A stretch of DNA of 64,000 bases from Gamsiella multidivaricata (lineage: Eukaryota > Mortierellomycota > Mortierellomycetes > Mortierellales > Mortierellaceae), in contig NW_026251823.1 in assembly GCF_025024155.1 (NCBI RefSeq), positions 27,007 through 91,006 of the forward strand, read 5' to 3'. The translations under genes were made by a program, and so were the position numbers. This document shows positions 1-64,000 of this stretch, piece after piece (positions within the stretch are counted from its first letter, which is position 1; the number at the start of each line of letters is the position of its first letter). The notes under the pieces were generated by a model, which searched no databases, was not told where the DNA came from, and was given only the letters and a program-made list of their open reading frames with translations.

Positions 1-491
1 GTGCGTCCTCATCTACTTTTATGATCTTCCCTCTACCACACAATCACCACCTCCCCTCTCCAGAACGGGGAAGATCGCACAAATGACCGTGCAACTCAGG
101 AGCTATGTGCGGAGTGGGCTCGTTTCCTTTGGATCTGCTACGGCCGAAACCCAACGCTAATCTACGTACTTTCGGAGGCCGTCAAACTTGTTCTCGACAA
201 ATTCATGTGAATGGTCCATTTGAATGGACCAAGATTGCGTGGTCGTATACCTTTTCTTCAGCTTTGTCACTTTCATGCCGCCGCCATGGTCAAGCCTAGT
301 TTTTAGCCTGGTTTATGTCCTTTTGTTCGCGCCGCTCTTATGGTACCTCAACAGAAAGGGCATATACCTTAGGGTATAACAAAAACATCAGCTATCATTA
401 TTTATTTATTAAAATTGAGTATGGATAGATATAAAGGCATGGTTTGTAACGGTGTGCAAATGTACAGGAAGGCTGGAAGGCTGACTGCCGT
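1..491. other. Left edge and 3' flank of the first gene; no gene seen
   Basis: I see no supported coding region here. The right part is the 3' flank of the minus-strand acyltransferase gene that ends at 492. The short open frames show no recognisable domain or splice structure. Confidence 0.6.
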
Positions 492-2491
492 TTAGATCTT
501 AAAGTACCACTTCTTATAATCCAGAAAGATGGCCAAAAGAACGTGGAGGGCAGCAAAGCCCAAGGAATAGAATAGCGATCCCCATCCGCCAATATCGAGC
601 GCGCCCCAGGTGTGGCTAAAGGCAGAAGTGCACAGGTCCCATGAATCGCCTGTGGCCGGGTCAGTGCCACCGGGAATGAGCGAGCACGTTCCCTGAACGA
701 GTTCCGAGCACATGTACATCAGGATTGCATTGCGACCCATGCTGCCCAAGACCACAAGGATGGCCTTGCGGAACCAGTGACGGAGAAAATGGTCGACCTT
801 GTAGTACATATTCAGAGCGCTCGAGTAGTTGGTTCTTGTTCTAGCAGGCACAGACACACCCTGCTCCGTGTCGCGATGGCGATAGTGGCGTGATAGCTGG
901 TTGTTGGAACGGAAGCCTTGATGCTCCAGGTACACTTGCACCAGGCGCTTGGTCTTGGGCTGGGCATCAAACTTGTAAAAGAGGATGGAGAGGACTGTCT
1001 GGGAGACGCCAGCGGCCAGAACTGCATACGTTGCAGTCCAGCTGGGCTTGGAGAGAGGCAGACCCAAGCTGAAGACCCATCCTGTAAACATCCAGAGGAT
1101 GCCCCACCAGAACCACTGGCTCAAGTGTTCGTTATAGATCCTGGTGATCATCTCCTGCTCGAGGACATCCTGCACCAGCGACTCCTGGTCCTCGGCATTG
1201 CCTCGTGCCTCGCGCCAGGCCTTAAAATCATTGGTTGTCTGCTTGACCTGAGCGTTGAGTGATCGGACCGTGCATCCAATGAACCATCCAAACCAGACGT
1301 TCAAGATTGAAGTCAGGGTCGAGAGAGAGCCCTCGGGATCAAAGTTCAGGTGGCGGTACGTGTGAGCCGTGCCAAAGACCTTGAGGTCAAAGTAGGCCTG
1401 AGGACTGCATGCGGGGTCACGGATCATGGCCCGCTCGGGGCAACCCTCGACCTGGACGGTATAGGTACAGATGAGCCAGATGAACAAGCACGAAGCGGGC
1501 AAGTAATATGGGAGGGTCACCCGCAAGAACCACGACCAGGCACCGCTATCGTTATGGTCTGACTCGGAGTCAGCCGTTTTACTGTCCTCGATATAATCCT
1601 TCTTGGCGTCTGCCTCAAAGCCGAGGGGGCGCGCTTGAGGTCCGTTGGTTTGTGGGTTGAACGAGTAGAGGTAGGAGGAAGACAATGGTTTCTCTGGGAT
1701 TCTTCCGCGCGCAAGGACAAGGACGTGCATCCAGCCGACAATCAAGTAGCAGAAACCGATACGGTTTAGGACATTGGGCCAGCGGAACTTGTCGGCACCT
1801 ACGTGGAGCTGAACCAGTCCATAGAGGTTGAGGACGACTCCCAGCAGCCAGATGATAACGGATCGCTTAAAGACTCGGAGGGCCTGGCTCCTATAATAGT
1901 GACTACCTGGTCCTGGATTGGGGTCCGCGCGCACTGACAGTGGCATGGTGCAACCGGTGATGAAAAGGAAGCTGGGGAAGACCGTGTCTTTTTTCGCAGA
2001 GCAGGTTTTTGAGTGTCGATTAGAATCATTTGTTATGGAGCGATACTGACAGCAAGAGCGCTAACATGCAAGGCAAATATGCCATTGGAGCATTACCTGC
2101 GATAGTGAAGCCAATCCATGCCGGGTGCTCTGTCAAGTACAAGAATGAATACATTTCAACATTAAGATACTTGCGCTTTCACCGGTGAAGAGAAAAGGCT
2201 AATACACTTACCAAGGATGAAAAAGACTGTGTCGCCAATTTGTGCATTGCATACAATCATGATAAGGATGGCGAGTCCTCGCAGCAAGTCCAGGGAGAGC
2301 AGGCGATTCTGCGAGAGTTGCAGACGTTGCTTGATGCCTGATTTTGACGAAGGCAGCGGAAGGGGCTCCTGAGGAGTTGGTGCCTCGGCGACAGAGAGCT
2401 CGGGGGCATTACCGGCAGTAGGGACAGATGAGAAGGTGGAGAGGTTGGTCAGCTCTGGACGCTCGTCCGTGGTCTTGGAAACGTGCTCCAT
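492..2491 (-). CDS. HGSNAT-like (DUF5009) multi-pass membrane acyltransferase
   Basis: Predicted 602-residue integral membrane protein of the heparan-alpha-glucosaminide N-acetyltransferase/DUF5009 family. Animal members move acetyl groups from acetyl-CoA across the lysosomal membrane; the fungal substrate is unknown. Exons are 2491-2212, 2129-2097 and 1987-492, and their phases close. The N-terminus is a polar Ser/Pro-rich tail, then the family signature LSLDLLRGLAILIM near residue 70. The 33-nt second exon supplies EHPAWIGFTIA, which aligns with the His-containing segment of HGSNAT (EHxxWNGLT). It is followed by DTVFPSFLFITG, like DLVFPWFVFIMG. Further hydrophobic helices run to the C-terminus, interrupted by a charged loop near residues 210-240. 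The start is the first ATG of exon 1. Family assignment is firm; substrate and membrane are not. Confidence 0.85.
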
Positions 2492-3830
2492 TCCGAACGC
2501 GGGTATTCAAATATTCAAACAGGGATTAATGTAGCGAAGTATCAGCAATGGGCACCAAACAGCTGGCGGGGGAGGCGAGGAACGAGAGGAGTGTAGAAAG
2601 AGGAACCAGAGACAAAGAAGAAGGAAAAGGAAGGAAAGGAAGGAAAGAAAGAAAAGAAAGAGTGTGAGAAGAAAAAGTAGAACAGGGCCTCCGCCCTTGA
2701 CCTGCAGCAAACCCTTCAGGGAACCGGTCCATCGCTTGCCTTGAAAAGAAGGGGGTGTGCCCAGTACGATCGGCTTATCCTCATCGGCCGGCTTCTTTAT
2801 CGCATCGATGCAGACACGCACCCATAGTCTATCTTCTGTAGCATATGTAACGCATGAAGCAGAATCGTTTGTGGAATCGGCTTATCCATGGATCGTTATC
2901 GACCGATGCACGAGTGCTTTCTTTCTTTTCCTGTTTGTGCAGTGGACCGTATTGTAATACTGCATCCAGAAAAAAAGAAAAGGCACACGACTAAGAAGGT
3001 TTGTTATTCTTGCCCTGGCTAGCGTTATCAGCGCCAAAGATCGCGCTCGATCCCAGGCCAGGTGGACTCTAATTGGAACAAAGTATTTTTTGACCTTCTT
3101 TGCCTGGGAGAATTCTGTCCACTGAACTGCTGTGGGGATTGCTACGTGCGTAGTCGATGATCCACATACACTCCGGAGGGCGTACAATCAATCGATGGTT
3201 ATTGTTTGTTTGTTTGTTTGTTTGTTCGCTTGCTTGCTTGTGTCTTTGTTTGTCCGTAATATGGAGTTAGTCTATCGCTCGTTTTGATATTCGTTTTTGG
3301 CGGCATGGGGGGAGGTTTCCTGCGCAGAGGGTTCTGTTGAGCACAATCAGTCCAACCATCGCAAATCGCCTGATGGACACAAGTTTTCTTTCTTTCTCAG
3401 GGTTTACAAAAAGGGCTCTTTTTTTGTGCTCGCTTATCCTTACAATGATCACGATTATGCATGCTACAGGGATAACTGGTGGGATTATAGTGCGTCAATA
3501 GCCTGTCAACACACAAAACAGTACTCATTAGCCATATTTCCACCGAAACGATAGCAGGAAATTGATAAATAAAGCATCTGCCATGGCACGCCACAAAGCT
3601 TAGGTAGCTCATGCTCCTTCTCGTAGTATTATGAAGAAGCAAGAAGCGTACGAGTATATATTAGAGATATCAAAGTAACAAAAGCGGAATCAGCAGCGAG
3701 AGCAGGCTATGGTCGCGAAGAGACTCAATGATTAGGACTAGGACTGCGGCACGAAAGTCTACCGTAGAAGGAGGGTCCGCACACGACTCAGTAGCTCGGC
3801 TGATGCTGGGATAGAATAGGAGAACGATCT
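2492..3830. other. Intergenic region with purine tract and TTTG repeat
   Basis: This is the promoter side of the acyltransferase gene and the 3' flank of the syntaxin gene. It holds a purine-rich stretch at about 2577-2680 (pyrimidine-rich on the coding strand of the acyltransferase) and a TTTG microsatellite at 3203-3226. No conserved coding frame was recognised. Confidence 0.6.
3203..3226. repeat. (TTTG)n microsatellite
   Basis: About six consecutive TTTG units, followed by degenerate CTTG units to about 3240. Confidence 0.9.
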
Positions 3831-6010
3831 TTAAATGACGTTGGTCACCTTCAGGACGATAAGAACGATGATGATCAGGAGGATGATGCTGATAATCAGG
3901 CAAATCCACTTCTTTCTTCTGGCCCCGCGGGCATTCGTAATGGCACTATCCACCTGCTGGTTACCAGACTCAAGGTTGGTGTCCGCCTGTTGCGTGTTTT
4001 GCTCAACCGAGTCCATAACCACCCCTTGATCTGTTACAAGCGTCTCCATATCGATAAAGAGTTGTTGTAGTTCCTATACGTATCACAAATAAAACAGAGT
4101 CAATAAAAAAGGGGATGGGGGGAATGTTCGAGTCGGTTGCGCGTTTCTGTTTGCACAATGGCGCGTAAATGGCGGACAAAGAAGTCGCGTCGAAACATAC
4201 GAGGATGGTCTTTTCAATCTTCTTGATGTCGTCGTGCCGGGTTTGAACCTCGCGGAGCGCGCGGTTCGCGTCGCCGTAACGGGTACTTTGAAGAACCTAT
4301 CCGCAAAGGAGACACGAAGAGCGGACGATATTATAATATTATATTGACGCGTTAATATTCCCCTACACCTGACCCGCAGAACATATGGAAAAGCAAACTA
4401 GTCCGCGCAGAGTTCACATACCGATTGAGCAAAGACCTGCTGGTTATCGCCCTCCAGGACCTGTGCAACTTCCGCCTGTGTTGCATCCGGCTTGACTAGC
4501 GTTGCCGATAAAGGTGCAAGCAATAAAGATGGAAAGTAGGAAGGATGTTGGGAAACTGGACACTGCTAATGGCGACGCCCTCAAACATCCAGGTGTACAG
4601 ATTGAGATTCCTTACCAATCTTGTACTGTCTCTCCATGCGATTCTGGTACTTTTTACGCGCCTCGCTCTCTGCTGTCTGGTATCGACGAAGAGTCGTCAG
4701 GAACTTTTCCTTGAGTGCTTTGGCTTGCGTCCTGCGAATCTGAATGTCAGCAGAGCTGGCCAATCGCAAATTGGCAAGTTCAATATCTGGGTAGATAAAA
4801 AAAAAAGAAAAGAAAAAGAAATAGCCACATAATGTGTGCGCGATCAGAAACACATTCGAGTCCTAGCACTAATATGCACGGACAGCAGCATATACTGTCC
4901 AGTAAAAGCTAGCTGCATTAGCGTACGCACCTTTGATCCTCTTCTTGATCCTGTTGGACAGCTGGGTTGTATCCGCAGTAATGCCCTCCAACTGACGAGT
5001 GGTGCGTACGGCTTGATCCTCCGTCGACACACTGTTGAGCGAGATATCATGAAGTTCTTCAATCCGGGTGATGTTTTGCTCCAGTCGTGAGATGTCATCT
5101 TGAATCGAAGTGACCTAAAGGACGAAACGAATATCGACACGAGAGCGTAGAGTTGCGCAAGCAATTAATACAAAGCGCCAAATCAAGTTCGCATCCTGCA
5201 ATTGAGCCATTACGGTTCGCTCTGGCATGTCACGGACAACAAGGCGAGGGGCCTACCTCGCTGAAAAATGCGTTCATATCATTGGAGGGAGAGGAGACAG
5301 AACCCATCTCAATACGTGTAGGTTGCGGGTACTGCTGTTGCGGTTGCGGTTGATACTGGGCTTGCTGCTGTTGAGCGAACTGTTGCTGCTGGCCGTACTG
5401 TTGTTGACCATACTGGTGTTGACCGTATTGCTGCTGCCCATACTGCTGCTGTCCATACTGCTGCTGCTGGGGTTGGTATTGTTGTTGGCCATATTGTCCA
5501 TGGGGCTGTTGGCTATTTTGTTTGTTTGTTATTTAAGAGCATTCCATAATGATATCATCGACATCAGTACAGGAACACAAATAGCAGGTATTCAGCATTG
5601 GAAAGCATCATCACGCCACCATCCCAAGGACGAAACGGTTGTGATACCCTGTTGGAGATAGGATGTCGTGCCATAACCGGCTGCATGATTCTGACTTCCC
5701 CTGGCCTGGCCAGTTTTCCTTACTCTGCGTGAGAAAGAAAGGGAAAGGGCGCATGCGTAGGGTGTGGCATTGTTACATCTTGTCTTAAAATAGACCATGC
5801 CCACAGAGAGAGTCGGTACCTACCCATAGCCTTGGTTATTGGTTCCTTGCGAGGGGGACTGGGCCTGTTAAATGAAGTGCGAATAGGTTAGAGAATATCA
5901 TCAAAGCGATTCTAAGGACGAAAAGTGGAGCATCGAGGAGTAGTTTGAACATAGCTATTAAGGAGGAAAGTGCGCACCTGAAAATCGGCAAGACGGTCTC
6001 TTCCGCTCAT
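3831..6010 (-). CDS. SSO1: Plasma-membrane syntaxin (Qa-SNARE, Sso1/Sso2 type)
   Basis: Predicted 365-residue t-SNARE that would pair with SNAP-25 and synaptobrevin partners for exocytosis. Phase-checked exons: 6010-5978, 5864-5824, 5512-5257, 5114-4931, 4786-4616, 4495-4422, 4296-4201, 4073-3831. Residues about 12-90 form a Gln/Tyr/Gly-rich low-complexity arm. Then comes an Habc domain starting near MNAFFSEVTSIQDDI, and a SNARE motif from about residue 255 to 330. The zero-layer Gln is near residue 301 in TDQGVVMD, matching syntaxin 1 ESQGEMID. A basic ARRKK patch precedes a single C-terminal membrane anchor ending KVTNVI. The 308-nt intron 5823-5513 contains a stretch that resembles more of the low-complexity arm but does not splice in phase. 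The family call is firm; which Sso paralogue is not. Confidence 0.92.
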
Positions 6011-7438
6011 GTTGACAGTTCCGTGGATATGTTATGGAAAACGCGAGTGAAGGCTGGAGAGGGAGATAGCATTAGATAAGATGCGATTGAAGGTTGTTCT
6101 TTATAGCCGACCATGAGTATATCGATATACCTTTCTATGCAACTGGAGTACGATGAGAATTGGAGCGGAATGGAATGGAATGAGAAAGTGAGGAAAGAAG
6201 GAGGGAGTGCGAAGTCCATGGACGGGCCGTTGAGTGTGAACGTGTGTTACAAAAAAATTTCGGGTGGGATGGTTTCTGATCGGGTGCAAACCAAGGAGGA
6301 ACACGTACGCGGGAAGTAGATACACATACACGTGGCAGTGGAAGGGCAAATACCTGGCGAGCCCATGGGGAAATAGGATCCAGGAAGGGAGCCAGGAAGG
6401 GAGCCGGGAAGGGAAAGAGTATCGACTGATGGGAGCGGGAGGGGGTATGCAGTGTCCTCAAAGCACAAGTCAGCCAGCCAGATGCCCCAGGATAAAAGTT
6501 CACCCACTTTTTTTTTTTCAATTGAACTCCAAACAGTCCGCTTCGGTGTTTCAGTGTTTGGTGGCGGTGGAATTCATTGACTCCTGGTCGCATACATCCC
6601 GCATGCATAGTCTATACTTTCCTTTGCTCAGGCTGGAACCGTTTTGCCTTATTTTCATGATCAATGCTATCGTCGTGCGTCGCTAGCATATATACAGCCT
6701 GGCTGTCTGACCCATCCATGGATTGCATTCCTTGTCTTTACCTCCAACGGACGTCGACATCGACGTGCACATTCTGGCCTATTTCATGGAGCTGATACCA
6801 CGTACGCGGAACATGCACGACTCGATGTGTTGAGAGCGTTCATTCTTCAAACGCCAAGATGTCCTCGATGGACGTCGTCTATAGCCGAGCCAATGACAAT
6901 GTAGGCAACCGGGAGCTTCCGTACTGAAGCAGTGCAGGCCGCAAGAGACAAGGCAGGACAAGGGCTGCCAACATGTTTTCCAACCCCTCCCTCCCCTCCC
7001 CTTGAACCCCCCTTCCCTTCCCAAGGGGAACATACACGCAGTCCTTCACTCTTCCGCTCCCATCGCTGTTCATTCTTTCCATCACACTCTCTGTTCATCT
7101 CATTCATTCATCCCTCCCTCCCACACCCAATCAGCCAACCACTCCAACCCAGCCACCAACCAACCCGCTACTAACTATCACCACTCCTAACCACACAATC
7201 ACACACTCGCACACTCGCACACTCATACACCCGCCCACCAAGTCTATTCAGCCTCGCCTCGCCTTCTTTCATCCTGTCTTTCTTCTCTTGCCTGGTATCC
7301 AGCGACCACGAATCAGATTCACCCTCGGCCTCACCACCCACCCCCGTCTCTTTCTCCCCTACAACCAGCTCCAAATAGCTGTCGGGTTTACAGGGTCGTC
7401 TGCCAAGAAACCCCTTTTTCCTCCCCAAGGTCGAAGCC
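6011..7438. other. Divergent intergenic region (syntaxin / F-box-WD40)
   Basis: This 1.4-kb region lies between the syntaxin gene (minus) and the F-box/WD40 gene (plus). From about 6960 to 7440 the plus strand is strongly C/T-rich, with CACACTCGCA-type direct repeats near 7198-7230, as in fungal promoters and leaders. I find no conserved coding sequence. Confidence 0.6.
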
Positions 7439-8881
7439 ATGGTCACTGTCGTTGGGCAGCGCGTTGTCATATATCCATCGCATACATTGCGTGCACACTT
7501 CGAAAACCAGCTCTATGCCTTGCTGCTGGGCGGTCCACGGATAGACATCCTCTCCAGACTGCCATACGAGATCGCAGTCTACGTTCTCCGCTTTGTTGAT
7601 ATGTCCAACTTGTGCAAGATCGCACTCATCTCGAGAGCCTGGAACCAACTCTCAAACGACAATGAGGTCTGGAGAAGTGTGTATCTCTATCAGCAGCAAT
7701 GGAAAATCAAAATCCCAACCCGGAAGTCAACCCTCATTAACAGCAGCAAAAGCAATAGCACAAGCAAAAGCCTCGTAGATCAACTACAGGATCTCTCACT
7801 GTCAACGCATAGCCAGTTGAATTGGAAGCAGCTCTGTCACGACCGCAAGGCACTCGAGAGCCGCTGGAGATCCATTCCCACTAAGACAAAGCTCATTGGC
7901 CATGAAGACAGCGTTTATTGTATCCAGTTCGACAGCACAAAGATCGTCACGGGCTCAAGAGATCAGACTATCAAGTTCTGGGACGCACACACACTCCAAT
8001 GCACCGACACCCTTCATGGCCACTCGCAGTCCGTCCTGTGTCTGCAGTACAATGAGCACAGAATGATCTCTGGATCCTCCGACAACACAATCATAATCTG
8101 GGATATGGAGACACGCCAGCCTCTCTCGCGTCTTCATGGACATGCCGCCGGTGTGCTCGATGTGTGTTTCGACGACCAATATATCATCAGCTGCTCCAAG
8201 GACACCTCCATTAAAGTCTGGGACGTAAATAAGATGGTTCTCATCAGGACCATGACCGGTCATCGCGGACCCGTCAATGCTGTTCAGCTGCATGAAGGCC
8301 AGGTCGTCTCTGCCTCGGGAGATGGGCTAGTCAAGCTGTGGAATGTGGCAACAGGGGTCTGCATACGCGACTTTGTTGGTCACGAGCGGGGTCTGGCTTG
8401 CGTCCAATTTGATGGAGTGACTATCGTTTCAGGTTCGAACGATAACACTATCAGGATATGGGAGGCAGCGACAGGACGATGTATACGGACCTTAACCGGA
8501 CACGAAAAGCTAGTTCGGACACTGCACTTTGACCAGAACAGGATCGTCAGTGGGAGCTACGACTATACCGTCAAGGTCTGGGACGTGGAGACAGGAGAAT
8601 GCACCTTGGATCTCAACGACGGGCACGTCAGCTGGGTCTTTGACGTGCAATTTTCGAGCAGCCGCATTATCAGGTAACTCCAGGAACTCGTGTTTTGTCT
8701 CTTGCTTGTATGGTTCGATATCAAAGAAATTGACGTGAATGCTCTTCCCATTTGCACTGGCCCATGGAACCATATCGCATATCCACCCATGCTGAAAATA
8801 AACAACGACAGTACGTCTCAAGACAAGAATATTGTCGTTTGGGACTTTGCGGGGGATATAGACACCAGTCTGTTCGTGTAG
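7439..8881 (+). CDS. F-box/WD40 protein, SCF substrate receptor
   Basis: Predicted 434-residue F-box protein with seven WD40 repeats, the layout of beta-TrCP/Met30/Pop1-type substrate receptors of SCF ubiquitin ligases. Exons 7439-8673 and 8812-8881 close in phase; the short second exon completes the last blade (STSQDKNIVVWDF). The F-box lies near residues 38-80, starting DILSRLPYEIAVYVLRFVD. Blades begin about residue 150, each with a GH...WD pattern such as GHSQSVLCLQYN and SSDNTIIIWD. Expected partners are Skp1 through the F-box and a phosphodegron through the propeller. I cannot name the substrate or the exact orthologue. Confidence 0.9.
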
Positions 8882-9265
8882 CGTGTGTTCTCAAGGCACC
8901 GGGCTACATAACACGTGCCCAGGAGTTTTTTATCGTAATAAATTCCAATGCTGGCTGCACTCACTCTTGGATTTGGTATTTGCAGGTGTGGGACAAACAG
9001 GGTCCATCGATGGTCGCATACTTTCTGAAAGCGGACAAAACTTTGATGGAGCCACTCACGTGCGATAAGTGATGACTGCTACTGGAAGAAAAAGTAAACA
9101 TATTTTTTTTTATTCCCTTTCTAGAGCCTTTGTCCAGCTACAACTTGGTGCATTCCCACTTCACCCTCTCTCTGCCATCCTTTTTACAGTCAATCTCTAC
9201 TTCCTTTCTCATCAGACTCCTATCCCCCGTCCCTTCATATCAAACCACATAACCTATAACTCACA
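8882..9265. other. Intergenic region upstream of RLP24
   Basis: This stretch contains the 3' flank of the F-box/WD40 gene and a pyrimidine-rich leader at about 9100-9240 just before the RLP24 start. No further gene is visible. Confidence 0.55.
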
Positions 9266-10156
9266 ATGCGTTTAGAAAAGTGCTACTTCTGCTCGTCGAC
9301 CTGCTATCCAGGGCATGGCACTATGTTTGTGCGCAACGACTCAAAGGTGCGTCTTCAGCCGCAGTTGCCTTTCTTTACCTTCAGTCTGGCTGCTCGTTGC
9401 CTCAATATCGTTGAAAATATGTTGAGTGACAGATGACAGCAACTAGTGTTCAGTGGAAACCTATGCGCCCAGACACAGTCTCGGTGGTGTTGGTTTTCGG
9501 CGCAATGGTCATCGAATTCAGATGTATCTACTTTGCCTTGAGGCTCTAGATAACTACAAATCTGATTCCACTTTTAATACTAATAAATGGCTCATATCGC
9601 TGTCTGTTCATCTAGACGTTCCGCTTTTGCAGATCAAAATGCCACAAGAACTTTAAGATGAAGCGCAACCCTCGTAAGGTCCGCTGGACCAAGGCCTTCC
9701 GCAAGGCTGCTGGCAAGGAAATGACGATCGTAAGTGGATAGTCGACCTCTCTTCCTTCCCGTGATTGTATCCGCCAGTGCATGGTCCAGGATGCGACCGA
9801 CAATGAAGTTGAAATTGTGGATACAAAGACTATAATTATTAACATTTCTTTGTTGTTTCATCTTGTAGGACTCGACATTCCAATTCGAGAAGCGTCGCAA
9901 TATCCCAGTCAGATACGACAGAGACCTTATGGCAACGACGATCAAGGCACTCAAGCGTTCGCAGGAGATCAAGGCGAAGCGCGAGCGTGTGTTCTACAAG
10001 AACAGAATGTCGGGCAACAAGTTGCGCCAGAAGTCCGAGAACCAGGCATTGGTGCAGAAGCACATCCATCTTGTCGACACCCCTGCGATCAAGAACCTGG
10101 CCCAGGTCCAGAAGGTGGCCCAGAAGAGCAAACTCATGGATGTGGACATGTCATAA
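9266..10156 (+). CDS. RLP24: Ribosome biogenesis protein RLP24
   Basis: Predicted 160-residue nuclear pre-60S factor. In yeast, Rlp24 occupies the eL24 site, recruits and activates the AAA ATPase Afg2/Drg1, and is exchanged for eL24 in the cytoplasm. Phase-checked exons: 9266-9346, 9616-9729, 9869-10156. The N-terminus [18 protein letters not shown] carries the first zinc-ribbon cysteines; [12 protein letters not shown] supplies the second pair. [13 protein letters not shown] and the basic helical tail are typical of RLP24 and distinguish it from eL24. The start context is CACAATG after a pyrimidine-rich leader. Confidence 0.95.
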
Positions 10157-10806
10157 TTTTTCCTCTCTCTGTGCGTCTGTTCTTTTCTTCCTTTGGTCTG
10201 TTCATTTTCTTTCACCCATACATCTCCAGCATCGGCATTTGTGCTCAAGTATTAATAAACACAGCAGAGAAACAAACAAAAATGATTTTTTAGCATTGGC
10301 GCCCATTTTGTCTTTTTTTGCTCATATCCAGGTGATATATGATTGTGCCTGAATAGGTGAAACAAATAAGGTTAGCCACTACAGTGGCGAGCAGCCATTG
10401 GGGAAAACGGGAAAGGGGAGGGGGGAGGTGTGCCCATCATCCGTCCTTTACATCCCATCATTCGGATCTTCATTTTTCTTCATCTTCTGCTCATCATCCG
10501 ACGTTCTTCAACCACAGCTCCATCCCTCCGCTCCATTCTACTCGTCTCTTTTCTTCTCCGCTCCCTTGCAATCCTCAGCGTACTGCAAATCCTCTCATAT
10601 CATCCCTGCTTTCGCACGCGTATCAGCCCAGCTCAACATCGTATCTCACCCCTCGCCCTTGAACAAGCCCTTCCTTGCAAGTCATCTTCCTGTCACATAC
10701 CCGCTCGGTAGTCCTTACCGTTTGTCCGAACTGTTGACCTAGTGGCAGCGTTCTTGACGATCAAGAACCAATTGAAAGTATAACCCAGGCCGTTTGATAT
10801 TGCAAC
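10157..10806. other. Intergenic region with pyrimidine-rich promoter
   Basis: This is the 3' flank of RLP24 followed by a C/T-rich stretch (about 10430-10700) upstream of the F-box/LRR gene. Short open frames in the C/T tract are compositional. Confidence 0.55.
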
Positions 10807-12210
10807 ATGGCCCTCGAGAATACCGTCGACGTCGAGCAGTCGATCCCACACCCGTACCAGTATTCGAGCCCATATTACCTGACCAGCACCGCAAGCACCA
10901 GCACGAGCTACAACAACTCCTCCACGGACTTACATCTCCAGCAGGAAGATCAGGACGGTGTCACAGGACAGGACGTGCTAGCGCGCCCAGTAGGGATACA
11001 CTCTCTCAAGCCCTCACTTCTGCGGTATATCTTCTCGTTCCTCGCAGTCAAGCATTACGACTATCTTAACCACCGTACGCATATTCTCTACAATCATCTG
11101 GGACCAGCCAGTCTGGTCTGCAAGACCTGGAACAACATTGCATCGCCTCTTCTCTGGCAGGAACGTACATTTCATGGATGGATGGCTGGCGAGGAGCTCA
11201 ACGTCTTCTTACAGCTGACCGAGAACGCTGACTTTTCCTCAACGCACGAGTATGGCGAGTTTGTCAAACGCATCGAGATCATTGACTCGCATGACGTCGT
11301 CGATAAGCAGAATGGCGAGTTTGTCATCAACTGGATCACGCCCGACGTTGTCTTGGCCCTGTCAGAACACTGCTCTAAGCGACTCTGTGATCTGACGCTC
11401 ATCTTTGCCACTGGGCGTCAGGTATCGACCGAGACCGAGGAAGGGTTGATTCCCTGGGGCGCACTCGCAGAGTCTTGTCGTCGACTGTCTGTGCTTTCGC
11501 TCGCCAACTATCTATGCCCAATTTTGCCTATAGGGAACGGTCATCCCTTTCACAAGTTTTCAACACATACGAATCCCTTGACGGAACTTGTCCTGAAGAG
11601 ATGCAAGAACATACCGACCGAGACCTTCCAGCAACTTGCTCGAACCTGCGGTAAAGCGTTGACCAAGCTGGTGTTGTTGGATTCGGACGAGGGCCTGGGC
11701 ATCGAAGAGATGACCGAGTTTGCGCGACACTGTCCTAATCTGCGCCATGTGAGCGTATCCTGGATCGAGTCTGTAACGCCCAAGATCAATGACGATGTTC
11801 TGCTGGAACTGAGCTCAAACTGCGAACGGCTCGAGTATATATCGCTTCTGGATGCCAACGAGATTTCAGACGTGTCCTTCCAGACACTCTCCAAGTTACG
11901 GTACTTGCGCAACCTGATCCTGCCGCGAGCAGGGACGACTCAAAGCGGGATGGCCTACGAGCAAGAGTCGCTGATCGCGCTGGCAAAGAGCTGTAAGCGG
12001 TTGGAGCAATTGCATTTGGTGGCCCCGGGGGCAGTGACCAGTCGATTCTTTGAGGCGTTGCTGTACTGCCCGCATTTGCAGGTGTTGGTGGTTGTCGAGC
12101 TGAGCAAGGGGCTTTTGATTGATCAACGGTTCAAGTCGCTAGGTCTTGCCAAATATGTCGATCCAGAGTCCGTAGAATCATACAAACTTGTATGGCACAA
12201 GAAAACTTGA
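10807..12210 (+). CDS. F-box and leucine-rich-repeat protein
   Basis: Intronless 467-residue frame. A disordered Ser/Thr-rich N-terminus of about 50 residues is followed by an F-box-like segment (LKPSLLRYIFSFLAV ... ASLVCKTWNNIASPLLW, residues about 60-120). The rest is a set of degenerate leucine-rich repeats with the spacing of F-box/LRR proteins, for example LTKLVLLDSDEGLGIEEM and LEYISLLDANEISDVSF. The likely role is a substrate adaptor of an SCF ubiquitin ligase. Such genes are numerous in Mortierella-type genomes and the target cannot be inferred. The start is the first ATG in frame. Confidence 0.8.
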   Translation: MALENTVDVEQSIPHPYQYSSPYYLTSTASTSTSYNNSSTDLHLQQEDQDGVTGQDVLARPVGIHSLKPSLLRYIFSFLAVKHYDYLNHRTHILYNHLGPASLVCKTWNNIASPLLWQERTFHGWMAGEELNVFLQLTENADFSSTHEYGEFVKRIEIIDSHDVVDKQNGEFVINWITPDVVLALSEHCSKRLCDLTLIFATGRQVSTETEEGLIPWGALAESCRRLSVLSLANYLCPILPIGNGHPFHKFSTHTNPLTELVLKRCKNIPTETFQQLARTCGKALTKLVLLDSDEGLGIEEMTEFARHCPNLRHVSVSWIESVTPKINDDVLLELSSNCERLEYISLLDANEISDVSFQTLSKLRYLRNLILPRAGTTQSGMAYEQESLIALAKSCKRLEQLHLVAPGAVTSRFFEALLYCPHLQVLVVVELSKGLLIDQRFKSLGLAKYVDPESVESYKLVWHKKT

Positions 12211-12390
12211 AGGAGCGACGCAGCAGACTGGTTGAGAACACACTGCATGCTGCGCCGACGCATTTGGAGCACATTATCTTTCATTCTTTGCCGTTTCTTT
12301 TTCTTTCGATCTCTTTATATGGATTAGATAGGGAAGACAGCTAGACCGGAAGGGGTGGGATAGCACAGGCTTGAATGGAGTAATTTGCAT

Positions 12391-13031
12391 TCATTCCAAC
12401 AACATCGCAGCCAACTCATTATAGATACATTCGGCCAAGCGCATTTATCCTTTGGTAGTGTAGTGCAGAGCGTCATTCCAATTCTCTTTTCGTTCTTTAT
12501 CTGACATTAAAAGGTAGTTGAAGCCGAGACTAGGATCATTCAGATCGAGAATCCGTTTCTTGGGACAGAAACGATGCAGAACGTAATGGTTCAATGGATC
12601 CTTGGTGTTCTTGTCGTGCGGAGCCAACCGGTCAAAGACATTGTAAAGGACAATGAGCTGCAGAAAATGCTTGAGCGTAAGCGAGTCCATTAGGAGATCG
12701 TAAATGGGCTCGAATGAGATTTGTGTGATAGTCTCGTCGAACTGAGTAGAGTCTTGTGAAAGATCGGAAACGACTGCTTCAAGGTCATTTGTGCCGCCTA
12801 AGAGGGCGAGGTATTGATACTGGCCCTGTTGCAGCAGTTCTATTAGTCGCGCGTGGATGTCCTTGATGGTGTCTTCGTCGACTCCGGCGTTGACAAAGAC
12901 GACGACTCGATCGTCGTGATGCTGAGCTCTGAACATTTCTGTGAGATAATCCGAACAGGGTACGTGGAGGTTTCCATCCACGAACCCTGCTGTCAACGAG
13001 TCTCCGAGACAAGCGCTTTGATTGTATACAT
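12391..13031 (-). pseudogene. Broken SGNH/GDSL hydrolase (IAH1-like)
   Basis: Remnant of a GDSL-type serine esterase. Block I (GDSLTAGF), a block III GGTNDL motif and the block V Asp/His segment (NWNDALHYTTKG) are all readable on the minus strand. The natural start appears to be the ATG at 13031-13029 (MYTIKAL). A one-base loss near 13010-13014 puts it out of frame with GDSL. A TAA at 12447-12445 sits exactly where the family usually has Tyr after TTKG. Beyond it the frame continues as MRLAECIYNEL to a second stop at 12393-12391, the expected C-terminal helix. Two independent lesions make a functional gene unlikely; an assembly error is the alternative. Confidence 0.6.
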
Positions 13032-13932
13032 TTGTCGAAAGTGGGGTCCACTGTGAGTAGCAGTAAATACGAAGGGTGGCCTAACTGCCAAACGAGACAG
13101 AAAATAAAGAGAATACTTGTTAATACGTTGCCCCAGTCCGCAATGAAAGCTGTCTGTCTAGATCCTGACACTTGTTATGGCTCACCGAAATACAAAATAT
13201 GTCGCGACAATTGAGGTCGTATTCCGTGTTTGGCTCTCTTTCATCCAGAGGCTCGTCAGTATGTCGTTGAACTTTATGCGAGCGTAGAAATCCCGAAGCA
13301 TGCAGTCTGCCGCGCGCCTCTGGCCTGATGGACACCATGCACATAGAGGTCTCTTTGTGGTGGTTCACGACGGGATTGAGTCCTTCATGTCGCCTAATCC
13401 AGTATATCCCACTTCGCTTCGCTGCAGCTGTAAGAAATGGATCCTGATCACTACCTCTCGAACCATATTTATGACCTTAGTCCCAAATGGTGCGTCTACC
13501 CTCTTTGTGTCCTTTCTGTCTGTCGAGGCACCCTTCTCCAGTTCTATGCAAAGGAAAAGCAATAGAGGTGACTCAGGATTCAGCGTATTCAGTGTCTCCT
13601 AGCACAAGGGTTCGTAAAAGCATGGGGTAGTCTAATTCTATCGCGTACTATTTACTCTGAACTAGATTAACAGCAGCTTGTGTCCAGAAAATGCGCTCCA
13701 ACTTTATGCTTGGTTATGGTTCGTGTAACCGCCTCCACTGTGAAAAACGGGACAGCTTTCTCTTTCGAATCCACGAGGTACAACGCCCGATCACCATGTC
13801 CTGCCTATTGATCGCGATAAGGCGTTGAAATTTACCGATTAGCAGGCAAGTACCGGACTATCCCTTAGACCGTCTCAATTGGAAAGAGAGACAACCACCT
13901 AGGATAAATTTTAACTAATACGGCCAGTACAG
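13032..13932. other. Gene-poor spacer between SGNH relic and copy A
   Basis: About 900 bases with no recognised gene. The part just 3' of copy A (on its minus strand) is where a guide RNA would be sought if the element follows the TnpB/Fanzor layout. I see no clear hairpin there. Confidence 0.5.
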
Positions 13933-16557
13933 TTATTCTTGCTGGGGTCGGCGAAGGGGCTCTGGGCGAGACAGGCTACTGATCCATTCGAGGTCAATAT
14001 TAGCCAAATTCTGAGCGCCCACGCAGTCCCTGTCTAGCCATCTCTGGCACCCATCCTCAAGACAGACGAACGCCCGATTCGCTGGCTTTGCCATTCTTCG
14101 GTCCTTGTTTTGTCGTACACAGCTTGGGCATTTCGATGACGTGAGATACTCATCCGAACAAACGACGGTGTACCCGAGGCTGTTTGCCTATGTAGTGCAA
14201 TGGCATGCGGAAACATGGCATCAGTATCGATACTAGACTGAAAACAAGCAAATCGCAACGAATATCTTTAAAACAACATACCTTGTGGAAAAAATACCCC
14301 TTGAAGCTCTCGTGTAGCGATACCAGCCTGGTATGAGTGTTGAACTTTCCTGACCCGTGTACAAACATCGCTGGTCTCGTTGGCCCAGTATGCATCCCGC
14401 CTTGTGGGTCCAAGTTCGCAATGCCCCATGCACGGCATGATCCTTCTCTGCCCGGTTCGTCTTTTTGAGCTCCCACAGCTTTTTTTCATCGAGCGGGATC
14501 CGTAAAAATCGCGAAGTGGTTGTAGGACATAGCTGAACTGTCGAAAGCCGTGCCGGTGTTCTTCCATGCTTACGAATGACGACGACGGTAGCGAGGCTTC
14601 TAATTCGGATATGCTAGGCGTCTCGCATGTATGCCCGCTTAATCCTGTAATGTCTTTGATTGTGACAGTGGTCCGTTCGCGTTTTTTGGCCTCCAGCGCG
14701 ACTCTGAATGACAAACTGGGACTGTAGAGAGCGGAGCGTCTGATAGGTAAGTTCGTGACTTGGTTCGGTTTTCGGGGGTCCAGCGCACAAAATGATGCTG
14801 AAATTACTTCACCGGGGTCCACCCCCACCCCCACAACATTCTGGAGGTCTTGATCGAAAGCCTTTGCGAGGGACCCTTTGTTAGGAAATCGCGATGTAAT
14901 CTCCGGGATCCGCGCCTTAAATTTGGATGACTGTCAACGTCGTCGTATGCCAAATGCCATTAGGTGGAGCTGGACTCCGTCTGTTCTCATCATATTGCTG
15001 ATGGCATAGTGCCCCTTGACGCTGTCATTACTTGGGGGGCCGGGGGACACGGGGGGCTCCGTGCCTTCGGTAGCTGCTTGCTTCCTGGCCTTGTGATTTG
15101 CAAAGACCCTCTTCATGTACCCATCGAGTGCAGCTTGGCTGTATGTGTTTGGATGATCCTTCAGCAATCGGTTCATGGTCGTTGTTTCCTTGCCATATAA
15201 AGTTTGGTTCTTGAGGGGATCCGCCTTGATCTCGACCTTGTCTCCGATAAACAGTAGTCGGAAAAGCTCCCCATATTTCTCTGATGCAAGTTCGTGGGCC
15301 GTCTCGGAAGAGCAGACTTGAGATTCCATGATATGCCGTGTAGGGTGCGTCTTTGAATTTGGATTGCCCCAAAGAAGTGAAAGAATGGCAGCCTCAGAGC
15401 ACAAGATGAAAGAGTCTCCCAACTTCGACACTGGACAGAAAATAGGACGCAACTCCGACGGCACACGGAGAAAGTACCTCCACTAAGTTTGGATGTGCCC
15501 CTTCTTAAATGACACCTTGTCTTTCTGTTTATCGCCGTCGGAGCTCTCGTCATCCTCAACTGGAGGTATATCATCCGCACGCTTCAGCTAATAGAAACAA
15601 GAAATAAACGTAAGTTCACAGTGGAAAAGCAAATCGACGCGAGATATATCTTGTTCCGGACAGTGGAAATGTTACCTTGTTCACAATGAACTTGGGCAGT
15701 CTCTGGAAATGCTTTCGAACCCCGGTCCGGACCTCCACCGCCAGTTCCGCCTGGATGACGCTCAGGGGTATATCTTGGCAGTCCTTTGTCGGTGCGTAAT
15801 CTGAAAGAACGCTCAGGAAATCGTCATAAATCGAGCGCGCAATTGTTTTCGCCTGAATTGCCGCCGAGTCTTTAGATGGTCTCCCGCAGGGCGCTACTGG
15901 ACCATTCAGAATCAAAGAGATCAGATTTCTGATGATAGTTTCTCCATGTGCCTTGTGCAGAATGAGATCAAGTGGGTCCGCGTTCTTTTCCTCCTTGTGC
16001 TGGACTTTCGGAGCACTCGCTTGATTGACATCAGTGCCCAAGTTCTGATCTGGTGCCGGGCGCGCTTGATCCAAATTGGATGTGGTGGTAGTGCTGACCT
16101 CCTTGTAGAGAAAAAGTTCGAGCGCTTTAAACACGAGAATACGAGTTTGGCTCATGATGCGGACCGCCTCGCTGATGCGTTCCGCGACAATCTGGTCTGG
16201 ACTACGTTCAGCTTCGTGGCGCGGTGCAGGCATCCTGTGATCGACCCTGCAGTCATTGTGGCAGCCTTGAAAGCCTCACCGAACAGGTGCTTAGTCAGGT
16301 TAGCTCCAGCTCGCCTCTCCACTTTTTCACCATTCTGCTCGTCCTCCTTGGACTTCGTCTTGGTTTCACTCGCGGCCTTAGGATTGTCATCCATGCTTCC
16401 GTCCTTCTTCTTCCGCGGGCGCGGTTCCTCGATGGACATCTTTTCCAATGCGACCTTGTCGACCGGGCATGACTGGCTGACGCCCATGACAACGTGAGGG
16501 GAATAACGAGGGTTGGCATCTCCATTCCTGCTCTTGTACCTAGGGGACAATCCCAAA

Positions 16558-16591
<34 letters not shown>

Positions 16592-18392
16592 AATAAGATG
16601 ATTGTACCAAAGCGACAAAGCTGTAAAAGGTCGTAATGAATTTGAACTCGCTAACAAAGTCATACGACAATCATACCTGCTTCGTCTCCATTTTGCCTCC
16701 CGGGCTCTTTTACGTCTTGTTTTGCCTTTGGGGCGTCGCTTTCTCCGTTGCTGGGCGTTCCCTTTCTCGTGTCTGCGGCGACGGCGTCGGGTCTGAAGAA
16801 TCATCTGCTGTCCAGGCGTCTGCAGGCTGTGCTGGACAGGGGAAGAAAACGCCAAGCCTGCAGAAGTGTCGCTGGTGAGTGTATCGGCTGGAGAATTTGT
16901 CCGCAAGACTCGAGTCATATTTCTCCTTTGCAGCTTGCACTTCTCGAGCTTCTGGAGTATGCCCAGTATTCTCTCGTGGGTCGTGCACGATGGCTTAGCG
17001 GAGTCAAGGTAGTCCTCACGCACTTGAACGAAAGCCGAAATGGCGTGGGTGTAGTCGTCCACACCCTTTTTTTGTCCTCCTCTCGCCCGTTGCAAATACT
17101 CTTGGATCAGCTCCTTGATAATCTCAGCCTCAGTCGTCTTGGATCCTGGCGCGTCCGTTGTTGATCCATCGCCTGCTCTGGTCTCAGTCCTCATCTCTCG
17201 GATGATCTTGGTGTTTCTTTGGAAGCCGCGCCACGGGAGCGCCTTGGAGTAATCGTTCTTAGTAACGATTGATGCCAGCAACAGCTCACGGTCGCATGCG
17301 AGGTCCAGAGACTCGAGCAGGTCAGCCTTCTTGTACGTGGTAAGCTCTCGGTACTTTCCGACGGATATAGTGATTTCTCTAACACCTTGATATACCATCA
17401 TATCACTGTCGGCGGTAATGATTGCGAGGTCGTCTTTGTTGTTATCAGCTTGATACAACTCGGCAATGTGCGTGTCTGCTTGGAAGGGAAATTCGCAGGT
17501 GTGCCACTCCAAGGTCTCCAGCCCATTTCTTATGTCTGCCAGCGCTGCCTTGGATGTCTTGTACGCGTTTCGACATTGCTTGACAGGGGGGCCAAAGAGC
17601 CGCTGTTTTTTTTCTATGGCGTTGTCAGCTCGCGCTTCCAGAGCCTTGATCCGGTTGCTGAGGGATATGGCCCGACCTTGTCGCTCTTGAGACTTTTGTA
17701 TCGAGGCCTTTCCGTCAAAGTGTAGAACCGTGGTTGATTTGCTAAAGTGCTTTGACATGATTTTGTTGAGGTCGTGCGCTATATGGCCGTAATTCTGTGA
17801 CTAGAGATGAGGCGGGGTCGAGGAACGAAGCAACAGAACATGTGTCAGCGCTTGATTGCTATGCTGCGTAAGCTGATACGAAACCATTGGCACATTTAAT
17901 TACCTGCTCTGTTGTTCCAGGTCGGTCTGGTGTCAATCGTCCATTAGGGCCAATGAACAGTGCAGGATGTTGCACTCCGGTAGCCTGTATCTCGCTCGCA
18001 TAACTAGAGCAAGCCTTTCCTCGCTTGGATGGAGCCTCGGAGAAACTCAGGGCGCGCTTCTTGATGCCGCTTCTCCTGCTAGTGCTGGCGTCTGCAGTTG
18101 AAGGCGCGTCTTGCGCTGCTGAGGCTGTGGAGACTGCAGGGACTGTGGGGACTGCGAGAAAAGTCGCCGTTGCTGTTAGGATAGAAGCCGCTGATGCGTT
18201 GGTAATTGTCGTAGCCGTTGCCTCAGCTCTCGCTTCCTTGGCGACTCTGTTACACGTCGCTTTGAAGGCCCTTGTTTGCAAGAATCCGAAGTACAGACTT
18301 AAGACATCGACATGAACTTTCTTGCTCTGCAGACCATAAGCTAGCGTTCCTTTGGTGTCTTTTATAGCTTTGGGTAGCCCAGTGACTACCAT
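13933..18392 (-). pseudogene. XPG-nuclease/Fanzor fusion gene, copy A (decayed)
   Basis: Five exons can be read: 18392-17904, 17800-16677, 16539-15676, 15587-14282, 14187-13933 (about 1,346 codons). Exons 1-2 encode a FEN1/XPG-like module: N-terminal MVVTGLPKAIKD, an Asp in VHVDVLSLYF, Asp in LHFDGK, the Asp pair in TADSDMMVY, and Asp in TKNDY. One Glu of the usual Glu pair reads Gln (FQADTHIA). A K/R-rich linker leads in frame into exon 3. Exon 4 carries RTDGVQL and the RuvC-I-like GVDPGEVISAS. Exon 5 carries KCPSC ... VCLEDGC and LDRDCVGAQNLANI (zinc ribbon plus RuvC-III Asp). Lesions: a frameshift near 16200, TAG at 15485-15483, TGA at 14936-14934, and two frame changes between about 14495 and 14420. 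Domain identity is strong; the gene is not functional as read. Confidence 0.75.
16563..16589. repeat. Poly(A) tract in an intron of copy A
   Basis: Uninterrupted run of 27 A on the plus strand, inside the intron between exons 2 and 3 of copy A. It may be slippage or the tail of a small retroposon. Confidence 0.8.
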
Positions 18393-19569
18393 CTGGTACA
18401 ATAAAGGCCAAGTCAAAGTAGACAGCTAATGAGGATCAAATTTGGTGCACGTATCCATTCGCAGAAGCATTCAAGACTCACATTGAGAATATGCGACAGT
18501 GCTTGAGGGCTGATAAGGGAGTGGATGAGGAAAGGAGTGGGGTCAAGGATGTGAGGAATGATGTTTCTTTTAAGACTCCAAAATCTACGTCCAAAATGTG
18601 TGTATGTTCATGCACTATGCTATAGAAATTGCAGTGTTCACATTGATTATTGATTATTTAATTCGTATCTAACAGGGATTGATCACTGTTCTCATAAACC
18701 ACCTAGACTGGGGCAGCGAAAAACTGCAGTTGCTGCAAGATAGTGTATTTCGTGTCAGGAGGGGGCCTGCGAGAACATTATGGCGCCATAGGCTTCTAGA
18801 CTGTAGTCTCCCTGGAGGATAGCAACAAGAATGAAGGTAATCATTTATTCTAGTCAACTGGATTGTTAATTAACAACGTGAATTTCTGCAAAGGCCCCTA
18901 AAATTCAGCCCTGTATTCCTTTGCCAGTCACCCTTAAAATAATTTGGAACCGATATGAAGGATCGATTCATGGGAGTTATTTTGTGCTAGATCCGCTAGG
19001 AGCTATGCGAGATTTTGGTCAATGTGCAGAATATGTCGTTCTCTTGAGTAGACCCTGACCTTACTGGTCCTCTGCTTTTCGTTTATCGCTTTCCAGCTTG
19101 CCGAGGGATTCACATGGTGTTCCGGAGTGGACAGGCCCAGAGTACGGTCCAACTTGCACTTGAAAACGTCTGTCAGCAGTCAGAGGCCCACAGACAATAA
19201 TTGGAGGATCAAGAGCCGAGGAAGGAAGAGCAAGAGAGCCATGGTGCTTGCGAAAGTACTGTTAGCCGGTGGTCCTTGTTCCTCCAACTTTTTCGTATTG
19301 CTGAGTTGGGCAAGGCGATAGAGGTCTTCCGATCCAAGGCCATTCGCCGCCGCGTTGAAGTAGAATCCCCATTGTGGACACAGCACCTCAATCACGGAGC
19401 GAGCCTTCCCCTATTCTCAAACACCGAAAACAGGAAACTCTTGTGCTCCAGTCCTTCCTAGGACACGTTTGGTCTGAGTCGCTGGGGGAAGGAGAGGAGG
19501 GGCAGGACGTACTGTATCTGGAGGCCCGCAAAAGAGCAGTCAGCGCCAATACGTCGCAGGGTCGAATCA
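18393..19569. other. Accessory spacer, no gene recognised
   Basis: This region lies upstream of copy A on its coding strand. Only short frames are present. Minus-strand frames at about 19209-19460 may be the continuation of the neighbouring Crinkler-like relic, but I could not align them to a known C-terminal domain. Confidence 0.4.
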
Positions 19570-19715
19570 ACCACTGAACGCCTCGGAATCCAGCGCGTCA
19601 AGTAGGGTGACATCGTGTTTGACGGTAGTGAGGACAGGGATCGAAACGAGCCAGATAGTGAGCGCGGCCGTATCCACGTTGCTGAACTCGGCATCCTTCT
19701 TGGCCTTGATACTCT
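19570..19715 (-). pseudogene. Crinkler (CRN) N-terminal domain fragment
   Basis: A minus-strand frame reads IKAKKDAEFSNVDTAALTIW then LVSIPVLTT, ending near LLDALDSEAFSG. This matches the second half of the ubiquitin-like header domain of Crinkler proteins, whose consensus has KLIKAKK, DVDADKLTLW and VSIP. The upstream half is missing exactly where the piggyBac-like element begins at 19717, so the insertion may have cut it. Downstream the frame decays. Crinklers occur in oomycetes and in several early-diverging fungi. Identification rests on about 50 residues. Confidence 0.5.
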
Positions 19716-19716
19716 G

Positions 19717-20729
19717 TATCCCTTACTCTGTACGACGTGACGGGCAAATTTGCCCGGCAAAATGAAAATTTCCCTATGCTACAGTCATGTAAATTATTCA
19801 AAGTTTTTTACTCCAGGTCTGTGGGTTGTGTGTGATATTCTTTGAAACAAGGTCTGGCGCCATTGCTACACAAGGGAACCTTGCATATCTGGCACCAGAT
19901 ATTGCTTTGGAAGGGGTTCTTCTGGCTCATGTAGATCTGCTTGGTTTGGTATTTCCAAGAACACAGCATACAGGTCCCTCGATGCTTTCGGGTCACTGGA
20001 AAGTGGTTGTCATCGGTGAATCGGTCATTGGGGAGTTCAAAAGGTCTTTGTCACTCGAGGTCATTTCCAGACAGTGTCATCCTCGTTCTCGTCTCCCTCC
20101 TCCACAGCATTGTGGCGCCGTGCCTTGCTTGAGGTATGGGCCGAATCGATTAACCCCCAGATAAGAGAGCTGCGAAACTCTTTGTGCGTGAGAAGGGATC
20201 CTTTTTTTCGGGCTATGAGATAGGTGTTGATGATAGTCGTATCCAAGAGCCAGAAAAAAATTGGCATCCAGTTCCGCCGCGTTGTTGACTGCTTGCTGTA
20301 GTAGGATCGAAGTTGGTCGGTAATATCAACTCCACCCATATTGCAGTTGTAATCATCGATGACCTTTAGGATCTTGAGTTCCTTCCTGGGAGAGTTGCCA
20401 AAAATTGCTCGCACCTTTGCTCCGTTTGTACTTGTTTCTCGTGGTCGGCGCCGTTTCGAAGGACCTCCCATTCCGCACCTGCAATCCCGTAAATCGTTGT
20501 TATCATCGTCACCGGTCCATTATCCTGCCAGAAAACGACCAGTACTCCTCCAACCACAACTCCAGACCGAGTATCCCAACCCAACTTGGTGCTCTTTTCC
20601 ACCTGTGCTCTTTCGATCGAGCTTAAAGACCAGGGAGGGGTGGCTAAACAGAATTTCGAGATAAAACGAAAAAACGCTGTCATTTTATTTTAACCGGGCA
20701 AATTTGCCCGGTGTACAGAGTAAGGGATA
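19717..20729 (-). mobile_element. piggyBac-like DNA transposon relic with terminal inverted repeats
   Basis: The element is bounded by inverted repeats. The left end reads TATCCCTTACTCTGTAC inward from 19717, and the right end reads the same inward on the minus strand from 20729. Each end has a subterminal perfect palindrome GGGCAAATTTGCCC (about 19742-19755 and 20695-20710). Sequence similarity between the ends stops at TATCCC/GGGATA, giving an element of about 1,013 bases. A decayed piggyBac-family transposase lies inside on the minus strand. No TTAA duplication is visible at the outer borders; the flanking dinucleotide is TA. A TTAA occurs inside, beside the right palindrome. Confidence 0.65.
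19808..20683 (-). pseudogene. piggyBac transposase (DDE_Tnp_1_7), C-terminal remnant
   Basis: Three minus-strand frames, separated by frame changes, add up to the C-terminal half of a piggyBac transposase. The first (from 20683) contains STKLGWDTRSGVVVGGVLVV and ITTIYGI. The second (from about 20471) contains NCNMGGVDITDQLRSYYSKQ and WMPIFFWLLDTTIINTYLI, the family signature around the last catalytic Asp. The third (19996-19808) is the C-terminal Cys-rich finger with CMLCSW, CQICKVPLC and CFKEYH. Frame changes lie near 20480 and 20050. The N-terminal half and first DDE residues are absent, so it is not autonomous. Confidence 0.75.
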
Positions 20730-21072
20730 ATGAAGAAAGACAAAGTTGTAGCCCTAGAACACAATCATTACCTTTACATCCATGCATTGGTACTGTGTAA
20801 GAGCCAGGCGTCGAGGACCGAGGTGAAAGGGTTTGCTCCAAAGACGGTGGAAGTGTTGAATCAGATGAAGGATCAAAATCATTCTGGTTGGCCTGTGCTT
20901 GTAAGTGGTCAATTTCGTAAAGCTCTCCTTGATAAGAAATCTCCATGCCCTTATAGACCTTTGCGGTTAAATACATATGTTTGCACGGCGCCTGATGTTG
21001 AGCATAATAGTTGCAGCGACAGGCAGCAATGATGGCGAATTCTTCGTCTGTACGGACGTCATATGTAAGACT
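20730..21072 (-). pseudogene. SWIM zinc-finger fragment (MULE-transposase-like tail)
   Basis: A minus-strand frame reads DEEFAIIAACRCNYYAQHQ followed by APCKHMYLTAKVY, a SWIM finger (CxC...CxH). It is followed by a low-complexity Ser/Pro tail and MHGCKGNDC. SWIM fingers of this form sit at the C-terminus of Mutator-like transposases and related fungal proteins. The catalytic region is missing, cut off on one side by the LTR-like stretch and on the other by the piggyBac-like element. The protein family is therefore only partly resolved. Confidence 0.45.
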
Positions 21073-21368
21073 TGTGGGTGAGCGAGGAACAACGAGGTGA
21101 AAACGAGGGAGACGAGTGAACAAGGTGAGTGAACAAAGACGAATATGTGAAGACAATAGTTTATTGACTAGACTGTTGTGAGTATATGAACTGGGGTTCA
21201 ACTATATAGTCTGTCTTCCCTTATATACATCAGACGAATAAAGGTCCTGATTAGTAATCCATGGTTCTAGACGTTTCGGTGCTGCCTTTGCTCATCTTTA
21301 CATCATGGAGCTTTCTGTGATGAGGGCGACGTTGATCCAATCTTAGACGCGTCTAGCGTCACATGACA
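21073..21368 (-). repeat. Possible solo LTR
   Basis: On the minus strand this about 296-base stretch begins TGTCATGTGACG and ends CTCACCCACA. It contains a TATATAAGGG box and an AATAAA signal in the order promoter then polyadenylation, as in an LTR. Upstream and downstream five-base flanks do not match, so no target duplication supports it. It abuts the SWIM fragment and lies just 5' of copy B. Confidence 0.35.
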
Positions 21369-21578
21369 ATACCAATCAGAGTTAAGCTCTGACATGAACC
21401 CACGCGTTACAGCACTGATCACTCGTTTTCCTTCCTTACTTTAAACCTCATAACCTCATCGTCTTTGCAGATTCCCGACATCCGACCTCTTTTCCATTGA
21501 ATCGATCACATTACTTCAGCTAAACACTACACATTCGACAGCAGCTCTCTCATCGCGCCACTCGACGTACAGGAAGTG

Positions 21579-24500
21579 ATGGGTCTTAAAGGCTGGTACG
21601 CCTTTCTTCGTAAGAAGGGTTACCAACCCTCTGTACTTTACCTATCAGCCGCGTCAACAACCTCGAGCACCGCCACCAGAAGATTCGACCTTCTCTCTCG
21701 CTTTTCAGTCATCAGGAATGCTTATACACAGAACTCCATCGAGATGGCCCATACGGTCCTAGAGCTGGATGTCATGCGGTTCGGGACCAAGGAAAACACC
21801 ATTATCTACGTCGACGGAATCCAAGCAGAGGAGAAGGAGTTCACTGCTCAGATCCGCCAAGAAGCTCGGGAGAAGACCACTAAGCGTTGCAAAGAAAGTG
21901 TGGATGAACTACAAAGACGGATCGATAACAACCTCAAGGTTCGTAAGCGACACTCCGCCGATGCCTGGACCAGCCTTGCGTCCTCCTTCTATTGGTCCCT
22001 GCCCATCCGTGATGCATTTGTCAAGTATATGCAGGGTGAGGGGTGGAACATTCAGCGATGCGAGACGGAAGCTGATGTTGTGATCGCTCAGGATTGCAGA
22101 TTTGACGATATTGTCGTGTCTGCGGACAGCGATATGCTCGCGTACCCATCCGTGTCAAGTCTGTGGCGCCCGATTTCAAAGAACTTGATTCTGATCTACA
22201 AAATATCGGATATCTGTGAGGTTCTCGGTGTGTCCAGGATCCAACTCACGGCCCTCGCTGTTGCCTCCAACAACGACTACGGAAAAAAATATCTACTCTC
22301 TTGGACCGGCGACCAACTTTTCGATTATCAAGACGATCAAGAAACAAGGTAAATATCAATGATCAAAGTATTAAGGAGCGAGGCTGAACCATTTAACTAA
22401 TATATATTTTTTTCTACTTTTTTTTACCCTATTTTTGCAGATGTGCGACAGACGTGAATGCATATTTGGAAGACTCCAAGGTCGTTTTAAAAATCACAGA
22501 CAACAAAACACTTGAACTTGCACTCAGAGTCTTTGTTAATCTCCAACAGACGCCTGTCAGCGATCCTCGCCCTTTGTCCAGCGTCTCGTCCTACAGTGAG
22601 CTTTACAAACAACTCAAGGATCTTTGTGCCATGTACTAAGAGAACAAGGATTTTCGCGCACAACTGCAACCAAGGTATGCTATATTTCTGTTCAATATCG
22701 CACGGCATTTAGGACTTGGCATCGGCAATCATCTCACAGCTCACCTTACTTATTGTTTTGATGTCAATAGTACTCGCAAGGATCGGATCATCCGCCTCCG
22801 CTCCTCACAGTCTTTCATTCGATATAGGACAGTTGAGTCTCCAGCTATGTTGAAGCCTGGCCTTGGGTCGCGCTTACCACAGCCGCCATCACCGCAACCA
22901 TCCTCGGCACAACCACAACAACCTGCACCGATTCTGCAGGATAACCCTTCGACCACATTACCGTCTCAGGAGTCAAACGGTCACCCGCCGCTTCCAAGGA
23001 CGCAATTCCCACGAAATCGCCATCGTTACTCATTCAAGACGAGGACAGGGGCAACAAACCCCCCACCCCCAGTCAAGATGAAGCTCTACAAGTTCAAGCC
23101 TTACAAGGAGCCTGAAGCAAAAGACGAGCTTGAGCCCTCCAGCGACGAGCCCAAGCCCAAGCCCAAGCCCAAGACCAAACTCAAAACGTTGTCCGATTCG
23201 AGTGCAGCCACCCGCAAGCTCGCTTTTACACGGTTATTACAATACCAGCACCCAACGTCTACTTTGAACGTCGGTACTCTATCCGCTAACCTCAGACGAG
23301 CTCTGCCAAACGACGGTACCGTTCAACAGGAAGTTGCCCTCTGTATCCGAAACGCTGTGCGCGAGGCTGCCAGGATCAAACGACAAGGTCAACGAGTAAT
23401 TGGAAAGGTTGTCGAGCATGTGAACAAGCATGAACCGGGTCCCAACGATCGTCGATTCATGAATTTTCTTTGTCCTCGAGTCTCCATGAAGGACGCGAAA
23501 AAACTGGATGACGGTTGTGCTGCAGAGGACGACGATGAGGATGGTGGTGACATGGACCAGAAATCCAAAGATGGCAAAGGCTCTGAGCAGTTCTTGTTCC
23601 TCCAGAGCTTTCTGGCATACCTCTACTCTGGGAACTACCCACGAAAAAGTGGTACCGGTCAGAAGGTCAACGATTTCATTGATCGCCTCAAGGATCTCGG
23701 ACTGTACGCCCCACCATGTCCTCGGGCCGCTCTCAACGAGACAACTCCCTTCTCACCAAAAGAGTTACTCCTATCGGTGGCGTTGCAGCTCAAGGTCGAA
23801 CTCAAAAAAATGTACCGTAATGGGACCTGTGAGCTGCATAATAAGGTATGAGTTGAGGGCACTACTGGTCATCTTAATGTACATCAAACCGATACCTATC
23901 ATGTCTCTTATTTATTATTTTCTATCTTCTCAATTATAGCTCCAGGAAAGAAAAAAGAAGGGGCTGCTGGGATCCGATGTTAACGTGGAGGTCCAGGAGG
24001 AGGTATCTGCTATCGAAAACTACCTCGCGATCAACAAATTGAGTCCAAACCCTCGTAGGATCATCCCCATGTCGACGGCGAAGCAACCTTTTGTCAGTTT
24101 CACGGAACGACAACTGGCTATGTTCTTTTTCAACTGCGGAGACGCACTGAGGGCACGGGTTCAGGAACTGGTCGGTACCGTCTGCACATCCATGCGGGAT
24201 GTTGAGGAGCGGATAGGAGGAAAAGAACCAGGCTTTCTCATCAAGCACCTCATCGTCGATATCGATCCCGAAGACCTGACCAGTCGCAAGAGAGGCAAGG
24301 CTGGACACCGCGCTGCGATCAAGTTGTTATCCCTTGATGATCTCGAGACCCACTTGCAGATGCTGGACGATCCAGAGTTCAGACCGGAGACCTATGCCCG
24401 CAAAGGATATTTTCTCAGGGGGTTCTTACGAACTGACGGATTCACTATGCAGCTCCTGTGTTCCAAAGTCAGGGAACTTCTGTCAGTCAAATACAAACGG

Positions 24501-25909
24501 TTGCCCGGCGATCGCCTACCTCCTCGATTGACTTCAACACTTCACGGTACCAGTGATTTTTTGACGGAGATCCGAAACGTTATCCGAACCAAAGACGATG
24601 TGGCGAGACTTTGGCTTGGTGTCGATCCTAAAGATATCAAGATTCTCACCCTTGACGCAGGACAAGCTTTTGTCGTTGGAGCATATGCATACCTACCAGG
24701 AAAATCGATGAACAAGGACGAGTCCACTTCCTTCAATGGTGCATTCCCTATCGCCTCTTACTCCACAACAACACCACAGGATCTGATGCAAAAGCCGTCT
24801 TTGGAGGCACAAACAACTTCAACACCACAGGATCTGATGCAAAAGCCGCCTTTGGAGGCACAAACAATTTCAACACCGCCAGCAACAATGACAGTGTGAC
24901 AAGATCCCTCACCACAATCTTACCGTCAACCAGAAGGCCGTGATGCAGCCTGTCTTCCGATATAGACGCTGGCTCGAGGATGAGAAGCAACTGAAACCAG
25001 AGGGTCCAGAGCGGCAACATCAATTGAAACCGGATATCGGGTTACAGTCGATTGCGCATATCGAGTCCCAGCTCCCACCTCTCCAAGGTCCAGACACCAG
25101 TGTCACCAACTATATTGAGGAGTTGAAAAAAGTCGAGAACCGACTCTTGGAGTTCTATAACGGGGACAACTTTCGATTCAAGAAGCACACATGGGACATG
25201 AAGAGAGCCAAGCACATCGAGTACCAGGCTATTGCCAACAGTCTGCTTGGAATCGTTGGCGGTAGCATTGGTGAACGTCGAGCCAATGATAATCCAGTGT
25301 TGATTGGTGTGGGCCTTGGCCAGTTCGGGAGCAGTAGTCGACTGTCGTCTCTCCACTCATCGTTTTTGTCATACTTTGTCCCTTTGGTAAGCAAACGTTT
25401 TGTTTTTTGTATCATTGACAATATTTTCTGAGGATTGAGTGCAGGTGAATAACTTATTTTAATTGTTGTAATTAGGCGCGGTCCCTCGGGTATATTGTCG
25501 TCGGTCTTAATGAGTTTTATACCTCAAAGAAATGTCCGGATTGCCACCGGTTTGTGGCCGAAGTCACCCTTCGACAATTCTTCTGCCCCCACTGTGGACG
25601 GTATCACCACAGAGATGTCATGGCAGCCGAGATATGTCCCATATTGTACGAGAGTACCTGTTGTACCAAGAGCGACCGCGATATCTGCACCCTGCTGCAG
25701 CAGACGGCAGGTATCCATGGATGGAATCATTGAGTTCAGGACAAGGGACAAGCGTCGAGGCGGCTGTCGGAATTAGTGACTCCACCCCACCGATCCAGGC
25801 CGGTGGTACTCGATCTCGGAAAAAACGATCGACCTCCAGTTCGACTCAGCAGGAACGTCCAAGAAAAATGGCCAACATTTTGTGTGTACGGCCACACCCA
25901 CCCACGTGA
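21579..25909 (+). pseudogene. XPG-nuclease/Fanzor fusion gene, copy B (decayed)
   Basis: Five exons: 21579-22348, 22441-22674, 22771-23845, 23940-25386, 25476-25909 (about 1,320 codons). Exons 1-2 encode a FEN1/XPG nuclease: MGLKGWYAFLRKKGY, Asp in RRFDLLSRF, Asp in IIYVDG, Glu pair in CETEADVVIA, Asp pair in SADSDMLAY, and Asp in SNNDYGKK. Intron phases carry this frame into exon 3, broken only by TAA at 22637-22639. Exon 3 has a Pro/Gln-rich linker and a KPKPK patch. Exon 4 has RTDGFTMQL, LTLDAGQAFVVGAY (RuvC-I-like) and SSRLSSLHSSFLSYF. Exon 5 has KKCPDC ... FFCPHCG and HHRDVMAAE (zinc ribbon, RuvC-III Asp). Frame changes occur near 24850-24900 and near 25615-25630. Beyond the last, the frame resumes with HIVREYLLYQERPRYLHP and a basic tail. 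Confidence 0.78.
24771..24876 (+). repeat. 51-base tandem duplication inside copy B
   Basis: Two near-identical 51-base units (TPQDLMQKPSLEAQT in the open frame) lie right before one of the frame changes, between RuvC-I and the conserved MQPVFRYRRW segment. Neither neighbouring copy shows it. Confidence 0.8.
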
Positions 25910-26899
25910 TGATTACAGGGGCGTTGATGAATTTATGATGACGTAGATAACGCCCAGATAGTCCTGTTTTCAACTTGAGATTTGGCAGTTTCTTCTATCG
26001 GTTGTCGCCCTTTTTAGGTAATGCGAATGGGGAGCACAATAAGGTTGCGACAAGGGTGTGGAGTTGTGCCATCATGGACGAGGGATGAGCCCGTGGAAGG
26101 GAAGGTAGCCCCCATCCTCTCTCTCTTTCCCAGAGACCGCGCCATGTGTGGGGATCCGAACGAGAAGATACGGCTGCTCTCTGGCCTTCTCCACAGACGC
26201 AATTGATTGGCCTGGACCTGTTAAATAAATACTTCCGAGGCATTTTCATTTTCCATTCCAGCTGTTTCCGGGTCTGGCGCCCCCCTCCTCTCTCTCCCCC
26301 CCCCCCCCCCAAGCTCTTCTCCCTCTCCACATTTCATAGTTCAACATCGCATGGTAAATTGTTGGGTCTGAATGAAGGTAGCAGGACTGGATGGGCCTTG
26401 GCATCCATCCCTTGAGGACGGACGAACAAGCGAGTAATAGACTACACCCATGGTAGTCTAGCCGTTGAATGCATCCATTTCTTTGCTGCGTTGCATATCC
26501 TTTCCCTTCCTCTTCCTCTTCCTCTTTTCCTTTTGAATAGGACACTGCAATCGGATGGGACCCTATTGGCGGGTCCTCAGCAGATGGATGATGAAGTCAC
26601 TGCACCGCACTCTAGTATAAATACCAACGCTTGTTCCTCTCTCCTCTCTCTCCATTCGTTGATCTCTCCCCCCTCTTTTAATTCTTCTCTCGTTCGTTCC
26701 TCTCCACTCTCCACTCCCTACTCTTCACTCTCCACTCTATTTTCTCCGCACTTCACACTTCACACCCCACACTCTGCACCTCGTGTTTCCCTTGACGTTC
26801 TTACTCTTGCACTCTCCACTCTCCACTCTTTACTCTCCACTCTCCACTCTCTCCACTCTCCACTCTCCACTCTCCACTCTTAAACTCTTACTTCCGTCA
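25910..26899. other. Spacer and promoter region of the carnitine acyltransferase gene
   Basis: The first part is the 3' flank of copy B, with a short perfect inverted repeat GGGCGTT/AACGCCC at 25919-25955. A C-run lies near 26298-26311. From about 26690 to 26885 the plus strand is an array of imperfect CTCTCCACT units directly before the next start codon. No gene recognised. Confidence 0.6.
26690..26885. repeat. CTCTCCACT-type tandem array in promoter/leader
   Basis: Many imperfect copies of CTCTCCACT and CACTCTCCAC. The array ends 15 bases before the carnitine acyltransferase ATG, so it probably forms part of the promoter or 5' leader. Confidence 0.8.
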
Positions 26900-27784
26900 A
26901 TGGCTGTCTCTGCACACTCTTATAATATGCCTCCACACACTCAGCCTCGAGGATCTGTGCCAGTCTCCAATCCCACTTTCATGCCCAACAGTTGCCAGTC
27001 GACTCCCTCGTCCTGTGCTTTGTCCGTCAACAATGACGTAGGGGTCATGGACAAGGGCCAAGACCAGCTGCCGTCCTTACCCGTCCCTCCTTTGGATCAG
27101 ACCTTGACAAGATACCTAGAGTCGATCCGACCCCTGACTTCCGATGATGAATACAACCGAATGGCCGATGCAGTCCAGCAATTTAATCAGTCCGGTCAAG
27201 GCCCTTCGCTTGACCAGAGGCTGCGTAAACATGCCAAGGAATGCGAAGCGAGAGGCACGAGCTGGTTGGCAGAGTGGTGGGATGATTGGGCTTACTTCTC
27301 ACACCGCGACTCGTCCACGTTCTTTGTCAACTACTATTTCGGATTCCAGGATGATCCGCGCATGCCCACCCAAACAGCCCGCGCTGCGCTGCTCGTCAGT
27401 CTTGCCCTGGAATTCAGGCAATTGATCTCAAAGTAAGTGCTGTGTGCCATGCACTGGTTGTCATACTGCGTGTTGCACTGTGTATCACCGTGTATCACTG
27501 TGTATATTGCCCACATGGCGTTTAATCTGAGGTGTCTGGTCACTTGTACAAGATGTTCGGACGTTCTTATTATCTCGGCTTTGATCTCCATATCGATGAC
27601 ATATTTACAAGTGTACGGATAATTAAGGTTCAGATTTTAATGCGGACAATATCAGAAGGGCCTGGGCTCATTCTCAGAAGTGTACTCTAATTTTAAATGC
27701 GATGCTGGTATTTCTCATCCTGGTGCTGCAATTGGGAGCCAGAGAAGGAACCCATTTACTTCTATATCCCTCTCCTTCTCCTGG

Positions 27785-27824
<40 letters not shown>

Positions 27825-30051
27825 ACGATAATGGCGACGACAAGAAGCAGGGGGAAGTGGCACGTGCCCCTTTCCGAAAGATTGTCTATGTGTGGTGGTG
27901 CATCTTCCTTTTTGGGACTACCGGATGGAAGAACTCTACAGTGATACTAGACAAAACGATGGTCAAGAGGCCTTAGCGATCGTGATCATGAGCACTTGGA
28001 TCTGGGTTCGGCTGCTAACCACGTTCTGACACATTCTTTCATTGCAATGCACCCGTAGTCGAACATTGACTCCTGATATGGCTAGAAATTCGCCCTTCTG
28101 CATGAACATGTACCGCTTCCTGTTCAACTACAGCCGCATCTCCGGGACCCCCACTGATGCCGCCGTCGGCTTCCCTACTGAGGCCAACAATCACATATGT
28201 GTCGTCCGCAATGGCAAGTTCTACATCTTCGAGACACAGCATATACCCTCAAAGCCATCTTCAGTTCTCAGTCCACGCGAGATCATGATCCAGTTGGAGC
28301 GCATTAAAAAGATGGCCGACGATGACAAGTCGTCTGCCCCCGCCGTCGGCATCCTGTCCACGGGCCAGCGCGATCAGGCTGCCAAGGACCGTGTCACTCT
28401 CTTCGAGGCCCATGCGACTAACAAGGCCCATATGGCCAAGATCGAGTCCTCGATGTTTGTCCTTTGCTTGGACTCGACTTCGCCCTCGACATCTGAAGAG
28501 TTCTCACGCGCGTGCTGGCATGGAGACGGAGCCAGTCGTTGGTTCGACAAATGCTTCCAGTTGATCGTCTTTGCGAATGGCCGTGCAGGAATGAATGGAG
28601 AGCACTCCAAGATGGATGCAACCCCCACGTCGCGTCTCTGCCGCTACCTAATTGACGAGGCCCAGGCTCGTACCCTGCCAGACTTTCGAGGACTGAATGC
28701 AGAGGATTTGTACGAAATCGCCTCTGTTCTGGATAAGCCCCAGCCGCTCAGCTTTGTCAGCAGCTCCGCTCTCGACAGGGCCATTGCGAACGCCTTTGCG
28801 TACTTCAGGGCCACTGTGGACGCACACGAGATGATCCCGACAGAGTTCAGGGGCTATGGCAAGGGTCTCATCAAATCGTTTAAAATGTCGCCGGATGCCT
28901 ATGTGCAAATGGCTCTGCAGCTTGCCTATTACCGCAAGCACAAAGAGTTGGTTGCTACATACGAATCTGCAGCCACACGAAAGTACCGGCACGGTCGCAC
29001 AGAGACAGCCCGATCGTGTTCCAACGAAAGCAAGGTCTTTTGCGAGGCCATGGATAATCCCGACGCAAGTCTTAAAGTGCGCGTTGCTGCCTGCCGCGCT
29101 GCCGTCGCGAGACATGCACAGTACACTGCCTGGGCCGTGGATGGACAGGCAGTCGATCGTCATCTGCTTGGTCTGCGGTTGATCCGGAAGCCAGATGAGC
29201 CGATTCCGGCCCTATTTGCAGACCCAGTCTTCGCACGTACTTGCCGCTGGCGACTCTCGACATCTCAAATCTCAGACGACTGCTTCATTGCATATGGATG
29301 GGGTGAGGTTGTTCCGGATGGCTATGGATGTGCCTATATGGTCAAGGAGTCAGAGCTGTACTTTTGTGTAACGAGTTTGAAGCTGGGCTCCAAAGAATTT
29401 GGCCAACACATTGTCGACGCGCTCGAGGACATGCGGTTCACGTTCGAGGAGGTACGCAAGATTGAAAAGGCCGAGGCGGCCCAGGCGGCCATGGTGGCAG
29501 CCGCAGCCGAGGCTCTTTCGCATGCGGAACGAGCAAGCGAGCTGGCCATGGCTAGCAATAACATGGACCCATCCCAAGCTACAGTCGGACGAGTTCGCAG
29601 TGAGCGAGTCGCGCTTTCGGACTCTTTCATGTCGAGGAGTCCGTCTCCAGCACGACCTCCTCTCCCTGCACCAAGAACAAGTCTGTTTTTCCAGAAACAC
29701 GACCCTGTTTTGCGTACAGCCTTGGCACGAAACGCAATAGCGATGGCCCAGGAAAAGTACCTGTCCGGTATCGATGAGATTGCGTTTGATGACCTGGCTC
29801 CCGGATCGCCGCGGCCTCAAAACAAGACACTGCCTTTGAATGCATCGACAACGACTTCAGTTGAATCTGAGAAGCCTGCCACGGGTGACACTAGCGGAGC
29901 AATTGTGGGTCGTCCTCGAAGTGACTCTGGCGCGCATATCAGGACCTTCAGGGCCATCTTAATGGGAGAGGATGGAATTTTGAGTCGACTGCGGTCCCGA
30001 GGAGGCTCCAACAGGACCGGTAACAAGACTACGCCGCCACCAAGTCCTTGA
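26900..30051 (+). CDS. Carnitine/choline O-acyltransferase family (carnitine acetyltransferase-like)
   Basis: Predicted 841-residue enzyme that would move short acyl groups between CoA and carnitine. Exons 26900-27432 and 28059-30051 close in phase. The N-terminal signature LPSLPVPPLDQTLTRYL is near residue 55. The catalytic His is near residue 360 in GMNGEHSKMDATP, where the usual Gly after Asp is Ala. YESAATRKYRHGRTE and STSQISDD are the CoA/carnitine-binding motifs. After the conserved core (about residue 640) there is an Ala/Glu-rich helix and a Ser/Pro-rich tail ending PPPSP. That tail lacks a PTS1 signal, and there is no clear mitochondrial leader. This suggests a cytosolic enzyme like yeast Yat2, by inference. 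The 626-nt intron contains a 33-base T run. Confidence 0.92.
27788..27820. repeat. Poly(T) tract in the carnitine acyltransferase intron
   Basis: 33 consecutive T on the plus strand in an intron that is several times longer than most introns in this window. It may mark a reverse-oriented retroposed insertion. Confidence 0.8.
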
Positions 30052-30535
30052 TTCCTTGATTCCTTGATTCACCCGAGAAGCTCATCGCGTCGAACTGTCA
30101 AAGTACTCTGTGTTGTACACTTTTACACTCCTTCATTCATTTGCCCAAATGGTAGTCTACTATACTGTGCATCGTTTTTTACTTTAAAATATTCGTCCGA
30201 TTGCTCCAAACTGCATGCACAGATAACTTTCTCCATGTAAGGTCCTGTATCACTCAAACAGGCATGCACTGCACCTCTTAAGACGCATTTGAGATGGCAA
30301 TAAAGGGTGATTTATTGGCTTCGACGAATTTTGTGGGTATGGAATAAGGCGAGTGCGACTAGTGAAATAAAGCGAGCGGGATACGACGAATATTGGCATT
30401 ATGGCCATGACGATCAACGCCATGGCGATAGAGGAGGATGAGGGGTATAAGGTATATATACATAATTGTAGATACAGAGAGGAGTGGTGTACTCGGCTCG
30501 GGTACTCGCGCCTTGGCTTTCTTGAATATGTCAAC
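30052..30535. other. Convergent 3' intergenic region
   Basis: Lies between the ends of the plus-strand acyltransferase and the minus-strand lipase genes. It starts with three copies of ATTCCTTG after the stop codon. No gene recognised. Confidence 0.6.
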
Positions 30536-31691
30536 TTAGGTCATGGCAGACAGACAGTTGATAGTCTGAGGCCTCGCTGGGTTGAAATAGGCATCGACCG
30601 CGTTAAAGACGATGGGATCGACCATCTGGGCGACGTGCTCAGACAGATCCACCGGGCAAAGGCTTTGGAGGACGACGTTTTGCACAAGCGGGTTCTTGTC
30701 CTTGAGGAGGCCACTGGTGTAGGGGGTCACAACCTCATCCGTCTTGGATACAATGAACTTGTACTGGACACCGGGCACAGTATCACCACCGGCATTGAGA
30801 TCCTGAAGAAACTGTGAGTTTGGTAGGAACTGGAAGCAGGAGAGGCACACAGGATCGATGATACCCTTGATGGTGTCATAAAGGCCGAGCGAGGTCAGGA
30901 AGGGAACGAGACCGCTAAGAGTGGTGCCATATGCAATGGCGCCAAAGGCGGCGAACTTGTCTATTCATCAACACAAAAAAAAAAAAAAAAAAAAAAAGCT
31001 GCATCAATATTCAGTCGAGTCAATATTTTCATGGTATAGGATGCAAAGTATGAGGTGCAAGGTTACCGATCTTGGAGGAACCTCCCAAGTATTTCAAATA
31101 GTATCGGGGCATGAGCGAGCCCTCGGAGTGGCCCAGCAGGTTGACCTTGGTGGTGTTGGTTGCAGCTAAGACCTTGTCGACAAAGGCAGACAGCTGAACG
31201 GCGCCGTTCTCCATCTTGTCAAGACCTGCAAGCAGAGGAATGCCTGGCAGCTGTCCGTAGGTCAAGCTGTACACACAGTATCCGCGTGCAACCAGTCTCG
31301 GGGCCATGTACAGCCAGTTGTCCCAGTTGTTAGCGATCTAGGGTGTAGAGGATATCCATGTTAATGATCAAACCACAAATGGTTTAGTACAAATGAATAG
31401 GAACAATACTCGTCATGAAAGCATAGACGCCAGACATACCAATCCGTGGACCAGGATGATAGCACGGGGGTGTGCGCTCGAGGGTTTGCAGGACCAATCA
31501 TTGAAGCCGACCGACGAGCGCTTTAGGATCTTCTCGTGCTGGTCAACCTGTTCAGCCGTGTACATGCGCTTGGTCACGGGGACATAGTTGCTGACGGCAG
31601 CGTTGGCTGGGATGGGAGAGGCTTCGACTAGGGTGGACGCGATAGTTGCGAGGGCAACAGCGGCGGCAAAGAGGGTCTTGTAAACGTACAT
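30536..31691 (-). CDS. Secreted triacylglycerol lipase/esterase (lipase class 2, alpha/beta hydrolase)
   Basis: Predicted 315-residue secreted lipase. Phase-checked exons: 31691-31440, 31337-31067, 30960-30536. Residues 1-24 form a signal peptide (MYVYKTLFAAAVALATIAST then LVEA). ILVHGL is the oxyanion-region HG motif. GHSEG, with Ser near residue 155, is the nucleophile elbow. An Asp and His in the C-terminal part (SKTDEVVTPY and SEHVAQM) fit the remaining triad. A propeptide-like stretch with a KR site (VTKRM) precedes the catalytic domain. It would act outside the cell on lipid esters; exact specificity is not visible. Confidence 0.88.
30975..30997. repeat. Poly(A) tract in a lipase intron
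   Basis: 23 consecutive A on the plus strand, within the second intron of the lipase gene. Confidence 0.8.
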
Positions 31692-32545
31692 AGTTATTAT
31701 TCTTGCGGCTGCTTGCGGGATGGGAAAGGCGGGGCAAGGAACGTAGAGTTGTAAAGGAACTGGGAGCGAGGGCAGGGGAGGGATAAGAGGGTGGAAGGTG
31801 CTGTGACGAGGAGAACACGACAGAATGTAGGGTGGACTCCGTTTGCTTTATATAGCTGCCGACATCCCAAGGCATGTATATAGCTATAATATCTCGTCTG
31901 TTTATTCGCATTAACCACCGCGTTGTTTAGTATAGTGGCCGTTGCCCCATGCCTCCTCAGGGGAAGCCGGGCGAGCGGCGAACAAGCATGTCTGAGTGTG
32001 TAGGAGTGTGTTGGAGAGAGGGCGTGTGTGTAATTCCCATGCTTCCACTTTGCCTTGGCGTTTGCTATCCTCCTTCGGCAATCGTTGTACAAAGTGCCTC
32101 TGGTCTTTATGCTCGTGCCTTGCATATTTTGCTGTCCATGTTTACATATACTTCAACCCTATAAGAAAAAGACCCAGTTGGTTCTTGTATGCAGAAAGTT
32201 GGCAGGGCAAACTCAATCATCCTAAATCCCTAAAAGAACGCTGGTGACAGGAAAGCAGAAGTAACACAACCCGGAGCTGACTCAATAAATATGAACCGAG
32301 CGAGATGTTATGTATGCCTCGGCAGAGCAGGGATAGTATCATACAAATAACGCGTGGAGCACGTTGCAAAAGTACATGCACTTGTACACCGATTATCGAG
32401 TGAGCATTTGAGCACAAGTCATGTTCTGGATCGCCTCAAATTTTCTAATCCCGTGCAGTCGCAGACGAAGTGTAAGTGTTAAAGTGAGCGACCAAGGACG
32501 AAGGAGTAAACCAACAAAAAGGCATCATTCGCGTTACCTTCAACA

Positions 32546-32584
32546 CCTTGTCTTGCCTTGCCTTGCCTTGCCTTGCCTTGCCTT
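32546..32584. repeat. (CCTTG)n microsatellite
   Basis: About seven tandem CCTTG units, the first with one substitution. Confidence 0.9.
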
Positions 32585-32616
32585 CCAAGAAACGCACATG
32601 AAAATGGAGCCTTGAT

Positions 32617-32681
32617 ATTGTTATTGTTGTTATTGTTGTTGTTGTTGCTGTTGTTGTTGTTGTTGTTGTTGTTGCTGTTAT
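32617..32681. repeat. (GTT)n trinucleotide repeat
   Basis: An interrupted GTT array with ATT and GCT variants. Confidence 0.9.
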
Positions 32682-33995
32682 TCACGAAACAAAGCGATCG
32701 ATAAAGAGAGGGACGCGTTTGAATCGTTTGTCGCCATGATTGTCTATGCTGCAGAGACCACGCTGCAAGAGGCCCAGGACAACTAATGTACCTGAAGAAG
32801 TACATACATGTTCTTTTCCCCTGACGACTCTTTGTCTCCTGGCACAGGCTGTCGGGGAGAGCAAGCGGCGCACGGTGTGGAGAGGACGGGAGGTTGTGGA
32901 TAACAGACGCATGCTCTGGAATGCAGCGAGGCATGACAGGGTTGTGGGGGAAATTCAAATTCAGGGCCGTAGCATCTGCATGTGCTTCCTGAGATTTGTC
33001 AGGGGTGCATCCAACGAGGGCGTCATCCGGCGAAAGGGATGTCGCACAAGGTGTGGAGGGAGGCGATCAACAAGCAGCAAAACAAACAAACAAACAAACA
33101 GAGTCTATCCAAGCGGAATGTGAAGTTAGTCTAGCCTAGTGCTTCGGCTTGTATTGATTCCATGCGCTCAATTGTCCGCTATCTGATTTGATATCGCCAG
33201 CCGAGAAAGGGAAAAAGCGCGCATCAACAAACACCATACCCATGCATGGAGGACTACAGAAGGACGCGTGCTCATGGCCGGGTCAACTGCAGGGAGGCCA
33301 CAAAAAAAAAGAGACAGATCCAGCATGCTCGCATTTTTTTTATTGTTCGGCGGATGCAAAACAATGGAATATTACATGCTTATTAACAGCAAATAAACAA
33401 CGCGGCCATACGCTTCCGTTTTGCCTCCAGTATACCGTACGGATGTTTTTTCTCTTGAGTAGCACCCACAGGCCCCTCTCCCCACTTCCCCCTATTCTCA
33501 GGATAAGCACTTGACTTTAAAGAAGCACCGACCGCCAGGACGTTGCTCGGTCCTCGACAATAAATTTGACAAAACGCGTCTGACATTTGCCTTTCAGACG
33601 CATGCACACACGCAACCAATGTTGATTGCTGGAAAAACATCGATTGGAGCAAATAAGTAAAACCACGGTTTGTATCGATCGTTCACGGCCCGAGGCTAGA
33701 AGAAAATGAAGATAAACAGGCGCCAGGAAACCACTTTGATGATCTTATGCGGGAACAAGTCCAGGATCAGGGCCGAACCGATATGCACACGCAAATTGCA
33801 ATCAAGCGCGCCTATCTTTCTCATACAGGCCGTAGGTGACAAAACCATTTCTCAGTATCTACTATATGCTCGCGATGGGCTCTACGGATTTTACTGTGTG
33901 GTCTATAGACATTTAAGTCACTGCTTCTGTAGCGCGTTTATTTATTTCTTGCAGTCTACGTTCGAAATACATGTTCCAACTACTTCACAGCATGA

Positions 33996-35567
33996 TTAGA
34001 CAGCATATTGGACAACTACAGAATGAGCAAGAGCCCAATCCACATCCAAAGGGTACGCTTCCTTTTCATGATGCCGTCTGCTAGGATCGTCCTTCCTCTC
34101 TATACATGCCGCTGCATGTATCGCTTGATGGTCGTCCAAGCAGCTGAAAGTCTCTACACTCATGACAGGGACAGAAAGCGGTGGGAGCAGCGGAGCAAAA
34201 GAATTGCTCGTGGCAGCAGTGGATGCCTTGCTCTCCATTGCCAATTGCGAAAGCTCTGTTATAGCCGTGTAGCCAGCAGCAGCTACGATGAAGGTTCCGA
34301 CAATGGCCAGATACACCCGCGAAAAGGTCGCCATCACCTGCCAGATAATCGCCAGCATGTCGCCCTGGAGCGCCTTAAAATGCAGTCGACCGGCATATGC
34401 AGGCATGAGCTGCTGCGTCAAGATTCTGACATCGCTGTATGAGAACGTGATGAGTCCGCGGCCCCACACTTGTTTGAGTGCCAGCACCACCTCGAGGTAT
34501 GAGAGGAAACCATCGAATTCGGGCTCGCCGACATACAGTTTGTATTGCAGGTGACAGAGGAAGCGCCGTTCCAGATCGTTCAATTCTACAGTGGTATATT
34601 GGCCTCTTGTAAAGTCGGCCCATTCGGCATTGGAAAAAGTTGCATCGAACAGATACTTGTCTGCACAAATAACAGCAACAAGAAAGAGCGAGATGCTTGA
34701 CCAGGGCTTCTGTCCGTGCTTTAAGGTGCTGCTGCCATTACTGCTGCTGTTGCAGTCGCTGCCATAGTTACTACTCCGTAGTGTTGATGACGAGAGACCG
34801 GAGGATGGAGACGTTGTGTTTGAAGAGAGGCAAGAAGATGAGGGACTGACAGGTAATGTGTCGCTATCGTTTCGAACAAGGTCTTCAGCGAGAGGCGAAA
34901 TGTCAAGCTTGCGCGCGTGCTCATAATCAGGTCCTTGATCAAGTCGGGTCCTGCGCTTAAGAGTCCTCGCCAGCCTAGCCTTGAACCGGTCGATGTAGAT
35001 GAGGGCAAGGATGAGGGTGGTGCACGATAGCTGTGTTCGCTTCAGGATTCGCTGAATAAAGTGAAATATATCGGTTCCGTCATGGTCAGATGGTTGGTTT
35101 GCGGCCTTCTTTTTCTGCTGCTGTTCCTGGTGGTAATGGGTTTGATGAACCTGGTCCTTATACATATTTCCGCCAAAGAGCGACAGTTCCTGACCGGTGA
35201 TCATTGATGCAAGCACTGCGGCCGCAAGGTCTATGGTTTGTAAGACGTGAAAGAGTCAATACATGCTGGTGCTTTCGTTAAGGTGAGAGGACCCAGCTTG
35301 GCAAGTTGGGATACAATGGGCCAGAGTATGCTGGTACATACCGATGAGGTTAAGGGGGATTCTTGTGAACTCGTCCCTGGCATACCCTCGGCTCTTGAGA
35401 TGGTCCAGGAAGCCGTGGTACTCGCGTAGGGGTTCGGCGTACTGGAGTTGACAACGAAGGCAGAAAGATGAGCTGGAGGTCAAAGTGCGTTCCCTTTTCT
35501 CCTTTCACACACAGCGTGCGAGTGTTCCTTGAATGTTCCTCGGATGGATTACCGTGGTGTCGGACAT
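33996..35567 (-). CDS. PHO80/PCL-like cyclin with C-terminal hydrophobic segment
   Basis: Predicted about 449-residue cyclin. Exons 35441-35342 and 35230-33996 are phase-checked. A tiny first exon, 35567-35553 (MSDTT), is the best-fitting start but is uncertain. The cyclin fold begins IDLAAAVLASMITGQ and continues with IFHFIQRILKRTQLSC, LALIYIDR and, after a long Ser/Asn-rich insert, FLVAVICADKYLFDATFSN and LERRFLCHLQYKLYV. This order is typical of the Pho80/PCL group, which activates Pho85-type kinases. Past the fold, residues about 345-380 form a hydrophobic stretch (VYLAIVGTFIVAAAGY) that could be a membrane anchor. The kinase partner is inferred from the family. Confidence 0.8.
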
Positions 35568-36265
35568 GAGTGTTCGGGCCTTGTCCCTGTTGGATTGTTC
35601 CTTCCGGGAATGTTTCCTCCTGCGCTGCTTTGCTGCCATTTGGTTGGTGTGTGCTTTGTTTTCAGGATGGATCGAGTTGAGAGTGATGGCGAAAAAGGGT
35701 AAACTGATAGTGGAATACACTGGAGCAGAGCAAACTAAATAACCTTATTTGTTTCAGCTGCCTTTTCATCAACCCCCCCCCTCCACAGAAACAGCAGCAC
35801 ATGCATGAAAGGATTCTGGCCAAGTTTGCTCTTACGAAGGTGGTATAGAGTCTTGAGCGAAAGGATTCCCCGGCTGTCCACGCTCCAAATGCCGACTAAA
35901 GTGCTCAAAGTACGCTGCCGATTTTTTTTTTTTCCTGAGAAGGGGGTAAAAGCGATCTCGTCAACTCCTCAGCCGAGGGGTCCAACGAGGGTGGGATCAG
36001 CGATCATTTCAGTCTGCAACATCAACGATGCCTATCGATCCCTAAGGATGGGATAATCCTAATCGAAGTGTGGCTGTTGTGACACCAAGGTGCCAGGCCA
36101 AGGAAATCTACAGGCAGCGACATCAGAGCCCTCGCCCTCTCCCTTATCTTCCTTCCTCTTTCTTCTCTTCCACTCTTCCTTTGTCCCTTTCGTCTCACTT
36201 TTTTTTTTCTTTTCCCTCGTGCTCATTCGTTAATCCTCCTTACGCATCAAAGTTGTATCGCTACA
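35568..36265. other. Divergent promoter region (cyclin / ADP-ribosylglycohydrolase)
   Basis: About 700 bases between divergent genes. The right third is pyrimidine-rich (36125-36240), leading to the ATG at 36266. No gene recognised. Confidence 0.55.
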
Positions 36266-37912
36266 ATGGCTTACTCAACACTCACCAGAGCCGAGTTGCG
36301 AGACCGCATTCGAGGGTGTCTGATCGGCTCCGCAGTTGGCGATGCTTACGGCCTCGCTACTGAGTTCATGAGCCGCAGCACAGTCGAGGTCATCTATGGC
36401 AACGGGCCCATAGCCTTCGGACGCGATCCAGGGTTAGTCTTTATAAATGCAGCTCAGTTGATCTTCTGTTCGTTTTCGCTTCGTACATAACGAGCACCAA
36501 TTGACTTTGTTTAGTTATCCGGTATGGGAGGATCACCATCGATCGATCGCGGACCGAAACGATTTCACAGACGATACCGACCAACTGCTTCTCATCCTTC
36601 AATCCCTGCAACAAACGAGAGATGGGAAGCTGGACCCGGTCAATTTCGCTCACAGGCTGCTCGAATGGTTATATCAGGGGATCCCGGAGATAGGTACAGA
36701 CCCCGGGCGCGGACTAGGTTTTACCGTCGGCCAAGTCATTCACCATCCGTTGTTCAAAAAGAACCCGCACAGGGCAGCATTTGAGGTATGTGTCCTGGTG
36801 CCAATTATATCCATATACGAAGCGTTTTCTTCATTGCTCATGTTAATTCGGCGTGGTTGTGGTTGCTGGCTTAGGTGTGGGACGCTTCTGGACGCAATTT
36901 AGCCCCCAATGGGGCTGTGATGCGTACAGCTGTTCTTGGTATCGAATCCTTTTGGGATGAACCCCGCGTAGTAGAAAATACGATGGCGGCTGCAAAGGTC
37001 ACCCACGCGGATCCACGCTCGGTCGTTAGCGCTCTTGTCTCGTCAGTGCTAATTTCGCGGCTCCTTCGCGGAGGCGGGCTTGATGCTGTTCATGATAGCA
37101 CCTGCATTTGGAACCCCAAGCTAGGTGACCACGAGTATCGGCGGGAGCTGCTCTCTTATCTGCAGCGCGGGACGAACATGCAGCACGGCCAATTCTTAAA
37201 CCCAGTTTATCCCGAGGCAACCTCATCCAACCAATACCGCCCTAAGGATTATGAGGCACTGGGGGCGAAGCTTTTGGAAGAAGAAGCACAATCCGAAGAG
37301 TCATACAGAGCGCAGCTCAAGAACCGCAGTCATTTGGGTTGGAATATGAAACGTCCGCAGGTCATCTTTCGTCCGGATAAAGGCTGGTCTGGCATCGACT
37401 GTGTAGGCGAGGATGAGGCTATGGGCGCATTAGCACGTTCTGTTGTAGCCGATTACAAGTTTTTGCTGCAGGAAACTGATGTCGCCCCAACTACCAAACC
37501 GGAAGAACAACATTACCAAGAACGATGGGCCACAGAGTTGGAAGCCCATTGTTTCCCACAATCCTTGCGTCAGCTCGAATTGGGTGAAGGCACGAAAATC
37601 GGTTATACTTTTAAGTGCATTGGTGTGGCATACTACGGCGCCACTCGGCGTGTGGACCCCTCTCCAACGGCACCAGAGTATAGTGGTCCAGCAGGGCTGT
37701 TTCGAGGCGTTATGGAGCAGGTCACTTTGCAGGGCGGGGATGCAGACACCAATGACGCTGTCATGGGCTCGCTGCTCGGTGCCCGGTTTGGACTCGAAAA
37801 GGGTATTCCTACTGGCTGGTGGACGGAGCTCCAGCACTTGAAATGGTTTGAAGACACAGTCGATCAGTTCTTAGATCGTGTTCTCTCTCAGTACGATACA
37901 GCGGCTATTTAA
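36266..37912 (+). CDS. ADP-ribosylglycohydrolase (DraG/ARH fold)
   Basis: Predicted 491-residue enzyme that would hydrolyse ADP-ribose linkages using a binuclear metal site. Phase-checked exons: 36266-36432, 36515-36785, 36875-37912. Motifs include RGCLIGSAVGDAYG at the N-terminus, the first metal ligands in DFTDDTDQ (residues near 82-90), NGAVMRTAVLG in the middle, and the C-terminal ligand cluster GGDADTNDAVMGSLLGA. It is larger than bacterial DraG because of a 140-residue insert between the two metal-ligand halves. The natural substrate (protein, nucleic acid or small molecule) is not visible in the sequence. Confidence 0.9.
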
Positions 37913-38023
37913 ATACAGGGGTGTGTAATGCTATTTTGAACGAATAAAGGTACTCGTTGGGTAAAAGCGAGCGCGTGCTTTTTTATCTATGTATGTGCTG
38001 TATACAGCGATTGTACTTCTAAT

Positions 38024-39643
38024 TTAGACAGTTCGATCTCCATTGGGACGATCCCAGGGCCGGGTGATTGTCTGCAATATGGCCTTGTCAAAGGCAGGTG
38101 GGTTGTCAAGATAGAGATGATGGCCAGCGTTCGGAATCCTCATCAGTACGGTCGGCACAGTCATGGATTGCCTTGCTTTCTCGGCCGCTCTATAGTCCAT
38201 CCAATCGCTCTCACCATCTATGTACATCAACAAAAATAAGGATATGAAAGGTTACTATGAAGTCAGCTCAAACTGGACGGTTACCAAGAGAGATCAGCAT
38301 AAATATAGCACAACATACATAAAAAGACTGTAGGCATCTTAAGATCTCTGAGTCGATCCATGAGGGGCCAGCGTGCATATGCACCAGGGGCGAGGATTGT
38401 CGCCAGTGCATATTCGCCGCTACCACTCTTGGAGGAGATGTGGTAGATGTAATTGTTCAGGTCCCGTTGCTCGTCTTCCTCAAGATATGCAAACCGACGT
38501 GAAGTATAAGCGGCCACAAGAGAAGGGCCAAATGGTCCTGTGAATCGCATAATCGACTGTGGGGTGATGTTGCGCTCCCAAGCGCCCATGGCCAACCTGC
38601 GCACCCAGCTTGAGCGTGTCGGTGGAGCAGTCGCGTCTTGTTGAGGAAGGGGTGGCTGTGGCTGTAGTTTTATCTGAGGTGCTGACTGTAATTTTGGCTG
38701 AACGCTGTTAGCGGAGGTTGCATCGTTTTGCGATGGTGGTTCAGGGAGAGGTGTCCTTTGGGCCTCTGGATTCTCCGGAATACCCACTGCAAGTAGAAAC
38801 GCATTTGAGGATATATAGCTGGTTAGGGGTGTTCATCATCCATCTGACACGACGCGTTGCGGTATGCTGAAGCAAGGATATCGTCTTACCAGGACTAACA
38901 AGAATGAGTTTCTCAACCCGGTCTGGATATTTAAGTGCATAGGCCGCCGAGAGATACCCGCCAAGTGAGTGGCCGATAAGCACCATTTTTTCAATCTGCT
39001 GGATCTGGCGCCACTCCTCTAATCCCTCGATGAAAAAGTCTTCAGAATCCTTGACGACCTCCTTGATCGACGTCTTGGGCGTGTGCTTGAACTTGAAATC
39101 GGGCCTAGAGCTGCCACCCATGCCAAGCCAGTCGATGGCATATATCTTCGAGTTTGGGATCTGGCTCAGACTGAGGTAATTGCGGAAGAAGAAGCCAAGG
39201 CCGGCGCCGTATCCGTGGCAAACAACAATGGCCCGCTCATCCGGTGCAGGAGGTGAGACCATGGACTCTTCATCTGTCGCAGTCTTCATGTCGAGACGAG
39301 TCTGGGCAATGGGTGTTCGACCCTGGTCATCAGTTTCTTTGTCTTTGCTCTCGACAGCAGCATCCGAGGTGTCGACTGAGGACGGACTAGAGTTTTGATG
39401 GATGACCAGGGTGTTGATTTGACGATTTTTGCCAGAGAGTGGGACGGGCCCAACACGGGCGATGGTTAAGCTGTTGTCGGCACTAGTGGAAGCGACGCCC
39501 TTGAAGGAGAAGAACTGGAGACGGGAGAGCAGACGAGCCTCTGCAATCTGGGCCTGTTCCTTGTTGGTCCTGCCCCACCAAGTCTGGAAGGCACCCCATC
39601 GCGAGAAGAGTTCCGGTGATGGTGGGAGGGTGTCCGAGGGCAT
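38024..39643 (-). CDS. CLD1/ABHD4-ABHD5-like alpha/beta hydrolase
   Basis: Predicted 471-residue serine hydrolase of the group containing yeast Cld1 (mitochondrial cardiolipin deacylase) and human ABHD4/ABHD5. Phase-checked exons: 39643-38890, 38786-38319, 38217-38024. VVCHGYGAGLGFFFRN is the oxyanion region. DWLGMGGSSRPDF is the family signature. GHSLGGY with Ser near residue 226 is the nucleophile, so it is not a pseudo-enzyme like ABHD5. GESDWMDY carries the acid and GHHLYLDNPPAF the His. A long Pro/Gln-rich insert sits in the lid region (residues 255-310). Phospholipid or lysophospholipid deacylation is inferred from the family. It is divergent from the DUF2470 gene. Confidence 0.88.
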
Positions 39644-40120
39644 GATGGGGAAGCGGAAACGCGGGCGAACGAGGAGGCGTGGAATGGTGGAAGGGAGTCC
39701 GGACAGGTTGGTCGGGCAACTGAGCGAGCAGAGGGCGGTGGCGAGAAGAGCGAGGACGGCCGCCGACGAGTGCGTTGAGAAGAGAGGAAGGGAAGGAGGG
39801 CGAGCTTAGGACGGGGCCAGGCTGTAAAGGGGAAGCGGGTGGAGGAGATAGAGACAAGGGTAATGGCAAGGTGTGAAGAAAGAAGGATGTGAGGAAAGAA
39901 AGATGTGGAAAGGGCGAAGCGATAAGGAAAGAAATAAAAATAAAGAAATAAAAAGCCGATCGAGCGAGGGGAGTTTGTTCCCCATTTGGAAAAAATGCAC
40001 TGTTGCCACGCAATCGACTCGTAATCGACCGAAAGAACGCCCAATTGGTCAGCTCATACGAGTCCAAGCCGAGCAAACAAGGTTCGTGGCAGCATCTCTT
40101 TCGTCTGGATCATCATCACC

Positions 40121-40913
40121 ATGTCACGCCGTGTTCGGGATCCAATTGCACAGCACTCTGCGAGCCTGTGTGAATACATGAATGCCAGGCCTGCCATCAT
40201 CCTCTCCTACGCCCGATACTTTGGAGAGTACCCCGAGGCAACCAAGGCGACCATGACTGCGGTTGATCAAGACGGGTTCGATATCGTTTGTCAGGACAAC
40301 GGTCAGGAGAGGGAACTCAGGGTCACCTTTGGACACTCTTTGCATGCAGTGAGCCAAGTCAAGGACGCATTCATGGCCCTCGCCAGGGAGGCCGAAATCG
40401 CTCTTCGGGGCGACGATCGACTCGGCCAGGTACAGAAACGTATCTGACTGAACGATGGCGACACATACACGGACATGTGTACTTGTTTTATGTCGGTATT
40501 TCGTTTCCTATTTTGCTAACTGGGCTTCTTTGTGTGTCTGTCTGCAGGACCTTATGCCAGATAGTCCGTCCGTCAGTTGGCCAGGGATTGATCCGGTGGC
40601 TGCTTCTGCATTGTTGATCGCCTATACAGCAATCTACCTCAACTATTTCCCCAACACAACGAGTCCAGCTCTGCAATGGATACTTCAAACAATCGGGTCG
40701 TCTTCGGTCCATTATATTGCTATGTTGGTTGTAGGATTGCATGTTATCGAATCGGTAGTATCACTTTACTTTACGATTGTCGTAAGTACAGGCTTCTTTG
40801 GATCAGTTGACGTTGTGCAGTGGTTCGCGGTGATCTTACTGTTCGGCTATCCATTCCTTTTCAAGCTCATCTCTCTCTCCACCCGACAACAGACTAAAGG
40901 GAAGATTGTATAG
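40121..40913 (+). CDS. DUF2470/DUF4499-type integral membrane protein
   Basis: Predicted 224-residue protein. Exons 40121-40429 and 40548-40913 close in phase. Residues about 10-100 match the DUF2470 fold known from the C-terminus of haem-binding HugZ-like proteins (FGEYPEATKATMTAVDQDGF ... LRVTFGHSL). The second half has three hydrophobic helices, with VGLHVIESVVSLYF and QWFAVILLFGYPFLF, as in DUF4499 fungal proteins. A role in haem or redox chemistry at a membrane can be guessed only from the domain family. The 39-base stretch 40782-40820 has GTAAGT and GTGCAG ends in frame and may be an optional mini-intron. Confidence 0.75.
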
Positions 40914-41454
40914 TGTTATATTGAATTATAAATACTGCCTGTCAGTGTTGCCCAGGAACCACCACATGTACACAGGATTTGATATAAGGATCTGAGGTAG
41001 AGCCTGTATAAAAGGAGGATTGGAGCCAGCGGTCTTTTGTTGCTCGTTCCAGTTGAACAAGAAGACCGTTGTGCTGCTCACTCCCTACAGTGTGCGTAGT
41101 TTGTGCCTTAGGCCTTCTGATTACGCGTGGAACACAAATTATACAAGTGCAAAAGACCAATCTCCCAGGACAACATCAATTTGATGGGCCGCAGTAAGCC
41201 ACTGTAGGGAAACAAAAGAGGGTGATCGCATTTCGTCCTCACCTTCCGCCCTCGCTCCCCTTGGTAGACCATCCACCGCTCAATCCAACATCACCTCACG
41301 CGTCTACTTTGTATATATAACAGAAGTCAACCCCAGCGTCCATCCTTGTCCCTTCTTTCTTTCTTTTTTTGTTTTTGTTTTTTTCTTTCATTGTCCATTG
41401 TGTTCCTTTGTTATCATACCGAATTTGTACGATACACAATAACACCTCGCCAAC
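40914..41454. other. THO2 promoter region
   Basis: About 540 bases with no gene. A pyrimidine-rich tract at 41344-41412 precedes the THO2 start, and TATATATAAC lies at about 41311. Confidence 0.55.
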
Positions 41455-44400
41455 ATGAAGGAGCAGCTTGCGCGATGGAAGCAGACCGGGTCGGACGAGG
41501 ATCTGTACGTGAAATTACCAGACATATCGAAACAGAATGAATATTCCTGCCAGAGTTTGCAGCTCGGAATCTAATCACGATGCAACCTCCTGCTTTGCCC
41601 TGTCCTTGCCCGAATAGACTGAACCACGCATCAACACTCTTGAAAAAGACCACCGATGACCTGATCCCTCCAGTCATGCCGCTTATCCAAGCGGTCCTGT
41701 ATGCGGCGCTCGATAATGATATCTCGACTTCAGAGGCAGCACTCTTTTTCTCAAAGCTCTTCAGCAGGCAGTCAGATACGGCTTCGATGGACGTTCCTAC
41801 TATCATCGTCGATATGATTTGGGTTATCGAGATCGAATATGAAACATGCAATCCCAAGAAACAGGAAAGTCTTTGCCTGCTAGCCAAGGCCCTTATCGTA
41901 AGTTTCGTGAGCAGAAAAAAAAAACTTGATGCTGAGGATGTGGTCTAAGATGTCTGAACACAAATTGATTAGCGTCTCTTATATTCTTGTATCTGTGATT
42001 GATCATTAGGCAAAGGGATTTATTCCAGAGTCCATGATGAGGGAACGCTGGGAAATCGCATTCTTGGAGCAAGTTGGATTGATCTCAAACTCCCAGCAAT
42101 TTTTAAAGCGTGTCGTCCGCATCAACACCGTACAATCGTAAGTCGGCCCACTTTGACAACGGACACAGTGCGTGCAAGACTCTTCCACAGTGGTTGCAAG
42201 GGAGTGTGCCTAGCAATGGCCTAACTCACGTTCCAGGAGCCGCGCGGATAAAGATTGAGATGTCATCACGGCCTTTGCATACGCACATACACACGTTCCT
42301 CAAGGACCGGGCGCTCACCTCGCAACCATGTCTCCTTTTTCAACCCACGTCGGTGTACTGTGACTGGACTGTGAATGTCCTTATAGATACAAGCAACAAA
42401 AATACAATCTACTGCGAGAGGAATCTGAGGGCTATTCTAAACTGATCACAGAGTTTTCGAGCGGGACCGCCGATCACGAGGACGATGCCGCCACAGCGTA
42501 CAGGGCCACAGCCGTCCTCAGCAATGTCATGTCTTTGATCGGTAAGTGACTTCGAATCAGGCGTATTTGGCGACATGTTGACTGCATGGAGGATTGCTCA
42601 GCATTAACCGGACGTACGATTTATCGCTTAGCTTACTTTGACCTGGATCCGAACCGCGTGTTGGCCATTGCGTTGGACGTCTTTGCTAACAACATTGTAA
42701 CGCATTACCGGTTCTTCATCGAGTTCTTACGGATTTCGCCATGGAATCCTCAGTCAAAGGGCCATGGAGTTGCAATTCAGAGTGGAGCATGCGCTCATGT
42801 CCTCGGTTTCAACTTTCAGGATTTACAGGCAAGTGAGCGTTCGCAAACGTCTCGTTGCCATCTCTGGATTAGGATATCATGCAAATGCGGGATGTCTCAG
42901 ACACTTGACCAAACGGCTGACAGTGGCGTATGATCCTACTGTGCGTACTTATTCCATTCGACTATTTAGCGCCCAGAAAACCGACACAAGACTCCTTTGG
43001 AATGGTATACAGTTACAGCGCTGTTGCTGAGGAATTCCTTCGTTCGGCTCGAAGACCTCTACCCATATGTAAGGCTACTCTGGTTCCGAGGCTCGATACT
43101 TTGATGCCGTTTGACAAATTTCTTATTTCTTGTTGAGATTCCGCCGCTGACCTGGTTACCAACCAAACAATAGCTCTCACTGTCAGATGATGCCTTAGAT
43201 TTGGAGTATAAGACATTCGTGGAAAGCATGAAGGAAAAGGCGCTTGGGTTCAAAAGCAACCCATTGGCGGTATGTACTCGTTTCTTTCTTCTTATATTCC
43301 CTCTCTCTGGATGCATGTATTGGGTGATGCATCTTAAATTAATCGCAAAACTACAATAATGTGCTCCTTAGATGGCTGGTGCATTAACGGACGACACTCC
43401 GACAGCATCAGCTGCCCTTGGCGACAACGCGGATGAGGCTATGACACTGGCTCCTGAGGCGAATGTAATTCCAGAGTTGCCGCTTCCTAACCAAAAAGTC
43501 GGAATCGTGAACGCACTACTTTCCATCGGTGATGTAGAGCACGCCATGTTCATTCTCGCACGGTTCCCACAGTTGACAGCATCCCACCCCGAGGTTGCGG
43601 ACCTGATCTGTCGTCTGATCCACGTAATGATTCAGGATGTTTACTATGCATTCTCGCCCGTCTCGCGGCACCCAGAACTCGCCAAGCGCCACGGCTTTGT
43701 ATATCGCTACCCTGTCACCCTCGCCGATCATGAAGTCATCACGCACCGCTCCCTCAACACGCGATTTCCACCCACCACAGGAACGCAGCGTTACGAGTAC
43801 TTTTACCCCAGCTGGAAGGACGACCTGGTTCGCTGCCGCTCTGTGCAGGACATTATCAATTTTGTTTATCCACTGTTGACTGTGGTCGGTGTTCGGATTA
43901 GCCGTGACCCAGGCCTCGTGACTAAACTTTGTCGGATCGGAGCAGGAACGTTGAATCGACTTAACCAACAAATTAAGCAGCTTGAGCTCACAAAGAGTTT
44001 GGACAGCTATGGAGCTGAGGGGACAGACAAGGCTGATTCTGACTTGAGCAACCTAAAGTCTGAAATGGACAAGGTGGAGGCTGTCTGGGTTGACATGACG
44101 AGGATCTTGTTTTTGCCTACTATATCCGTCCTATATTCCAACACTGGTAGCGTATCATATCTGTCCGAGCAGCTGAGGAAGGACCGTTATTGATCGAGTC
44201 GCCGACTAATAGTCTTTATCGATGATACATTGGTTGTTTTTAGGAATCGTGAATGAGGTGTGGCAGGTTCTGAAGGGACTACACTATCAAACACGATACG
44301 GACTTTATGGGGAGTGGAAGACAGAGCTGGTCAAGATGTATCCAGAGCTGGTGGTAGCGACTGCTGAAACAGAGAAAGAGGCCAAAAGCGTGATGCGCAG

Positions 44401-47400
44401 GATCAATAAGGAGGATGCAAAGCAGTACGGGCGTTTGTTTGCTAAGTATGCGCACGCCAATCCACTCAATATCTTTGCGGCGGCGATGAAGCAGCTGGAA
44501 GGCGGTTACGACAACATGGTGCAGCCTCTAGTCGATGCCTGCAAGTACCTGACCGATTTTGGTTACGATGTCCTTGGTTACGCCCTCCTGGAATCCCTAT
44601 CAAAGAAAACGCGGAGCAAGGTTCAGGACGATGGCACAACCGCTGCAAAGTGGATGAATAGTAAGTTGAGCTGAGAGATTAATTGTGCAGCGCTCAGACG
44701 CAGCATGTGAACTTGATACTGGTGTCAGAACTAACAGCCGAGTATGACTAATTTTCTTTGTCCTCTGTACTAGCTCTGGCCTCATTCAGTGGCAACCTGT
44801 ACAGAAAGTACACCTCTGCAGATCTCACAGGGTTGTTGCAATATCTCGTCAACCAGCTGCGACTGGAGAAGGCGCATGATTTAGTAGTTTTGCGCGAGCT
44901 CCTGTCGAAGATGGGCGGCGTGGAGGACTCCAGCAATTTGAATGCATCTCAGCTGCTTGCCATGGCGGGAGGCGACCTGTTGAAGAACGAAGTGCTTTTT
45001 GGAGGAGTGACTGGAGCTGTTATGAAGAAGAACACTAGGAGTTGTCTCCGACTGCAGGACGCTATGATGCATGATAACATTGCCAGTCAGCTATTGGTGC
45101 TGCTTGCCCAACATAGACAGGAGTGCGTTTTCGGAGCGGAAGACATACCGCACTTGAAGGTCCTTAGCAACATTTACGACCAAGCGCATGCTACTTTGCT
45201 GCAGTTCATGGAGTTTCTGTCGTCCAATCTCCAAAAGGAGTATCCTCGTCTGGTCCCATTGCTTGTGGATCTTTGCCTCAAGTACAAGATTGAACCCTCA
45301 ATGGCCATGCACATCGCAAGACCAAAGCTGCAGGACATAACTCGGGTGAGAAGGATGTGGCCAGAAGGGCTTTCTTCACGTAATGGATGTTATTATGTAC
45401 GTTGTTGCTCATATGTCGTTCTGGTCATCATTTGTTTGTAATAGAAGGAGCAGAAGCTGATGACTGTTATCAAGAACAAGGTCGAGGGCAATATAAACGC
45501 TGACGCGCCCGAAACTTCGAGCTCTATGGAGATCGACACGCAGGAAGCGGGTAAAACTGATCTTCCATTGGAAGAGGATGCATGGCTACCATGTCTAGGA
45601 CCGATCGCTCAAGAAGTCCGCAAGATTCTCCCACCAAGGGCATGGCGAGGAATGAAACCACAGTTCTACATTGCCTTTTGGCAGTTGACGCTCTACGACA
45701 TCTACGTTCCTGTGGAGCAATACAAGGCAGAGATTGCAAAACTGAAGCATGCCGTGAACACGATGGATGCAGACCGGACGGTCTACAGTTCAAGTGCACA
45801 GGCGAGGAGGAATCGCGAGAGAGAGCGTCTTTTCCATACTGCGGCCAGACTTGACATGGAGATGGAGAATCAACTTGCCAACCACAAGAATGTCATGGAA
45901 CGACTTCGTCGGGAGAAGCGCTATTGGTTTCAAGGCTGTACGTATACTTAAAGACCGCTGATTATGTTTGCTTCTGCTAATGTAATAGTATCTTATCTAA
46001 TCTAATCTTATCTAATGGGATTGGATCTATTTTGTTGGTAGTGGACTCGGATCGTCAGGAGATCATCGGCCAAGTCATCCAGCACTGCATTTACCCCAGA
46101 GCGATCTTATCTGGTTTGGACGCCATGTTCTGCGCAAAGTTCATTCAAGTGCTGCACTCGATTGGCACTTTTAACTTTTCAACATTAACGCTTTATGACA
46201 AGGTGTGTGCTTGTTCATGTCCTGTTTATCCAGGCTTAGTTAGGAAAGACTTCAGGCATACTAACTTCATCTCCTTCCTTTCCATACGCATTCTAGTTGC
46301 TTTTGGAGCCTGACCGTCTTTTGTTCTTGTCATCCGAGAACGAGGCCAAAATGTTTGGTCGTTTCCTTTGCGAGGTCTTGTCAAGTCTGTCCCGCTGGCA
46401 TGTAAACCGAACGCTTTATGAAGAAGAGGGCCGAGGTAACAACCTGCCTGGGTTCCAGTGCAAGTGGGCCTCGCCGAATACAGATGGCACAGATGAGTAC
46501 TTGGACTATGAGCAGTTCAGGCACGCACTCTACAAGTGGCACACCATGTTGTATCGGGTAAATCATCAGATCTCAAGCGCTTGCACGTCTTCCTTATGTA
46601 TCACACCCACTAACTCTCTCTCACCTATACGACGCCCGGTTTGAGCTAGATGTTTGCTTCTGCATTGGAGTCGGCAGAGTACATGCGGATCAAGAACACA
46701 ATCATAATCCTGCGAGAGATTGCTCCATGCTATCCCACATTGTCGGTGGTAGGAACACGGCTCATGAAGATTATCAAGACAATCGCCGGCAATGAACAGA
46801 GGGACGACTTGAAGCTTCTGGCGAACGCCTACGCGGGCGTTTTGAAAAAGTCCAAGGACAGCAACAAGTGGATGCCAGTAGCGCAGTTCCACATTCACAG
46901 GTCAACAGCCGAGTCGAGTACTATCAGTGAGAGCGCTGCAAAAGACAGTGCCGCCGCCTTGGGCGACCCTAGCCGCTCCAGCCCAGATCAGTCAAAAGCG
47001 AGTCCCGCCAAACTGCCAGAGTCCAAGAATGACCCAAAGGACTCTGACGAGCGAAGGTAATATGCTGCTGACTTGTAGTTAAAGTGCAGACATCCGTACT
47101 CTGCGTCGCCTTTAATATTGATTTATACCTATTTATTCTACAATTCTTATGTCTATCAGTGGACGACAGTCGACTATTAACCCAAGTTATGCTTCTCAAA
47201 ATGCAAGGGATCGGGTTACGTCTGTAAAGGACTCACGAGTTGGAGGAACTATATCACCGGGAGGGGTCGGACGAAGAAGCGTTGTACCATTGCCACCAAA
47301 ACCAGGTACGCCGGTTTACGAAGGTCGACACGACCATACAGCAAATTTTTCTGGCAGGGATGGTCGTGAGCAGGCGTCGAGAGACAGGGATCTGCCAGGT

Positions 47401-49807
47401 GTTAATCTGTCGCGTTCCGACAAGCCGCCTGAACTCCTTGTGATTTCTCTGAAGAACGGACCGCGCGACACACAGGATACCAAGGACTTGAACAAGGACC
47501 CGAAGCGCGAGGCTAGAGATGGGGCTAGAGATGGACCTCGAGAAAATACAAGAGATAATACGAAGGAATCTACCAGGGATCCTCCGAGGGATTCAACCAG
47601 GGATCCGGCAAGGGATTCTATTAGAGACCCTACTAGGGACAGCGTCAAGGATATCGGCAGGGATTACCATCGCGACAGTAACGGCCACCGTGACAGCATC
47701 AGGGACGTAGGAGCTCGAGAGAGAATGCGGGATTTAGGAGACGGCGCTGATCGCGATCCTCGTAGCGAGATAAAGACTTCGTCCCTCTTGTCGCCAGATC
47801 TTCGTGATCGTCGCGACCTTCGAGATCCTCGCGACCCTCGTGACATTGCCGCGAGTCGAAAGGAGCTGAGGGACTCCGCACCGCGAGACCCCAGGGATAG
47901 AGACCCTCGAGAGCTGATTCGCACCGACACCCGAGATGGACGTGATGCTCGCGACAGCAGGGCTCAGGCAGGCTCTAATCGCGATGGTCGCAGAGATCGA
48001 CAGAGGGCCGAGCCCAGCCAAAGAGATCAGGATCGACGCACATCTGACCGTAGAGATCCTAGGGACAGGGACGAGCCTACACAGAGTAGCCGAGCTAGAG
48101 TCCCATCTCCCAGACGAGGCGATGACAAGAGTAAAGCGGATGGACGCGATCGAGATGCAGGCAATAGCTCGCGGGATCATAATGCTGGTGGCCGTTCAAA
48201 CAGTCGGACCAGGGACTCACCTTCGAGAAGAGTTGATGATAAAGCCAAAACAGGCGATCGGGATTCAAGGGACACTAGGGACTCCAGAGATGCCGCGTCA
48301 TCCGGCAATGGGTCCCGGGATCAGAATTCTGTCGCTCGGTCCACTGCACGCGAAGAGCAGGATCATAGCCGTGAGGACTTGCGTGACGATGGCCGTTCCT
48401 CGTTACGTCGCTTGGGATCATCACGGCAGGAATCGTCGCCGCGACAGGAGCTTTCATCTCGTGATCGGGAAGCAAGGGATCCGAGGGATACTAGAGACAG
48501 TAGGGACTCTAGGGACTCTAGGGACTCCAGGGATTCCAGGGACAGCCGAGATAACAGGGACACAAGGGATACCAGAGATGCCAGAGACGCTAGGGATTCC
48601 ACGCCATCAGGCGCTGGTTTTCGAGAAAACAATCCTAATACCCACCAAAACAGCCGTGATATTCCAGATCATATCCGTGAAGAGGTCCGCGATGACGCTC
48701 GTCCCACTTCAAGTCGTGGAGGGGTTCCATCAGGTTCATTGCGGCAGGATCCTTCGTCTCGTGACAGAGGTTCTCGTCGACAGGAAGTGGCTCAGGAAGG
48801 TAAGATATCAGTCCATTTCGACTTGGAGAAAACTTTGACAGCAAACTGCCAATGTACGCTGCTTACCAATATCTATGACGTTTTTTGTTACAAGCTGTAG
48901 GTGAGGCACGGAGATCGTCTAGAGAGTCTCAGAACCGGTCAGAGCGCTCATCAGAATCGGGTGATCGAAAGCGTGGACGAGAGAGCCGTAACGCCAGCGT
49001 TGATAGAGAAAAGGATAAGGACCGGGAGAGAGATAGGGAATCGAAACGACGTCGCGAAGGCTCCGTTGCGGATACGGCCAAGGAAGGAGGAGCCAGGAGC
49101 TCGAGCTCCAGCCGCAAGCGACATATTGAGCCGGATGAAAATCGCGACTCTCCCTCAACTAAAGAGCGGTCCCGTGAAGTGTCTTCGTCGCTTGCAACAG
49201 GTGCAGGAGCAGAAGCCTTGAGTGCTGATAGCATGGCCATGCCACCTCCACCGCGGACAGAACCTATTGTTTCGGTGCCTGTTGATGCAAATGCATCGAC
49301 TGCGAAACCAACTTCTAGCACGCCATTGCTCACCACTTCGGGAACCAAAAGGATCAAGTTGAATCGTCCGACAGACAGCGGCAGCCCTTTGGCATCGCCT
49401 CTGCCAACCGCGACAAACTCACCAACCTCTGCAACGCCACGCAAGGAAAGCGAGCTATCGTCGCAGTCCTTGGCTGAGGTGGGGCTCACGACAAGCTCCC
49501 TCCGTTCCAGATCTAGTCATACTGAAGTGCTCGAGACCGGAATCTCTACTGCAAGGGCTTCTGAAGAGGATTCGAGGCGCGAGTAAGTGCTCTTTCTAAT
49601 TGTTTTTTTTGGTCTTGGGCTGTATTTTTCGTGAACTTTATATTAACTAGCATAATCGCGTGTTTCAGTCGTAGAGTCGAATCCTCCCGGTCAAGAGAGG
49701 CTGGCAACAGCTCAGGCCATGGCTATGGTCGTAGCAGCGGCAGTGGCGGCAATGGTGGCGGAGGCGGAGGCTCCAGTAGCGGAGGTCGTCGTCGCCGACG
49801 TGCATAA
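41455..49807 (+). CDS. THO2: THO complex subunit 2 (THO2/THOC2)
   Basis: Predicted 2,183-residue scaffold of the THO/TREX complex, which couples transcription to mRNA export in the nucleus. Seventeen exons close in phase: 41455-41504, 41618-41897, 42010-42137, 42387-42541, 42632-42828, 42970-43068, 43174-43269, 43372-44146, 44244-44660, 44774-45345, 45445-45937, 46042-46202, 46297-46557, 46650-47056, 47160-48799, 48901-49582, 49669-49807. Landmarks: QQKYNLLREESEGYSKLI, YFDLDPNRVLAIALDVF, LLRNSFVRLEDLYPYL, RWKQTGSDEDL at the start, and GPIAQEVRKILPPRAWRG. The conserved body ends near residue 1,360. The remaining tail is extremely rich in RD/RDSRD repeats, then a Ser/Thr-rich segment and a Gly/Arg C-terminus. 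The fifth intron uses a GC donor (GCAAGT at 42829). Confidence 0.93.
47420..48620 (+). repeat. Coding tandem repeat: RD-rich array of THO2
   Basis: Hexanucleotide to nine-base units coding R-D-x or R-D-S-R-D repeat across about 1.2 kb, most regular near 48481-48600, where AGGGACTCT and close variants recur. The array keeps one frame open throughout. Confidence 0.85.
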
Positions 49808-49886
49808 AGAAAGGGTCATTTAGTTCTTGGAGGCAGCATCGGCACCATTTCATATTTTCGTATTCTTCTAGCGTTTAATATATTTA

Positions 49887-52274
49887 TTACAGCGCGCGTT
49901 TTTCTATGGTGAAGATGAAGTGGTAATAATGGAAATGGTTAGGATAAGGCCGGTTAATATATGGTGAACAAAAACAATGGATTTGCATCGGTCCTCGTCA
50001 TGGCACTTACCATCGTAGTACCAGGTGCGGACGGTCCTGTCATCGCTAGAGCTAACAAACATGCTTTGCTTTGGAGACCAGACAGCGTTGTATACCATGG
50101 CTTCGTGTCCCTGCAACTTTTGAAGTATATCTCCGGATTCTTGATCCCAAATATAGACTAGTCCGTCCTCCGATCCTCCTACTAGTAACGAGTTATGTGC
50201 AAATCCAGCCCGAATGAAGTTTTTGGACGTGTTCTGGTGGCCCTTTAACTTACGCAGTGGCCGGGTCTGGCAAGTGGTACCGATGAAAAAGCATCGTTGC
50301 ATTAGTCAACCAGCCAAGTATAATACGCATCCTGCTTAGTGGTTTGGTATCAGTCTTACCATGCGAACGTCCCAGAGACGATTAGAGTTGTCTTTGGAGC
50401 TGCTCAGAAGCAGGGTGCCATTGGAGTTCATGGCGACAGAAGTAACTTCACCCAGATGTGAGGTGATAGTCTTAATACACACGCCAGAAATTAGGTCCCA
50501 GAACTTAATGGTATTGTCTTTGGATCCGCTCACGATCAAGTTGCCGATTGGATTAAGGATGACCTTGGAGACCGCCAGTTGATGTCCACTGAATGTCTTG
50601 ACGACTTGTCCAGTCGTCAGGTCGTGCAGCCTGACAATCTTGTCATATCCACCAGAAACAACGTGGTTCTAAAAAGTAATAAAACACACCGACGCGTTTA
50701 GAAATGGTAAGCTGAGCTAGTTCCTGTCAATTACTTTGACGAAGAAAATTTGAGATGTCAGCTTACACTAGTCGGGTGGTATTTTACTGTGTAGACATCG
50801 CCGGAATGGCCCCCAAGAGTTGCTCGGCATTGTGCCTTTGGACCCTTGATATCCCAAATTTTGACAGTCGAGTCACCACTGGCACTAGCCGCTGTCGTAC
50901 CGCCGTCGTTTGACGACACGTCCCAGATCCTGGAGGAATGACCTTCTAGAATGTGGAGGCAGTTGCCCGTTTCCGTATCCCAGATACGCAGTGTATTGTC
51001 GCTAGATCGTAAAGGTGTACAGAGGCGCAAATGATCAGACTTCAACATAACACGTGCAGAAGTAAATGCATAGGAAGGAACCTTACCTTGATCCAGATAT
51101 GATCGAACGCCCCTCGGCACCTACAAAATCAGCGCACTTTACATTGCCACGATGGCCTAGCATGACTGTTCGCGTTGCATTAGGGATTACGAATGGAGAA
51201 AAATCCTGTAATAGCGTCTCCACGATAGGCGAAATCCTTGGGTGATATCGCGAGACCTCGATCTGATACGCAACTGCTTGGCGCAGCAAGTTGAGCAATC
51301 TATTCGGAGGCACATATACCGATCCTATTTGAGTTTAAGTTAGCGAAGATCCACCGTCATTCATAATAAAAGTTGAATTACTAGGGAAACTGTACCATCC
51401 TTGACAGAGTTTTCGACCTCAAGCATGCTTTGAAACTGCTCCACCAGCCTGTCTCTTCCTTGAGCAATTCCCTCCCAGTTCTTAAATGAGGGCGCGTCAT
51501 GGATTGATTTTGTTGTGAGAAGGTAGCACAAGTCCTTGAACTCGATGGGCGTCTTCTGATGCTGCTCGAGAGGCTTAAGACGCTTTTGAAGAAATGTAAA
51601 GGCCTGTGCAATAGGAGAATTTAGTAATTAATGATTGTATTTGTCAAGGTTGAGGTCCTGCAAATGAAGTCCTAAGAGAAAAAAAAGACGCCGTATCGAG
51701 ATCGGTGAAGTATACCTTCTGCATCTCACGGTGTTCGATGTATTCCAAATACTGCTGCTTATAAACTGCGAAGAGAAAGCTCTTCTGGTTCTTGAATAAC
51801 GGCTTCGAACAGATCTTGTCGACCTCTGCCCACTCCCCATCTATGACAGCAATGAGGTATACCAGTATTAGATATTTACTCGATATGATGCCATAAACGC
51901 ACAGAAATGCGAATAGTTTTACATACCGATAATGGCCTTCTTTAACCGGCGTGTTTCATTCGTGTCGTCCTCGCGCTCATGCCATTTGACGTTAGATTCG
52001 TCTTGAATTGTCGTTTGAGAGGCATTGTAGCCCTCGTCTGCAAGGTACTGCATGATCATGCGGATGATATCCTGTAGGTCATTGTCCATTGGGTACAAAT
52101 GCGTAAGGACCGTTGCCTTGTCAGAGAGACATGGAGTACTCAAGTGAGCGATAAAGATAAGAACTTGCGTACCTCGCGAATGTGCGGATCATTTGGGTTG
52201 AAGATGTCTTCGGTGGGCCGTATTCTATTGGGATTCATGCCAACATGGCTGTGGGTAGCTGCCATGGCAGGCAT
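49887..52274 (-). CDS. LisH-CTLH WD40 protein (SMU1/WDR47-like architecture)
   Basis: Predicted 544-residue protein. Phase-checked exons: 52274-52173, 52071-51927, 51840-51716, 51603-51396, 51324-51087, 51001-50767, 50668-50360, 50266-50011, 49903-49887. The N-terminus has a LisH helix pair (DIIRMIMQYLADEGYNASQT) and a CTLH-like region to about residue 170. SVYVPPNRLLNLLRQAVAYQ resembles the segment before the propeller in SMU1. Seven WD40 blades follow, such as SSDNTLRIWDTETGNCLHIL and SGSKDNTIKFWDL. The last exon is only 17 bases (EKRAL stop). LisH proteins usually dimerise. I cannot decide between a splicing role (SMU1-like) and another complex, so no symbol is given. An alternative start is at 52143 or at the ATG reading MDNDLQD. 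Confidence 0.82.
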
Positions 52275-52804
52275 CCTATATAAATAGCCGATATTGGTCC
52301 AAAGTGGAGGTAATAGTAGTAACTTTATCGTTAACCGCCAAGTTCGGTACCACGCGCACTCTTGATTTCCCAAGTATCAGTAGAGAAATGTAGAAGATGC
52401 GGACAAAAATGCTTTACGTCCTCTTGGTAGATCCAATGTCCTGACTGTTTCCGATATTCATGGCGTGCTCAGAAGAGTCAACCTGGGCGAGTTCAGCGCG
52501 ATGGGAGATGTCCTTGTCTAAGGTCGTCATTCAGTAGCTGGGCTTCAAGAATGCACAGAGTTCAAATACTGGTATAGTCCTAACTCTGCTCCCGGTTCCT
52601 CTGAGTCGGTTAGTACGTAAGTGATCAACGATGTAGAGGGTTGCGGAGTCGATGGGCGCCGAAAGAAATACGAAAACGGTCACCGTACCAATGCAGCTGC
52701 CTGCACCTTTGCTTTGATTGCCTGCAACATCCCTTAGCGCTTACGACCCCGCAACGCCCATCTTAATAGCCCATCAAAGGAGCGCGTACACCAGGACGAT
52801 CGCC

Positions 52805-55800
52805 ATGATGAACAGGGACATGCTTAAGCTTCGAAAGGATCCAACCATCCCGCCATCCGCCGCCACTGTCACGCCATTGAATGCAACTGCAGTCTCAGGA
52901 AGAGGAAGCGGCTCTCGAAATCGCACTTCGCCGAAAGGATCACGATCGGGATCAGGGTCGGTATCGGGACATGCTTCTTTAGCCGCTGCGGCTGCATCGT
53001 CGACTTCAGCAACATCGAATCACTCTGCTCCCTCAACCTTGGTTGCAGCCGCGTCCACAACAGCAGGGACGTCGGGTTCTGCCTCGACAAATGGCTCTAG
53101 CTTGGGTGTCAGCCAAGGCGGTCCTAACCAAGGCACAGGGGCTGGTTCAGGATTATCGGTAATGCAAGGAAACGGACATTCTCAGCTCTCATCGCGTACC
53201 AATGGGTCAACTGGGACATCCAGGCAGAATATGACCCAAAGTGGGACTCCTTATACCTTCAAATTTGACACCAATGGAGCGCTATGGGCTCTATCAGCAT
53301 CACCAGACTATTCAATGGTTGCAGTAGTGGGTCGCGATGGTAAACTTGACATTGATGACATAGGACAATGATTCGAATTGCTATTGTTTTCTAGTACTGC
53401 CTTTATTGATCGAAGGTCGTCTTCTACAAACCACAGTGCTAAAGATCCTTAGCGTCACAGATACTGGGGCCGAGGAAACAATCAACCTAAAGACTGTGGG
53501 GATCCGGAACAATTTTACAGGAAGCACGGATGTCAAATGGGGACCTACAACAGGTAGCCAGGCCTTTCTACCACAAATGCATTCAATATAATGTTTGGAT
53601 TTTGCAGCTAACAGGATGAACTCCTCTAACTCTAGGTAGAGATGCAAAAATTGCGACAATAGGCACAAACGGACCCATCGTCATTTGGGACGTTGGAACC
53701 CATAACAAAATCGGTAGGACCAATTTTCAGGGCATGCTTACGTGTGAAAATATCCTGAGAGGGAAACTGAAGACCAGACGGCTTACGGTTTGTCTCCATG
53801 CTACCCCTCTACCTGAAACTCGTTGCGATAAGATCGAACTATCAAGGAGCACACGAGATCGGTCCATCGGATATGTTTTTCACCACAGGAGCCGAATTTA
53901 CTTTTGAGCGCATCATCAGACTCAACAGTCCGTCTTTGGGTAAAGAGCCGTGCCATCGAGATACTTGATCCACAAATCAATGTTTTGATCTGCAATCTTG
54001 ATTCGTAGCCCAAATAACACATGTATATCCCTCTTTCTTTCTTTTTTTTTTTTTTTTTTAAACGCTTTATAGGACTTGCGCCTCCGCGGTAGGCCAGGAT
54101 TGGTGATGGAAACAAAGGATATTGTTCGGGAGGTTCAGTTCAATCCTGTATCAGTGAACGATATTGTAGCTGGCTACGAGAGCGGGAATATACAGGTAAA
54201 GCTCACTCTCACCATGTCAACCTCAAAGATCATATATTTCAGCAATTCAGGTGTTGCTGCTTATGGCCTTTGTCCTACTTTCTGCAATACTCGGTAGCGA
54301 TGGGACCTCCGGAACGTGAGCGCAAGCGAGAAAAAGTTTATGGCGCACATGGGATTCGTAACATCCCTCGATTACCATCCTAGCGGTCGCTTTTTGGCCA
54401 GCGGTGGCCGCGATAGGACCATTAAAGTAAGCCATAGGGTTCTTTGGTCTAGCATATCAATGTTCACTTGCTTCATGCTTGGTGTCAAGGCCATTTTCGG
54501 CCGTCTAATCAACCCCGGTTGTAAACCGTAATAGGTCTGGGACATGGACGACGAGAAGCGGAGGGAAATCTACATTATACCCACCATCCAGTATACCTCG
54601 AAAGTGCAGTGGCGACCAAACCGGCCTTACCATCTTGCTGCTAGTTTCAAAGACGAGTCCACAGTTCAAATTTTTGATGTCCGGCGACCGTTTGTACCCT
54701 TACATGTCCTTACGCAGCACGACAAGGATGCGACAGCTATTCTCTGGAAGGACTCGGATGTGCTCTGGACGGTGTCAAAGGACAAGACGTTCGCCTCTAC
54801 TCTTATAAAGGGTCAGACTCAATCTGCCGATTTGCTACCCAGCGGAAAGGCTGCCATGAACTGCTATGGACAAGTGGCGTTTACAGTTCTGAGCAAAGGT
54901 GCACTCGACTCATTTGAAAAAGACCTCATCGCACGGCCTGGACGGCCAAATGCGAAATCCATGGCGCTTGATGGGAGCTCAGAGGTAGAGGACCTTCAGG
55001 ACTCTGTGCAGGTCGAAAGGAGAACCAGAAATTGTTACTAAGGCTGCAGCTAATTTCTTTGCTGTCTCCTTTCGTATGTGCATATTTTACAACTAGGCAA
55101 CTGTGTATCGCACAAGGCAAACAGGAGGTGTCTTTGATTGTGAGTTGTTTAACCACGAATCATTCATATACTGCGCTCAAAACTATTCAACCGAGGCAGG
55201 CAATGTTCGGAACGCATGTGAACACAACTCAAATATTGCATGGCAGGCCAACAAATTTCGCGATTCTCAAACCTGGACAGCCATCAAGTTGTTCTATAGC
55301 GATATGGCTGAGTCTGCTATGGTCGTATCTCAGGGTGAGTCTCCGTCAAGAACAAAGACAGGATCATGGTATTGGCTTGATTATCTTTATCAGAGAGCAA
55401 CACATACTGATCCACTCCATTTATCGCTCTTTTCTGGTGCTTGGCCTTTTCAGTCGAAGCTGCTTCAGCCGAAGTGACTGTAAGTAATGGCGATCTTTGA
55501 AGAGCAGCTCTTCAGTGTACCTAATGCTCATGAATACGCCGCCCGTTTATTTTACTATGATTTCTAGACCACCAACAGGCCCAAGGACGGCCAACCAAAG
55601 GATGATGGAGATGAGGACTCAGATGATCTGGAGATGCACGTATCTAGACCTGCTGTTCCCAGTTTATTCGCCATAAAGGTCTCTGATGCGCCTATAAAGC
55701 GGGATTGGTCGCACAAGGAGACGATCCGCAGCTTGCTGGAATATTACGCGGAGCAGGGCGAGGTGCAGATGTGTGTTACCATATTACTTGTGCTTGCAGA

Positions 55801-56464
55801 CGAGAAAGATCTTCCAGAGTCCAGTCGCTCGCAACAGTGGTTTGGATCCTACATTGATTTGCTGTCTCGATTCAAGCTCTGGAGCATCGCAACAGCCGTC
55901 TCGCAGGCCTGCAAGGACCCTAGCATCCATACGATGAACCAGGACTCCACAACTATTCACACATCCTGCTCAAGCTGCATGAAGCCCATTTTGACCAGGG
56001 CACCTACGTCGACTGGATTTTGGGCCTGCGATCGATGTCGCAAGGTCCTCAGTTCCTGCTCGATCTGTCACAAGACTGTGCGAGGTATCTTTACGTGGTG
56101 CACACATTGCTCTCACGGATTCCATCTACAGCATGCGCAGGAATGGTTCTCGCAGTCTGCAGAGTGTCCAACCGGTTGCGGTCACCAATGCTTTCCTGAG
56201 ATGTTCAAGATTCAGCAGGAACAGGAGCAGCAGCAGCAACGCCAACTCCAGCAGCAGTTGCTACAACAACAAACGCCTGATGATGATGCCGTACATGACC
56301 TATCCACAGCATACCACCACCCGCGCCCTCATCATCCACTTCAGGAGCAGGCCTCCTATCCCCCACATAGTCATTCACGGATGGGCGAGGTTTTGGAAAA
56401 AGGATCATCCCCATTACCCTATGTAACTTACTCAGGCACCAATTCCTTCAGTAATAAAATGTAA
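52805..56464 (+). CDS. RTC1: WDR24/RTC1 (SEA2), GATOR2/SEACAT subunit
   Basis: Predicted 899-residue component of the GATOR2 (yeast SEACAT) complex, which acts upstream of TORC1 at the vacuole. Phase-checked exons: 52805-53339, 53437-53553, 53636-53713, 53833-53939, 54073-54195, 54298-54426, 54535-54984, 55097-55334, 55454-55479, 55568-56464. A Ser/Gly-rich N-terminal tail precedes the propeller. Typical blades are IKEHTRSVHRICFSPQEPNL, NPVSVNDIVAGYESGNIQ and LDYHPSGRFLASGGRDRTIK. CEHNSNIAWQANKFRDSQTW matches the middle region. The C-terminus has a RING-like zinc domain from CSSCMKPI to CPTGCGHQC, then a Gln-rich tail. The start is uncertain, since the frame is open upstream with only non-ATG codons. 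Confidence 0.87.
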
Positions 56465-56569
56465 TTCCATTACACCTTTATTTGTCAAATGCTTAAAAAA
56501 AATCGAAACCAAGAAAAAAAAGTGCCGAGGGGTTAATGAGGGTGAATAGAGTCTAGAGGGTAAAAGTGC

Positions 56570-58691
56570 TTAGACCGGACGCATGTGAGGGAAGGCCAAT
56601 ACCTCCTGGATACGGTGCGAGTCCGTCAAGAACATGGTGAGGCGATCAATACCCATACCCCAACCTCCCGTAGGGGGCAGACCGAACTCGAGTGACTGAC
56701 AGAAATTTTCATCAATCAACTGGGCCTCGTCATCACCGGCAGCCTTGTCGCTGGCCTGCTGCTCGAAACGCTCGCGCTGATCAAAGGGGTCGTTCAACTC
56801 CGTGTAGGCATTGCAAATTTCCTTGGTGGCAACAAAGCATTCAAAGCGTTCGCAAAGACCAGGGACAGTACGATGGCTCTTAGCCAGAGGAGACATCATT
56901 TGAGGGTGGCCCATAATGAAGGTGGGGCTGATGCACTCAACCTCGATGAAATCGCCGACCAGCTTGTCCAAAAGACGAGCGCTTGTGCGGGGAGCGCCGC
57001 ACTCAACGTTATGCTTGATGCAGAGGTCGCTCAAAAATTTGGTGGCCTCAGGCGTGTGGAGGGTATCAGCAGGAGGGAAGGTGACTTTGAGCTTCTCCTC
57101 GAGATACTCGATCATGTTGATGCGCCTGAAGGGAGGAGTAAAGTCAATCTCCATGGTGGGGCCATCCTTGCCCTGTGGGTGATAGGTAATCTTTGTCTTT
57201 CCAGTAATGGCCTTAACCATGCCAACGAGAAGGGCCTCCGTCATCTCCATGACATCAAACATGTCGGCGTAGGCCATGTAGAACTCTGCAGTGGTGAACT
57301 CGGGGTTGTGGGTCAAATCCATGGACTCATTTCTGAATTGGCGACCAATCTCATAGACACGATCCAGACCTCCGACAACCAACATCTTTAAGTAGAGTTC
57401 GGGAGCGATACGCATATGCAATTCCATGTTAAGGTCGTTGTGGTGAGTGACAAAGGGCTTGGCAGTGGCGCCTCCAGCGATCATGTTCATCATGGGCGTC
57501 TCGACCTCCAAAAAGTCCTGATCATCCAGAAACTTGCGGAGATAGTTAATGATCTTGGCCCTGGTCTTGAAGATATCACGGACGTGGTTGTTCATGATCA
57601 AGTCGAGATAGCGCTGTCTGTAACGCGACTCCTGATCCTTGAAACCAAAGTGGGTCGTGGGCAGCATGCGAAGGCAGGGTGAGAGCAAAATGATGTCGCG
57701 GGGGAAGATGGAGAGCTCTCCATCCCCGCCCTTCTTGGGCTTGGTGCGACCAGCAACACCGCGGACCCCGACAATATCACCGCGGCGGAGGTTATCGTGC
57801 ACCTCGCTGAAGTCGCGCTCGGAGTCCTGAGCCTGAGCCGTGATCTGGATCTTGAGCCCATCCGAGTGAAGATCGTAAAAGCGGAGTTTACCCATGGTAC
57901 GCATGTTGTGGAGACGCCCAGCAACGGTGACGACCTCCTCCTCCATGTCTCCAGCTTTCAGTCCGCTGTACTTCTCAATAAATGCCGGCAATGAGATCGA
58001 AACATGGAACTTATGGGGATAGGGATAGGTCTCCTTGTTGGCACGAAGAACGCCGACCCTCTTAGAGCGAATCTCAAAGTATTGCTATTTTAACGATCAA
58101 CAACAACGACGAGGGTAACAGTAAGAACAAAACAAGGACGAAAGGAGGTTAGAAAAAGCAAAGAGCAACAGGGCAAAGACAGAGAAAATGAATGCAAGAA
58201 TACTCACGTTGGGATTGAGATTCTCCTCCTCCTCGGCTGCAGAAAGAGCCTTCTTGGCCTCTGCCTTCTCAGAGATGGCAGGAGTAGGAGCATTAGCAGC
58301 CTTCTCAGCCTTCTTGGCTTCCTTTTCCCTGTTCTTGATTCGCTTCTTCAGCTCGCTATGATCAACCACAAATCAGACCGACAGAATCAAGTACTCCCGT
58401 TAATTTGATGAGCATATAAACAACGTGCTGAAACGAGGCAAGGCTGGAGAAAGCGAAGGTGAAGGCGATGCTGGAGCGCCGTGTTGCTGTCTCCTGTCTC
58501 CCCATAAGTGCTGGACATAGACTTCCTTGTGCAGCCAGCAAGTGATTGGTTGGCAAACAAACAAAGAGAGGAAGTGAAAGAGAGATCGATCCTTGAGCGA
58601 CTTACGTCTTCGAGACCATCTCACCGGTGGCCTCGTCCTTGTAGAGCTTGATCTCCTCGGTGGGAGCAGCGGGGTTAGTGGTGTCGGCCAT
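56570..58691 (-). CDS. KRS1: Cytosolic lysyl-tRNA synthetase (class II)
   Basis: Predicted 582-residue enzyme charging tRNA-Lys. Phase-checked exons: 58691-58606, 58355-58208, 58084-56570. The first about 75 residues are a Lys/Ala-rich helix ([20 protein letters not shown]) typical of eukaryotic cytosolic LysRS tRNA binding. The OB-fold anticodon domain follows ([20 protein letters not shown]). The catalytic core has motif 1 ([10 protein letters not shown]), motif 2 ([17 protein letters not shown]) and motif 3 (GWGMGIDRL). It lacks a mitochondrial leader. The gene ends 106 bases from the convergent WDR24 stop. Confidence 0.96.
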
Positions 58692-60615
58692 GTTGGTTAT
58701 GAAGCAATGTAGGAAAAGGGGATGATGGGAAAGGACAAAAAACGTATGGCTTTTAAAAGTAAAATCGTAAACAAACCGAAACTCAAAAAAATGGTCTTTA
58801 TCGATCTGGGAGGTGCTGCTGACTCAACATCTACTCACACCCTGTCCAAACTTAGCCAGAAGAGTTTCTACTTTCTACGCCTTGCCCGGACACAGCACAC
58901 AGCAACTGCGCCCCTTTGATGCTCCCTCTGCTTTCCTTACGCACTCCTTCGTCCCAGCCGCATCCCAAGCGAGTGGTCATGTTCAGCACTACAAAAATAG
59001 GAAGGAGGGAGCGTCTTAGGATCCTTTTCACTTCTTACCAAGTACCACGAATACGGGCACTTGACGAAAATGTCGCAACTTTGACCTGAATAAAGTATTT
59101 CTTGCGCCCCACATCCACAAAGCGCTCCCTGTCCACAATGCCCAATGTGAAAGCGCGTTCATTTCCCGCCATAGCAAACGGAGCTGTACCGCTCCACGGC
59201 GCCAGAGCTGCTCTAGAAAAATTGGCACCATCTTCGCATTCGACCACTAATCTTAGACGACCGCATGTGCGCACTTTTTTCGTCGCAGAACGCCAATTTT
59301 TAGAACACTAATGTGATCTGTTGTCACCTTTTTAAAGTGATGCCGATTGATAGGAGAAACAGGCACCAAATAAGTCTTATCAAGAAGAGATGGTTCCGCG
59401 AGGCCCACCAAGACAACACCGAGCCCGACTTGATTAAGGAGCCATTCCTGTTCACCACCTAGAATGAGGCAATTGGCGACGTTGAAAGAATGCGACCACT
59501 GGGTTGCGTAGGAAACGTCGACAGCCTCTTCATTTCAGCAAGAACAATGAAGCCAAATCCGAAGATCCTGTCCCAGATGAAGCTGTACGACGAAGATAAA
59601 GGAGGTGACGGAAAAGATATTCCTCAATCTGGAGCTGACTGCGAGAGTGATCAACATGCTCGAAAATGAAATAGTAGGGAATAATGGTGTTTACGACATG
59701 CAAGATCCTCGCAAGGTCAGCGTTAAAGGAAGGCCCAGGGAGAGGCGAATCAAGAGCAGTATTGAATCGAAAGGTCAAACACGCAGAGCAACACCAAGGC
59801 TAATGGCAAAACAAAGGACGAACCAAAGACATTTCAGGGACTGTGGGAGTGAACTATAATGGAGGATAATAATAATTTATAAAAAAGACGCGCCAAGCGG
59901 CAAGAAAAAAGTATCCGATGGTAGCGTGCCAGCAGCGCTATAAGCGGCGGTAGACGCGAGTTGAAGGCTACCCGACGCGTAAAGATGAAGATTATGGCGC
60001 TACAAGTTTGCAGCTATGTAGAGACGTACCCCTCGACAAACTCCGGTCGTCAAATAACGAAATGTGCCATATCATAATACACCTGTTGACAAATCTATTT
60101 AGTTATCAGTTCCCCTCCTGCTCATAAACCTCTTCATCGTCTGCCTTGTCCAGAGTCCTGGATTCCATAAAAATAAGATCGAGACCAATCATCGCACTTT
60201 AGGAATTGCCAACTCTGGAGCTCCTGAAATCCTCCAGTCGCGTCGCGGGCACTCAACTGTGATACGAACTCCGCATCTTCTGGTCCCAAGGCCAATGACG
60301 GCGGGAACGCTTGGTTAGCAGTATCCACTGGCAACAGCAGCAGGAGGAGCAGCCTGCTCAAAAGCTGAGCTCAGAGGATGGTCGGCTTTTTGACCTAGGA
60401 GGGGCGTGTGAGTCGTCACCGTTGGAGCATTAAAAACGCACCAACTACGTCAGCAAAAGGCGACGCCATAGAATTTTTTTGGTGAGCATAAGCAAATACA
60501 TGCAGTAAAAGAATTTCGGCGTGCAATAACAGAATTATGCAGCTTTAGGATATAAATTACACCTACCGATCATTTTTAAATGTGCTTGCGAACACATATA
60601 TGGTTGAGATGGGGT
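58692..60615. other. Gene-poor spacer before copy C
   Basis: Nearly 2 kb with only short frames and no recognised domain. The region 59000-59900 looks like eroded repeat or coding debris. The stretch just 3' of copy C (60400-60615) would be the place to look for a guide RNA of that element. Confidence 0.5.
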
Positions 60616-60759
60616 TTAGGCACTTCCTGGGGCCTGGCTAGTTGCCGATTCCTGCCCTGATGCCGCATTGGCCGCACGCTTGCGCCTTGGAGCTCCTTCT
60701 TGTTCTGCAGCCGCGGTTGATGCTGTCCTCTTTCGGGCCACACTGCCCTTGCTGGCGCT

Positions 60760-60890
60760 GGTGCTGCTAGTACTACTGGTGCTATTGGTGCTGCTAGTGC
60801 TACTGTTACCATTGATGCTGCTAGTGCTACTGTTACCATTGATGCTGCTAGTGCTACTGTTACTAGTGATGCTGCTGCTACTGGTGCTCG
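60760..60890 (-). repeat. Coding Ser/Thr/Asn repeats in the copy C tail
   Basis: Imperfect 24-27-base units coding SSTSSINGN and SSTSSTNS repeat in frame in the C-terminal tail of copy C. Confidence 0.8.
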
Positions 60891-61212
60891 CGCTATCGGT
60901 TACTGTCTGTGTAGCTTCCATCCAAGGATATCTACCATTCTCATCTACAGGCTGAAGATAGAGTGGCCTCTGTTGCTGAAGCAAGTGCCCTTGAATAACG
61001 TTGCAAATACTGTGGCCCGCCATGATATCGCGGTGCATGTATGTCTTGCAAGTCTTGCAATACAGCCGACGTATTTGAACCTGGCCGACAAACTCCTCGC
61101 ACATCGGACACTTCTTTGACGTGTAGTACTCATTGACGCCCACGACAATATACCCGAGCGCCCTTGCCTAACGGACACAGAACGTAAGGCGCCTCATTAG
61201 CGTCATCAGTAG

Positions 61213-61213
<1 letters not shown>

Positions 61214-61251
<38 letters not shown>
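61214..61251. repeat. T19-A19 tract in the copy C intron
   Basis: 19 T followed directly by 19 A, a perfect palindrome that can fold on itself. It sits inside the only visible intron of copy C and could also be a site of sequencing or assembly error. Confidence 0.8.
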
Positions 61252-61255
<4 letters not shown>

Positions 61256-61531
61256 TCGAATGTCTTGCAATGAAGCACTAACCCTTTGAACAAAGTACGA
61301 TTGGAAGGACTCATGTAACGAGGAAAGTCGTCTCGTGGATGAAAACTTGCCTAGACCAATGCCGATTACAACCTTGTCCTCTTCATCTCGCTGTCTACCA
61401 AGCGATCCTCCAACCATATTGAGCAGGCGATCTGCGATGATGTCGAATTCTGCCTCTCTAGCTTTTCTGGCATCCCACTGGTGCTTTTTGAATGTGGCGC
61501 TTTTGTTGTAGAACTCGTCGAGCTGCTCCTT

Positions 61532-61722
61532 TGCAAATAGTCAGAAGTCGGAGGGGTTCTAGGGTGGAATCAGAGGTTTATTCGATGATTGATTGCTGTC
61601 TAATCCTACGTTTGAAGGGCTCTTATATACTAAACACAGTTGTGTTGGAATGCTCTAGAAACTAGGCGCAGCATGGTTATGACCATGACATCATTCTCGA
61701 ATAAACAGTTGTACCTGTTGCA
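61532..61722 (-). repeat. 3' LTR of the Ty3/gypsy element
   Basis: Begins TGCAACAGG right after the purine tract and ends CTATTTGCA, giving the short inverted ends TGCAA/TTGCA. It contains a TATATAAGAG promoter box and AATAAA downstream. The adjoining host bases AAGGA would be the target duplication if the other end were present. Confidence 0.7.
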
Positions 61723-61745
61723 CCTCCCCATCTTAAAAAAAAACG

Positions 61746-63533
61746 TTACTCCTTTTCGCGCTTGGCCTCGAACTCTGCTAGGGCCTCCTTAGCATTGACC
61801 AATGACGCCTTTGGCTCCCAGGTTGCCTTTTCCAGTGGGTATCCTTTCCATTGAACGAGCCATTTAGGTGTCCTACCAAATATTTTGTGATCCAGAATGC
61901 GTTCTACTTCGAACTCTTCTTCTCCATCAATGAGCTCTGGTGAAGGTCGAGGCGGTATGCGATCGCCGAACTCAGTTGGTGACTCGGTGTAAAGACGGAG
62001 CAAATCGGCATTGAACACAGGATGTTGGTGCATATTGGGTGGCAGGTCGATCTTGAATGCGTTGTCGTTGACCTGCTCGACAATCCTGTAAGGGCCGATA
62101 TATCGCGGTTCCAGCTTTCTTGAGGGTCGATTGGCATGTGCTGCGACCGCGAGGTGTTCTGTACTGAGAAGTACCCTGTCTCCGACGCCGAACGGCACGT
62201 TACTACGGAATTTATCTGCTTGCTGCTTCTGGCGGTCCTGAGCAGCGACGATGGCATCCTGGGCGCGAGCGAGAGCAGCCGACTGAGCAGCCACGAAGTC
62301 TGAGACTGATGGCATGTTGGTGGTGGACGGCTTCAGAAGTGATGCAGGCACGAGAGGGTGGTGACCATAATTGAGAAAAAAGGGCGAAAATCCTGTCGTT
62401 GGGTTTACCGAATTGTTGTACGCAAACTCGAGCATCGGCAAGAACAGATCCCAGTCCTTTTGGTTATACGAAATGTAAGAGCGCAGCATCTCTTCGAGCG
62501 TTCGATTGGCACGTTCCGTTTGGCCGTCCGTCTGAGGGTGATATGCCGTTGACATGTTCAATTTGGTCCCCATCATCTTCATTAATGCCGTCCAGAATTT
62601 GCCTGTGAAGCGAGAGTCGCGGTCCGAGACGATGGCGCGCGGCATACCATGCAAGCGGAAGACTTGCTCGAAAAATAATCGGGCGACGTCGGTGGCGGAG
62701 TCCGTGGTATGGCTAGCACAAAAATGGACCTGCTTGGACAACTTATCTACAATGACCGTGATCGCATCGACTCCACGGCTTGTTTTGGGAAGTGACACGA
62801 TGAAATCCATGGAGACTGTATCCCATCGCTGGCTCGGTATGTCCAGAGGCTTGAATAGACCGGCAGGGTGCTGAAGCAATGGTTTGTTGCGTTGGCATTG
62901 CTCGCATGATCCCACATATGCTTTTGTGTCACGAGCCATTCGTGGCCAGAAAAAGGTTCGTCTCATGTTCTCGTATGTTTTCTCGAAACCCAGGTGGCCA
63001 GCAATGGGCGAATCGTGTGTGTCATGGAGGAGGGTTGCTCGGAGCTTGTTGTCGTTTGGGATGCATAGGCGTGGCTCGCCACCAGCATTGATCCAGAGTA
63101 GTCCATCTGCAACAAAGTAGCGGTCCGTTGGGCCTGCGCTGGACGACTTGTTGTATACTGGGCCTAAGGTGCAGTCTGAAGGGTAGCTCTCGATCAGGCG
63201 TTTCCGTAAGTTGAGGTCCACCTGAACGTCCATGGAATTAAATGCTGTGCCGGCAGGGTTCTCGTCCTTGTGGTCGGGTCTTCTTGAAAGTGCATCGGGA
63301 ACGATGTTGTCTTTGCCTCGCTTGTATCTGAAGTCGAAATCGTATTCCTGGAGGAGCTCCATCCATCTAGCCTGTCTCCGCGTCAAATTAGGCTGGGTTG
63401 GAAAGTGTTGTAGAGTCGCATGATCCGTGTAGACGATGAAGTGCGATCCGTCCAAATAATGCCGCCACGTCTTGAGGGTGTGCACCACAGCCAGCAATTC
63501 TTGCTCATTGTCGCATATTTCACCAGAGTTCAC
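61746..63533 (-). pseudogene. Ty3/gypsy pol: RNase H (partial), integrase, chromodomain
   Basis: Open frame of 595 residues without an internal stop, missing its 5' part. It starts inside RNase H (DNEQELLAVVHTLKTWRHYL, YTDHATLQHF). The integrase follows with its HHCC finger (HLGFEKTYENMRRTFFWP, CEQCQRNK) and catalytic core (DFIVSLPKT, IVSDRDSRFTGKFW, and YHPQTDGQTERANR with the Glu). The C-terminus is a chromodomain (FEVERILDHKI, WLVQWKGYP, ATWEP) that in chromoviruses guides integration to heterochromatin. The absence of reverse transcriptase makes this copy incapable of independent movement. Confidence 0.9.
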
Positions 63534-63735
63534 TGTATATTTAGTTTAACAAGTGTACCTCCAGCTCACTATTATATTTAATACAAATAAATACCTAATC
63601 GGTGTGGTGTGTGGAGCCACATCTCTTTCTCACTTATTCTGAATCCCAAAAATATCTCATTTTTTTAAGTGAAGCTTTATCCACACACACACATAAACAC
63701 ACACATAAACACACACACGCTCACCTTCTTACACC
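63534..63735. other. Junction sequence of unidentified nested element
   Basis: Starts abruptly where the RNase H frame breaks, with CACTGTATATTTAGTTT at about 63529-63545. It contains a CA-rich microsatellite at 63681-63720 just before the next ATG. It may be the end of a DNA transposon or the 5' leader of another retroelement; the window ends too soon to tell. Confidence 0.35.
63681..63720. repeat. (CA)n-rich microsatellite
   Basis: CA dinucleotides with two TAAA-type interruptions, directly upstream of the ATG at 63736. Confidence 0.9.
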
Positions 63736-64000
63736 ATGAACAACAACAACGACAAAACCCTCTTTGAAACTACCCCTTCGACCCAGCTGGTTGATGATGG
63801 CTCAGCCATGGAAGTCGACGAATTTGACCAAGGGTCTAGCCCCCCCTTGAGTGAGGACAGGCAAGAATCACCTCTAGCAGAGGAGCCTTTGTCCATTGAC
63901 GCGCTGTTACAAAAATTCCAGGCGCAAAGAAAACTTCTGGTGGAGCGTGAGGCGTACCTCGTTCGGCTGATAACCACTGCCGATGATAATACCGAGAACG
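63736..64000 (+). CDS. Partial open frame of unknown function, runs off the window
   Basis: An ATG opens a frame with no stop before the window end (88 codons). It begins MNNNNDKTLFETTPS, continues with an acidic Ser/Pro-rich stretch, and then a likely helix (SIDALLQKFQAQRKLLVERE). The pattern of a disordered acidic start followed by a coiled coil is common in gag or ORF1 proteins of retroelements. Together with its position at the break in the gypsy element, this suggests a nested transposon gene. I do not recognise the family. Confidence 0.4.
   Translation, partial: MNNNNDKTLFETTPSTQLVDDGSAMEVDEFDQGSSPPLSEDRQESPLAEEPLSIDALLQKFQAQRKLLVEREAYLVRLITTADDNTEN

Follow-up and report, generated by a model that had tools for sequence, protein, structure and literature searches.

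Copies A and B of a nuclease gene in the analyzed stretch of the Gamsiella multidivaricata genome (64,000 nt, hereinafter the window; all coordinates are positions within it) are best explained as decayed members of one gene family that, in Mortierellaceae fungi, resides on a DNA transposon of the MULE (MuDR) type and whose intact form probably encodes a fused nuclease with a putative cut-and-resect mechanism. The intact protein, of about 1,200-1,350 residues, consists of an N-terminal FEN1/EXO1-type 5' nuclease, a linker with a helical region, and a RuvC nuclease of the Fanzor (eukaryotic TnpB) kind with a zinc ribbon. The present computational analysis identified the fused architecture, splicing that keeps the frame as read from the sequence, a transposon setting, a structured terminal 3' UTR and active sites that are conserved in both modules.

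Two decayed copies in the window

Copy A (13859-18392, minus strand) and copy B (21579-25973, plus strand) each combine an XPG/Rad2-type N-terminal part with a TnpB/Fanzor-type C-terminal part, in agreement with the preliminary description of this DNA. A profile of the XPG parts of the family (A and B included) matched RAD2 (E 3.4e-7), followed by FEN1, XPG and EXO1, and the zinc ribbon family PF07282 scored 31.7 bits in the last exon of A and 49.9 bits in that of B (Pfam cut-off 26.3). In copy B alone, the XPG_I match is weak (E 0.0059, below the Pfam cut-off), and the Pfam scan returned no XPG match whatsoever for the XPG exon of copy A.

Exon 1 of copy B (21579..22348) encodes the XPG/FEN1-type nuclease core starting with MGLKGW and is followed by the linker exon 2 (22441..22674), exon 3 (22771..23845) with linker and a helical region upstream of the RuvC part, exon 4 (23940..25386) with the RuvC-I aspartate region (LTLDAGQAFVVGAY), and exon 5 (25476..25909) with the zinc ribbon, NEFYTSKKC..C..C..C, and the RuvC-III motif HRD, all on the plus strand. 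A right-end hairpin (25912..25973, plus strand), a candidate omega-RNA scaffold, follows, and its 3' arm stops 1 nt from the element terminus. The earlier reading of copy B, namely that its phases close and that it is open apart from a single TAA, is ruled out by further frameshifts and a stop. In addition to the in-frame TAA at 22637-22639 in exon 2, there is a frameshift in the A-run 22283-22289 of exon 1, exon 2 is readable solely in a frame one base off that of exon 1 (from 22442), exon 4 changes frame, with a stop at 24897-24899, and exon 5 does so near 25628.

The corresponding parts of copy A, all on the minus strand, are an exon 1 open frame with the XPG N region, MVVTGLPKAI...VHVDVL (17859..18392; the bounds are those of the frame, not the exon end); an exon 2 open frame that extends into the next intron and contains the XPG I-region motifs FDGKAS, ITADSDMMVY and KNDYSKALPW (16295..17800); open frames in the exon 3 region (15616..16589) and in the exon 4 region with the RuvC-I motif VGVDPGEV (14268..15482); and the zinc ribbon/RuvC-III exon, DEYLTSSKCPSC...DRD (13933..14187). 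The right-end hairpin (13859..13906) stops at the element terminus. Compared with its sister locus L030, this copy changes frame near 16.19 kb, and it also carries a TGA at 14934-14936. The own-genome copies that were inspected closely are damaged. A third 3' part with RuvC/zinc-ribbon similarity lies at 60916..61531 (minus strand), and no XPG part was found for it within the window.

Paralogs and splicing

The gene is multi-copy, as originally suggested: the XPG/FEN1 half has at least 107 related loci in the 37.5-Mb genome. To reach this count, the matches of one search were supplemented with places judged uncovered from two further searches (15 and 3 lines), and loci within 1.5 kb of each other were merged. 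A Fanzor/TnpB zinc ribbon is located downstream on the same strand within 9 kb in 59 of these 107 loci, far more than in the control arrangements (5 cases of an upstream zinc ribbon and 10 on the opposite strand). The fused architecture is real and extends beyond the window. The gap between XPG and the zinc ribbon is 2.5-3.4 kb in 45 of the 59 same-strand pairs. Besides four high-scoring XPG_I matches, all five others lie about 3 kb upstream of PF07282 on the same strand, and XPG_I exceeds the curated Pfam cut-off at five own-genome loci adjoining a zinc ribbon.

In the better copies, introns join the XPG and Fanzor halves in frame, as predicted from the sequence. The introns following the XPG exon are GT-AG, occupy homologous places and are in phase 1 and then phase 2. 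The first junction closes in frame in L011, L016 and L012, does not close in L013, L018, copy B and L023, and meets a stop in L009. In L030, the exon 2/3 junction closes in phase 2 with GT-AG boundaries (four closing donor/acceptor pairs in a scan). For L012, the equivalent gene model, of 1,274 codons, is interrupted by two nonsense codons and one frameshift.

Conservation of both nuclease modules in Mortierellaceae proteins

Database searches retrieved 106 related proteins from nine genera, all Mortierellaceae, a taxonomic range that applies to the approximately 8,000 candidates sharing most words that were scored in each of three protein searches. Both modules are matched by HMMs built from the G. 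multidivaricata genome in 46 of these proteins, with XPG starting first in all 46 and the first-listed XPG match shorter than 100 residues in 9; XPG is found without the zinc ribbon in 31, the zinc ribbon without XPG in 18, and neither in 11, a number of these incomplete cases being labelled partial. Among proteins of at least 1,100 aa, 35 of 43 match both halves. Full-length gene models include those of P0005, from Podila verticillata, and P0001, from Entomortierella parvispora. The preliminary description had proposed a search for single Mortierellomycotina proteins with both PF00867 and PF07282, and four predicted proteins (P0005, P0006, P0045 and P0054) indeed carry both according to the database annotation; the opposite outcome, that the two modules are always encoded separately, is at odds with the 46 two-module proteins. 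A Pfam scan of seven proteins gave an XPG_I score of 28.1 for P0006 (cut-off 24.9) and scores below the cut-off for five, with no XPG_I reported for P0002.

In the aligned sequences, the catalytic acids of either module hardly vary. The seven acidic residues of the XPG active site, which we take, by eye, to be the equivalents of those in FEN1, are conserved in 27/28, 33/33, 39/39, 40/40 (Asp for Glu), 40/42, 41/41 and 43/43 proteins, and the RuvC acids in 44/44 (RuvC D), 43/44 (E of NEYYTS) and 44/44 (RuvC-III D). The Fanzor C-terminal motif, given in PMC3627910 as D-X(125,275)-[TS][TS]-X-X-C4 zinc finger-X(5,50)-RD, is present in the family: in P0011, it corresponds to D877, T1066-S1067, C1070/C1073/C1087/C1090 and RD 1096-1097, and, leaving R aside, 40-44 of 42-45 aligned proteins retain these residues. 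The pN/pS values are 0.28-0.42 for the XPG exon (distant pairs), 0.36-0.42 for exon 4 and 0.15-0.38 for the zinc-ribbon exon. The distances between the XPG halves correlate with those between the Fanzor halves (r 0.744; 0 of 2000 permutations).

The structure prediction that had been suggested as a check also points to both folds. The single full-length protein model (pLDDT 63.7 and pTM 0.39 for the whole, with a RuvC half of low to moderate confidence, 33-78 in 10-residue blocks) adopts an XPG fold, with EXO1, FEN1 and XPG as the closest folds. In the Foldseek search, EXO1 ranked first and the Spizellomyces Fanzor SpuFz (9ceu) second, with an E-value of 5.5e-8 and a probability of 1.00 for a model in which the RuvC half is of low to moderate confidence; SpuFz additionally appeared at ranks 19 and 32, and PpFz at rank 36. 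The VIA comparison contained no Fanzor among its best 50 rows, which cover mainly residues 2-297, because the XPG domain fills this list.

Transposon setting

The gene is a passenger of a DNA transposon, probably of the MULE (MuDR) type, that also encodes a divergent MULE-like transposase; the sharp right ends shared by the elements, a target duplication and the position of the transposase all place it in a eukaryotic transposable element. The N-terminal exon of the transposase is divergent and located 130-1044 bp from the XPG exon in 16 of 24 matches (26 less one C47 fragment, with two C96 pieces merged). The joined transposase pieces match the MULE domain PF10551 with an E-value of 6.8e-4 (20.5 bits, below the cut-off of 27.6), and the Pfam scan of single exons yielded no MULE match. 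A 9-bp target duplication, GCTTGGATG, was observed in C122, where one of its two identical copies directly adjoins the right end and the other is located at the left end. This is the case in one of the 14 copies tested (from 16 sequences, as L012 and C122 represent one element and L019 and C101 another); the duplication was not seen in C101, and the comparison covered a longer left flank for two of the 14, C122 and C101. The best ungapped inverted match between the ends is 24/45 in C122 (1 base off the terminus) and 25/45 in C101, the next best being 23 in both, and no long terminal inverted repeats were found at the element ends. The 9-mer matches in L016, A, B and C101, which were shifted or displaced, are attributed to chance; that of copy B, at 15317, falls within copy A, and no element end follows it.

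Upstream of copy B, there is a remnant of the divergent transposase (20683..21201, minus strand) with CRCNYYAQHQAPCKH, presumably a SWIM-like motif as judged by eye; this piece had no Pfam match. The transposase arrangement is fuller in the paralogs than in this remnant.

The right end of the element is located approximately 100-150 nt past the stop codon, and a terminal hairpin folds in five subfamilies. From its position and folding alone, this hairpin might be the scaffold of a guide RNA (omega-RNA); alternatively, it could be used by the transposase as DNA. The right end of L026 folds no better than shuffled sequences (z -0.74, 57/200 as good), and, compared with control windows, those of A (143/1828), B (66/1756) and L017 (50/1186) are unremarkable singly; the folding windows were off by 2 nt in L014 and by 1 nt in L019. 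Within the window, no known RNA family in Rfam was matched at gathering scores.

Proposed mechanism and alternatives

Transposon homing or repair is a reasonable putative use of the fusion. Under the scenario considered most likely, the 3' UTR and the right-end hairpin would form the omega-RNA scaffold, with the host sequence beyond the element end as the guide; the Fanzor half would cut the matching element-free site, such as a donor site vacated by excision; the FEN1/EXO1-like half would trim or resect the 5' ends of the break; and repair would be steered to recombination with the element-bearing copy, such that the element is restored or homes (copy-back). In its full form, that is, a single-protein RNA-guided system in which a Fanzor joined to a working EXO1/FEN1-type nuclease and guided by the right-end RNA produces resected breaks at empty sites, thereby driving homing or retention of the MULE element in Mortierellaceae, this proposal is tentative, and we would give it slightly less than an even chance.

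The most serious competitor, itself unlikely, is that the XPG/EXO1-like half assists the MULE transposase, processing 5' ends or branched intermediates during excision or integration, and is merely co-packaged with the Fanzor half. Branched and recessed ends are substrates of FEN1/EXO1-type enzymes, and the gene diverges from the transposase across a short shared 5' region, as would fit this role, but it is to the Fanzor that the XPG domain is joined in 46 of 106 proteins, and the two halves co-diversify. Slightly less probable still is a role in guide RNA maturation, where the XPG half would trim the 5' side of the 3' UTR transcript and free the omega-RNA from its own mRNA; the closest folds, EXO1, FEN1 and XPG, are DNA enzymes, and known Fanzors, according to PMC10432273, use guides without an XPG domain.

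Two further alternatives deny a working fusion altogether. The modules might be separated by alternative splicing or promoters, or the polypeptide might be cleaved, in line with the 31 proteins with XPG only and the 18 with the zinc ribbon only (a number labelled partial). Against this, GT-AG introns lie at homologous places and close in frame in L011, L016 and L012, and long single gene models occur in nine genera, which makes this scenario improbable. That an XPG gene merely neighbors a Fanzor gene by chance or through faulty gene prediction could be suspected because copies A and B are both broken, and therefore any single gene model is doubtful; however, the 59 of 107 loci with a tight gap against controls of 5 and 10, together with gene predictions in many genomes, the 46 two-module proteins and the co-diversification of the halves, effectively refute this possibility. 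A viral or prokaryotic origin of the fusion was also rejected given that no relative was found in scans of viral and prokaryotic contigs, a rejection that is weak because each scan used just two short XPG-derived patterns.

The preferred reading, a fusion of a guide-RNA-type cutter with a FEN1/EXO1-type DNA-end nuclease, implies that this protein may be a natural cut-and-trim machine. Fanzors are under development as eukaryotic RNA-guided genome editors, and exonucleases are deliberately attached to RNA-guided cutters in engineering; evolution appears to have joined an RNA-guided-type and an end-processing nuclease, with both active sites kept across nine genera. If the proposed mechanism is valid, the system would allow a direct test of the reason for which TnpB/Fanzor genes are retained by transposons (cutting of the empty site followed by forced recombination) and a ready-made single-chain enzyme for cutting and end processing.

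Relationship with known systems

Compared to EXO1, FEN1 and the rest of the XPG/Rad2 family, the nuclease described here is fused to a RuvC nuclease, transposon-borne and multi-copy. The zinc-ribbon/RuvC-III region matches TnpB/Cas12f nucleases (L79, 9b0l; LaTranC; Cas12f) by sequence profile (E 4.9e-5 for 9b0l), but these are non-fungal, unlike the Mortierellaceae fusion, and to our knowledge contain no XPG domain; the TnpB-like L79 is presumably from a mimivirus. Fungal Fanzor1 proteins (Spizellomyces punctatus SpuFz1, PDB 9ceu and 8gkh; Parasitella parasitica PpFz, 9cf0) have the same C-terminal arrangement, RuvC D...TS-XX-C4 zinc ribbon...RD, and are likewise carried by a DNA transposon, whereas the present protein begins with an XPG/FEN1/EXO1-type nuclease (about 290 residues) that is connected to the Fanzor part by a long linker. 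No published description of a Fanzor fused to a FEN1/EXO1-type nuclease was found in the available text of the literature searched (Fanzor, TnpB, XPG, Mortierella); the terms 'XPG' and 'flap' are absent from the main texts of PMC10432273, PMC3627910 and PMC10711439, and 'XPG' and 'FEN1' from PMC11423790.

The closest parallel in element type is with the Fanzor1 elements ROr-4, PBl-3 and MCi-4 of Rhizopus, Phycomyces and Mucor, which, according to Bao and Jurka (2013, PMC3627910), are assigned to the MuDr superfamily, have 9-bp target duplications and do not encode the MuDR transposase. As in these elements, the Fanzor of Mortierellaceae resides in a MuDR/MULE-type element with a 9-bp duplication (seen in one copy), but it is fused to an XPG domain and its gene is divergently adjoined by a MULE-like transposase, so that this Fanzor lineage shares its element with an adjacent MULE-type transposase.

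The Fusion Gene in the Window

Copy B of the gene (forward strand; exons 21579-22348, 22441-22674, 22771-23845, 23940-25386 and 25476-25909) and copy A (reverse strand; start codon at 18392, extending to about 13933) both encode the Cas12f1-like zinc ribbon (31.7 bits in A, 49.9 bits in B; Pfam cut-off 26.3). The Pfam XPG_I match is below threshold in B and absent from A. Compared with solved structures, the profile of the family XPG part has RAD2 as its top match (E 3.4e-7), followed by FEN1, XPG and EXO1. Together with the zinc-ribbon scores, this result bears out the assignment of the two parts, in the preliminary description, to a flap nuclease and a Fanzor-like RuvC nuclease. Copy A is damaged: it has a TGA (14934-14936), and near 16.19 kb its frame changes. 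Copy B had been described as open but for one TAA, which is incorrect: besides this codon, it contains at least three frame changes, a frame mismatch between exons 1 and 2, and one further stop.

Exon 4 of copy B includes two 51-bp tandem repeats that are 96% alike (24769-24870, forward strand), and a simple-repeat tract, degenerate CTCTCCACT, is located at 26700-26900. Between A and B there is a remnant of a piggyBac/IS4-like DDE transposase (20064-20519, reverse strand; PF13843, E 6.6e-6), which represents a transposon family other than the MULE-like one. A third RuvC/zinc-ribbon 3' part (60916-61531, reverse strand) shows 76% identity over 91 residues to P0011, one of the predicted Mortierellaceae proteins described below; no XPG part belonging to it was found inside the window.

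A Large Family with a Fixed Module Order

The gene is a member of a large family with a fixed module order. Genome-wide, there are 109 matches to the zinc-ribbon profile PF07282 and nine to XPG_I; four of the latter are strong and presumably correspond to housekeeping genes, and each of the other five is followed, about 3 kb downstream and on the same strand, by a PF07282 match. Three XPG parts used as genome queries, with overlapping or nearby matches merged, gave 107 XPG-like loci, 59 of which are followed within 9 kb by a same-strand zinc ribbon, compared to control counts of 5 for an upstream zinc ribbon and 10 for the opposite strand. The distance is 2.5-3.4 kb in 45 of the 59 pairs; 48 of the XPG loci lack such a partner, as do 51 of the zinc ribbons. 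Among 20 loci inspected, 13 contain the XPG part and then RuvC and the zinc ribbon on one strand, and in seven no XPG part was found (L015, L021, L022, L024, L025, which is truncated by the end of its contig, L027 and L028). In L027 and L028, about 8.5 kb each, only the 3' zinc-ribbon end was matched when the parts of A and B served as tblastn queries, a pattern reminiscent of some Fanzor families for which 3'-overabundance has been reported (PMC3627910).

Protein searches with the L012 gene model (28 proteins), a profile (12) and the Fanzor half of P0011 (85) yielded at least 106 distinct sequences. All organism names among the matches listed are Mortierellaceae genera, namely Mortierella, Linnemannia, Podila, Dissophora, Entomortierella, Haplosporangium, Benniella, Gryganskiella and Actinomortierella; because each search scored no more than about 8,000 candidates, the gene might also be present beyond this family. 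Scans of viral and prokaryotic contigs revealed no relative. When 106 proteins were classed with HMMs built from the Gamsiella copies, XPG was matched by 77 and the zinc ribbon by 64; 46 proteins matched both modules, and 11 had no match to either. The XPG part begins before the zinc ribbon in all 46 two-module proteins (the first-listed XPG match is shorter than 100 residues in nine), and of the 43 proteins that reach 1,100 aa, 35 contain both modules. Some members are labeled in databases as 'XPG-I domain-containing' or 'Cas12f1-like TNB domain-containing'.

Reading Frame and Active Sites

GT-AG introns occupy homologous places; the one that follows the XPG exon is in phase 1, and the next intron is in phase 2. 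The first junction is in frame in L011, L016 and L012, and the visible bases in L017 are the same as in these copies; it is out of frame through indels in L013, L018 and B, the donor deviates in L023, L009 meets a stop, and L010, L014 and L019 are only partly visible. The second junction is in frame in L012, L013, L018 and B. In L030, a locus of the A type, the exon 2/3 junction can close at phase 2, through one of four donor/acceptor pairs that keep the frame. From its XPG start to the stop codon of its zinc ribbon, the L012 model spans 1,274 codons and is interrupted by two nonsense codons and one frame change.

In the alignment of the 46 two-module proteins, with gapped proteins dropped site by site, the XPG acids are kept in 27/28, 33/33, 39/39, 40/40, 40/42, 41/41 and 43/43 sequences, the RuvC aspartate in 44/44, the glutamate of NEYYTS in 43/44 and the RuvC-III aspartate in 44/44. 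Both active sites are conserved. The metals of SpuFz1 are held by E541, D383, N385 and D606 (PMC10432273), and E541 is probably equivalent to the NEYYTS glutamate. Between subfamilies, with synonymous change saturated or nearly so, pN/pS is 0.28-0.42 for the XPG exon, 0.36-0.42 for exon 4 and 0.15-0.38 for the zinc-ribbon exon; in close pairs (B/L026, 0.37; L013/L018, 0.64; L013/L017, 0 in one exon) the changes are too few to weigh. The XPG-half and Fanzor-half distances of 33 proteins are correlated (r 0.744, 0/2000 permutations; r 0.686 without P0028).

The Transposon and Its Structured Right End

Right ends are sharp, common to related copies and located shortly past the stop codon, at 96-152 nt in L017, L012, L009, L023 and L026; in L011, where an in-frame stop comes earlier, the distance to the end is 381 nt. 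A multi-exon transposase is encoded upstream on the opposite strand, with motifs including CMDSTHK, KFMVDCS..E..A and TNNLVESWHKTLK; its joined pieces match MULE (E 6.8e-4) and ZSWIM1-3 RNaseH-like (E 5.9e-4) profiles, both below cut-off. Its N-terminal exon has 24 merged genome matches; in 16 cases an XPG exon lies 130-1044 bp away in divergent orientation. The element on C122, about 7.7 kb (about L032:2996 to L012:6235), is flanked by an exact 9-bp duplication, GCTTGGATG; none was found at the ends of the C101 copy. Inverted similarity between the element ends is at best short and imperfect (24/45 positions; next best 23). MuDr-type elements of Rhizopus, Phycomyces and Mucor, as described by Bao and Jurka (PMC3627910), carry Fanzor1 and 9-bp duplications and are reported there to be without the MuDR transposase.

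Past the stop codon there is a small hairpin (clear by folding in L017, L012 and L023; elsewhere recognized by eye), followed by a long one, the 3' arm of which ends 0-2 nt from the terminus, in five subfamilies of quite different sequence. Fold z-scores of the 3' UTR are -3.44 (L017), -3.78 (L012), -0.74 (L026), -2.73 (L009) and -3.48 (L023). Other 70-nt windows of the same locus are equally stable and likewise closed in 50/1186 cases for L017, 1/1113 for L012, 22/1213 for L026, 1/1185 for L023, 3/699 for L030, 66/1756 for B and 143/1828 for A. The full hairpin is absent from the folded windows of L014 and L019, which are offset by 2 and 1 nt, and no comparable long terminus-closing hairpin was found in the first 75 nt of the C122 and C101 left ends. 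By position and folding, the right-end hairpin region would be the expected place of an omega-RNA scaffold, with the guide beyond the end.

Possible Function

The computations establish the fusion, its active sites, the transposon setting and the structured end; guidance by RNA, cutting, the trimming of ends and homing are our inferences. In the best-supported scenario, the Fanzor half, guided by right-end RNA, would cut a site without the element, the EXO1/FEN1-like half would trim or resect the 5' ends of the break, and these ends would favor recombination with an element-bearing copy. Rival possibilities are that the XPG half helps the transposase, that it matures the guide RNA, or that the XPG and Fanzor parts are separate products. 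Each half is already known, as is Fanzor in MuDr-type elements; in the published titles and abstract openings searched, a Fanzor fusion with an XPG/FEN1/EXO1-type nuclease was not found described, and none of the papers searched contains both words, Fanzor and XPG.

Two predicted proteins combine family parts with other domains. P0106 (Linnemannia hyalina KI688_012256) contains the Cas12f1-like zinc ribbon and PF16787, which we take to be NDC10_II, associated with Crypton-type recombinases; it may be a further Fanzor fusion or the product of merged gene models. P0027 (Entomortierella parvispora EMPS_09942), named NACHT domain-containing, includes the family XPG part (61% identity over 13% of the query), which suggests either a gene-model merger or exon capture.
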